A DNA stretch of 41,621 nucleotides from assembly GCA_945901155.1 (NCBI GenBank), contig CAMDKO010000014.1, positions 1-41,621 on the forward strand, read 5' to 3'. This DNA is from Pedobacter schmidteae (GTDB lineage: Bacteria > Bacteroidota > Bacteroidia > Sphingobacteriales > Sphingobacteriaceae). The translations under genes and the position numbers were made by a program. Below, piece after piece: positions 1 through 41,621 of this stretch; position 1 is the stretch's first letter, and each line of letters opens with the position of its first letter. Below the pieces are notes generated by a model. That model was not told the DNA's origin. It was given only the letters and a program-made list of their open reading frames with translations, and did no database searches.

Positions 1-396
1 AAGGCTCTGGGGGCAGATATCATCCTACTTATTGCTTCTATTTTAAATCCTAACGAAATTAAAATGCTTGCAAAGTGCGCCAAATCATTAGGGATGAATG
101 TATTACTTGAAGTGCATAATCTGGATGAATTAAATCGTAGTCTTTGTGAAGATCTAGATGCGGTTGGAGTGAACAACCGGAATTTGGGTGATTTTTCTGT
201 TTCGATTCAGCATTCTTTTGACCTGGTTGATCATATTCCTTCTGAATTTCTGAAAATCTCAGAAAGCGGAATTAGTGATCCTAAGAAAATTGCTGATCTA
301 AAAAGCGCAGGGTTTAATGGCTTTCTGATTGGAGAGAATTTTATGAAAGAAATGGATCCAGGAAAGGCAATGAAAGAGTTTGTAGCTCAAATATAA
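1..396 (+). CDS. trpC: Indole-3-glycerol phosphate synthase, C-terminal part (5' end outside window)
   Basis: The reading frame is open from base 1 and gives the last 131 residues of TrpC, the cytoplasmic TIM-barrel enzyme that closes the indole ring in tryptophan synthesis. Visible family signatures in order are ADIILLIASIL (a beta strand of the barrel), EVHNLDEL, VGVNNRNL, ISESGI and GFLIGENFM, the last forming the phosphate-binding end of the barrel. The first ATG in this stretch (base 64) is internal, because the frame upstream of it still encodes conserved TrpC sequence. The stop is TAA at 394-396. Other trp genes presumably lie upstream, outside the window. No clear terminator follows. 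Confidence 0.93.
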   Translation, partial: KALGADIILLIASILNPNEIKMLAKCAKSLGMNVLLEVHNLDELNRSLCEDLDAVGVNNRNLGDFSVSIQHSFDLVDHIPSEFLKISESGISDPKKIADLKSAGFNGFLIGENFMKEMDPGKAMKEFVAQI

Positions 397-438
397 TCAC
401 AAACCGTATTCTTGGATATTCTGACAGGGTACGATTAA

Positions 439-464
439 TTGACCCTTTCAAACTATTATCTTTG
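439..464 (+). promoter_or_regulatory. Probable hflX promoter (Bacteroidota -7 box)
   Basis: TATCTTTG at 457-464 matches the TAnnTTTG -7 box of the Bacteroidota primary sigma factor perfectly. A TTG lies at 439-441, but the 15-bp spacing is shorter than the usual 19 or so. Transcription would start near 471, giving a leader of about 14 bases. A small inverted repeat (AGGGT and ACCCT) overlaps the spacer region. Confidence 0.42.
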
Positions 465-484
465 TACTTTGTTAATACTGATAA

Positions 485-1672
485 ATGCCTAGACTAAAAT
501 TTTATGATACCACAGTAAAACCGGAAAGAGCAGTTCTCGTAGGGATAATTAAACCCGGCGAATCTGAAGAACAAACGCGGGAATATCTGGATGAATTAAA
601 ATTTCTGGTTGAGACTGCTGGTGGTGATACCCAAAAGGCATTTACACAAAGGATGCAGCGTCCCGACAGAGCAACATTCGTTGGAACTGGCAAGCTTGAA
701 GAAATAAATGCCTACGTAAAGTCGGAAGAGATAGATATGGTCATTTTTGACGACGAGCTTTCTCCTTCACAACTGAGAAATATTGAAAATGAACTTCAGG
801 TAAAGATTCTTGACAGGAGCAATCTGATCCTTGATATTTTTGCCAGAAGAGCGCAAACATCACAAGCAAAAACACAGGTTGAACTTGCACAGCTTCAGTA
901 TCTCTTACCTAGGTTAACACGTTTATGGACTCACCTTGAACGTCAAAAGGGTGGAATTGGAATGCGTGGACCTGGAGAAAGCCAGATTGAGACTGACCGT
1001 CGCTTGATCCTTAATAAAATTTCAGTTCTAAAGGAAAGACTCAAAGAAATTGATAAGCAAAACGAAACTCAACGTAAAAACAGGAGTCAGTTGGTCAGAG
1101 TATCCCTTGTTGGATATACTAACGTTGGTAAGTCAACCATCATGAATATGATCTCAAAATCTGAGGTTTTTGCTGAGAATAAACTTTTTGCTACTCTTGA
1201 TACAACAGTTAGAAAAGTTGTAATTGAAAATTTACCCTTACTGCTATCGGATACGGTTGGTTTTATCCGCAAACTTCCACATCACCTAATTGAATGTTTT
1301 AAATCTACATTGGATGAAGTGCGTGAAGCCGATGTCCTGATCCATGTTGTGGATATATCCCACCCTAATTTTGAAGATCAGATCAATACAGTGAATGAGA
1401 CACTTAAGGAAATGGGTGCGATAGATAAAGAAATAATCACCGTTTTTAATAAAATTGATGCCTATAAACCAGCTGATTATGACCCGCAAGAGGAACAAGC
1501 GCCAATGAGTCTGGCTGATTTTAAAAATAGTTGGATGAGCAAGGATCGAAATCCTGCAATTTTTATATCAGCACTCAATAGAGAAAATGTTGAGGAATTC
1601 AGGTCTGTTTTGTATGAAAAGGTAAAGGCCATTCATACAAAACGGTATCCATACGATAAATTACTTTATTAA
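485..1672 (+). CDS. hflX: GTPase HflX
   Basis: This is a 395-residue ribosome-associated GTPase of the HflX family, which splits stalled or stress-inactivated 70S ribosomes. The N-terminal HflX domain (about 15-200) ends in the glycine-rich linker GGIGMRGPGESQIETDRR (156-173). The G domain follows, with the P-loop GYTNVGKST (210-218), DTVGF (256-260), NKID (322-325) and an SAL motif near 360. Length and domain order are normal for the family. It is the first gene after trpC and probably has its own promoter. Unlike the proteobacterial hfq-hflX-hflK arrangement, the neighbour downstream is rbfA, another ribosome factor. Confidence 0.96.
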   Translation: MPRLKFYDTTVKPERAVLVGIIKPGESEEQTREYLDELKFLVETAGGDTQKAFTQRMQRPDRATFVGTGKLEEINAYVKSEEIDMVIFDDELSPSQLRNIENELQVKILDRSNLILDIFARRAQTSQAKTQVELAQLQYLLPRLTRLWTHLERQKGGIGMRGPGESQIETDRRLILNKISVLKERLKEIDKQNETQRKNRSQLVRVSLVGYTNVGKSTIMNMISKSEVFAENKLFATLDTTVRKVVIENLPLLLSDTVGFIRKLPHHLIECFKSTLDEVREADVLIHVVDISHPNFEDQINTVNETLKEMGAIDKEIITVFNKIDAYKPADYDPQEEQAPMSLADFKNSWMSKDRNPAIFISALNRENVEEFRSVLYEKVKAIHTKRYPYDKLLY

Positions 1673-1812
1673 TAGATTTTTTTATCCAGAGAGTATTAAA
1701 GAGTGATACGTAATTCTTTTTATCGAATTTGGGTCATCTTTAAAACCTGACTAATACATTCACGTCTAATTTTAGTTAATTTGTATAACAGGCCAAATAT
1801 TTCCCCCGTTTT

Positions 1813-2196
1813 ATGGAATCAAAACGTCAACAAAAGTTCGCAGGAGTTATTCAAAAAGATTTAGCTGAAATATTTCAGAGAGAAGGAATGAATTTTCTGC
1901 CTAATATAATGGTGACCATTACTAAGGTAAGGGTATCACCTGATCTTGCCATAGCCCGTGTTTATTTGAGCTTTTTTAATAGCACCAACAATTCGCTTGC
2001 TATAAATACCATTAAGTCTCATGCAAATGAGATCAGATATAAATTAGGTAATCGTATCAAAGATCAGGTAAGAATAGTGCCACAACTTGAATTTTTTCTG
2101 GACGATACCAGTGAATATGTAGAGCGAATGGATAAGATTTTTGATAAAATCAGCAAAGAACCTCGTCAGCCCGAAGATTCAGAAAGCGAAGATTAA
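1813..2196 (+). CDS. rbfA: 30S ribosome-binding factor RbfA
   Basis: This 127-residue protein matches RbfA, a cold-shock-related factor that binds immature 30S subunits and helps process the 16S rRNA 5' end. The KH-like fold is visible through the start MESKRQQKFAGVIQKDLAEIF, the central VTITKVRVSPDLAIARVYLSFF and the C-terminal VPQLEFFLDDTSEYVERMDKIFDKI, which are hallmarks of the family. The protein ends in an acidic tail. It starts 140 bases after hflX, with no strong promoter box in between, and the next gene begins 5 bases after its stop, so it is co-transcribed with the membrane protein and peptidase downstream. Confidence 0.95.
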   Translation: MESKRQQKFAGVIQKDLAEIFQREGMNFLPNIMVTITKVRVSPDLAIARVYLSFFNSTNNSLAINTIKSHANEIRYKLGNRIKDQVRIVPQLEFFLDDTSEYVERMDKIFDKISKEPRQPEDSESED

Positions 2197-2201
2197 TCAA
2201 C

Positions 2202-2831
2202 ATGAGGACTATAAGAGAACCGATAAACTTTTATACTCATTTAGTTCCTGCTATTCTGGCTATACCTGGCATGTTTTTATTGCTAAGCCGGGCAAATAGT
2301 CAGATTGAATATACAGCTGCATGGGTATATGGCATTTGTACGTTTGTCCTTTTTGGAATAAGTTCAACTTATCATAGCTATCCTACTACTGAAAGAGAGA
2401 TCCGCTTCTGGCAGAAATTTGATCATTGTTGTATATACCTGATGATAGCCGGTTCATATACACCTACTGCATTACTGGTTTTTGATGGCTGGATTCGATG
2501 GACTTTATTCGGCATGATCTGGACCATTGCTCTGGCTGGTTGTCTACTTAAAATATTTAATCGATTGAAGCATACAGGCCTTTCGCTGGCTATCTACATT
2601 TCTATGGGAGCATTGATTGTACCATTAATGGAAGAGATGGCTGAAAAATTACCGGTTTCAGCAATTGCTTGGATGGCATTAGGTGGCATTTTTTATATTG
2701 GGGGTACTTTCTTTTATTATAAGGATAAGCCTATGGGGAATACTTTTCATAGTCATGAAATATGGCATGTATTTGTTGTTGCCGGTGCTTTGTCGCATTA
2801 TATTTATAATTATTACTTTTTGTTTGCATGA
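2202..2831 (+). CDS. Hemolysin III family (PAQR-like) membrane protein
   Basis: This 209-residue polytopic protein belongs to the hemolysin III / TrhA branch of the PAQR superfamily. Signatures are the start REPINFYTHLVPA, the SSTYHSYP segment at the end of the second helix, DHCCIYLMIAGSYTPTAL, and the last-helix motif FHSHEIWHVFVVAGALSHY. The conserved histidines (in STYHS and HSHEIWH) are the metal-binding residues in the superfamily. Seven membrane spans are expected from the hydrophobic pattern. The name comes from early haemolysis work; related proteins have been linked to membrane-fluidity control, so a true haemolysin role should not be assumed. Its stop overlaps the next start by 4 bases (ATGA). 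Confidence 0.88.
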   Translation: MRTIREPINFYTHLVPAILAIPGMFLLLSRANSQIEYTAAWVYGICTFVLFGISSTYHSYPTTEREIRFWQKFDHCCIYLMIAGSYTPTALLVFDGWIRWTLFGMIWTIALAGCLLKIFNRLKHTGLSLAIYISMGALIVPLMEEMAEKLPVSAIAWMALGGIFYIGGTFFYYKDKPMGNTFHSHEIWHVFVVAGALSHYIYNYYFLFA

Positions 2832-3523
2832 GTAGGCTGACTCAGCTTGAGCTTTATTTGAATGATCATCCCGAATATGTTTCACCATTGGTTGATTTCA
2901 ATTCACAAACTGATCAATTATTTCCATTTGACTTCAGCTCTTCCAATCAGGAGCTAGATCTTCAAATAATCGCAGATACTGCATCGTTTTCATCTTGGAT
3001 ATCACAAAAACTAAAAGAGAATAATTGCCGCTACGGTATTGGTGGTTATGATGAGCATCGTACAATTTATGCTAGAAGTGAATTGTTCGATAATTTAGAA
3101 GAACCACGTCGATTGCACCTGGGTATTGACATATGGGCAGATGCAGGAACACCTGTTTATGCACCACTATCAGGCCAAATTCATAGTTTCCGGTTTAATT
3201 ACAATTTTGGTGATTATGGTGCCACATTGATAATTCAACATGATTTGGACGGTTTGATTTTACATTCTTTATATGGTCATTTGAGCCTGAGCAGTATCGA
3301 CAGAATACAAAAGGGAGCAGCAGTTAAGCAGGGTGAAAAGATTGCCGAATTTGGAATTTTTTCAGAGAATGGGAACTGGCCTCCGCATCTGCATTTTCAG
3401 CTTGTTTTTGATATGAAAGGCTATGATGGAGATTATCCTGGAGTATGTCGATTTTCTGAAAGGATCAATTTTCTCGGTAACTGTCCAGATCCTGCCATTT
3501 TGCTAAATCAAACTTTCAACTAA
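2828..3523 (+). CDS. M23-family peptidase (LytM domain)
   Basis: This 231-residue protein has an M23 LytM domain over about residues 92-220. The zinc-binding motif HLGID (H97, D101) and the second motif HLHF (H187, H189) are intact, so it should be an active glycyl or DD-endopeptidase on peptidoglycan-type peptides. The ELFDN...EEPRRLHLGIDIWADAGTPVYAP arrangement is typical of a Bacteroidota subgroup. No N-terminal signal peptide is visible, so how it reaches the periplasm is unclear. It is translationally coupled to the hemolysin-III-like gene through a 4-base overlap. Confidence 0.88.
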   Translation: MSRLTQLELYLNDHPEYVSPLVDFNSQTDQLFPFDFSSSNQELDLQIIADTASFSSWISQKLKENNCRYGIGGYDEHRTIYARSELFDNLEEPRRLHLGIDIWADAGTPVYAPLSGQIHSFRFNYNFGDYGATLIIQHDLDGLILHSLYGHLSLSSIDRIQKGAAVKQGEKIAEFGIFSENGNWPPHLHFQLVFDMKGYDGDYPGVCRFSERINFLGNCPDPAILLNQTFN

Positions 3524-3554
3524 GTTTTCTTCTTTAATTTACTAAATTTAGAGT

Positions 3555-4220
3555 ATGGTCATGAACTTGATATTTGTTTTATTTTTTAATATCACATCTC
3601 TTTTCGCGGATGAACCACCTGTTTTTAAAGGTGGACAGAAAAGTTTAGCAACCTTCATTTATAATAACCTGATCTATCCTGATTATTCGCGCGATAATTG
3701 TTTGCAGGGTACAGTCCAGGTTAGTTTTAAGATTAACCAGCAGGGTAAGATCTATTACTCAGAGGTAAAAAAGGGATTTGGGATAGACCTTGATCAAGAA
3801 GCTTTACGTGTAGTGCGACTTACTTCCGGTAGGTGGATCATGCCGGCTAATCATGATACATTAGTATCAATGGTGCTTCCAGTAAACTTTACTCTTAAGG
3901 GGTATAAATGTGAGCAGCGTACTAAAGACGAAATTAATGCCGCGATCAGTGCTTACCATGCTAGAGAAGGAATGAGTATGGTGATCTTCAATTACTATGA
4001 TAAAAAAAATCCGGGCAATTATAATGAAGCTGATGAGATTCGTATTCAAGCCATAAAAATGCAGCTAGGCTATGATGATAAATTTATTGAGCGATTAATA
4101 AAACAAGCTCAGCGTAAGCTTAAACAAGGCGACTCACAGGGCGCTTGCGAAGATTTCCAAATGGTCAGATTAGTAGGTAGTGACAGAGCAGTCAATTTAA
4201 TTGAACAACACTGTAAATAA
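3555..4220 (+). CDS. Exported protein with TonB C-terminal-like domain
   Basis: The 221-residue product starts with a hydrophobic export signal (about 1-18, ending SLFADEPP). A TonB-C-like fold follows at about 24-115: PVFKGGQKSLATFIYNNLIYPDY, GTVQVSFKINQQGKI, and a later VVRLTSGRWIMPA. The remaining 100 residues are helical and end in a GDSQGACEDFQ segment like those of Bacteroidota TPR or Sel1-like tails. It lacks the N-terminal membrane anchor and proline-rich spacer of a real TonB. It is therefore likely a periplasmic or cell-surface protein of unknown role rather than the energy transducer. ATG at 3561 is an alternative start. It lies 31 bases after the peptidase gene. Confidence 0.7.
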   Translation: MVMNLIFVLFFNITSLFADEPPVFKGGQKSLATFIYNNLIYPDYSRDNCLQGTVQVSFKINQQGKIYYSEVKKGFGIDLDQEALRVVRLTSGRWIMPANHDTLVSMVLPVNFTLKGYKCEQRTKDEINAAISAYHAREGMSMVIFNYYDKKNPGNYNEADEIRIQAIKMQLGYDDKFIERLIKQAQRKLKQGDSQGACEDFQMVRLVGSDRAVNLIEQHCK

Positions 4221-4247
4221 TTATACCTGTTTTCTTTATATTAAATA

Positions 4248-4538
4248 ATGCTAGAAAATCAAAGCAGCTTTCATAATTCACTCAATAATAAAAGAGTATT
4301 TGTGATCAGTTTTTTTGTAACACTTTTTTGGATTATTGGAAATACTGCTGATGTTTATCATTTCGCAATTACCGGGGCATTTTTTGAGCTACTCTGGCTT
4401 CCTATGCTTGCATTAATCATTTTTTTACCTGCTATTTCTATTGTTTTATTTGTCAAAGACAAATTTAATCTGAGATCATTGGCCCTGTATTCCATTCTTT
4501 TATTAACTCCGACTATTTGGCTTCTGTTTCTGAATTGA
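4248..4538 (+). CDS. Small hypothetical membrane protein
   Basis: This 96-residue product is not assigned to a known family. Three hydrophobic segments at about 16-38, 42-68 and 76-95 suggest a small inner-membrane protein. The segments are separated by short polar linkers, one being VKDKFNLRS. It sits 27 bases after the TonB-C-like gene and 21 bases before aat, all on one strand, so it is likely part of the same transcript. Function is unknown. Confidence 0.65.
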   Translation: MLENQSSFHNSLNNKRVFVISFFVTLFWIIGNTADVYHFAITGAFFELLWLPMLALIIFLPAISIVLFVKDKFNLRSLALYSILLLTPTIWLLFLN

Positions 4539-4559
4539 TTTAAGTACAATCTATTATCC

Positions 4560-5207
4560 ATGATATTTGAGTTATCTGATGATCAACTATGGTTTCCTGA
4601 ACCTGAACTTGCAGATGAGGACGGACTTCTAGCTATTGGTGGCGACCTGTCTGCCGAAAGATTATTTTTGGCCTATCAGTGCGGCATTTTTCCTTGGTTT
4701 TCTGAAGAAACCCCTATTTTATGGTATGCTCCACATCAACGGTTTGTATTGATTCCTGATCAGTTAAAAATCTCTAAATCAATGCATAAGCTATTAAATT
4801 CAGAGAAATTCAGGATTACCTTTGACACCGCTTTCCCAGATGTAATTAAAGCTTGTGCCACTATCAGTCGTCTAGATCAGGATGGTACTTGGATAACAAG
4901 TGATATGCAGGAGGCCTACATTAATTTATATAGATTAGGTATTGCACACTCAGTTGAGGTTTGGCAAAATGATCAGCTTGTTGGTGGCTTGTATGGTATT
5001 CATATAAATTCGGTCTTCTGTGGCGAGAGTATGTTTAGTAAAGTTAGTAATGCTTCGAAGGCTGCCCTGATCTGGCTTTGTCAGAATAAGAACTATAAAC
5101 TTGTTGATTGTCAGGTTCATACCAGTCATCTTGAAAGTTTGGGAGCGGGTTTTATTAGCATGGAGCAGTACCTCAACTTTTTGAATGCCGATAAAAACAA
5201 TGAATGA
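4560..5207 (+). CDS. aat: Leucyl/phenylalanyl-tRNA--protein transferase
   Basis: This 215-residue cytoplasmic enzyme transfers Leu or Phe from tRNA to N-terminal Lys or Arg of proteins, marking them for ClpAP in the N-degron pathway. Signatures are FPEPELADEDGLLAIGGDLS near the N-terminus, CGIFPWFSEETPILWYAPHQRFVL (residues about 40-64), AYINLYRLGIAHSVEVW and GGLYGIHINSVFCGESMFS. Near the C-terminus there is DCQVHTSHLESLGA. The length is normal for the family. Confidence 0.95.
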   Translation: MIFELSDDQLWFPEPELADEDGLLAIGGDLSAERLFLAYQCGIFPWFSEETPILWYAPHQRFVLIPDQLKISKSMHKLLNSEKFRITFDTAFPDVIKACATISRLDQDGTWITSDMQEAYINLYRLGIAHSVEVWQNDQLVGGLYGIHINSVFCGESMFSKVSNASKAALIWLCQNKNYKLVDCQVHTSHLESLGAGFISMEQYLNFLNADKNNE

Positions 5208-5241
5208 AAATCACTAAATTGGGCTAGATTTTTATAAAAAA

Positions 5242-5853
5242 ATGCAATTACCATATTATATTGACCTACTCGGCACATTGGTGTTTGCAATTTCAGGAGC
5301 CCTGGCTGCCTCTGATAAGAATGTGTACCGTGATATCTTTGGGGTTACTTTTACTGGTTTTGTAACAGCAGTTGGAGGTGGCACACTAAGAGACATGATC
5401 CTTGGAGCCCGACCCGCTTGGGTTTCTGATGGTAATTATCTGATAGCCATAACAATAGGGGTATTGGTTGCTATTTTTTTTAAGTATTATATTTTAAAAT
5501 ATAGAAGAACATTTTTCCTTTTTGACACCTTGGGTATCGCCCTTTATACGGTTGTTGGAGTGCAGAAATCACTTGAGTTTGGAGTTTCTCCGCTGGCTGC
5601 CATAATTATGGGAATGTTTTCAGCGGTAATGGGTGGAGTGATCAGAGACACCTTAATTAACGAGATACCGCTTATTTTTAGGAAAGAAATATATGCAACC
5701 GCATGCCTTTCGGGTGCAGCAGTATTTGTAGTATTAAAGATGTTAGGAGTTGATGACAATATGAATTCCTTTATTAGCGTATTCATTATAATACTTGTAC
5801 GAACCATTGCCGTTAAGTATAGGCTTACTCTTCCTAAAATTGGGGCTAAATGA
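5242..5853 (+). CDS. Trimeric intracellular cation (TRIC)-type channel, UPF0126 family
   Basis: This 203-residue protein has two copies of a glycine-rich helix-breaking motif, GGGTLRDMI and GGVIRDTL, each following a hydrophobic helix. This is the duplicated three-helix repeat of the bacterial TRIC / UPF0126 family (YadS, YicG relatives). Bacterial TRIC channels conduct monovalent cations, but the substrate here is unknown. About seven hydrophobic segments span the protein. Its stop codon (5851-5853) directly abuts the stop codon of the convergent SNF2 gene (5854-5856), with no base in between. Confidence 0.88.
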   Translation: MQLPYYIDLLGTLVFAISGALAASDKNVYRDIFGVTFTGFVTAVGGGTLRDMILGARPAWVSDGNYLIAITIGVLVAIFFKYYILKYRRTFFLFDTLGIALYTVVGVQKSLEFGVSPLAAIIMGMFSAVMGGVIRDTLINEIPLIFRKEIYATACLSGAAVFVVLKMLGVDDNMNSFISVFIIILVRTIAVKYRLTLPKIGAK

Positions 5854-8754
5854 TCAGTTCAGGATATCCTCAATATCTCTTACAGTTAATGATTTAACGA
5901 AACTTTCTTCAGTTGTGATCAATGATTCAGCAACCTTACGTTTTCTGTTTTGTAATGCAAGAATCTTTTCTTCAACCGTATCCTTGGTTATAAATTTATA
6001 GATAAAAACATTTTTATTTTGTCCTATCCGGTGGGTCCTGTCTATCGCTTGTTGCTCAACTGCCGGATTCCACCATGGATCCAGTATGAAAACATAATCA
6101 GCTTCTGTAAGGTTTAATCCAACTCCTCCTGCCTTGATTGAGATTAGGAAGAGCTTGATATCTTTATTTGACTGAAATTCTTTAACAACTTGACCACGTT
6201 TAGCGGTTGCCCCGTCTAGATAGGCATAGGGAGTTTTTTCTGCATCAAAGTACTTGCGGTAAATAGCGAGGTGCCTTACGAATTGTGAAAATACAAGAAC
6301 CTTATGTCCTCTAGATAGTACATTTTCGAGTGTATGAATTACATTTTCGAATTTACCGGAATCACCTGTATAATCTTCATCAATCATTCTTGGGTGATTA
6401 GCGATCTGCCTGAGTTTGGTTAATCCCTGTAATACCTGTACTTGTGATTTTTTAAAGCCTCCATTCTCAAGGTTCAGAAGTAATTCATTACGATATTCTG
6501 ATTTTATCTCTTCATAGTATTCTTTCTGTTCCTCACTCATTTGGCAGTAAAACAAATTTTCTGTTTTTGGAGGCAACTCTGTGGCAACCTGAGTTTTAGT
6601 TCTCCTTAATACAAATGGTTTTATTAATGTCTGAAGCTTTGAAGCTTTTTCTTCATCCTTTTTCTTTTCAATTGGGATTACAAATTCAGTATAAAATAGG
6701 CTTTGATTTCCTAATAACCCTGGGTTAATAAATGACATCTGTGTCCAAAGGTCATTCACAGTATTTTCAACCGGAGTTCCACTCAGAATAAGCTTATGTT
6801 TTGATTTTAAAGTTTTTACTGATTTAAATGATTTCGATGCGGGATTCTTGATATTCTGGCTTTCATCAAGAATAATATATTCATAGAAAAACGATTTTAA
6901 TATCTCAATATCAACCCTGCTAATCCCATAAGTAGTAATCACCACATCGTAATTCGAAAATATTTCGATGTCTTTATTTCTAAAGGTTCCGGTATGTGCG
7001 TGAATTTTAAGTTTAGGCGCAAATTTCTTAGCCTCATTCATCCAGTTATAAACTAGTGAAGTTGGCATTATAATCAGAGATGTAGTATGTGCACCAATTT
7101 CATGGTTATCTTCCTTAACCTTTTGAAGTAAGGCAAGGGTTTGAACCGTCTTACCAAGACCCATATCGTCTGCAAGGCAACCACCGAAATTATATTTTCT
7201 AAGGAAATGAAACCAGTCATAGCCAGCTTTTTGGTAGGGCCTTAACAGTCCATGGAAAGCTTTCGGGATATCAATTTCTTCTATTTCTTCGAAATTAGCC
7301 AGCTTTTTAAGCTTTCTGTCCATACTTACAATAGCCAGCTCACTAGTACTGAAATCATTAATCAGACCAATATGGTGTTTTTTAAGTTTCAGCTGATTGC
7401 TGCCTTCCGAAAATTGAAGCAGATTGCTGTATTGTGCAAACCATTGCTCAGGGATGACTGCAATTTGGCCTGATGGTAGTTTAAACTCGCGTATCTTATT
7501 GAGAATATGATTTTTCAGATCAACAAATGGAATCTGATACGGTCCGAAATGAACAACTGCATGAATGTCAAACCAATCATTATTTTCCCTGATCTCCAGA
7601 TCAATTTTACTTCGACCAATTACATATTGCTTGTTTCCTTGGGTTTGTTCAAACAAAAACCCATTGATTTCAAGGTCATCGTGATGCTCATTTAGCCAGT
7701 TAATAATGTTAAAAGGAGAATCTTCTGAATCCTTATCCTGGCTTACAGGATTGTAGACGTTCGAAAAAATCGATCCTGAAGAGCTTAATCCAAGCTCCTG
7801 TAATATATTGATCTTGTTTTTTTCCCAGCTTAGGGAGCGTTTTATTCGATGAAAAATATAGTCATTGTCGCGCTTCTCTGTTCGTACACTAACCCTTCTG
7901 TCGCTTCCGGATGGGAATATATAATCACCATATTTAAAATATAATTGCAATTGAGGCGCCTCGCTGTCTGAATGAAGTAATTTTAAAACAGGGACAGCTT
8001 CAAATTTCTCTGTCCTGATTTCAAACCCTTCGGCATAAACGGCATGTTTTTCAATTAGCGGGGCAACAAACTTTTCGAAATATGTTTTCTCAGAAGATTT
8101 TGGTATTGATATAAAGCGTTTATTAAGAAATGGTTGTAATTTTTTTCCTTCTACATCTTCCTCGAAATAGTAAAGAACCTCATCAAGTAATAACCATGCG
8201 GGCTGATTACAAATGATTTGCGCCTCTTTAAACATAAATTCAATTCGCTGTCCCTGAAATTTGATGGTTGGGAAATATCGTGTTTCTATCAGATTGCGTC
8301 TGAAATGAAATAATACCGATGATGGCTCATTCGCAATACTAAGCTTTTTTTCTACTGGCCAGCCTTCTTTACTCATCAGGTATAGGTCTTTGTTGCCAAT
8401 AAGTTTTAAGGCCTCAACTATTTTCCTTTCAATTTTGGGTCTTAACGTTTCGTAAATATTTTCATTAAATATGGTCCTAAAATATTCAACAGGTCTGATG
8501 GCCTTTTTATGATACCGCTTGATAATATGCCCTTGTTCAGTTTCTTCCAAGAGTTTTATAAGCTTGAAGTCCGTTTCATTTAATATGGAAGTAAACTCTA
8601 GCGCAGTTGCGCTGAAAAGCCTTTGATAAGTAAGAGAGAATCCCTTATCTGAATTTAATTGTACAACATGTGGTTCGATCAAAAAGCCTAAAAACTCATG
8701 TTTACAGATTGAGTATACAATTTTACATGGCTTTTCGCTATCTACTCTTAACAT
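5854..8754 (-). CDS. SNF2-family DEAD/DEAH-type helicase (Swi2/Snf2 ATPase)
   Basis: This is a 966-residue Snf2-like ATPase. The first 490 or so residues form a long, family-specific N-terminal region without recognised motifs. The Snf2 motor follows: LRPYQKAGYDWFHFL, Walker A DDMGLGKT (529-536), motif II DESQNIKN (630-637), LSGTPVEN, and the C-terminal helicase lobe with VFSQFV, GGVGLNL and the arginine-finger motif DRTHRIGQ. Bacterial members act on DNA-protein complexes, and some on RNA polymerase (RapA), but this one has neither the RapA N-terminal domains nor a visible SWIM zinc motif. It runs opposite to and abuts the TRIC gene. No matching -7 box was found in the 230 bases upstream. 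Confidence 0.92.
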   Translation of the reverse strand: MLRVDSEKPCKIVYSICKHEFLGFLIEPHVVQLNSDKGFSLTYQRLFSATALEFTSILNETDFKLIKLLEETEQGHIIKRYHKKAIRPVEYFRTIFNENIYETLRPKIERKIVEALKLIGNKDLYLMSKEGWPVEKKLSIANEPSSVLFHFRRNLIETRYFPTIKFQGQRIEFMFKEAQIICNQPAWLLLDEVLYYFEEDVEGKKLQPFLNKRFISIPKSSEKTYFEKFVAPLIEKHAVYAEGFEIRTEKFEAVPVLKLLHSDSEAPQLQLYFKYGDYIFPSGSDRRVSVRTEKRDNDYIFHRIKRSLSWEKNKINILQELGLSSSGSIFSNVYNPVSQDKDSEDSPFNIINWLNEHHDDLEINGFLFEQTQGNKQYVIGRSKIDLEIRENNDWFDIHAVVHFGPYQIPFVDLKNHILNKIREFKLPSGQIAVIPEQWFAQYSNLLQFSEGSNQLKLKKHHIGLINDFSTSELAIVSMDRKLKKLANFEEIEEIDIPKAFHGLLRPYQKAGYDWFHFLRKYNFGGCLADDMGLGKTVQTLALLQKVKEDNHEIGAHTTSLIIMPTSLVYNWMNEAKKFAPKLKIHAHTGTFRNKDIEIFSNYDVVITTYGISRVDIEILKSFFYEYIILDESQNIKNPASKSFKSVKTLKSKHKLILSGTPVENTVNDLWTQMSFINPGLLGNQSLFYTEFVIPIEKKKDEEKASKLQTLIKPFVLRRTKTQVATELPPKTENLFYCQMSEEQKEYYEEIKSEYRNELLLNLENGGFKKSQVQVLQGLTKLRQIANHPRMIDEDYTGDSGKFENVIHTLENVLSRGHKVLVFSQFVRHLAIYRKYFDAEKTPYAYLDGATAKRGQVVKEFQSNKDIKLFLISIKAGGVGLNLTEADYVFILDPWWNPAVEQQAIDRTHRIGQNKNVFIYKFITKDTVEEKILALQNRKRKVAESLITTEESFVKSLTVRDIEDILN

Positions 8755-8892
8755 TGGGATTTAGAAAAAATATTGGCAAGCTCACCAATAAAAAATTCTA
8801 AATTTAAACAGAATTTTCTTGTTTTAGGGGTCACTCAAAAGAAATGTTATTTTTTGATATAAAGTGCCCTTACAATAAAAAAATAACAATAA

Positions 8893-8911
8893 AATATAGC
8901 TTTGCTATCGT
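8893..8911 (-). terminator. Weak hairpin downstream of dapF
   Basis: Five base pairs (ATAGC and GCTAT, loop TTT) lie at 8896-8908. On the minus strand the stem is preceded by A7 and followed by a T-rich run, so it could act as a weak terminator for dapF. The rest of 8755-8984 is AT-rich and shows no gene or RNA that I can support. Confidence 0.3.
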
Positions 8912-8984
8912 TTTTTTGTGGATTTCGGAATAATCGTAGAGTAATTTGATTGCTGTAATCTTCTAGATTGATATTTTTTCAGCC

Positions 8985-9773
8985 TTAAAGGCTTATTGAA
9001 CCCTCAAATACAAATGTTGCTGGACCTTCCAAGAATACATCATTGAATGTATTTCCATCATAATTGAAGTTTACATTCAAGTTCCCTCCAGGTACTCTGA
9101 TTGAATTTTTAATGCTACCAGTCAAACCTTTTTTCTTTGCCATGGCCATACTCACGGCAGTTACTCCAGTTCCACAGGCGAATGTTTCATTTTCTACACC
9201 TCTTTCGTAGGTTCTCACATAATAATGGTCGCCAAGGTCTTCAACGAAATTTACATTGACACCCTTTGAATTGTAGGTTTCATTATATCTGATACTTTTC
9301 CCATCTAAATAAACATCTTTTGAAGCCAGATTCTCAACTTCCAATACATAATGCGGTGATCCGGTGTTGAGAACAAATGCATTACCATCTATTTGAATTT
9401 CCTGAACATCAATCATTTGTAAGCTTACCAAATTGCCATTTTCTGAAATTGTGGCATAATGCGGACCATCAACTGCCAAAAAGTTAGTTTCTCTTTTGAT
9501 CAATTCCAGCTTATTAGCAAATGCAACAATACATCTTCCACCATTTCCACACATGCTTCCTTCCTTGCCATCTGCATTGAAATAAAGCATTTCGAAATCA
9601 AAGCCATTTTTCATCTGAAGCACCATCATGCCATCTGCTCCAATACCAAAGTGTCGGTCGCATAGTTTTTTGATGCTTGCCGTATCATTAATTAATGAAA
9701 ATGATTTGTCCCTGTTATCTATCAGTATAAAATCATTTCCTGCACCTTCGTATTTTAAAAAATTTAATTTCAT
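8985..9773 (-). CDS. dapF: Diaminopimelate epimerase
   Basis: This 262-residue enzyme interconverts LL- and meso-diaminopimelate for lysine and peptidoglycan synthesis. The start MKLNFLKYEGAGNDFILID is the family signature. Both catalytic cysteines are present: C75 in MCGNGGRC and C200 in ACGTG. The internal pseudo-twofold symmetry (two similar lobes with one Cys each) is intact. The stop codon lies inside a 13-base palindrome, AGCC...GGCT (8981-8993). The divergent neighbour is the htrA gene, 237 bases away; dapF may be transcribed with the SNF2 gene downstream of it. Confidence 0.96.
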   Translation of the reverse strand: MKLNFLKYEGAGNDFILIDNRDKSFSLINDTASIKKLCDRHFGIGADGMMVLQMKNGFDFEMLYFNADGKEGSMCGNGGRCIVAFANKLELIKRETNFLAVDGPHYATISENGNLVSLQMIDVQEIQIDGNAFVLNTGSPHYVLEVENLASKDVYLDGKSIRYNETYNSKGVNVNFVEDLGDHYYVRTYERGVENETFACGTGVTAVSMAMAKKKGLTGSIKNSIRVPGGNLNVNFNYDGNTFNDVFLEGPATFVFEGSISL

Positions 9774-9939
9774 AAATTGTGTGTAATAAACAAATTTTCA
9801 AGATCTGTGGTTAATGCCTGATCTAATATTACCTAAATTTCGGTATTAAATTTGAAATTGCTTTAATTCAGAATATTAATCACAGCTTATGCTAAAAAAA
9901 ATTTAACATTTTTTAACATAAAAAGGATATTGGAATTAC

Positions 9940-9969
9940 TTGTATTGCGTTTAACTGGTATTAATTTTG
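9940..9969 (+). promoter_or_regulatory. Promoter of the HtrA protease gene
   Basis: TTG at 9940-9942 and TAATTTTG at 9962-9969 are separated by 19 bases, the ideal Bacteroidota primary-sigma arrangement with a perfect TAnnTTTG box. Transcription would start near 9976, leaving a 35-base leader before the ATG at 10011. No inverted repeat for a known stress regulator was seen. Confidence 0.6.
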
Positions 9970-10010
9970 ATAAAGTATTATCACTGTATAAAAAAATTTA
10001 AATTGAACAT

Positions 10011-11522
10011 ATGAACAAGATTGGAATAACGTTTTTAACAGCTTGCCTAGGCGGGGCAGTTGCTATTGGATCCTATAAGTTGATTGAAAGTAAATTGCAG
10101 GATGGAGGAACTTTTGAGGATAAGCAAAAAGTTTATTTTACAAATAATCCTTCCCCTACTATAAACTCATCTTCTGGTGAGCTTGACTTTACTCAAGCTG
10201 CAGCTTCGGTTACTCCGGCTGTTGTACATATTAAAACTACGTATAATAATAACTCCAGCGAAGGCAATTCTGGTCGCGACAAGCAGATGCAGGATCTTTT
10301 TGAAGATTTTTTTGGAGGCCGTAGACGTTCTCAAGGTCCGGCACAAGGATCAGGTTCTGGTGTGATCATCTCTGATGATGGATATATAGTAACCAACAAC
10401 CATGTTGTTGATAATGCAGATAAGATCGATGTTATCTTGCCAGATAAACGCTCTCTTGAGGCAAAGGTTATAGGAAGAGATGCCAACACCGACCTTGCAT
10501 TAATTAAAATTGAGGGCACAGGCTTTCCAATAGTAAAATTGGGAAATTCTGATAATGTGCGTGTTGGTGAATGGGTTTTGGCAGTAGGTTATCCTTTTGC
10601 TCTTAATACTACTGTAACAGCTGGTATTGTAAGTGCTAAGGGAAGACAGATCGGCATCCTTGATCAAGGAAACAGTCAGGATCGTGATGGAGAGCCGCAG
10701 GCAAGAACCGCTATCGAGTCATTCATACAAACCGATGCAGCAATTAATCGTGGCAATAGTGGCGGAGCATTGGTGAATACTAAAGGAGAACTTATTGGAG
10801 TAAATGCAGCAATTGCCTCTCAAAGCGGAAGTTATGAAGGGTATGGTTTTGCTATTCCTATTAATCTTGCTAAGAAAGTTTTGAATGATTTCAAGGAATT
10901 TGGTTCCGTACGCAGAGGTTATATAGGAGTTAATTTCACTGGCCTTGATGCAGAACAATCTAAACGTCTTGGAGTTTCAGAAATCAATGGTCTCTACATT
11001 AATGAAGTAATTCCTGGAAGTGGTGCAGCTCAAGGTGGATTGAAAGAAGGTGACATCATTACAAAAGTAGATGGGAATCAGATTTTTTCACCTTCAGATC
11101 TTCAGGAGCGTATAGGTCGACTTGGCCCAGGTGATAAAGTTCAATTAACTTATTTAAGAGATGGTAAACAATTAGTTACTAATGTCACCCTTAAAGGCGA
11201 AGATTCGGTTCGTACGGCAAATAATAGTACCAACAGTGCAGTAACCAAGAACCTTGGTGCAAGCTTTGCGCCAGCTAGTGATGTGCTTAAAAAGAAATAT
11301 AAGATCAGTTCTGGTGTTATGGTAAGTAATGTTAAGCCAGGTGGTTTCTTTGATCAGATGGATATTGTTCAGGGCACAATTATTACCTCAATTAATGGTC
11401 GGCCAATCGCTAAAGTGGATGACATAGAAACAGCTATTTCTTCTGGCCGGAATAATATGGCTACTGTAAATGCGATTACTCCAGACGGTATGCAGATCAG
11501 GTATCAGTTTCAGGTTAGGTAA
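10011..11522 (+). CDS. Periplasmic serine protease, HtrA/DegP family
   Basis: This 503-residue trypsin-like protease carries an N-terminal hydrophobic export segment (about 5-20). The catalytic triad is complete: H131 in TNNHVVD, D161 in TDLALIKI and S250 in NRGNSGGAL. Two PDZ domains follow, at about 305-395 (GYIGVNFTGLD...) and about 415-500 (NLGASFAPA...). A GGRRRSQGPAQGSGSG stretch forms the LA-loop region before the catalytic domain. Such proteins degrade or refold misfolded envelope proteins. It is a single-gene unit, with a good promoter upstream and a strong terminator immediately downstream. Confidence 0.95.
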   Translation: MNKIGITFLTACLGGAVAIGSYKLIESKLQDGGTFEDKQKVYFTNNPSPTINSSSGELDFTQAAASVTPAVVHIKTTYNNNSSEGNSGRDKQMQDLFEDFFGGRRRSQGPAQGSGSGVIISDDGYIVTNNHVVDNADKIDVILPDKRSLEAKVIGRDANTDLALIKIEGTGFPIVKLGNSDNVRVGEWVLAVGYPFALNTTVTAGIVSAKGRQIGILDQGNSQDRDGEPQARTAIESFIQTDAAINRGNSGGALVNTKGELIGVNAAIASQSGSYEGYGFAIPINLAKKVLNDFKEFGSVRRGYIGVNFTGLDAEQSKRLGVSEINGLYINEVIPGSGAAQGGLKEGDIITKVDGNQIFSPSDLQERIGRLGPGDKVQLTYLRDGKQLVTNVTLKGEDSVRTANNSTNSAVTKNLGASFAPASDVLKKKYKISSGVMVSNVKPGGFFDQMDIVQGTIITSINGRPIAKVDDIETAISSGRNNMATVNAITPDGMQIRYQFQVR

Positions 11523-11544
11523 TTTCCAGCTATTTTTTCTTTTT

Positions 11545-11585
11545 AAAAGCCTTCCCGATAATTTGGGGAGGCTTTTCTATTTTTG
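11545..11585 (+). terminator. Rho-independent terminator of the HtrA gene
   Basis: AAAAGCCTTCCC (11545-11556) pairs with GGGGAGGCTTTT (11565-11576) through 12 base pairs with one G-T wobble and an 8-base loop, followed by a T-rich tail. It begins 22 bases after the htrA stop codon. Confidence 0.85.
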
Positions 11586-12015
11586 CAACATAGCTTCAGT
11601 TCCCTATTTTTTCATTTCTTGAGCATATTCTATTAATCTTACCCGAAAACTCTATTTTTTACAAGGAGCAACAGATTCTCATTGTTGCAGAATTCATCTT
11701 AAAAATTTGGACATTTCAGAAAGGCACAAGACGGCAAATGCTTACCCTTCCTTACTTCCACTTTAGTTCACGATAAGCTAATTTGCCTGCTTTTGGGAAA
11801 TTTATTGCAAAGTTTAGGATGAAAAATACTCAGGATGATTGAATTTTTGCAGTGCTTCTAGATAAGATCGTAGGTTTTTAAACTTAATGATTTTCAGATT
11901 CAAAATTTAGATTGTTTCTAAATAGACAAATTCTTAATCCCCTTGCCTTATTACTGCATGATTTTTCTCATATATTGGTAAATTTACTCCCTGAATAATA
12001 AAATAATATAAGGTA
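11586..12015. other. 430-base spacer without a supported gene
   Basis: No open frame with convincing coding character was found on either strand. A 6-bp inverted repeat, GCAACA and TGTTGC, lies at about 11670-11690. Close to sdhC there are imperfect -7 boxes (TATATTGG at 11971-11978 and TAAATTTA at 11979-11986), so the sdh promoter probably lies within 50 bases of the sdhC start. The first 350 bases are unexplained and could hold regulatory sites or a small RNA, but I cannot show either. Confidence 0.4.
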
Positions 12016-12804
12016 ATGAGCAATTTCGCAAAAACGTTCTCATCCTCGTTGGGAAAAAAACTGGTAATGGCCCTCACAGGCATTTTCCTCTGTACGTTCC
12101 TCATTGTACATTTAGTAGGAAATTTACAGTTGTTTAAGGATGATGCAGGACAGGCATTCAATGCCTATGCCTACTTTATGACGCATTTCGGTCCGATAAA
12201 GATCGTTTCTTATCTGTTATATGCATCAATCATCATTCATGCAGTTTATGCATTATTACTGACTGCGGCTAACAAAAAAGCGCGCCCTGTAGCTTATGCC
12301 GTTCAAAAAGGTGGACAGAATAGTCCTTGGTCTTCCAGAAACATGGGAATACTTGGAACCATACTGTTGATTTTCATTGTGGTTCACATGGGTGATTTCT
12401 GGTGGAAATACCATAATGCTGAATTACCTTATGCAAAGTATGAGATTAGTCTTGAAAACCCAAATGATTTACCAAAGGTTTCAGAACTGCCTTATGATGC
12501 AAACAGGCTAGTTCATTCAGACATCGTAGATGTACAGGCAGGAAAGCAAATCGTTGTTTCAAAGGATTTGTATAAAATTGTTAACAATGCATTCCAAACC
12601 TGGTGGTATGTTCTTTTATACGTAGTTGCAATGGCTGCTTTGTCATTTCACCTGATCCATGGATTCAAAAGTGCATTTCAAACCATTGGATGGAATAATA
12701 GCAATCTAGTTCCAATCATCCGCTTTTTGGGTGTATGGGTTTTTGGAGTCTTGATTCCATTGGCCTTTGCCGCAATGCCATTATACTTTTTCTTCTTCAA
12801 ATAG
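12016..12804 (+). CDS. sdhC: Succinate dehydrogenase/fumarate reductase cytochrome b subunit
   Basis: This 262-residue protein is the single membrane anchor of a diheme-type complex II. Five hydrophobic helices are seen at about 15-38, 66-84, 112-130, 196-217 and 233-261. Histidines in the helices (H32, H75, H124, and H212 or H215) fit four axial ligands for two b hemes. The family motifs KKLVMALTGIFLCTFLIVHLVGN and FQTWWYVLLYVVAM are clear. The presence of one cytochrome subunit rather than separate SdhC and SdhD, and the C-A-B order, fit the menaquinone-linked enzymes of Bacteroidota. It passes electrons from succinate to menaquinone, or the reverse. Confidence 0.93.
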   Translation: MSNFAKTFSSSLGKKLVMALTGIFLCTFLIVHLVGNLQLFKDDAGQAFNAYAYFMTHFGPIKIVSYLLYASIIIHAVYALLLTAANKKARPVAYAVQKGGQNSPWSSRNMGILGTILLIFIVVHMGDFWWKYHNAELPYAKYEISLENPNDLPKVSELPYDANRLVHSDIVDVQAGKQIVVSKDLYKIVNNAFQTWWYVLLYVVAMAALSFHLIHGFKSAFQTIGWNNSNLVPIIRFLGVWVFGVLIPLAFAAMPLYFFFFK

Positions 12805-12814
12805 GATTACACAA

Positions 12815-12832
12815 TACCCGGGAAACCGGGGT
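12815..12832 (+). other. GNRA-loop hairpin between sdhC and sdhA
   Basis: CCCGG (12817-12821) and CCGGG (12826-12830) flank a GAAA tetraloop. There is no T-tract, so this is not a terminator. It is more likely an RNA-stability or processing element that sets the ratio of membrane to soluble subunits. Confidence 0.5.
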
Positions 12833-12849
12833 TAAAATAAATTTCTGAG

Positions 12850-14784
12850 ATGAAATTAGATGCTAAAATTCCACAAGGCCCTTTAGCCGAGAAATGGTCC
12901 AAACACAAATTTAACCTTAAACTGGTTAACCCAGCCAATAAGCGTAAATACACGGTTATTGTTGTTGGAACAGGTTTGGCAGGATCTTCTGCAGCGGCTT
13001 CTCTGGCACAATTGGGTTATAATGTTAAAGCCTTTTGCTTTCAGGATAGCCCCAGAAGGGCACATTCTATTGCTGCTCAAGGTGGTATAAATGGAGCAAA
13101 GAACTATCAGAATGATGGTGACAGCGTTTACCGTTTATTTTATGACACTATCAAAGGTGGAGACTACCGTTCGCGCGAGGGTAATGTTTACCGCCTTGCT
13201 GAGGTTTCGGTTAATATTATTGACCAATGCGTTGCACAGGGTGTTCCTTTTGCCCGTGAATATGGAGGCTTACTTGATAATCGTTCATTCGGTGGTTCTC
13301 AGGTTTCGCGTACGTTCTATGCAAGAGGACAAACTGGACAGCAACTTCTTTTAGGTGCATATTCATCATTGAACCGCCAGATCAATTTAGGTAAGGTAAA
13401 AATGTTTACCCGACATGAAATGATGGACGTTGTGACCATTGACGGAGAGGCAAAAGGCATTGTTACCCGCGATCTAATCAGTGGTGCGATTGAAACTCAC
13501 TCAGCTCATGCGGTGTTATTGTGTACAGGTGGTTATGGTAATGTTTTCTACCTATCTACCAATGCGATGGGTTGCAACGTGACTGCTGCATGGAAAGCGC
13601 ATAAGCGAGGTGCTTATTTTGCAAATCCATGTTTTACGCAAATCCATCCAACTTGTATTCCTGTAACTGGTGAACACCAATCCAAGCTGACTTTAATGTC
13701 TGAATCATTGAGAAACGATGGTCGGGTTTGGGCTCCTAAAACAAAAGAACTAGCAGAAAAAATCCGGAAGGGTGAACTAAAGGCATCTGAATTGAAAGAG
13801 GATGATCGCGATTACTTCCTTGAAAGAAAATATCCTGCATTTGGTAACCTTGTTCCACGCGATGTTGCATCTCGTAATGCAAAGGAAATTGTAGATGAAG
13901 GCCGTGGTGTAGGTACTTCAGGAATTGCAGTATACCTCGATTTTGCCGAATCTATCAGTCGCCTTGGTGAGGATGCTGTTCGTGCTAAATATGGTAATCT
14001 GTTTGATATGTACAAACAGATTACTGATGAGAACCCATACAAACAGCCGATGCGTATTTACCCTGCCGTTCACTACACAATGGGTGGATTATGGGTGGAT
14101 TATAACTTACAAACCACTGTAAAAGGACTATATTGTTTAGGCGAGGCTAACTTTTCAGAACATGGAGCTAACCGTTTAGGTGCTTCTGCGCTGATGCAGG
14201 GCCTTGCTGATGGATATTTTGTGATCCCTTATACTTTAGGAGATTATTTAGCGACTATCGGGCCAAAAGAAATTGAGGCTAATCATCCTGCTTTCGAAGA
14301 AACTAAAAAGAATGTTGTTGATAGAATTAATAAGCTTTTAAGCCTTAAAGGCAATAAAACCGTCAGCGAGTATCATCGCGAGCTAGGGCATATTATGTGG
14401 GAATATTGTGGGATGGCCAGAACAGAAGAAGGCCTGATAAAAGCAAAAGGTTTAATACGTGAACTCAAGGAAGATTTCTGGAAGAATGCGATCGTTACTG
14501 GAATCAACGAAGAATTTAATCAGAACCTTGAAAATGCAGGCCGCGTTGCTGATTTCATTGAGCTTGGCGAACTGATGGTAGATGATGCTCTTGACAGGAA
14601 AGAATCTTGTGGTGGCCACTTCCGTTTAGAAAGCCAAACACCAGAAGGTGAAGCATTAAGGGATGATGATAATTATGCTTATGTAGCGGCATGGCAGTAT
14701 AATGGAGATAATCAACCTGAATCCCTGCATAAGGAAGAGCTGGTTTTCGAAAATGTTAAATTAACACAAAGAAGTTATAAATAA
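12850..14784 (+). CDS. sdhA: Succinate dehydrogenase/fumarate reductase flavoprotein subunit
   Basis: This 644-residue subunit holds FAD and the dicarboxylate active site. The dinucleotide-binding fold [18 protein letters not shown] (about 40-57) and the FAD-attachment site [15 protein letters not shown] (H72 carries the covalent flavin) are intact. Substrate-site residues lie in [14 protein letters not shown] and in [12 protein letters not shown]. The C-terminal signature [26 protein letters not shown] is present. The length of about 640 residues is that of the diheme (type B) group. It follows sdhC by 45 bases. Confidence 0.97.
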
Positions 14785-14789
14785 GACAG

Positions 14790-14918
14790 GAGATAAGAAG
14801 TATGAGATTTGTGACACTAGGGTCTTAAATTTCATATCAATCTCAATAATAAAAACCAAGATTGAGACAAAGAATACAGATTTATATCTCATATCTAATA
14901 TCTCACATCTCATATCTC
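14790..14918. repeat. Heptamer-repeat element in the sdhA-sdhB spacer
   Basis: Five 7-base units of the type ATATCTC/ACATCTC run without gaps from 14884 to 14918, ending exactly 7 bases before the sdhB ATG. On the left side, 14790-14817 holds degenerate units of the complementary form (GAGATAA, GAAGTAT, GAGATTT, GTGACAC), so the two ends form a long imperfect inverted repeat. Between them is a 7-bp hairpin (TCTCAAT at 14841-14847 with ATTGAGA at 14861-14867). The overall shape is that of a small palindromic repeat element. A sister array with five units and the same 7-base spacing occurs before nuoF. Confidence 0.75.
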
Positions 14919-14925
14919 AATAAAA

Positions 14926-15690
14926 ATGAGCAATAATATGAATTTGACATTAAAGGTTTGGCGTCAAAAAAATGCGAAAGCAAAAGGTGAATTAGTTTCA
15001 TATCAGGCTGACCATGTTTCTCCGGATATGTCGTTTCTGGAAATGCTTGATGTTGTGAACGAAGGGCTGATCAAGAAAGGGGATGACCCCATTCACTTTG
15101 ATCATGATTGCCGCGAGGGTATCTGCGGATCCTGTTCGTTACATATTAATGGACGACCACATGGTCCAAAGCAAGGAATTACTACTTGCCAGTTGCATAT
15201 GCGTAGCTTTAATGATAAAGATACTATCGTTATAGAGCCATGGCGTGCTGAAGGATTTCCTGTAATAAAAGATCTTTCAACAGACCGTTCAGCATTTGAT
15301 CGGATTCAGGTAGCAGGAGGATTTATTTCAGTAAATACAGGGGGAGCCCCTGATGCTAATGTGATTCCTATTCCAAAGGTTGTAGCCGACGAAGCATTTA
15401 ATTCTGCTACATGTATTGGATGTGGTGCTTGTGTTGCAGCATGTAAAAATGCTTCAGCAATGCTATTTGTTTCTGCAAAAGTATCTCAATTAGCATTACT
15501 GCCACAGGGACAGCCTGAGCGTTATCGCCGTGTACAGGCTATGGTTGCACAAATGGATGCTGAAGGTTTTGGCAGTTGTACCAACACAGGTGCTTGTGAA
15601 GCCGAATGCCCTAAAGAAATATCTATAACAAATATTGCAAGAATGAATCGCGATTATTTTACTGCAAAACTTTTAAAGTCAGAAGAATAA
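14926..15690 (+). CDS. sdhB: Succinate dehydrogenase/fumarate reductase iron-sulfur subunit
   Basis: This 254-residue subunit carries the three Fe-S clusters linking FAD to the cytochrome. The plant-ferredoxin motif [15 protein letters not shown] (C62, C67, C70) with the following CQLHM binds the 2Fe-2S cluster. [13 protein letters not shown] and [15 protein letters not shown] bind the 4Fe-4S and 3Fe-4S clusters. ATG at 14926 is chosen; ATG at 14938 is an in-frame alternative. The heptamer array replaces the usual leader, and no Shine-Dalgarno site is seen. The gene is followed by a strong terminator, so sdhCAB is a closed operon. Confidence 0.96.
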
Positions 15691-15719
15691 TTCAATTATT
15701 AATTCTAAAAAGATTTAAG

Positions 15720-15756
15720 AAGCTCAAATACGTATTTCGTGTTTGAGCTTTTTTCT
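15720..15756 (+). terminator. Rho-independent terminator of sdhCAB
   Basis: AAGCTCAAATACG (15720-15732) pairs with CGTGTTTGAGCTT (15738-15750) over 13 base pairs with one wobble and a 5-base loop, followed by a T-run. It lies 29 bases after the sdhB stop. Confidence 0.88.
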
Positions 15757-15855
15757 ATATTTTATTTTAGCTTGTTATGTTTTTGGTAAAGCAATTAGTT
15801 AGAACTTTCTTTTCTATTGTTCATATCATTTACCATACGAAATACATCAGGAATA

Positions 15856-15863
15856 TATTTTTG
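15856..15863 (+). promoter_or_regulatory. Possible -7 box of the M28 peptidase gene
   Basis: TATTTTTG is a perfect TAnnTTTG box 62 bases before the start codon. No TTG is found at the expected distance upstream, so support is limited. Confidence 0.33.
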
Positions 15864-15925
15864 TATAAAAAGTGTATTACTTTTACTTTTTTTTAATTAC
15901 AAATTAGCTTAACTATACTTATAAT

Positions 15926-17275
15926 ATGAGATACATCCTATCATTTATTTTAATTGCATTAGGTTTCAATAGCTGGTCGCAAACTACAATTATTAGGCAA
16001 GATCAGCAGATCAAAACAATGGTTGAAGAGGTTTCTTCTCAAAACATTGAATCCATAGTCAGGAAATTAGTGAGTTTTCAAACCCGCCATAGTATGAGCG
16101 ATACCTTAAGTGCCACTACTGGCATTGGCGCAGCTCGTAATTGGATTAAATCAGAGCTAGAACGTTATTCTGTAGCTTCAGGAGGGAGGCTTAAGGTTGA
16201 GTTTGATACATTCACTCAGGCTGCTGATGGCAGAAGGATTGCTACTCCTATGGTTATGAAAAATGTATTGGGTATACTTCCTGGAACTGACCCTGCAGAT
16301 AACCGTGTATTTATTGTTTCAGGCCATTATGATTCTAGAGCATCAGATGTAAACGATTCTAAAATTTTTTCTCCAGGTGCCAATGATGATGCTTCAGGAA
16401 CAGCTGCTGCTATGGAGCTGGCCAGGGTAATGAGTAAGTTTAAGTTTAATTGCACCTTGATTTTTGTGGCCATGGTTGCTGAGGAGCAAGGTTTATATGG
16501 TGCTGCGAATCTTGCAAAACGAGCAAAAGCAGAAGGTTGGAATGTAGCTGGCATGATTACCAATGATATTGTGGGTAATACCTATGGTATTGAAACTGGT
16601 TTAAAGGATAATAACAGTGTGAGGATATTCAGTGAGGGTGTGTCAGTTGTAGAAAGCCCTGAAGAAGCGGTTCGACGTGCAAGTACAGGATCAGAGAATG
16701 ATGGTAATGCAAGGCAATTTGCACGATATTTTAAGGAAGTGGGTGAGCGATACGTAGAGCAATTAGATGTTAAGTTGATTTATCGTCGCGACAGGTATCT
16801 TAGGGGTGGCGATCATACTCCTTTTTCTCAGCTCGGTTTTGCAGGAATAAGGGTTACCGAAATGAATGAAAATTTTGATCGTCAGCATCAAACAGTCCGT
16901 AAAGAAAATGGTACTGATTATGGTGATTTACCTGATTTTGTAGATTATGAATATACCCGCAAGGTAACTCGCATGAATTTGGCATCGCTTGCTAATCTAG
17001 CTTTAGCACCAAGGGAACCTCAAAAGGTGGGCATTGTAACCAGTGGTTTGACCAATAAAACTGAACTTAGGTGGGAACTCCCTGCCGGTGAAAGACCTAT
17101 TGGTTATTATGTGGTGATGAGAGAAACAAGTAGTCCTGTTTGGCAGAAAAAGTTTTTTGTAACCGATACAAAAGCAATTCTCAATTATTCAAAAGATAAC
17201 TATTACTTCGGTGTACAATCAGTTGATAGTGATGGACATGAAAGTCTGGTGGTGATTCCCCGCTCAGTACGTTAA
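15926..17275 (+). CDS. Secreted M28-family zinc aminopeptidase
   Basis: This 449-residue protein begins with a signal peptide (about 1-19, ending NSWSQ). The M28 peptidase domain (about 30-365) has the di-zinc ligands in order: the His in SGHYDSRA, the Asp in GANDDASGTAA, the catalytic Glu pair in AEEQGLYG, the Asp in ITNDIVGN and the His in GGDHTPF. The last 80 residues (KVGIVTSGLTNKTELRWELP...YYFGVQSVDSDGHES) look like a fibronectin type III-type beta domain. It probably trims peptides outside the inner membrane for nutrition. Its stop abuts the stop of a convergent small gene. Confidence 0.9.
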   Translation: MRYILSFILIALGFNSWSQTTIIRQDQQIKTMVEEVSSQNIESIVRKLVSFQTRHSMSDTLSATTGIGAARNWIKSELERYSVASGGRLKVEFDTFTQAADGRRIATPMVMKNVLGILPGTDPADNRVFIVSGHYDSRASDVNDSKIFSPGANDDASGTAAAMELARVMSKFKFNCTLIFVAMVAEEQGLYGAANLAKRAKAEGWNVAGMITNDIVGNTYGIETGLKDNNSVRIFSEGVSVVESPEEAVRRASTGSENDGNARQFARYFKEVGERYVEQLDVKLIYRRDRYLRGGDHTPFSQLGFAGIRVTEMNENFDRQHQTVRKENGTDYGDLPDFVDYEYTRKVTRMNLASLANLALAPREPQKVGIVTSGLTNKTELRWELPAGERPIGYYVVMRETSSPVWQKKFFVTDTKAILNYSKDNYYFGVQSVDSDGHESLVVIPRSVR

Positions 17276-17452
17276 TTATTTAATCACTGCTTTTATTATT
17301 GTCTTGACTGATGGAACCTGTAATTTTAAACCCGCATTTTGTTTTTCAATAGGAATTTCATTTTTTACACTTAATAAAAGAATTCCAATTAGAAGGAATA
17401 ATGGGACTAACAACATGATGAATGGAGAAATACAGTTCGTCAACTTTTTCAT
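17276..17452 (-). CDS. Small membrane protein gene (58 codons), not previously obvious
   Basis: The minus strand has an ATG at 17452 and a TAA at 17276-17278, encoding 58 residues. The N-terminus MKKLTNCISPF is followed by a strongly hydrophobic helix (about 11-28, MLLVPLFLLIGILLLS). A mixed-charge tail of 30 residues follows and ends in KTIIKAVIK. The layout is that of a single-pass membrane micro-protein or a short uncleaved signal-anchor protein. Its stop lies directly against the M28 peptidase stop, with zero bases between. I do not recognise the family. A plus-strand frame over the same bases (17304-17501) has unlikely composition and is its shadow. Confidence 0.55.
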   Translation of the reverse strand: MKKLTNCISPFIMLLVPLFLLIGILLLSVKNEIPIEKQNAGLKLQVPSVKTIIKAVIK

Positions 17453-17582
17453 TTTGTCTATTTTTATAGAACAAATAAATACCTATTTATTATCAATCTG
17501 AAATATATTAGACCAAAATGCCTATTTACAAGACAAACAGTACATTTTTCCTCCCTAAAGTTTAATAGCTTAAATTAGGTGT

Positions 17583-17611
17583 TTGGCCGAGTGCTTTTGC
17601 CTGTTGGTCGA
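17583..17611 (+). promoter_or_regulatory. Direct repeat upstream of the LytS/LytTR operon, candidate LytTR site
   Basis: TTGGCCGA at 17583-17590 and TTGGTCGA at 17604-17611 are direct repeats with 7 of 8 bases identical, offset by 21 bp, about two helical turns. Known LytTR regulators such as AgrA bind direct repeats with this offset. The second copy also begins a small palindrome (TTGG and CCAA). The site lies 41 bases before the kinase start, which suits autoregulation. The bases differ from the AgrA consensus. Confidence 0.45.
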
Positions 17612-17652
17612 AACCAATGCCCTTAAAAAGTTTGAACCAATACTTTTAGCTT

Positions 17653-18657
17653 ATGAATAAATTGAAGCAGATAATTCTTCATGCCATTATTTGGATAGCA
17701 ATTGTACTATACTTTATGTATAATAATGGCAGAACTGAATATTCAACTGTAGTGAATTTTGTTTATTTCGGAGTTGTTAATATTTCGCTTTTTTATATTA
17801 ATTACCTCATTATTCTTCCAACTTTTCTAAATCGAAAGAAATATTTATGGGTTGGGCTTTCAATCTTGCTTCTTGTAATGGTAACAGCATTTATAAAATG
17901 CGGTCTAGCCTATTATTTCTATGATATAGTAATAAAAAGGGAGGGAAGTAAGTTTATTATGGACTTCTGGCTTTATTACTCAAGTGCTGCATTTGTTAGT
18001 TGTTTCTTTATTTTACTGAGTACGGTTTTAAAATTTATACAAGATTGGTTTTTAAATGAAAAAGTTAAAAGCAATCTAGAAAACGAAAATTTGATTGCCG
18101 AGCTCGCATTTTTGAAATCTCAAATAAACCCTCATTTTTTATTTAACTCTCTAAATAATATCTATTCGCTCGCCTATCAAAAATCAGAGAAAACCCCCGA
18201 AGCCATACTAAAGCTTTCTGAGATTATGAGATATATGCTTTATGAAAGCAATGAGGATAAAGTAGCACTATCTAATGAGATCAGATATCTTGAAAATTAT
18301 ATTGAACTGCAAAAGCTTAGATTCAAAGACAATATTTACATTAAGTTTGAAATAAATGGCGATCCTTTGGGGCTAATGATTACTCCACTCGTATTGATCT
18401 CTTTTGTGGAAAATGCCTTTAAACACGGCATTGCAACTGATAGTGAAAATCCAATTAGCATTTTACTCAATCTTTCAGACGGTAAACTTTTGTTTCATGT
18501 AAGCAATATAAAGAGTGCAATGAATAAGGATATAACTGGAGGAATTGGCTTGCAGAATGTACAAAGGCGACTTTCTCTTATATATAAAGATCGGTATTGC
18601 CTTCAAATTGATGATAATAATGATATTTATACTTGTGAATTATATCTAAATTTATAG
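17653..18657 (+). CDS. LytS-type sensor histidine kinase
   Basis: This 334-residue kinase has four N-terminal membrane helices (about 5-24, 33-56, 64-88 and 107-128). A short coiled linker (NEKVKSNLENENLIAEL) and a His_kinase domain of the LytS/YehU type follow. The phosphoacceptor lies in SQINPHFLFNSLNNIYSLAYQ (H161), with the R-Y motif LSEIMRYMLYES after it. The ATP lid is represented by VENAFKHG and GGIGLQNVQRRL. It has no periplasmic sensor domain, so the signal is probably sensed in the membrane. It forms an operon with the response regulator, which starts one base after its stop. Confidence 0.93.
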   Translation: MNKLKQIILHAIIWIAIVLYFMYNNGRTEYSTVVNFVYFGVVNISLFYINYLIILPTFLNRKKYLWVGLSILLLVMVTAFIKCGLAYYFYDIVIKREGSKFIMDFWLYYSSAAFVSCFFILLSTVLKFIQDWFLNEKVKSNLENENLIAELAFLKSQINPHFLFNSLNNIYSLAYQKSEKTPEAILKLSEIMRYMLYESNEDKVALSNEIRYLENYIELQKLRFKDNIYIKFEINGDPLGLMITPLVLISFVENAFKHGIATDSENPISILLNLSDGKLLFHVSNIKSAMNKDITGGIGLQNVQRRLSLIYKDRYCLQIDDNNDIYTCELYLNL

Positions 18658-18658
18658 A

Positions 18659-19378
18659 ATGATACGCTGTCTGGTTGTTGACGATGAGCCACTTGCTCTA
18701 GATATTTTAGAAGATTATATCAGTAAGGTTCCATTTCTGACTCTTGTAAAGACTACTACCAGTGCCATTGAGGGCTTGTCTCTTGTGCAAAGTGATGCCA
18801 TAGACCTGGTTTTTTTGGATGTGCAGATGCCCGAGCTAACCGGCATACAGTTTTTAAAGATTATAAATGGTAAATGTGATGTAATACTCACAACTGCATA
18901 TTCTCAGTATGCTCTTGATGGATATGAACTTGATGTAGTAGATTATTTATTAAAGCCAATTGCATTTGATCGATTTTATAAGGCCGCACAAAAAGTGCTT
19001 CAGAGTTCAGGAAATACTAACTCTTCGGCTCCTGAAGTACTTTCAGTTCAAAAAAATCACGACTTTATTTTTGTAAAAACCGAACACAAAATTCAAAAGA
19101 TTTATCTTGATGATATACTTTATATTGAAGGGCTAAAAGATTACATTTCCATATTTACTAGGTCTGAACGGATTATTACCCTTCAAAATATGAAAAAAAT
19201 GGAAGAATCCTTACCTTCAAAATCGTTTATTAGAGTCCATAAATCTTACATAATTGCGCTAGGTAAAATAGAAAGTATAGAACGTAGCCGAATCCAGATT
19301 GGTGAAAAGATTATACCAATTGGTGATACCTATCGGGAGTATTTTTTTAAGCAGATTGAAAATACGAATATTGGGTAA
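18659..19378 (+). CDS. LytTR-family response regulator
   Basis: This 239-residue protein has a receiver domain (about 1-115) with acidic residues D8 and D9, phospho-acceptor D54 in FLDVQMPE, and the conserved Lys in LLKPIAFDRF. A LytTR DNA-binding domain follows (about 135-236; QKIYLDDILYIEGLKDYISI, RVHKSYII, IPIGDTYREYF). It is the partner of the adjacent kinase. The 21-bp-offset direct repeat in front of the kinase gene is a candidate target. It converges on plsC with a 17-base gap and no clear terminator. Confidence 0.95.
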   Translation: MIRCLVVDDEPLALDILEDYISKVPFLTLVKTTTSAIEGLSLVQSDAIDLVFLDVQMPELTGIQFLKIINGKCDVILTTAYSQYALDGYELDVVDYLLKPIAFDRFYKAAQKVLQSSGNTNSSAPEVLSVQKNHDFIFVKTEHKIQKIYLDDILYIEGLKDYISIFTRSERIITLQNMKKMEESLPSKSFIRVHKSYIIALGKIESIERSRIQIGEKIIPIGDTYREYFFKQIENTNIG

Positions 19379-19395
19379 AGCAGTATAGACACTAA

Positions 19396-20124
19396 TTACA
19401 ATGCCTTTCTGATTGCTTTTTCTGCCGCCTCAACAATTTCTTCCATTGTTTTATTGCCCGCCTCAAATGGTTCTAGAACCTCCCATGTTATTTTTTGTCC
19501 GGTGCTCAATGGAAATTTGCCATATTGGACTAACTTCCATGAGCCATTAATTGCAATAGGCACTAGTAGTGCGTCAGGTACTTTTTTTAATAATGTGGCT
19601 ACCCCACCTACTGCAAAAGGTTTTATTAGTCCATTCTTTGCTCTCGTTCCTTCTGGAAAAATAACTGTTGACCAGTTGAAATTTTTCATTCTTTCGGCCA
19701 ATTTTATGATTTCCGAAACGGCTTGTTTACTGTCTTTTCGGTCAATATTAGCACCACCGCCGTATTTCAAATTAAATGATATGCTAGGTATACCCTTTGT
19801 CAATTCTATTTTTGAAATGAACTTTGCATGGTAACTTCTTAAAAACCAAATCAATGCGGGGATATCATACATACTCTGGTGATTAGCAATAAAGATGATT
19901 GGCCTATTGGTTGGTAAATCATATGGATTTTTAAATTGTATTCTACTCCCCAATATCAAATAGGTGCCTAATAGAAAGAAATTTAATACATCTACAGATT
20001 TTTTATGCCCTTCTTGGCCTCTCAATTTTAAACAAAGCCACTGTATTGGATGAAACAAGAAGAGCAACATGCCAAATAGTAAATAATGAATTGGAGTGAG
20101 TATATAGCCAAATAGTTTATTCAT
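19396..20124 (-). CDS. plsC: 1-acyl-sn-glycerol-3-phosphate acyltransferase
   Basis: This 242-residue membrane-bound acyltransferase makes phosphatidic acid from lysophosphatidic acid. Two hydrophobic stretches occur in the first 65 residues. The catalytic motif NHQSMYD (H82, D87) and the substrate-binding motif FPEGTR (156-161) are intact, as is VPIAINGSW near the C-terminus. It lies 45 bases downstream of the NUDIX gene on the same strand and is probably co-transcribed with it. Confidence 0.93.
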   Translation of the reverse strand: MNKLFGYILTPIHYLLFGMLLFLFHPIQWLCLKLRGQEGHKKSVDVLNFFLLGTYLILGSRIQFKNPYDLPTNRPIIFIANHQSMYDIPALIWFLRSYHAKFISKIELTKGIPSISFNLKYGGGANIDRKDSKQAVSEIIKLAERMKNFNWSTVIFPEGTRAKNGLIKPFAVGGVATLLKKVPDALLVPIAINGSWKLVQYGKFPLSTGQKITWEVLEPFEAGNKTMEEIVEAAEKAIRKAL

Positions 20125-20169
20125 GTATCTTAATTTACCTGGTAAAATTATTTTCTGATTTGATTTTTA

Positions 20170-20721
20170 TCAACTAAAGTGTGTAATCTTTAGTTTTAAG
20201 ATGGCAGCAACACTAAGTGAGTCAGTTATTTCCCCATTCAAAACCATTTCATATGCTTGCATAAATGGCATTTTTTTAAGAGCTAGCTCTTCACTTTCTT
20301 CTGGTTTTGATTCACCAAAATTTAAATTCTGAGCAAGGAATATGATGCCAAGTTCATCACTCACAGAATTAGAAAGATGTATCCTTTGGATTTCTGTCCA
20401 CGATTCTGCTTCAATACCTGTTTCTTCTAGAAGTTCGCGTTTTGCAGAAATCAGGGGGTCAATGTTTTCATGCCCGCCGCCTTCAGGAATTTCCCAACTG
20501 TATGATTTCAAAGGAAAGCGATATTGACCAACAAGCCAGGTATTATTAGAATCATCTAAAACAATGATCCCAATTGCCAGGTTTTTGAAATGAACTTCTC
20601 CATAAATACCCTTTCCACCGCCCGGATTGATTACCTGGTGCTCTGTTAAACTGATCCATGGGTTATCATAGATCTTTTTACTAGAAAGTGTTTGCCATGG
20701 GTTAATGTCTTGTTCTTTCAT
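20170..20721 (-). CDS. NUDIX hydrolase
   Basis: The chosen start (ATG at 20721, MKEQDINPWQTLSS) gives 183 residues. An upstream in-frame ATG at 20748 would place the coding start inside the metK terminator. The Nudix box ends REl-LEETGI with all catalytic glutamates of the REUxEExGU half, preceded by EIPEGGGHENIDPLISAK. The Glu normally found seven residues before the Arg is Ile here. The fold resembles ADP-ribose pyrophosphatase-type Nudix enzymes (IYDNPWISLTEHQV... GIIVLDDSNNTWLVGQYR). The substrate is not predictable from the sequence. The gene sits between metK and plsC on the minus strand. Confidence 0.88.
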   Translation of the reverse strand: MKEQDINPWQTLSSKKIYDNPWISLTEHQVINPGGGKGIYGEVHFKNLAIGIIVLDDSNNTWLVGQYRFPLKSYSWEIPEGGGHENIDPLISAKRELLEETGIEAESWTEIQRIHLSNSVSDELGIIFLAQNLNFGESKPEESEELALKKMPFMQAYEMVLNGEITDSLSVAAILKLKITHFS

Positions 20722-20730
20722 CCATACAAT

Positions 20731-20770
20731 ATAAAAAAAAGCCTTCATTCTGGAAAGAAAGAAGGCTTTT
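20731..20770 (-). terminator. Rho-independent terminator of metK
   Basis: On the minus strand AAAAGCCTTC (20770-20761) pairs with GAAGGCTTTT (20746-20737) over 10 base pairs with a 14-base loop, followed by a T-run. It lies 18 bases past the metK stop and separates metK from the NUDIX gene. Confidence 0.82.
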
Positions 20771-20787
20771 AGATATAAAAAAAATGA

Positions 20788-22044
20788 TTAAGCCAAGTTG
20801 AAGGCTTTTTTTACTTTATCTGTATAATCAAGTTTTTCCCAAGTAAATAACTCAACATCGACAGTCTTTTCTTCACCATTTGAACCTTTAAAGGTTTTGC
20901 TTACTACTTCATTTGTACGGCCCATATGTCCATAAGCTGCAGTTTCAGAATAGATTGGATTACGAAGTTTTAAACGGGTTTCAATTCCGTAAGGAGTCAT
21001 ATCAAAAATTGAAGCTATTTTTTGTGCGATTTCACCATCGTTGAAATTAACTTTTGCAGTTCCGTAAGTATCTACAAAGATTCCCATTGGGTCTTTAACT
21101 CCGATTGCATAAGATACCTGCACAAGGATTTCACTACAAACTCCTGCTGCAACAAGATTTTTAGCAATGTGACGGGTAGCATAAGCAGCAGAACGATCCA
21201 CTTTTGACGGGTCTTTTCCTGAGAATGCGCCACCGCCATGTGCACCTTTTCCACCATAAGTATCAACTATGATCTTGCGACCCGTTAAACCTGTATCACC
21301 ATGAGGTCCACCAATTACGAATTTCCCAGTTGGGTTAATATGGTATTTTATTGCATCAGTAAATAAAGCCTGAAGTTCGGGCTTAAGCTGTGCTTTAATC
21401 CTAGGAATTAATATTGAAACAATATCCTGCTGAATCTTTTTCTGCATATTTCCCTCTGAATCGAAATCGTCATGCTGAGTGGATACAACTATGGCATCGA
21501 TACGAACAGGCTTATGATCATCGCTGTATTCAATGGTTACCTGCGATTTTGCATCTGGACGAAGATATTTAATAGATGAATTCTCTCTTCTTAGAATAGC
21601 AAGTTCTGTCAAGATTTTATGAGCCAAATCTAATGCGAGCGGCATGTAGTTTTCAGTCTCATTAGTTGCATAACCAAACATCATACCTTGATCACCGGCA
21701 CCCTGATCTTGTTTATTTACACGATCAACGCCTTGGTTGATATCTGCTGATTGCTCATGGATTGCTGAAATAACACCACATGAATCAGCTTCGAACATAT
21801 ATTCTGCTTTTGTATAGCCAATTTTACGTATAACATCACGTGCAATTTTCTGAACATCCAGATAGACCTGAGATTTTACTTCGCCAGCTAATACAACAAG
21901 TCCTGTGGTTACTAAAGTTTCACAGGCTACTTTGGATTCTGCATCCCAAGCAAGAAAATTATCAATTAATGCATCTGAAATTTGATCAGCTACCTTGTCT
22001 GGGTGCCCTTCGGATACAGATTCTGAGGTAAATAAATAAGGCAT
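20788..22044 (-). CDS. metK: S-adenosylmethionine synthetase
   Basis: With the ATG at 22044 ([28 protein letters not shown]) the product has 418 residues, the normal length. The frame is open a further 50 codons upstream, but those residues are unlike any MetK and cover the leader RNA. The signatures [12 protein letters not shown] and [22 protein letters not shown] are intact, as are the GHPDK ATP/methionine motif and [16 protein letters not shown]. The enzyme makes SAM from methionine and ATP in the cytoplasm. The gene is monocistronic: a promoter and riboswitch-like leader lie upstream and a terminator downstream. Confidence 0.97.
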
Positions 22045-22130
22045 AGAAGTTTGATTAAATATTAAAAATAAATAGACAGTTATATTAATGCAGTAAAATG
22101 GAAATTGAATTGACCGGAGTAAAAATTGGC

Positions 22131-22186
22131 AGAATGTTTTAGCACTTTTTTTTACGTGGTTGCAATCAACGCAAATCGATCCACTT
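22131..22186 (-). promoter_or_regulatory. Candidate SAM-II (SAM-alpha) type riboswitch in the metK leader
   Basis: Read on the minus strand, the leader has the order of the SAM-II pseudoknot aptamer. GTGG of helix P1 is at 22184-22181, then a loop with GATTTG (22177-22172) and ATTGCAA (22166-22160). The complementary CCAC of P1 follows (22159-22156), then GT and an A-rich linker, and finally GCTAAAA (22143-22137). GCA in the loop can pair with TGC before TAAAA to form the pseudoknot. The aptamer would start about where transcription begins from the TACTTTTG box upstream, and it ends about 87 bases before the metK ATG. The loop is about two bases longer than in the SAM-II structure I compare with from memory. 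Confidence 0.5.
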
Positions 22187-22196
22187 TTTTGCATAG

Positions 22197-22204
22197 CAAA
22201 AGTA
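22197..22204 (-). promoter_or_regulatory. -7 box of metK
   Basis: On the minus strand 22204-22197 reads TACTTTTG, a perfect TAnnTTTG box. It would start transcription near 22190, a few bases before the riboswitch-like fold. The -33 region is T-rich but lacks a TTG. Confidence 0.45.
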
Positions 22205-22236
22205 GGATTAATATTATGTTCTAAAAAATTTAAGAG

Positions 22237-22244
22237 TATTTTTG
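22237..22244 (+). promoter_or_regulatory. -7 box of the lipid kinase gene
   Basis: TATTTTTG matches TAnnTTTG. Transcription would start near 22251, about 14 bases before the TTG start codon. No TTG is seen at the ideal upstream distance. Confidence 0.38.
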
Positions 22245-22264
22245 ATGTTTAATTCTAAATTAAA

Positions 22265-23137
22265 TTGAAAAGAAAAATTTTATTCGTTATCAATCCAATT
22301 TCTGGTGTAAAGACCAAATATAATTTCCCACATAAGATTGATAAATATCTGGATAAGAGCAAATTTGATTCTGAATGTGTGTTTACAGAATATCGTGGAC
22401 ATGGTTCTCAAATAGTAGCTGAGGCGATCAGAAATGGAGTGGATATTTTGGTTGCTGTAGGGGGTGATGGCACAATAAATGAGGTGGCATCTGAAGTTGA
22501 GGGAACTAATAGATTAATGGGAATAATCCCGTTTGGATCAGGTAATGGCTTGGCCAGATCTTTGGGGATTCCAATTCATGCTATTCAAGCTATTAAAAGA
22601 ATAAATAAACTCAATATCAGTAAAATCGATTCAGGCACGTTTAACGGTAAAAAATTCTTTAATATGGCTGGTTTAGGATTCGATGCGCAAATTAGTGCAC
22701 GCTTTGCTGAAAATGTTAAACGCGGTCTGATTAGCTATGCTAAAATCGCTTTCTCAGAAGTTTTCAATTATCAATCTCAACATTATCATTTGAACATAGA
22801 TGGAAAAGAATATGCACATCAGGCTTTTATGATTAGCATTGCTAACTCTTCGCAATATGGTAATAATGCGCATATTTCTCCTTTAGCATCGCTAAATGAC
22901 GGCATGCTTGATATTTGTATTGTAAAGCCATTTCCTCTTTATAAATTTCCGGCATTGGTTTTTAGAATGTTTAGAAAGAATACTCATAAATCAAACTACT
23001 TGGAGATAATACAGGGTAGTAAAATCATAATTACGCGAGAGAGTGCTGCAGTAATTCATCTGGATGGAGATCCTATTGATATGGGAAATACACTTACTAT
23101 CGGAATTAACCCACATTCATTAAATATCCTCAATTAA
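22265..23137 (+). CDS. YegS/DgkA-like lipid (diacylglycerol) kinase
   Basis: This 290-residue soluble or peripheral kinase belongs to the DAGK_cat / YegS / BmrU family. The start is TTG at 22265, because an in-frame stop at 22256 and the lack of an ATG rule out others (KRKILFVINPISG). The nucleotide-binding loop GGDGTINEVA (about 71-80) and FGSGNGLARSLG (about 96-107) are clear, and GLGFDAQIS follows. It likely phosphorylates diacylglycerol or a related lipid, which would fit with PlsC nearby in glycerolipid metabolism, but the actual substrate is not determined. The next gene starts 3 bases downstream. Confidence 0.9.
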   Translation: MKRKILFVINPISGVKTKYNFPHKIDKYLDKSKFDSECVFTEYRGHGSQIVAEAIRNGVDILVAVGGDGTINEVASEVEGTNRLMGIIPFGSGNGLARSLGIPIHAIQAIKRINKLNISKIDSGTFNGKKFFNMAGLGFDAQISARFAENVKRGLISYAKIAFSEVFNYQSQHYHLNIDGKEYAHQAFMISIANSSQYGNNAHISPLASLNDGMLDICIVKPFPLYKFPALVFRMFRKNTHKSNYLEIIQGSKIIITRESAAVIHLDGDPIDMGNTLTIGINPHSLNILN

Positions 23138-23140
23138 ATT

Positions 23141-23485
23141 ATGTCTAAAAAAAATAAGGGATATCAGGGCGTAGTGTTTTCAACCGATCCTGATTTTGGC
23201 TATATTTCAACAAACTCAGAGCCACTTGAAACTCTGGAAGCTCGATATCAAGATCTGAGAGTTCAGCTTGACAGAAAACAGCGCGGCGGTAAAGCGGTAA
23301 CATTGATTACCGGTTTTATTGGAACTCAAGAAGATTTAGAGGGTCTGGGTAAAAAATTAAAACAAAAATGTGGAGTGGGCGGGACTGCCAAAGATGCCGA
23401 AATTATTATTCAAGGAGATTTTAGAGAAAAAGTAATGACATTACTCTTGGCAGATGGTTTTAAAGTAAAAAAAATCGGATCTTAA
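23141..23485 (+). CDS. SUI1/YciH-family translation factor
   Basis: This 114-residue protein has a SUI1 (eIF1-like) domain over about 35-114: GGKAVTLITGFIGTQEDLEGLGKKLKQKCGVGGTAKDAEIIIQGDFREKV is spread over residues 46-96. The N-terminus (KGYQGVVFSTDPDFGY) is typical of the bacterial YciH group. YciH proteins act on initiation-complex fidelity or on stress-time translation, but no precise role can be assigned here. It is coupled to the lipid kinase gene. Confidence 0.88.
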   Translation: MSKKNKGYQGVVFSTDPDFGYISTNSEPLETLEARYQDLRVQLDRKQRGGKAVTLITGFIGTQEDLEGLGKKLKQKCGVGGTAKDAEIIIQGDFREKVMTLLLADGFKVKKIGS

Positions 23486-23990
23486 TAATTCTTTTGATCA
23501 TTAGTTTTATTTCTACTAATAACTGAAAAGATTTAGAAGCTATGAATTTAGAGTTGCAAGCTTAGTAAAAGCATTTGTATCAAATTTTAAACAATATCAT
23601 CAATATACTGATAATGAATTACTTATGTCTGAACCGAGAATAAATGTGCGTACTTAATTTTTAAAATCTTAAGGTAAATTTGCATTTACAATAAAAAATA
23701 GTTTTCATTGTAAAATGATTGCCAGATTGTGAAGGCGATCTTCTTTTAGAGAGGCATAATTCTTGCTTCATTCTAGGGATGGTTTTGACAGGAATTAATA
23801 GAATTAATAAATTCACAAATAATTTTTTATTAAGTCGAAAATTATATTTTTGTTAACCTTTTAATTTTTAGGTGACAAAAATATTTTATAATTATATATT
23901 TATCATAGATTACATTTAAAAAGCATTACCAAATAAAAATCAATTAACTTCTATTATTTAATCAACAACTAAAAACTAAAATTTAAAAAA
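23486..23990 (+). promoter_or_regulatory. 505-base non-coding region upstream of exbB with two -7 boxes
   Basis: No coding frame is supported here. Two perfect TAnnTTTG boxes are present: TAAATTTG at 23675-23682 and TATTTTTG at 23845-23852. The second would give a leader of about 130 bases. No well-placed TTG accompanies either. The final 100 bases are extremely AT-rich. The region is long for this compact genome and may hold binding sites for a regulator of the TonB cluster, but none can be named. Confidence 0.35.
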
Positions 23991-24818
23991 ATGGCGAACG
24001 CACCAAAACCAACAACAGCTAAGAAAGAAAGCTCTGGTTCAAGCATTTTTGCAAGTCTATCTATCGTGATGTGTATTCTTGTCGGAACACTTTTATGGAA
24101 ATTCGTAATGGGAGATCCATCGAATTTCGAAGGTGGAGATGCTGAAACAGGTCACCCATTGCCAGGAAATTATTTCGGTATGGTTTATAAAGGTGGTTAT
24201 ATAGTTCCAGTACTTATGGGATTATTTCTTATGGTAATTGTATTTTCATTCGAGCGTTACTTTGTTATCAACAAAGCAACAGGTAAAGGAAATGTTGACT
24301 CATTTGTTAAAAAAATTCAGGCTTTCATTGGTTCTGGAAACGTTGATGCAGCTATTTCAGAATGCGATAAGCAGGAAGGTTCTGTTGCAAATGTGATCAA
24401 ATCAGGTTTGAAGAAATATAAAGAGATGGAAACTGAATCAAAGATGGATACTGAGCAGAAATGTCTTGCTATTCAAAAGGATATTGAAGAAGCGACTGCT
24501 TTAGAGATGCCTATGCTTGAACAAAATCTTACAGTAATTGCAACTCTTGTATCTATTGGTACTTTAATGGGTCTATTAGGTACGGTAACTGGAATGATCA
24601 AAGCTTTCGCGGCTTTATCTACTGCAGGTTCTCCTGACCAGGCTGCATTAGCAAATGGTATTTCTGAAGCATTGATTAACACTGCAACAGGTATCGCTAC
24701 CTCTGCACTTGCAATTGTTATGTATAACGTATTTACTTCTAAAATTGATAAATTGACATATGCGATCGATGAGGCTGGTTTCTCTATCGTTCAAACCTAT
24801 GCAAGTACTCATAAATAA
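23991..24818 (+). CDS. exbB: ExbB/TolQ/MotA-family proton channel subunit
   Basis: This 275-residue inner-membrane protein is the ExbB-type subunit of the TonB energising motor. Hydrophobic helices lie at about 18-40, 65-85, 175-200 and 210-240. The MotA/TolQ signature is in ATLVSIGTLMGLLGTVTGMIKAFAALS (about 180-207) with the second helix NTATGIATSALAIVMYNVF. An extra N-terminal helix before the first core helix, and the linker GDPSNFEGGDAETGHP, are typical for Bacteroidota. With two exbD genes and tonB downstream it forms one operon. A hairpin without a T-tract follows it. Confidence 0.92.
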   Translation: MANAPKPTTAKKESSGSSIFASLSIVMCILVGTLLWKFVMGDPSNFEGGDAETGHPLPGNYFGMVYKGGYIVPVLMGLFLMVIVFSFERYFVINKATGKGNVDSFVKKIQAFIGSGNVDAAISECDKQEGSVANVIKSGLKKYKEMETESKMDTEQKCLAIQKDIEEATALEMPMLEQNLTVIATLVSIGTLMGLLGTVTGMIKAFAALSTAGSPDQAALANGISEALINTATGIATSALAIVMYNVFTSKIDKLTYAIDEAGFSIVQTYASTHK

Positions 24819-24833
24819 TAGGTTTTGAATTAA

Positions 24834-24863
24834 TATTCCGGGTTTTATAATATTCCCGGAATA
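24834..24863 (+). other. Stable stem-loop between exbB and exbD
   Basis: TATTCCGGG (24834-24842) pairs perfectly with CCCGGAATA (24855-24863) around a 12-base loop. There is no T-tract, so it may protect the upstream exbB message from decay and raise ExbB over ExbD, matching the excess of ExbB subunits in the complex. Confidence 0.6.
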
Positions 24864-24906
24864 GCTTCATCTCTATAGTAAATCGTTATTAATTAAAAAA
24901 TAAGCA

Positions 24907-25530
24907 ATGCCTAGAATTAAAGTTGCCAGAAAAAGTACAGCTATCGACATGACAGCAATGTGTGATGTGGCGTTTTTGTTGCTTACGTTCTTTATCCTTA
25001 CAGCAACAGCCCGTCAGCCTGAACCGCTACCAGTAGATACTCCGGCATCAACTGTAAAGTTCAAGTTGCCCGATATTGATATTGCTACGCTTACTGTTGG
25101 TCAAGAAAAAGTATTTTTTGGAGTGCCGGGACAACCTATCAGGATTCGCACATTGGAATTAATGAGTGAAAAATACCAGATTACATTTACGGACGAAGAA
25201 AAATTACGTTTCTCATTAATGGAAAGTTTTGGAGTTCCAATTGGAAATCTTAAGCAGATCATCATGTTAAAAGGTGATGAGCGTAATGCGGCCGGGTTAC
25301 AACCTGGAATTCCTACAGATTCAGTAGGTCAACGTCCATCCGAATTGCACAACTGGCTGTTATCAGCACGTTATGCAACTAAAGAACTAAATAATGTTGA
25401 TATGCGTGTCAGTATTAAAGGTGATTCAAGGGAAGAATATCCCTCAATCAAGAAAATATTGGGAATCCTTCAGGAGCAGAATATTAACAAATTTAGTCTG
25501 ATTACCTCTTTGAGGGCAGACGAGAAGTAA
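24907..25530 (+). CDS. exbD: ExbD/TolR-family biopolymer transport protein (long form)
   Basis: This 207-residue single-pass protein has its membrane helix at about 18-36, with the proton-carrying Asp at D20 in AMCDVAFLLLTFF. The periplasmic part is about 170 residues, longer than the usual 100 or so. It includes an added segment with LELMSEKYQITFTDEEKLRF and a Pro-rich stretch. It is the first of two ExbD genes. The pair may form the heteromeric ExbD dimer inside the ExbB ring. Confidence 0.9.
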   Translation: MPRIKVARKSTAIDMTAMCDVAFLLLTFFILTATARQPEPLPVDTPASTVKFKLPDIDIATLTVGQEKVFFGVPGQPIRIRTLELMSEKYQITFTDEEKLRFSLMESFGVPIGNLKQIIMLKGDERNAAGLQPGIPTDSVGQRPSELHNWLLSARYATKELNNVDMRVSIKGDSREEYPSIKKILGILQEQNINKFSLITSLRADEK

Positions 25531-25554
25531 TTCGTATAATAAATATAAAACGCG

Positions 25555-26106
25555 ATGGCAGAATTAGATACCTCCGGCGGGGGTAAGAATAAAGGCGGGA
25601 AAGTAAGAAGTAAGAAGCAATCAACACGTGTAGATTTAACTGCGATGGTTGATTTGGCTTTCCTTCTAATTACCTTCTTCATGCTTACCACTACGCTGGC
25701 AAAACCCCAGGCAATGGATTTAGCCATGCCTGATAAGGAAAAAGATGATCAGCAGGAATTGACAGTTGCTGATAATAGAACAATGACCATACTTTTAGGT
25801 GATAATAATCGCATAGAATGGTATATGGGACTTGTTGATAAGCCCCTAACTCCTCCTCAGGTTGATAATTATGGAAGGAATGGCATCAGAAAAGCTTTAG
25901 TCGAATATGCTAAAAAGGTTATTGCAACTACTGGTGATCCAAGTAAAGGATTAATCGTTTTGATAAAACCTAGTGATCAGTCAAATTATAGAAATTTTGT
26001 TGATATTCTTGATGAAATGAAAGTTTCAAACATAGATAGGTACGCGATCGTTGAGATCTCTCAACCCGATATCGCTTTATTGAAGCGTGATGGCCTCTAC
26101 AAATAG
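25555..26106 (+). CDS. exbD: ExbD/TolR-family biopolymer transport protein (second copy)
   Basis: This 183-residue paralogue has a basic, glycine-rich N-terminus (SGGGKNKGGKVRSKKQ) before the membrane helix at about 31-50. The channel Asp is D33 in MVDLAFLLITFF. The periplasmic domain ends with NYRNFVDILDEMKVSNIDRYAIVEIS, the conserved ExbD beta-alpha segment. It lies 24 bases after the first exbD. The two copies share little sequence outside the helix, so they are probably not exchangeable. Confidence 0.91.
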   Translation: MAELDTSGGGKNKGGKVRSKKQSTRVDLTAMVDLAFLLITFFMLTTTLAKPQAMDLAMPDKEKDDQQELTVADNRTMTILLGDNNRIEWYMGLVDKPLTPPQVDNYGRNGIRKALVEYAKKVIATTGDPSKGLIVLIKPSDQSNYRNFVDILDEMKVSNIDRYAIVEISQPDIALLKRDGLYK

Positions 26107-26144
26107 TTATATTAAACAATTATTAACCCTTTAAAGAATTAAAT

Positions 26145-26969
26145 ATGTTAGGGTCTAAAATAGATTTATTCAAACCGGAATGGCTGGATGTTGTATTCAC
26201 CGGGAGAAATAAAAGCTATGGTGCGTATGAATTAAGGAAAGATAATTCCAAAACCACAAGCCGTGCTATTATTATTGGTTCTATACTTTTTATTTTAGTG
26301 GTTTCATTGCCATTAATTGTAAGGTATATCTCCGGAATATTGCCAGAGGATGATCAGTTAAAGATGACGGAAGTTGTTCTTGCACCTCCTCCACCAATTA
26401 ACAAAGAAGAGCTTCCACCTCCTCCACCTGAACCTCCTAAGCCAAAGATCGATCAGATTAAATTCCCTCCTCCGGTAGTTGTACCAGCAGAAGAAGTTCG
26501 AGATGAAGAGCCACCTACAATTGAAGAATTGAAAGTTGCTGATCCTGGTCAGAAGACTATTGAGGGTGATCCAAATGCAGACATCGTTATCGATGAGCCA
26601 GTTGGCGAAGCTCCAAAAGAAGTTGAAGTTACCGAGGATAATAGTATCAAGGATTTTGCAAGTGTAGAAGTACTTCCAGAGTTTAATGGCGGTATGGCTG
26701 GATGGGGCAAGTATCTTCAGAAAAACTTGAAGTATCCTCCTATGGCTCGTGAAAATAACATTACAGGTCGCGTTATTATGAGTTTTGTTGTTGAAAAAAA
26801 TGGACAACTGACTGATATTAAAGTACTTCGTGGTATTGGCGGTGGATGCGATGAAGAAGCATCTCGTGTATTGAAAAATGCACCAGCCTGGAAACCGGGT
26901 ATTCAAAATGGTCGCCCTGTTAGGGTTGCCTATACAATGCCTATATTCTTCCAGTTGGCAGGACAATAG
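26145..26969 (+). CDS. tonB: Energy transducer TonB
   Basis: This 274-residue protein has the Bacteroidota TonB start (EWLDVVFTGRNKSYGAYELRK), a membrane helix at about 41-60, and a long spacer rich in proline (APPPPINKEELPPPPPEPPKP, about 80-100). A further acidic Pro/Glu region follows, and then the TonB C-terminal domain (about 185-272; LPEFNGGMAGWGKYLQKNLKYPPMARE and GCDEEASRVLKNAPAWKPG). It couples proton flow through ExbB/ExbD to outer-membrane receptors (SusC-like and siderophore). The antisense strand shows a long open frame only because of the proline codons. Confidence 0.95.
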   Translation: MLGSKIDLFKPEWLDVVFTGRNKSYGAYELRKDNSKTTSRAIIIGSILFILVVSLPLIVRYISGILPEDDQLKMTEVVLAPPPPINKEELPPPPPEPPKPKIDQIKFPPPVVVPAEEVRDEEPPTIEELKVADPGQKTIEGDPNADIVIDEPVGEAPKEVEVTEDNSIKDFASVEVLPEFNGGMAGWGKYLQKNLKYPPMARENNITGRVIMSFVVEKNGQLTDIKVLRGIGGGCDEEASRVLKNAPAWKPGIQNGRPVRVAYTMPIFFQLAGQ

Positions 26970-26971
26970 GT

Positions 26972-27196
26972 TTGATGTCATTTTCTGAAATTGAACAGAA
27001 CAAACAGAAATCGCCCGCAAAGCGATTTCTGTTTATTTTAGGGCTGGGGATGTTTTCCCTTTATTTTGTATTAGGAGTCACGATTATCTTTTGGAAAGAT
27101 TTTCCAATTGACCTTTCTTTTGAATACAGACTTGCGTTTGCTATACTCTTGATAGTATATTCATTTATCAGATTTGTGCGTCTACTTCGTTCTTAG
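26972..27196 (+). CDS. Small hypothetical membrane protein of the TonB cluster
   Basis: This 74-residue protein has a charged N-terminus (SFSEIEQNKQKSPAKR) and two hydrophobic segments (about 19-40 and 50-70). It starts two bases after the tonB stop region and precedes the PstS-like gene by 11 bases. The function is unknown; it may be an accessory subunit of the energising complex. I infer co-expression with tonB from the spacing only. Confidence 0.65.
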   Translation: MMSFSEIEQNKQKSPAKRFLFILGLGMFSLYFVLGVTIIFWKDFPIDLSFEYRLAFAILLIVYSFIRFVRLLRS

Positions 27197-27207
27197 TTAT
27201 AGAGGAT

Positions 27208-28107
27208 ATGAAAAGGTTAGGGCTCTTACTTTATTTAGCAATACTAGTATTGCTTGTATCTTGCAAGGGTAAACCTTCTGAGCAGCAAACATATACTAGT
27301 GGTATAGAGCAAATTCTAGTGGATGAAACTTTTGCACCAATAATTGAAGACCAGACTTACCTATTTGAAAGTACGTATTCAGATGCAAATATTGATCTGG
27401 TAATGAAATCTGAAAATGAATTATTAAATTTGTTTTTAAGTGATAGTATCCAGGTTGCGATAGTATCCAGGCTACTAAATGCTCAGGAAACTAGGCATTT
27501 TGAAGCAAAAAATATTAAAATTCGAATTAATCGATTTGCTATTGATGGAATTGCACTAATAACTCACAATTCATCAAATTATGTTAATGTAGATGTTTCG
27601 GATATTATTAAAATCCTCAAAGGTGAAAAGTCATCTTTGAATAGTTTAGTTTTTGATAATGCAAATTCCAGTACAATTAGGTACTTTAAGGAACTTGCAG
27701 GAATAAAAAATCTTCCTCAGGAAGGAATTTATGCTCTGAAATCAAATTCTGATGTTATTAAATATGTAAATGATAACCCAGGATCAATTGGAGTTGTGGG
27801 TGTAAACTGGATGGTTCAACCACCTGTAGAGCTTGAAAAAATTGTTGAAGATTTAAAGATATTGGGTGTTAAGAATAGTAGTGGTAAACCCGGTTCGGAT
27901 GCGTATTATAAGCCAACCCAAAATGACATTGCAATAGGAATGTATCCTCTGACAAGGTCGTTATATGTTATAAATTGTGAAGGTGGCACAGGTTTGGGAA
28001 CAGGTTTTGCTTCCTTTATAGCTGGTGAACGCGGACAAAGAGTTGTGCTAAAATCGGGACTTTTGCCTGATAGTATTCCCTCTCGTGAAATAAATATTGT
28101 AAATTAA
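27208..28107 (+). CDS. PstS-like substrate-binding lipoprotein
   Basis: This 299-residue lipoprotein has a signal peptide ending in the lipobox LVSC (Cys at about 19). The rest has the two-lobe periplasmic-binding-protein layout of the PstS/PBP-like_2 superfamily, with LYVINCEGGTGLGTGFASFIAGERGQRVVLKSGLLP spread over the last 50 residues. There is no pstC, pstA or pstB nearby, so phosphate import is not supported by context. Its place in an exb-tonB operon is inferred to be functional. The ligand is unknown. Confidence 0.82.
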   Translation: MKRLGLLLYLAILVLLVSCKGKPSEQQTYTSGIEQILVDETFAPIIEDQTYLFESTYSDANIDLVMKSENELLNLFLSDSIQVAIVSRLLNAQETRHFEAKNIKIRINRFAIDGIALITHNSSNYVNVDVSDIIKILKGEKSSLNSLVFDNANSSTIRYFKELAGIKNLPQEGIYALKSNSDVIKYVNDNPGSIGVVGVNWMVQPPVELEKIVEDLKILGVKNSSGKPGSDAYYKPTQNDIAIGMYPLTRSLYVINCEGGTGLGTGFASFIAGERGQRVVLKSGLLPDSIPSREINIVN

Positions 28108-28119
28108 ATTATATTGAAA

Positions 28120-29802
28120 ATGATGAAAAAGGCAATTAAGGTAACACTGAGTTTTATATTAATAGGTTCAGCAGTTTTTGCTCAGAGTTTAACAGATGCC
28201 AGAAAAGCTATTGATGCTGAACAGTATCAAAAGGGTAAGGCTTTATTGAACACTTTAACAAGTACACAGCCAACTAATAGCGAAAACTTTTTTTATTTAG
28301 GTAATTTATATCTTACAACATCGCCTATTTATATCAGGCCTGATTATATAGATTCTGCTAAAGCAGCATTTAATAAAGGGATCACTGCAAATGCAGAATT
28401 TCCTTTGAATTATGTTGGATTAGGTGCACTTGAACTTGCAAAAAAGGGGAATCCTGCTGTAAATTTCGATAAGGCAATTTCGCTGACCAAAAAGAAGGAC
28501 CATGTTACTGACTTATATATAGGTAGAGCTTATGTAAATGCTCCTGTACCAAAGATCGCTGAAGGTTTGGTTCATCTTAATAAATCAAAACTACTAAACG
28601 AAAAAGATGCTCAACTATTTTTGGTATTAGGTGATGCTTATCGTTCAGAGATGAAAAATAGTGAAGCTTTCAGCGCGTATAGAACTGCATTTGAACTGGA
28701 TAAAACCTTTTTAAGATCAAAAGTTGAATTAGGTAAGATTAATAAGATGTCAAAAGCATTTCCGGAGGCTATAGAGGAGTTTAATAGTGTAATTGCATTA
28801 GATGCAAGTTATGGTCCTGCATACCGTGAATTGGCCGAGTCTTATTATCAATGGGCATGGACTTCACAAAAAGAATATGGTGGTCGCATTAAGCAAGCAT
28901 TGCAGTATTACGAAAAATATATGGATCTAACTGATCGATCATTAGATTCCCGTTTACGTCATGCTGACTTTTTATACCTGACAAAGGACTTTAAAGCACT
29001 TGAAGCAGAAGCTAATGAAATGGCTAAGTTAGACAAAGTGAACCCAAGGGTATTGCGTTATCTGGCTTATTCTGCCTTTGAGAATGGCAATTTCATGGCA
29101 AGTTTACAGGCTTTAAAGGACTTTATATCAAAGGTTGAACCCACCCGTTTGATCTCTCAAGATTATTTGTATTTGGGTAGAGCTCAAATGAAAGATACGA
29201 GCATGTTTGTAGAAGGGTTGGTAAATATTAACAAGGCAGTAGAACTTGATTCTACGAATGCTGCTGTTATGAGTGAGATTGGTCAGGCATTATACAAGGG
29301 AAAAAAATATGTTGAATCTGCTCAGGCTTATGAAATTGCAGTCAAGAATCCAGAAAGGGCCCTTCTTGATTATTACTATTTAGGAATGTCATATTATTTT
29401 ACTTACGGTGGACAGAAAGCGGCTAGCCTCAATCCTACTAAAGACTTGTTAGTTAAGGCAGATACTGCCTTTAGTTTCCTCGTAAAACGTTCTCCAACTA
29501 CTCAGGCAGGATGGCAATATAGAGGAAGAATTAATCGATTAATGGATGATGAAAATGATGGTCAGGGTTTGGCAGTTCCTTTTTATGAGGCCTATGTTAA
29601 GTTAATTACTGTAGATAAACCAGAACTTGCCGCAAAAAGTAGTGCAGGTTTGATTGAAGCCTATAATTATCTCGGATCTGTAGCAGCTAGAAAAGAATTA
29701 AATAATGTCAAGGCTAAAGAATATTTTGATAAAGTAATTATCCTTGATCCTATAAATGCAACGGCTACCCAGGCTATTGCAGCTATTAATAGCATTAAAT
29801 AG
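28120..29802 (+). CDS. TPR-repeat protein, exported
   Basis: The product is about 560 residues. Start codons ATG at 28120 and 28123 are both preceded by an in-frame TTG at 28114; 28120 is preferred. A signal peptide is present (KKAIKVTLSFILIGSAVFA, then Q). The mature protein is a string of TPR-type helix pairs (for example YFLGNLYL, AFELDKTF, AIEEFNSVIALDASYGPAYRELAES, AVELDSTNAAVMSEIGQALYKGKKYVESA, spread over the length). It ends with a repeat DPINATATQAI. It is the last gene of the TonB cluster and ends before a strong terminator. It likely acts as a periplasmic scaffold; no enzyme motif is seen. Confidence 0.85.
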   Translation: MMKKAIKVTLSFILIGSAVFAQSLTDARKAIDAEQYQKGKALLNTLTSTQPTNSENFFYLGNLYLTTSPIYIRPDYIDSAKAAFNKGITANAEFPLNYVGLGALELAKKGNPAVNFDKAISLTKKKDHVTDLYIGRAYVNAPVPKIAEGLVHLNKSKLLNEKDAQLFLVLGDAYRSEMKNSEAFSAYRTAFELDKTFLRSKVELGKINKMSKAFPEAIEEFNSVIALDASYGPAYRELAESYYQWAWTSQKEYGGRIKQALQYYEKYMDLTDRSLDSRLRHADFLYLTKDFKALEAEANEMAKLDKVNPRVLRYLAYSAFENGNFMASLQALKDFISKVEPTRLISQDYLYLGRAQMKDTSMFVEGLVNINKAVELDSTNAAVMSEIGQALYKGKKYVESAQAYEIAVKNPERALLDYYYLGMSYYFTYGGQKAASLNPTKDLLVKADTAFSFLVKRSPTTQAGWQYRGRINRLMDDENDGQGLAVPFYEAYVKLITVDKPELAAKSSAGLIEAYNYLGSVAARKELNNVKAKEYFDKVIILDPINATATQAIAAINSIK

Positions 29803-29821
29803 AAAAAAAAATATTTATGTA

Positions 29822-29860
29822 AAAAGAAGCCCCTGAACATTGTTTAGGGGCTTCTTTTGT
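29822..29860 (+). terminator. Strong Rho-independent terminator of the TonB cluster
   Basis: AAAAGAAGCCCCT (29822-29834) pairs perfectly with AGGGGCTTCTTTT (29846-29858) over 13 base pairs with an 11-base loop. The loop contains the TTG that also serves the nuo promoter. The last four pairs provide the U-rich tail on the plus strand. Confidence 0.9.
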
Positions 29861-29869
29861 TTATATTTG
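29840..29869 (+). promoter_or_regulatory. Promoter of the nuo operon
   Basis: TTG at 29840-29842 and TATATTTG at 29862-29869 are separated by exactly 19 bases, with a perfect -7 box. Transcription would start near 29876, giving an 11-base leader before the nuoA ATG. The -33 box lies in the loop of the preceding terminator. Confidence 0.65.
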
Positions 29870-29886
29870 CATCGTAATATTAAAAA

Positions 29887-30258
29887 ATGGAAGCACAGAG
29901 TACATCACTGAATTATCTGCCAATTATATTTCAAATTATTGTGGCCTTGGGGTTTGTAGTTCTTACTATGACTATTACTCATTTAGTTGGCCCAAAACGC
30001 AAAACATCTGATAAGTTGGTTGCATTCGAATCTGGAATTAAATCAGTAGGTAACGCTCGGCAACCATTTTCAATTAAATATTTTTTAGTCGCAATATTAT
30101 TCGTTCTTTTTGATATAGAGGTAATTTTCATGTATCCATGGGCTGTTAATTTCAGAGAATTTGGAGTAAATGGCCTGATTGAGATGTTTATATTTATGGG
30201 AACTCTTCTGCTTGGATTCGTGTATATCATAAAAAAGAAGGCGCTAGATTGGGAGTAA
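29887..30258 (+). CDS. nuoA: NADH-quinone oxidoreductase subunit A
   Basis: This 123-residue membrane subunit of complex I has three helices. The conserved loop is FESGIKSVGNARQPFSIKYFLVAILFVLFDIEVIFMYPWA, here spread over residues about 46-86, with the Glu and Asp used near the quinone channel. It is the first gene of the operon, 11 bases from the predicted transcription start. Confidence 0.95.
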   Translation: MEAQSTSLNYLPIIFQIIVALGFVVLTMTITHLVGPKRKTSDKLVAFESGIKSVGNARQPFSIKYFLVAILFVLFDIEVIFMYPWAVNFREFGVNGLIEMFIFMGTLLLGFVYIIKKKALDWE

Positions 30259-30311
30259 CATTTAGACTGGTTCTAAATAATGGTTTAAACAATTGAAAAC
30301 ATTAAATTTCT

Positions 30312-30358
30312 TAAATTTGGGCTCATTTTAGACTTGTCTGAATTGAGCTTTTTCTTTT
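30312..30358 (+). promoter_or_regulatory. Terminator-like hairpin and -7 box between nuoA and nuoB
   Basis: TAAATTTG at 30312-30319 is a perfect -7 box, with a TTG 16 bases upstream. Directly after it, GCTCA...AGAC and GTCT...TGAGC fold into a long, mostly paired hairpin (30321-30348) followed by TTTTTCTTTT. This has the shape of an intrinsic terminator inside the operon. It could act as an attenuator, or reset transcription for nuoB. Confidence 0.42.
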
Positions 30359-30366
30359 GAAAAATT

Positions 30367-30909
30367 ATGAGTGAAGTAAAAATAGTTGAAGCACCTCCGG
30401 GTATTGAGGGATCGGGTTTCTTTGCAACATCAATGGATAAGGTGGTTGGGCTTGCGAGGTCACACTCCTTGTGGCCATTGCCATTTGCAACTTCTTGTTG
30501 TGGTATTGAGTTCATGGCTACCATGGGTTCACACTATGATTTTGCTCGTTTTGGATCAGAAAGGCCAAGTTTTTCACCACGCCAGGCAGATCTACTGATG
30601 GTGATGGGTACTATAGCCAAGAAAATGGGACCTGTTTTAAAGCAGGTTTATCTTCAGATGGCAGAGCCGCGTTGGGTAATAGCTGTAGGTGCATGTGCAA
30701 GTAGTGGTGGTATATTTGATACCTATTCTGTTATGCAGGGTATTGATGAAATCATTCCGGTTGATGTTTATGTACCGGGTTGCCCTCCAAGACCTGAGGC
30801 GATCATTGATGGCTTCAATAAGATACAGGAACTGGTCAAGAATGAATCCCTTCGCAGGAGAGAATCAATAGAATATAAAGAATTATTAGGCAGATACGGA
30901 ATCCAGTAA
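30367..30909 (+). CDS. nuoB: NADH-quinone oxidoreductase subunit B
   Basis: This 180-residue subunit ligates cluster N2, the last Fe-S centre before quinone. The ligands are C44 and C45 in TSCCGIEF, C110 in VGACASSGG and C139 in VPGCPPRPE. It docks to NuoD at the quinone pocket. The stop and the nuoC start share a base (TAATG). Confidence 0.97.
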
Positions 30910-31412
30910 TGGGCAAAATAAGTAACCAGCAAGTAATACAAAGTTTAACTTTAAAGTTCGGAGATAGAATTTCCGTTCCTAATGAGCCTTTTGGTTTATT
31001 GACACTTGAAACTTCGGTTGATCATATCAGCGAAGTTTTACGATTTCTTAAAGAGGATAAAGAACTTAAATTTAATTACCTGACCGATATTACGGGAATT
31101 CATTTTCCGGAGCAGAAACTTTCTATAGGTGTAATTTATCACCTTCATAGCCTTTCAAATAATGTTCGTGTCAGAATAAAGGTTTTTTTGGATGGGAGTA
31201 CTCCAAATATTCCAACTGCAACTACACTATGGGAAGGCGCAAACTGGATGGAACGCGAGACTTTCGATTTTTTTGGGATCATTTTCGACGGGCACCCTAA
31301 TCTGATAAGAATATTAAATGTTGACGATATGACTGTTTTTCCGATGCGAAGAGAGCATCCGCTTGAAGACCCAAATCGTGTTGATAAAAAGGATTATTTC
31401 TTCGGAAGATGA
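30909..31412 (+). CDS. nuoC: NADH-quinone oxidoreductase subunit C
   Basis: This 167-residue subunit is separate from NuoD, unlike the fused NuoCD of enterobacteria. The signature ERETFDFFGIIFDGHPNLIRILNVDD and the C-terminal MRREHPLEDPNRVDKKDYFFGR are clear. It supports NuoD in the peripheral arm. It overlaps nuoB by one base and nuoD by four. Confidence 0.95.
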   Translation: MGKISNQQVIQSLTLKFGDRISVPNEPFGLLTLETSVDHISEVLRFLKEDKELKFNYLTDITGIHFPEQKLSIGVIYHLHSLSNNVRVRIKVFLDGSTPNIPTATTLWEGANWMERETFDFFGIIFDGHPNLIRILNVDDMTVFPMRREHPLEDPNRVDKKDYFFGR

Positions 31413-32620
31413 CGAATCACCCCATATTTACAGATAACGACCCTCAAAAAGAAACGATCACGTTAAACCTTGGTCCTACACATCCGGCAACGCATGGTGT
31501 TTTCCAGAATATTTTGGAAATGGACGGTGAAAGAATCGTAAGTGGTGTTTCAACGATCGGTTATATACATCGTGCATTTGAAAAAATTGCAGAACACCGC
31601 CCCTTTTATCAAATAACCCCGTTAACAGATAGAATGAACTATTGTTCATCCCCTATTAATAATATGGGTTGGCATATGACTGTTGAAAAGCTACTTGGTA
31701 TTGAAACTCCCAAAAGAGTTGATTATCTAAGAGTAATCGTCATGGAGCTTGCCCGCATTTCAGATCACTTGATCTGTAATGGAATTTTAGGGGTAGATAC
31801 AGGAGCATTTACCGGCTTTCTTTACTTAATGGAAGAAAGAGAACATATTTACGAGATCTATGAGGAAATATGTGGTGCTCGTTTAACCACTAATATTGGT
31901 CGTATAGGGGGCTTTGAACGCGATTTTAATGATATAGCCTTTGCGAAAATCAAAAACTTTTTAGTAAAATTTCCTCCAATACTCAAAGAGTTTGAGGTGT
32001 TATTTAATCGTAACCGAATCTTTATTGAGCGTACCTCAGGTGTTGCTCCTGTTGATCCTGAAACAGCACTTAATTATAGCTGGAGTGGACCTATTTTACG
32101 CGCCACCGGGGTAGATTACGATGTTCGTGTTAATGAACCTTATTCGTCTTATCAGGATTTTGATTTTGATATCCCGGTTGGAACAAGTGGTGATGTTTAT
32201 GATCGATACATTGTTCGTAACGAGGAAATGTGGCAGAGCTTAAGAATCATTGAACAAGCACTTCAAAAGATTGAGAAAGAACCAAAAGGAGTTTTCCATG
32301 CTAATGTTCCTGAGTTTTACCTTCCTCCAAAAGAAGAAGTTTATAATAATATGGAAGCATTAATCTACCATTTCAAAATTGTAATGGGTGAGATTGATAC
32401 TCCTAAAACTGAAGTTTATCATGCCGTTGAAGGTGGAAATGGGGAACTAGGTTTTTATCTGGTGAACGATGGAGGTAGATCGCCTTATCGTTTGCACTTC
32501 AGAAGACCAAGTTTCATTAATTACCAAATGTATGCACCAATGAGTGCAGGCATGTTATTATCTGATGCCATTATCAATATGAGTAGCTTAAACGTAATTG
32601 CAGGAGAATTAGATGCTTAG
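31409..32620 (+). CDS. nuoD: NADH-quinone oxidoreductase subunit D
   Basis: This 403-residue subunit forms much of the quinone-binding pocket and descends from the hydrogenase large subunit. Signatures are LNLGPTHPATHGVFQNIL near the N-terminus, which contains the quinone-site His, DRMNYCSSPINN and the C-terminal DAIINMSSLNVIAGELDA. It overlaps both neighbours (4 bases with nuoC, 8 with nuoE). Confidence 0.97.
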   Translation: MTNHPIFTDNDPQKETITLNLGPTHPATHGVFQNILEMDGERIVSGVSTIGYIHRAFEKIAEHRPFYQITPLTDRMNYCSSPINNMGWHMTVEKLLGIETPKRVDYLRVIVMELARISDHLICNGILGVDTGAFTGFLYLMEEREHIYEIYEEICGARLTTNIGRIGGFERDFNDIAFAKIKNFLVKFPPILKEFEVLFNRNRIFIERTSGVAPVDPETALNYSWSGPILRATGVDYDVRVNEPYSSYQDFDFDIPVGTSGDVYDRYIVRNEEMWQSLRIIEQALQKIEKEPKGVFHANVPEFYLPPKEEVYNNMEALIYHFKIVMGEIDTPKTEVYHAVEGGNGELGFYLVNDGGRSPYRLHFRRPSFINYQMYAPMSAGMLLSDAIINMSSLNVIAGELDA

Positions 32621-33128
32621 TGTAACTGAACAAAAAGAAATTGAATTTTCAGCAGACTTGATTAGCAAGTTTGAAGAGATTGTAACGCGCTATCCTGAAG
32701 GAAAGCAAAAATCAGCCTTATTGCCCATATTACATCTTGTACAAGCTGAATATGGCTGGATTAGTCTTGAAGCAATGGATAAAATTGCTGCTTTTCTTCA
32801 AATCCAAGCAATTGAGGTGTATGAAGTAGCAACATTTTATACCATGTTCTTTATGCGTCCTCAGGGAAAATTTGTACTTGAGGTATGCCGTACAGGTCCA
32901 TGTTGCCTTGTAGGTGCAGAAAAGATCATGCATCATATTGAAAAGACATTGGGTGTGAAAGAAGGCGAAGTTACAGCAGATGGTAATTTTAGTTGGAGAG
33001 GTGTAGAATGTTTAGCAGCCTGCGGTATGGCTCCTGTATTACAGATTGGACCTGAATACACTTTTTATGAGCATCTAACAGAAGAGAGTGTTGATAAATT
33101 GATAGAAAATTTAAAAAATAAAATATAA
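32613..33128 (+). CDS. nuoE: NADH-quinone oxidoreductase subunit E
   Basis: This 171-residue thioredoxin-fold subunit binds the 2Fe-2S cluster N1a. Ligands are C92 and C97 in VCRTGPC and C133 and C137 in VECLAACG. It pairs with NuoF in the dehydrogenase head. A heptamer-repeat spacer of 80 bases separates it from nuoF, while its start overlaps nuoD. Confidence 0.96.
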   Translation: MLSVTEQKEIEFSADLISKFEEIVTRYPEGKQKSALLPILHLVQAEYGWISLEAMDKIAAFLQIQAIEVYEVATFYTMFFMRPQGKFVLEVCRTGPCCLVGAEKIMHHIEKTLGVKEGEVTADGNFSWRGVECLAACGMAPVLQIGPEYTFYEHLTEESVDKLIENLKNKI

Positions 33129-33201
33129 GATAGGTATTTGGAGGCTAGTTGAGGTTTTTTAATTAAAAATCTCACATCTCACATCTCCTATCTCACATCT
33201 A
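33128..33201. repeat. Heptamer-repeat element in the nuoE-nuoF spacer
   Basis: Five units of the type ACATCTC/CTATCTC run without gaps from 33167 to 33201 and end exactly 7 bases before the nuoF ATG. AGATAGG (33128-33134) on the left side can pair with CCTATCT (33187-33193) in the array. The unit, unit number and distance to the next ATG are the same as in the sdhA-sdhB spacer. Confidence 0.75.
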
Positions 33202-33208
33202 AAAGAGA

Positions 33209-34579
33209 ATGGCTCGCAAGTTATTATTAGGCAATATTAATGTACCAGGAATACATACTTTCGATGTTTATCGTCAGCATGGAGGATACCGTGCAGTTGA
33301 AAAAGCGTTGAAGACCATGACACCGGATGCTGTGGTTGAAGAGGTTAAAACATCTGGTTTGCGCGGACGTGGAGGTGCAGGTTTTCCTACCGGTATGAAG
33401 TGGAGTTTTTTGGCAAAGCCTGAAGGCAGAGAGCGATATCTGGTTTGTAATGCAGATGAATCTGAGCCAGGTACATTTAAAGATCGTTATCTAATGACTC
33501 ATATTCCTCATCTTTTAGTTGAGGGAATGATCGTTTCAAGTTTTGCTCTTGGCGCAAAAACATCTTATATCTATGTTCGTGGCGAAATGATGCCTCAGAT
33601 CAGGATATTGGAGCGAGCAATTGCTGAAGCTAAAAATGCCGGATTTTTGGGCAAAAATATACTTGGATCAGGATATGATCTTGAATTATATGTACAGCCG
33701 GGTGGTGGAGCCTATATTTGTGGAGAAGAAACTGCATTAATTGAATCGCTGGAAGGTAAACGTGGAAACCCACGGATCAAACCCCCTTTTCCGGCAATTT
33801 CAGGAGTATGGGCATGCCCTACTGTTGTAAATAATGTTGAAACTATTGCAGCTGTTGTTCCAATCATTAATGATGGGGGCGAAGAATATGCTAAAGTAGG
33901 TAACGGTAGAAGTACGGGTACAAAATTAATTTCGGCTTCGGGCAATCTCAATAAACCAGGTGTGTATGAAATAGAACTTGGTCTTCCTGTTGAGGAGTTT
34001 ATCTATTCTGAAGAATATTGTGGTGGTATAGCCAATGGAAAAAGATTGAAGGCAGTAGTGGCAGGCGGTTCCTCTGTTCCAATTTTGCCAGCTAACTTGA
34101 TCCTGAAAACAATCAATGGCCAGCCCCGTTTAATGAGTTATGAATCACTTTCAGATGGTGGTTTTCAAACGGGTTCAATGCTTGGATCAGGTGGATTTAT
34201 AGCGTTTGACGAAGATCAGTGCATAGTTAGAAATACATGGAATTTTGCCCGTTTTTACCATCATGAAAGCTGCGGACAATGTTCGCCTTGCCGTGAGGGT
34301 ACAGGATGGATGGAGAAAGTGCTTCATAATTTAGAAAATGGGCATGGTAAAATGAGTGATATCGACCTGTTGGTTGATGTTTCGAAGAAAATTGAAGGCA
34401 ATACAATTTGTCCTTTGGGAGACGCTGCTGCTTGGCCTGTTGCCAGTGCGATTCGTCATTTCAGAGATGAATTTGAATGGCATATTACTAATTCAAAAAC
34501 AGCAATGGAGCAAAATTATGGTTTGGCAAATTACGCTGATCCATTGCCAAAACTGGAAGAGGTAACAAGTCAAAATTAA
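33209..34579 (+). CDS. nuoF: NADH-quinone oxidoreductase subunit F
   Basis: This 456-residue flavoprotein oxidises NADH. It has the NADH/FMN site GLRGRGGAGFPTGMKWSF (about 50-67), the second FMN region NADESEPGTFKDR, and the N3 4Fe-4S cluster in ESCGQCSPCREGTGW plus the distal Cys in TICPLGDAA. The last codons (SQN, stop) coincide with the first unit of the AAAATTA array. The start is set by ATG at 33209, 7 bases from the xxATCTC array. Confidence 0.97.
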   Translation: MARKLLLGNINVPGIHTFDVYRQHGGYRAVEKALKTMTPDAVVEEVKTSGLRGRGGAGFPTGMKWSFLAKPEGRERYLVCNADESEPGTFKDRYLMTHIPHLLVEGMIVSSFALGAKTSYIYVRGEMMPQIRILERAIAEAKNAGFLGKNILGSGYDLELYVQPGGGAYICGEETALIESLEGKRGNPRIKPPFPAISGVWACPTVVNNVETIAAVVPIINDGGEEYAKVGNGRSTGTKLISASGNLNKPGVYEIELGLPVEEFIYSEEYCGGIANGKRLKAVVAGGSSVPILPANLILKTINGQPRLMSYESLSDGGFQTGSMLGSGGFIAFDEDQCIVRNTWNFARFYHHESCGQCSPCREGTGWMEKVLHNLENGHGKMSDIDLLVDVSKKIEGNTICPLGDAAAWPVASAIRHFRDEFEWHITNSKTAMEQNYGLANYADPLPKLEEVTSQN

Positions 34580-34599
34580 AAATTAAAAATTAAAAATTT
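34572..34599. repeat. Left heptamer array flanking the inserted four-helix-bundle gene
   Basis: Three perfect AAAATTA units and one AAAATTT run from 34572 to 34599. They begin in the penultimate codons of nuoF and include its stop codon, and the array ends at the TTG start of the next gene. The sequence is roughly complementary to the right array at 34958-34999. Confidence 0.8.
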
Positions 34600-34957
34600 G
34601 GACGAAAAGCCTTTTGATATTAAGCGCAGGTGTTATCATTATTCAAAAGATATCATTTTATTTATATCTCAGGCACATATAGAAAAAATATATTTTTCAA
34701 TATTTGACCAACTTTTAAGGAGTTCTACCTCGATTGGTGCAAATGTTGTTGAAGGAAAATCTGGTAGTTCAAGGAAGGATTTTAAGAATTTTTATACAAT
34801 AGCCTTAAAATCTGCTAACGAAACAAAGTATTGGATTTGTCTTATTAGAGATACAGGATTATCAAAGGTGGATAAAGAAAAATTGGATAGTTTATTAAAA
34901 GAGGCTGACGAGATTTCGAAGATAATAGCTACAATTATTATTAATCTTAATAAGTAG
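34598..34957 (+). CDS. Four-helix-bundle protein (23S rRNA intervening-sequence family)
   Basis: This 119-residue protein belongs to the four-helix-bundle family named after proteins encoded by 23S rRNA intervening sequences; the Avd accessory factors of diversity-generating retroelements share the fold. The family core is clear: FDIKRRCYHYSKDIILFI, FDQLLRSSTSIGANVVEGKSG, SRKDFKNFYTIALKSANETKYWICLI and a final helix ADEISKIIATIIINL. The start is TTG at 34598, because an in-frame stop (the nuoF TAA at 34577) excludes any upstream ATG. It is inserted between nuoF and nuoG, where no complex I gene is expected. The gene is bracketed by two 7-base repeat arrays, suggesting a small mobile cassette. 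The molecular function is unknown. Confidence 0.85.
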   Translation: MDEKPFDIKRRCYHYSKDIILFISQAHIEKIYFSIFDQLLRSSTSIGANVVEGKSGSSRKDFKNFYTIALKSANETKYWICLIRDTGLSKVDKEKLDSLLKEADEISKIIATIIINLNK

Positions 34958-34999
34958 TTTTGGATTTTGGATTTTTGACTTTTGATTTTTGAATTTTTA
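34958..34999. repeat. Right heptamer array flanking the inserted gene
   Basis: Six 7-base units (TTTTGGA, TTTTGGA, TTTTTGA, CTTTTGA, TTTTTGA, ATTTTTA) follow the stop codon directly and stop 3 bases before the nuoG ATG. The units are in exact 7-base phase. They are approximately inverted relative to the left array, so the ends can pair loosely. Confidence 0.8.
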
Positions 35000-35002
35000 A
35001 CA

Positions 35003-36004
35003 ATGAGCGATAAAGTTAAAGTAACAATAGACGGTATTACGGTTGAAGTTGAACCGGGTACAAGTATTCTCAATGCTGCACGTCAGATTGGGGGAGATAT
35101 TGTGCCGCCTGCTATGTGCTATTATTCTAAACTTGAAGGAAGTGGTGGTAAGTGTCGTACCTGTTTGGTGAAAGTGAGCAAAGGTTCAGAAAAGGATCCG
35201 CGCCCTATGCCTAAGCTGGTCGCATCTTGTAGAACTGGTGTGATGGATGGAATGGAAGTGCAGAACATTACTTCGCCCGAAGTAATAGAAGCACGTAAAG
35301 GTGTTGTTGAAATACTTTTGATTAATCATCCATTGGATTGTCCGGTTTGTGATCAGGCTGGAGAATGTCATTTGCAGGATCTCTCTTTTGAGCATGGTGT
35401 TGCTGATACCCGCTACGAATTTGATCGCCGTACTTTCGAGAAAATAGATATTGGAGACAAGATACAATTGCACATGACGCGCTGTATTTTGTGTTACCGA
35501 TGTGTTTATGTTGCAGACCAGATCACTGATAACCGTGTTCATGGCATTTTAGGCCGTGGGGATGCTTCTGAAATTTCAACTTATATTGAAAAAGCAATTG
35601 AAAATGATTTTTCAGGAAATGTAATTGATGTTTGTCCTGTAGGTGCTTTAACGGACAAAACTTTCCGTTTTAAAAACCGGGTTTGGTTCACTAAACCTGT
35701 AGATGCTCATCGTGATTGCCCTAAATGTAAAGGTAAGGTAACACTTTGGTATAAGGGTGAAGAGGTATTAAGGGTAACAGGGCGTAAAGATCAATTTGGA
35801 GAAGTTGAAGATTTTATATGTAATACCTGCCGCTTCGATACTAAAAATACAAGTGATTGGGTAATTGAAGGTCCACGTCATATTTCGCATACTTCAGTAA
35901 TATCTTCTAATCATTATGAGATGACTCTTTTGCCAGTGATCAAAGAGAATCCAATATTGATTGAAGCTAATAAAATTGAATTCGACAGAGCAACTAAGGT
36001 TTAA
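35003..36004 (+). CDS. nuoG: NADH-quinone oxidoreductase subunit G, short form
   Basis: With ATG at 35003 (MSDKVKVTIDGITVEVEPG) the product has 333 residues. A TTG at 34982 would extend it into the repeat array and is rejected. It holds the 2Fe-2S domain (CYYSKLEGSGGKCRTC and VASCRTG), the His-Cys cluster motif HPLDCPVCDQAGECHLQD, and CILCYRC with CPVGALT. A Cys pair domain follows (CPKCKGK and CNTCRFD). The large molybdopterin-oxidoreductase-like domain of other NuoG proteins is absent, and nuoH begins at the next base. The short form is usual for this group of Bacteroidota, so it is not read as a truncation. Confidence 0.92.
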   Translation: MSDKVKVTIDGITVEVEPGTSILNAARQIGGDIVPPAMCYYSKLEGSGGKCRTCLVKVSKGSEKDPRPMPKLVASCRTGVMDGMEVQNITSPEVIEARKGVVEILLINHPLDCPVCDQAGECHLQDLSFEHGVADTRYEFDRRTFEKIDIGDKIQLHMTRCILCYRCVYVADQITDNRVHGILGRGDASEISTYIEKAIENDFSGNVIDVCPVGALTDKTFRFKNRVWFTKPVDAHRDCPKCKGKVTLWYKGEEVLRVTGRKDQFGEVEDFICNTCRFDTKNTSDWVIEGPRHISHTSVISSNHYEMTLLPVIKENPILIEANKIEFDRATKV

Positions 36005-37041
36005 TGGAACTAGCATTTATAATTGAAAAATTCGCATTGGTAACGGTCATATTTATGATCAGCTTAACTGTAGCAGCATATTCTACGCTTGCTGAACGAA
36101 AAATAGCCGGTTATTTACAAGATAGGGTAGGTCCAAACAGAGCTGGTCCTGGAGGCATGTTTCAGCCATTGGCAGATGGATTAAAAATGTTTTTCAAGGA
36201 AGAGATTATCCCTACAGATTCAAGCAAAGCGCTCTTTATTTTAGGGCCGTCGCTTGCTTTATTAACTTCTTTAATTGGAAGTGCAGTAATCCCATGGGGT
36301 GAAAGTATACAGATTGCTGGCCGTCTGGTTAGTTTACAGATCGCTGATGTAAATGTTGGAATACTCTATATTTTTGGAGTGGTTTCCCTTGGCGTGTATG
36401 GAATTATGATCGGTGGATGGGCTTCTAATAATAAATTTTCATTGATGGGGGCTATCAGAGCGGCTTCACAAAGTATCAGTTATGAAATTCCGATGGGTCT
36501 GTCCATTATCGCATTATTGATGGCTACCAATACCTTGAGTATGAAAGAAATTGCCGAGCAGCAGCATGGCATGAATTGGAATATATTTTATCAGCCATTG
36601 GGTTTCATTATTTTCTTGGTTTGTTCTTTTGCAGAAACCAATAGAACACCTTTTGATTTGCCTGAATGTGAGACCGAACTAGTTGGAGGCTATCACACAG
36701 AATATTCCGGATTTAAAATGGGAGCATTCATGTTTGCTGAATATCTGAACATGTTTCTTGCTTCTGCTGTAATGTCAACGCTTTACTTTGGTGGTTACAA
36801 CTATCCGGGAATGGATTGGGTGAATAGTATGCTTGGTCCATTGTTTGGTCCATTGATTGGAATGGGAGTATTGCTAGTTAAAATTTTTGCATTTATATTC
36901 TTTTTCATGTGGGTAAGATGGACAGTACCACGTTTTAGATATGATCAGCTTATGAATCTGGGCTGGAAAGTGTTGATTCCTTTAGCAATTGCAAATATTG
37001 TTATAACCGGAATTGTGATTACAATTTTTGACAAACTTTAA
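36004..37041 (+). CDS. nuoH: NADH-quinone oxidoreductase subunit H
   Basis: This 345-residue membrane subunit connects the peripheral arm to the proton pumps and forms the quinone channel. Signatures are AERKIAGYLQDRVGPNRAGP (about 29-48) and the acidic loop CSFAETNRTPFDLPECE. Eight helices are expected. The start overlaps the nuoG stop (TAATG). Confidence 0.97.
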   Translation: MELAFIIEKFALVTVIFMISLTVAAYSTLAERKIAGYLQDRVGPNRAGPGGMFQPLADGLKMFFKEEIIPTDSSKALFILGPSLALLTSLIGSAVIPWGESIQIAGRLVSLQIADVNVGILYIFGVVSLGVYGIMIGGWASNNKFSLMGAIRAASQSISYEIPMGLSIIALLMATNTLSMKEIAEQQHGMNWNIFYQPLGFIIFLVCSFAETNRTPFDLPECETELVGGYHTEYSGFKMGAFMFAEYLNMFLASAVMSTLYFGGYNYPGMDWVNSMLGPLFGPLIGMGVLLVKIFAFIFFFMWVRWTVPRFRYDQLMNLGWKVLIPLAIANIVITGIVITIFDKL

Positions 37042-37045
37042 TTCT

Positions 37046-37066
37046 TCTGATTGTTTACTAATCAGA
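37046..37066 (+). other. Stem-loop between nuoH and nuoI
   Basis: TCTGATT (37046-37052) pairs with AATCAGA (37060-37066) around a 7-base loop. No T-tract follows, so it is more likely an RNA-stability element than a terminator. Confidence 0.45.
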
Positions 37067-37090
37067 TTGATAAAATTTAAAAAACCTTTT

Positions 37091-37096
37091 AGGAGG
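37091..37096 (+). promoter_or_regulatory. Strong Shine-Dalgarno site of nuoI
   Basis: AGGAGG lies 11 bases before the nuoI ATG. Such a complete site is unusual in this window, where most genes have none. Confidence 0.55.
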
Positions 37097-37107
37097 ATTT
37101 AGGGTCT

Positions 37108-37605
37108 ATGGAACCATTAAGTAACAGGAAAAAAGTATTAGAACAGAAACCAATGGATTTCTGGGAACGTTTATATCTCCCAGCAATTTTTCAGGGCATG
37201 GGAGTTACTTTCAGACATATGTTCAAAAAGAAGGAAACTATTTTCTATCCGGAAGTTGAACGTGAGTTTTCTGAGAACTGGCGAGGAATGCACTCTCTTA
37301 AACGGGATGAACAAGGACGCGAACGTTGTACGGCTTGCGGGCTATGCGCTCTTTCATGTCCTGCAGAAGCAATTACAATGATTGCTGCTGAGCGACAAAA
37401 AGGTGAAGAGGAATTGTACCGTGAAGAGAAGTATGCCGCTGTATATGAGATCAATATGCTCCGCTGTATTTTTTGCGGATTGTGCGAAGAGGCTTGTCCA
37501 AAAGAAGCTATTTATCTGGATGGACCTATTGTTCCTGCAGATTACTTAAGGAAGGATTTTATTTACGGTAAAGACAAATTAGTTGAAGATCCTTTTAAAG
37601 CTTAA
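37108..37605 (+). CDS. nuoI: NADH-quinone oxidoreductase subunit I
   Basis: This 165-residue ferredoxin-like subunit carries clusters N6a and N6b in CTACGLCALSCP and CIFCGLCEEACP. It relays electrons from NuoG to NuoB. The N-terminal amphipathic stretch (ERLYLPAIFQGMGVTFRHMFKKK) contacts the membrane arm. A 66-base spacer with a hairpin separates it from nuoH. Confidence 0.96.
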   Translation: MEPLSNRKKVLEQKPMDFWERLYLPAIFQGMGVTFRHMFKKKETIFYPEVEREFSENWRGMHSLKRDEQGRERCTACGLCALSCPAEAITMIAAERQKGEEELYREEKYAAVYEINMLRCIFCGLCEEACPKEAIYLDGPIVPADYLRKDFIYGKDKLVEDPFKA

Positions 37606-37664
37606 AGACTCTATAAATTTATAATTGGGCAAGCCGGATCCTGTAAATAATTCGGCAGAAATTA

Positions 37665-37672
37665 TACCTTTG
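37665..37672 (+). promoter_or_regulatory. Possible internal promoter before nuoJ
   Basis: TACCTTTG is a perfect TAnnTTTG box followed by CCCC, a common context in Bacteroidota. It lies 37 bases before nuoJ, in the largest gap (103 bases) of the second half of the operon. No TTG is found at the expected distance. Confidence 0.4.
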
Positions 37673-37708
37673 CCCCATATTTGGGATGAAGAATAAATTA
37701 CCTTATTA

Positions 37709-38212
37709 ATGAGTATATCTCTATTTTATTTTGTTGCTTTCCTGTCCATATTCTTCGCTCTATTGGTGATTTTTGCGAAGAATCCAGTGCATAGCGTTCT
37801 GTATCTCATTGTCACATTTTTTACGTTCACTATTCATTATATTTTATTGAATGCACAATTCCTGGCAATAGTGAATTTCATAGTATACATGGGGGCAATT
37901 ATGGTCTTATTCTTATTTGTACTCATGCTTTTAAATCTTAATGAGGGATCCATTGGATCAAAATCTAATCTGATTAAAATAATCGGAGTTATTGCAGGAA
38001 TGTGTCTAATAATAACATTGGTTGGTTCTGCCAGAGTTTTGAATGCCTCCGAACCTCTGGTACTTCAAACTCAGGATCTTGGATTGGTCAAAAATCTTGG
38101 TAAGGTATTATTCAGCAAATTTCTCTTGCCTTTTGAGGTTTCATCTATTCTATTGTTATCAGCAATGGTTGGAGCAGTTTTATTAGCTAAAAAAGAAATT
38201 AAACAGGTATAA
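37709..38212 (+). CDS. nuoJ: NADH-quinone oxidoreductase subunit J
   Basis: This 167-residue membrane subunit has five helices. The conserved helix VNFIVYMGAIMVLFLFVLMLLNL includes the pi-bulge region (YMGAIMVLFLFV). The first helix FYFVAFLSIFFALLVIFAKNPVHSVLYLI is also typical. It is followed by nuoK after two bases. Confidence 0.95.
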   Translation: MSISLFYFVAFLSIFFALLVIFAKNPVHSVLYLIVTFFTFTIHYILLNAQFLAIVNFIVYMGAIMVLFLFVLMLLNLNEGSIGSKSNLIKIIGVIAGMCLIITLVGSARVLNASEPLVLQTQDLGLVKNLGKVLFSKFLLPFEVSSILLLSAMVGAVLLAKKEIKQV

Positions 38213-38214
38213 TA

Positions 38215-38544
38215 ATGGAAAATGTAACTCAGGCTATTCAGGGTGTACCTTTAAATCATTATATCCTGCTTTGTACTATCATATTTTCGATCGGTGTGAT
38301 TGGAGTATTGATTAGAAGAAATGCCATCGTAATTTTTATGTCTATAGAATTAATGCTTAATGCAGTAAATCTATTGCTTACGGCATTTTCTGTTCAACAT
38401 AATGATCCTTCCGGGCAGGTTTTTGTATTTTTTATCATGGCTTTGGCTGCAGCTGAAGTTGCTGTAGGTTTGGCGATCATCGTCATGATTTTCCGAAATA
38501 CAAATTCAACAGATGTAAATATTTTGAATAAATTAAAGTGGTAA
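38215..38544 (+). CDS. nuoK: NADH-quinone oxidoreductase subunit K
   Basis: This 109-residue three-helix subunit carries the conserved proton-path Glu residues in MSIELMLNAVNL and MALAAAEVAVGLAI. It is part of the E-channel of complex I. Confidence 0.96.
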   Translation: MENVTQAIQGVPLNHYILLCTIIFSIGVIGVLIRRNAIVIFMSIELMLNAVNLLLTAFSVQHNDPSGQVFVFFIMALAAAEVAVGLAIIVMIFRNTNSTDVNILNKLKW

Positions 38545-38590
38545 TAAGGTAAGATCCTTTGCTTTTGCTTAGGACATATAGCATATAATA

Positions 38591-40498
38591 ATGATAAATT
38601 TAGTTTGGTTAATTCCTTTATTCCCACTGTTAGGTTTCCTCATTAACGGGTTAGGTCGCAATATGCTATCTAAAACCGTTGTAGGTTTTGTTGGATGTTT
38701 TTCTGTTCTAGCTTCTTTTGCAGTCAGTGTAGGAATATTCCTTGAACTCAACTCTTCAGAAACAAAATCATTCATTATTCCAATTTTTGATTGGATCAGT
38801 GCCGGGACGGTTAAAATTCCATTTTCTTTTCTAATTGATCCTCTGAGCGCATTAATGTTGCTTATCGTAACTGGAATAGGGTTTCTTATCCACGTATATT
38901 CTACCGGATATATGAACCATGACGCAGGTTTCGGCAAATTCTTTTCATACCTGAACCTGTTTATTTTCTTCATGCTTCTTTTAGTGCTTGGATCCAATTA
39001 TGTAGTGATGTTCATAGGATGGGAAGGTGTGGGCTTATGCTCTTATCTGCTTATCGGTTTCTGGTTTAGCAATGCTGCCTATGCAAATGCAGCCAAGAAG
39101 GCATTTATAATGAACCGAATTGGAGACCTTGGTTTTCTTATTGCGGTATTCCTGATATTCACAACTTTCAATAGTGTGGAGTTTGCCAATGTATTCCCGC
39201 AAGCTGCCAACATGGTTTCAGGTGATTCAACGTTAATTTTAATTACTGCTTTGCTATTTGTTGGTGCAATTGGTAAGTCAGCTCAAATTCCTTTGTTTAC
39301 TTGGTTGCCAGATGCAATGGCTGGCCCGACTCCGGTTTCTGCATTAATTCATGCAGCTACCATGGTAACTGCAGGTATTTATATGATCGCAAGATCTAAT
39401 ATTCTGTTCACCCTGGCACCTGAAACTTTGGCCGTCGTTTCCATTATCGGTCTAGCTACTCTATTGATGGCTGCAGCAATTGCAGTTTCACAAACCGACA
39501 TTAAAAAAGTATTGGCATATTCAACTGTTTCACAATTAGGTTATATGTTTTTAGGTTTAGGTGTTGGTGCTTATACCGGAGCTTTTTTTCATGTGATTAC
39601 TCATGCATTTTTTAAAGCATTATTGTTCCTCGGAGCAGGTTCTGTTATTCATGCAATGAGCAATGAACAGGATATGAGAAATATGGGGGGGTTAAGAAAG
39701 AAATTACCGATTACTTTCTTAACTATGATGATAGGTACTATCGCCATTGCCGGACTTCCTCCTTTTTCTGGGTTTTTCTCTAAGGATGAGATATTAGCCC
39801 ATGTATATGAGCACAATAAAGTATTTTGGGTGATCGCAGTTATTGGAGCAATGTTTACATCATTCTATATGTTCCGTATGATGTACCTGACTTTTAATGG
39901 CAGTTTCCGTGGTACTACAGATCAGGAGCATCATTTGCATGAATCGCCAGCATCTATGACCATTCCTTTGATCATTCTTGCAGTTTTATCTGCCTTAGGT
40001 GGTCTGATTGGAATTCCTGCAGTATTGGGTGGCGGTCATTGGTTAGAAAATTTCCTTGCACCAGTTTTTGAAGTTTCTACAACTAAAACAAGTGCTTTAA
40101 CTCTTGATCATACCACTGAATATGTTTTAATGGCAATTTCTGTTACTGCTGCATTGTTATCTATGGTATATGCTTATGTTCGATATGTGAAGCAAGGGCA
40201 TATTCCTGCCAGCGATCGTACAGACCGTGGTTTGCTTGCTCGTTTATCTTACAACAAATTTTACATCGACGAAGTATATAATTCTTTAATCACCCGTCCA
40301 TTAGATACCTTATCAGGTTTTTTCTATAAAACAGTAGATAAAGCTGGAATTGATGGAATTGTGAACGGATTTGGAAAAGGGGCAGTTGAAGCCAGTAAAA
40401 GTTTTAGGTTACTTCAAACAGGTATGGTTGGCTTTTACATCTTTATGATGGTAGCCGGTATACTTGCATTACTGTTTTATAGTATGTACAAAATTTAA
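38591..40498 (+). CDS. nuoL: NADH-quinone oxidoreductase subunit L
   Basis: This 635-residue antiporter-like subunit is the distal proton pump. Visible motifs are MFIGWEGVGLCSYLLIGFW (key Glu), KSAQIPLFTWLPDAMAGPTPVSALIHAATMVTAGIYM (key Lys and His), and SKDEILA. The C-terminus carries the long lateral helix and a last membrane helix. It is 46 bases from nuoK. Confidence 0.97.
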   Translation: MINLVWLIPLFPLLGFLINGLGRNMLSKTVVGFVGCFSVLASFAVSVGIFLELNSSETKSFIIPIFDWISAGTVKIPFSFLIDPLSALMLLIVTGIGFLIHVYSTGYMNHDAGFGKFFSYLNLFIFFMLLLVLGSNYVVMFIGWEGVGLCSYLLIGFWFSNAAYANAAKKAFIMNRIGDLGFLIAVFLIFTTFNSVEFANVFPQAANMVSGDSTLILITALLFVGAIGKSAQIPLFTWLPDAMAGPTPVSALIHAATMVTAGIYMIARSNILFTLAPETLAVVSIIGLATLLMAAAIAVSQTDIKKVLAYSTVSQLGYMFLGLGVGAYTGAFFHVITHAFFKALLFLGAGSVIHAMSNEQDMRNMGGLRKKLPITFLTMMIGTIAIAGLPPFSGFFSKDEILAHVYEHNKVFWVIAVIGAMFTSFYMFRMMYLTFNGSFRGTTDQEHHLHESPASMTIPLIILAVLSALGGLIGIPAVLGGGHWLENFLAPVFEVSTTKTSALTLDHTTEYVLMAISVTAALLSMVYAYVRYVKQGHIPASDRTDRGLLARLSYNKFYIDEVYNSLITRPLDTLSGFFYKTVDKAGIDGIVNGFGKGAVEASKSFRLLQTGMVGFYIFMMVAGILALLFYSMYKI

Positions 40499-40521
40499 TT
40501 TTAAAGAGTAGAACGAGATAA

Positions 40522-41621
40522 ATGGAAATTTTACTAGTACAAATATTTATTCCGCTAATTGCTGCACTCATTATTCTTGCGTCAGGTAAAACTCTCGTGA
40601 GAGGTATAGCTGGTGTATTCTCTATAGTTTCACTACTCATTACTGTATTTCTTTATTTAAATTTTACACCTGATGCTACTACGCAGTTCCTTGTAGATCT
40701 GGCATGGATCCCTCAATTCGGAATTCATTTCAAAGCAGGTGTTGATGGAATAAGCATGGTTTTGTTAGTATTGACAAATCTTCTAATCCCAATTATAGTT
40801 TTATCTAGCTTCAAACAGGATGTAAAAGATCAACAGGCATTTTATGCTTTGATATTCTTTATGCAAAGTGGTTTGCTCATTGTATTTACAGCTCTTGATG
40901 CATTTTTATTCTATGTAGGCTGGGAAGTAGCCCTGATTCCAGTATATTTTATCTGTGCTTTATGGGGTGGAGAAAATCGGATCAAGGCAAATCTTAAATT
41001 CTTTGTTTATACAATTGCCGGAAGTTTATTGATGCTGATTGCTATCATTTATCTTCATTTGCAAACTCCTGGTAATAGTTATGATATTTCAGAGTTTTAT
41101 AAACTTGAGCTTGATTCAGTTTCCCAGGGATGGATATTTTGGGCATTCTTTCTAGCCTTTGCCATCAAGATGCCGATATTTCCATTTCATACCTGGCAGC
41201 CGGATACCTATACAGAAGCTCCTACCGCAGGCACCATGCTTCTTGCTGGTATAATGCTTAAAATGGGTATTTATGGTGTGATAAGATGGTTAATTCCTGT
41301 TACCCCACTTGGGTTTCAGGCTTGGGGTGAAACAGCATTGATCCTTTCTGTAATAGGTATTGTTTATGCTTCAATTATTGCATTTACACAAAATGATATT
41401 AAGCGATTGATTGCTTATTCTTCAATTGCTCACGTAGGATTGATCTCTGCAGGGATTTTTTCCTGGAATGTCCAGGGTTTACAGGGAGCCATGATACAGA
41501 TGCTGAATCATGGTATCAATGTGGTTGGTATGTTCTTTATTGCAGATATCATTATTCGTAGAATGAATACCCGTGACTTAAGCCTGATGGGTGGCATAGC
41601 AAAGCCTGCTCCAATGTTGGC
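40522..41621 (+). CDS. nuoM: NADH-quinone oxidoreductase subunit M (3' end outside window)
   Basis: The frame is open from ATG at 40522 to the window edge, giving 366 residues of an antiporter-like subunit. Signatures are FYVGWEVALIPVYFICALWGGE (the conserved Glu in helix 5) and AFAIKMPIFPFHTWQPDTYTEAPTAGTMLLAGIMLKMGIYG. QNDIKRLIAYSSIAHVGLI also marks the family. The missing end and nuoN should lie downstream. The start lies 24 bases after the nuoL stop. Confidence 0.95.
   Translation, partial: MEILLVQIFIPLIAALIILASGKTLVRGIAGVFSIVSLLITVFLYLNFTPDATTQFLVDLAWIPQFGIHFKAGVDGISMVLLVLTNLLIPIIVLSSFKQDVKDQQAFYALIFFMQSGLLIVFTALDAFLFYVGWEVALIPVYFICALWGGENRIKANLKFFVYTIAGSLLMLIAIIYLHLQTPGNSYDISEFYKLELDSVSQGWIFWAFFLAFAIKMPIFPFHTWQPDTYTEAPTAGTMLLAGIMLKMGIYGVIRWLIPVTPLGFQAWGETALILSVIGIVYASIIAFTQNDIKRLIAYSSIAHVGLISAGIFSWNVQGLQGAMIQMLNHGINVVGMFFIADIIIRRMNTRDLSLMGGIAKPAPML

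Follow-up and report, generated by a model that had tools for sequence, protein, structure and literature searches.

What a four-helix-bundle gene is doing between nuoF and nuoG, and how it came to lie there, is the question raised by the 41,621-bp stretch of Pedobacter schmidteae DNA analysed here (the window; its genome is G000). A sequence-only reading had described the gene as starting at TTG with 7-base arrays at both ends and had proposed that gene and arrays form a mobile cassette. The description is confirmed. The predicted protein matches Pfam PF05635 (23S_rRNA_IVP; E 3.6e-23, 82.3 bits against a cut-off of 33.8) and NCBIfam TIGR02436 (four helix bundle protein; E 3.2e-27, 94.9 bits against a cut-off of 24), which places it in the 23S rRNA intervening sequence protein (IVP) family; its relatives in the PDB are 2rld (E 5.5e-15) and 2gsc, and its TTG start aligns with an ATG in the relative L132. 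The left array ends at the IVP start codon, the right array starts at the IVP stop, and the nuoF stop, which lies inside the left array (34577-34579), is intact, as had been noted. Judged from its protein family and its absence in most relatives, the gene probably has no role in complex I. The features of the locus are collected in the table.

Features of the nuoF–nuoG element and of related arrays in the window.
Feature	Position	Strand	Basis
IVP gene, 119 aa, TTG start, four-helix-bundle / 23S rRNA intervening sequence protein family	34598..34957	+	PF05635 and TIGR02436 above cut-off
Left arm: AAAATTA heptamer array, 3.9 copies, 100% matches; overlaps nuoF stop	34572..34598	+	TRF; shuffles
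Right arm: TTTTTGA heptamer array, 5.7 copies, 87% matches; complementary to left arm with G.U in RNA	34958..34997	+	TRF; fold; shuffles
nuoF, upstream host gene	33209..34579	+	ORF; 51/60 relatives match
nuoG N-terminal ORF, downstream host gene, ATG at 35003	35003..36004	+	ORF frame; conserved in 30 junctions read
Geneless ATCTCAC array filling the nuoE–nuoF junction; two-armed hairpin in relatives	33169..33200	+	TRF; relatives' junctions
Geneless ATATCTC array, left arm GAGATAAGAAGTATGAGAT upstream, filling another junction	14884..14919	+	TRF; sequence

The 7-base period of the arrays is strict. Self-match at lag 7 reaches 24/28 in the left array and 25/28 in the right, values matched by 0 of 2000 dinucleotide shuffles for each flank; a self-match of at least 23/28 is found at lag 7 in three places of the window (14886, 34568 and 34966) and at lags 4-6 and 8-12 in none. 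In both the MFE and the centroid RNA structures, the left and right arrays are paired and close a stem with the ORF in its loop, and the fold of the element as a whole is of ordinary stability (z -0.51; 32 of 100 shuffles fold as well or better). PF05635 is the only Pfam match of the single gene in the element, which thus shows neither a transposase nor a recombinase. At the Rfam gathering cut-off the window contains no self-splicing intron RNA structure, its sole match being SAM-II at 22129-22190 on the minus strand (58.2 bits).

The same architecture recurs well beyond this locus. Six PF05635 genes are present in G000, of which one is truncated where its contig ends and one or more contain an in-frame stop; those other than the window gene carry different heptamers on both sides, such as AATTACG/CGTAATT at C21 and GTGAGAT/ATCTCAC at C55. 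We called an array in an IVP flank at a lag-7 self-match of at least 18/28 and used single stretches from the same loci as controls. In a family set of 103 distinct IVP genes, which includes 60 stretches from the best-scoring part of the match list, arrays were found to the left of 42 of 100 genes, to the right of 72 and on either side of 78, compared with 21 of 354 single control stretches. Among the named close relatives of the window IVP the proportion rises to 39/42 (controls 3/188), and across the phylum, for IVP loci among the matches listed, it is 13/29 (controls 1/113). Lags 5, 6 and 9 stay near the control level in IVP flanks, while lag 8 is slightly raised, most of all in the phylum set; some flanks in that set (loci L193-L221), as well as at L012, are 8-bp periodic, with loose arrays in the phylum set at 7/29 for lag 8 and 8/29 for lag 7. 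IVP loci on 12 plasmids, from 12 of 20 matching records (10 cyanobacterial, one Bernardetia and one Treponema saccharophilum), gave lag-7 means of 23.3 and 23.5 against 11.0 for 49 controls, with arrays on both sides in 10, on one side in 1 and a long perfect inverted repeat instead in 1. The flanks of other family members, which the sequence-only reading had singled out as a check, therefore carry heptamers both in G000 and family-wide (78/100), and the gene with its two complementary arrays is a real and recurrent unit. Twenty Y1-transposase genes of the same bacterial family have no lag-7 arrays (means 12.5 and 12.6 vs 12.0).

On plasmids, IVP genes lie antisense between cas2 and cas1 in L280 (1492-1848; Nostoc TCL26-01) and L284 (1492-1839; Anabaena cylindrica PCC 7122), with heptamer arrays on two sides in the former and one side in the latter. 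On Planktothrix plasmids (L286 and L301), an array-ended IVP gene is found between a DISARM drmD-like helicase gene and a methyltransferase or restriction enzyme gene.

To our knowledge, no function is known for IVP proteins. The near-invariance of Q38, R41, S45, N49, E52, S72 and E75 across 163 sequences, together with a median dN/dS of 0.115 (141 pairs), reveals purifying selection and indicates that the protein does something. The family is widespread, with genes in 157 of 198 sampled Bacteroidota genomes; a phage collection gave two weak matches. The Xanthomonas IVP protein is a homopentamer, according to a paper on Coxiella (PMC4990558).

The two arms of an element belong together. Arm pairs score at least 14 in 36/100 elements of the family set when each left arm is matched with its own right arm, compared with 61/2000 for swapped pairs, and in 11/29 compared with 15/580 in the phylum set; for the relatives of the window IVP the values are 24/42 and 392/840, a blunt test since a single repeat type prevails throughout. 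In 106 of 125 elements, the left arm is rich in purines. The fraction of 6-mers that arms share is ~0.02 below 35% IVP identity and, above 65%, reaches 0.55 at the same junction and 0.34 at other junctions; in the 0.55-0.65 identity band it is nearly the same for the same junction (0.218) and for different junctions (0.208). A relative at another site (L162, from an Ignavibacteriales record) retains the TTTTGAA/TTTTTAC repeat type. These comparisons show that the repeat type tracks the IVP lineage across junctions. We also considered selection on the arms at the level of RNA and found no support for it: G.U and A.C number 94 and 105 in 125 arm pairs, and this lack of a wobble asymmetry makes the pairing look DNA-like. 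Together with the unremarkable fold energy, the absent G.U excess speaks against stem formation and cutting in the message; pairing at the level of DNA would account for both at least equally well.

IVP elements favour certain positions and keep to them. At the 163 loci with both neighbours called, the IVP gene is in the sense orientation with both in 140 and antisense to both in 14, the latter orientation being seen also at the plasmid loci L280, L284 and L285. The gene downstream, named from our reading of translations, is nuoG at 37 loci (a number favoured by the query), a thiolase at 28, an ArgD-like aminotransferase at 18, MetF at 14, an acyl-CoA dehydrogenase at 9 and ArgC at 3. In a tree of 163 IVPs with 102 tips assigned to six junctions, 10 changes of junction are required, compared with a shuffled mean of 58, and with nuoG left out 9 compared with 37; IVP lineages thus stay long at one junction.

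At the nuoF–nuoG junction itself, the element is old and position-bound, yet patchy. Among the named relatives of the window IVP, 35 of 41 lie beside nuoF and/or nuoG, across Sphingobacteriaceae, Chitinophagaceae and other groups, and six lie elsewhere; one cultured carrier of the element at this junction is Mucilaginibacter lappiensis ATCC BAA-1855 (L134). When we read 30 nuoF–nuoG junctions, the gene was present in three: G000, G004 (where it is frameshifted) and G030 (another genus). Five more, of the Daejeonella group, contain a remnant in which an internal deletion has brought the gene start up against the end of the right array, and the remaining 22 have neither gene nor remnant, one of them having arms of another repeat type. 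At L037 (G023), the junction is occupied by GTGAGA/TCTCAC arms around a short, geneless loop. The sister genomes G000 (full) and G002 (empty) are 94-99% alike in nuoF and 93-99% in nuoG (150-bp bins), and G001 shares the empty junction with G002, which suggests that G000 gained the element; two losses would also be allowed.

Silent sites are consistent with such an entry. Between G000 and G004, the silent-site difference (pS) is 0.34 for the IVP gene, against 0.64 for nuoG and 0.66 for nuoF (p 0.0002), and this low synonymous divergence fits horizontal entry at nuoF–nuoG. Across 54 same-junction pairs, one of them from a single genome, IVP pS is significantly lower in 12 (two of which are one comparison) and higher than that of the downstream gene in 10, so horizontal entry is not general. 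This split, 12/54 lower and 10/54 higher, also gives no support to the idea that IVP pS is low because silent sites are uniformly constrained. Strict vertical descent at the junction was rejected: IVP distances show only a moderate Mantel correlation with those of nuoF (0.32, p 0.001; 32 loci), and 7 of 29 splits are shared. Our reading is that the element has now and then entered this junction horizontally, atop an older inheritance.

More direct signs of movement come from plasmids. In pC052_A of Nostoc C052, the element fills, from array end to array end, 422 bp in an alignment gap; at that place, two further plasmids of this strain and two more from Nostoc are empty and show 188-198 bp of dissimilar sequence, and the right flank is 99.8% identical to that of pC052_D over 868 bp. 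In plasmid 2 of Aulosira laxa, ~502 bp take the place of 25-31 bp present in four relatives. Both inserts are bounded by the outer array ends, and comparison of each with its four empty sites reveals no target-site duplication; rather, 25-198 bp of target are missing. Mobility is supported for the class of elements, as a rare event, and only indirectly for the window copy. The proposal of a mobile cassette accordingly stands insofar as presence and absence are block-wise in two plasmid sets, whereas a recent, dispersed insertion at nuoF–nuoG does not agree with the 35/41 relatives at the same junction, the 10 junction changes against 58 or the five remnants. The sequence-only reading expected its proposal to fail if gene and arrays lay at one and the same place in all related genera; they do so in many genera, but 22/30 sampled junctions are without the gene, so this check goes half each way.

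Not every heptamer array comes with the gene. In 441,621 bp of G000, a strict scan yielded 40 arrays with a 7-base lag and not a single one at lags 4-6, 8-10 or 13; all calls fell outside ORFs, and five lie at the ends of the stretches. Thirty-six of the 40, all in the 400 kb outside the window, do not belong to an IVP element, and the window holds the other four, two of them geneless. At the nuoE–nuoF junction (33129-33208 in the window; L013-L042), many members of the genus, and G032 of another genus, have a geneless two-armed heptamer hairpin that spans from the nuoE stop to the nuoF start. 23S intervening sequences also have a short form, so the short geneless hairpin and the long gene-bearing form parallel the two forms known there. 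Solo arrays have proliferated in G000 and in G018, which has 27 strict stray arrays in 200 kb; random 20-kb samples gave none in 400 kb from a further 11 genomes with IVP and a single one in 560 kb from ten without. These samples led us to abandon IVP number as a predictor of genome-wide arrays. Pattern hits number at least three in 42/70 IVP-bearing and 1/31 IVP-free genomes of the family (within-genus p 0.0005), but the near-zero counts in random samples imply that this correlation partly reflects the IVP flanks themselves. In the 11 IVP-rich genomes with few stray arrays, a loose array accompanies 14/28 IVP loci (~9 kb of flank), compared with 17 per 400 kb, and a strict array accompanies 4/28. 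The genome G025 has 28 heptamer pattern hits and no IVP match, and G066 has 198 hits and 2 IVPs.

Among known systems, Avd of diversity-generating retroelements has a four-helix-bundle fold related to that of IVP; unlike those retroelements, G000 (93% complete) has no reverse transcriptase (PF00078) match. REP/RAYT systems resemble IVP elements in their inverted ends, intergenic location and many geneless copies, but the IVP element has no Y1 domain and, at 20 loci, Y1 genes have no heptamer arms. The element also resembles 23S rRNA intervening sequences. That of Coxiella burnetii, as described in PMC4990558, has a 28-bp end stem, is excised by RNase III and carries tandem GACAGAT heptamers before its ORF, in a copy number that varies among strains; the same source calls the origin of 23S intervening sequences unclear. 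The window element shares with it a length of ~0.43 kb, a stem closed by its complementary ends (supported by the MFE and centroid structures and by own versus swapped arms), an IVP ORF in sense orientation within the loop and tandem heptamers beside the ORF (PMC4990558). It differs in lying outside any 23S rRNA gene, at a junction within a protein operon, in having heptamer arrays at both ends and in belonging to a class with many elements per genome, and excision would be expected here by analogy. Heptamer repeats have been described in their own right, as intergenic TAACTGA repeats in Beggiatoaceae, Cyanobacteria and five Bacteroidetes (PMC4679880) and as 70 and 75 inverted GGGAATC pairs in Xanthomonas (PMC4692102). 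Such repeats agree with ours in their strict 7-nt unit, intergenic location and frequent position directly 5' of a start codon, and differ in having no noted link to an IVP gene, the terms 23S, intervening and four helix being absent from both papers. Our literature search found no report tying IVP genes to heptamer arms outside 23S rRNA, the nearest cases being the heptamers of the Coxiella element, the TAACTGA repeats and the inverted pairs of Xanthomonas; most subscription papers were beyond its reach, and absence is not proven.

Architecture, recurrence across phyla, coupling of repeat type to lineage and purifying selection on the protein are established for the array-ended IVP element, as are position-bound inheritance, internal deletions and, on plasmids, block-wise presence or absence bounded by the array ends. 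We consider it probable that an IVP gene and two inverted arms of 7-bp repeats together form one short mobile intervening element. At nuoF–nuoG it would be transcribed within the nuo message, where its arms may fold back and close a stem; by analogy with the 23S intervening sequence of Coxiella (PMC4990558), the message may be cut at this stem, with RNase III as the candidate enzyme, so that both neighbours stay expressed. A location between a stop and a start codon would make the element nearly harmless. Occasionally the unit would move into a related genome whose corresponding junction is empty and, rarely, into a site not used before; deletions from arm to arm would remove it. The probable target of the IVP protein is its own pair of arms, for recognition, maintenance or copying. 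Several observations weigh against this account: the missing wobble asymmetry and the ordinary fold, the smaller share of phylum loci with arrays and the 8-bp periods of some, the 10/54 pairs with higher IVP pS, the antisense loci, the loss of target bases in place of a target-site duplication, and the heptamer arrays without IVP in G000, G018 and G025.

If the unit were instead a regulatory insert adopted by the host, gene and arms would be a stable part of nuo that uses mRNA folding to set the expression of nuoF relative to nuoG and would not be selfish. The shared junction across families, the purifying selection with its near-invariant residues and the sense orientation at 140/163 loci all agree with this, but the gene is absent from 27/30 nuoF–nuoG junctions (remnants in 5), including that of the sister G002, the G004 copy is frameshifted, and the same class occurs in unrelated operons (arg, met, fad) and on plasmids; we regard this account as unlikely. 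A Y1 (HUH, RAYT-like) transposase might instead work in trans on the hairpin ends and so mobilise an element that is itself passive, with the IVP protein as an accessory; this is quite improbable. Y1_Tnp genes are present in 41/70 IVP-bearing and 2/31 IVP-free family genomes (p 6e-7; within-genus p 0.014), a link to IVP that reverse transcriptase (p 0.28) and DDE (p 0.67) genes do not have, and a reverse transcriptase acting in trans was dropped as a candidate on that ground. On the other hand, 29 IVP-bearing genomes have no Y1 match, G018 with its 11 IVPs among them, the Y1 genes themselves are without heptamer arrays, and the correlation may reflect shared ancestry.

The IVP genes could also merely lie among the ordinary, slippage-prone heptamer repeats known from several phyla. 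G000, with 36 in the 400 kb outside the window, and G018 do indeed have abundant arrays without IVP, and the published heptamer repeats come with no noted IVP link (PMC4679880, PMC4692102). Yet the 11 other IVP-bearing genomes have 0 strict stray arrays in 400 kb and still an array at 4/28 IVP loci, the arms are complementary and lineage-coupled, and Y1 genes have no arrays. As a full account, ordinary repeats are refuted in the present data set, and we give this reading very little credence.

A broader version of the mobile intervening element that we favour is offered tentatively, as somewhat doubtful in its full extent. Such elements may form a minimal class, found at least in Bacteroidota, Cyanobacteria and Spirochaetota, that pairs a non-transposase four-helix-bundle gene with inverted heptamer arms; the protein would act directly on its cognate arms and copy the unit, or home it, into junctions of operons, some of the many heptamer repeats in bacterial genomes would be its footprints, and the 23S intervening sequences would be its rRNA branch. 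The link to IVP joins heptamer repeats with 23S rRNA intervening sequences and offers an origin for repeats that have long been noted and left unexplained, of which it may explain a part. It also ties IVP proteins to a defined DNA architecture, which makes their function testable: they may bind, cut or copy the heptamer arms. Should the IVP protein move its own unit, the element would be mobile even though it has no known transposase, recombinase or reverse transcriptase.
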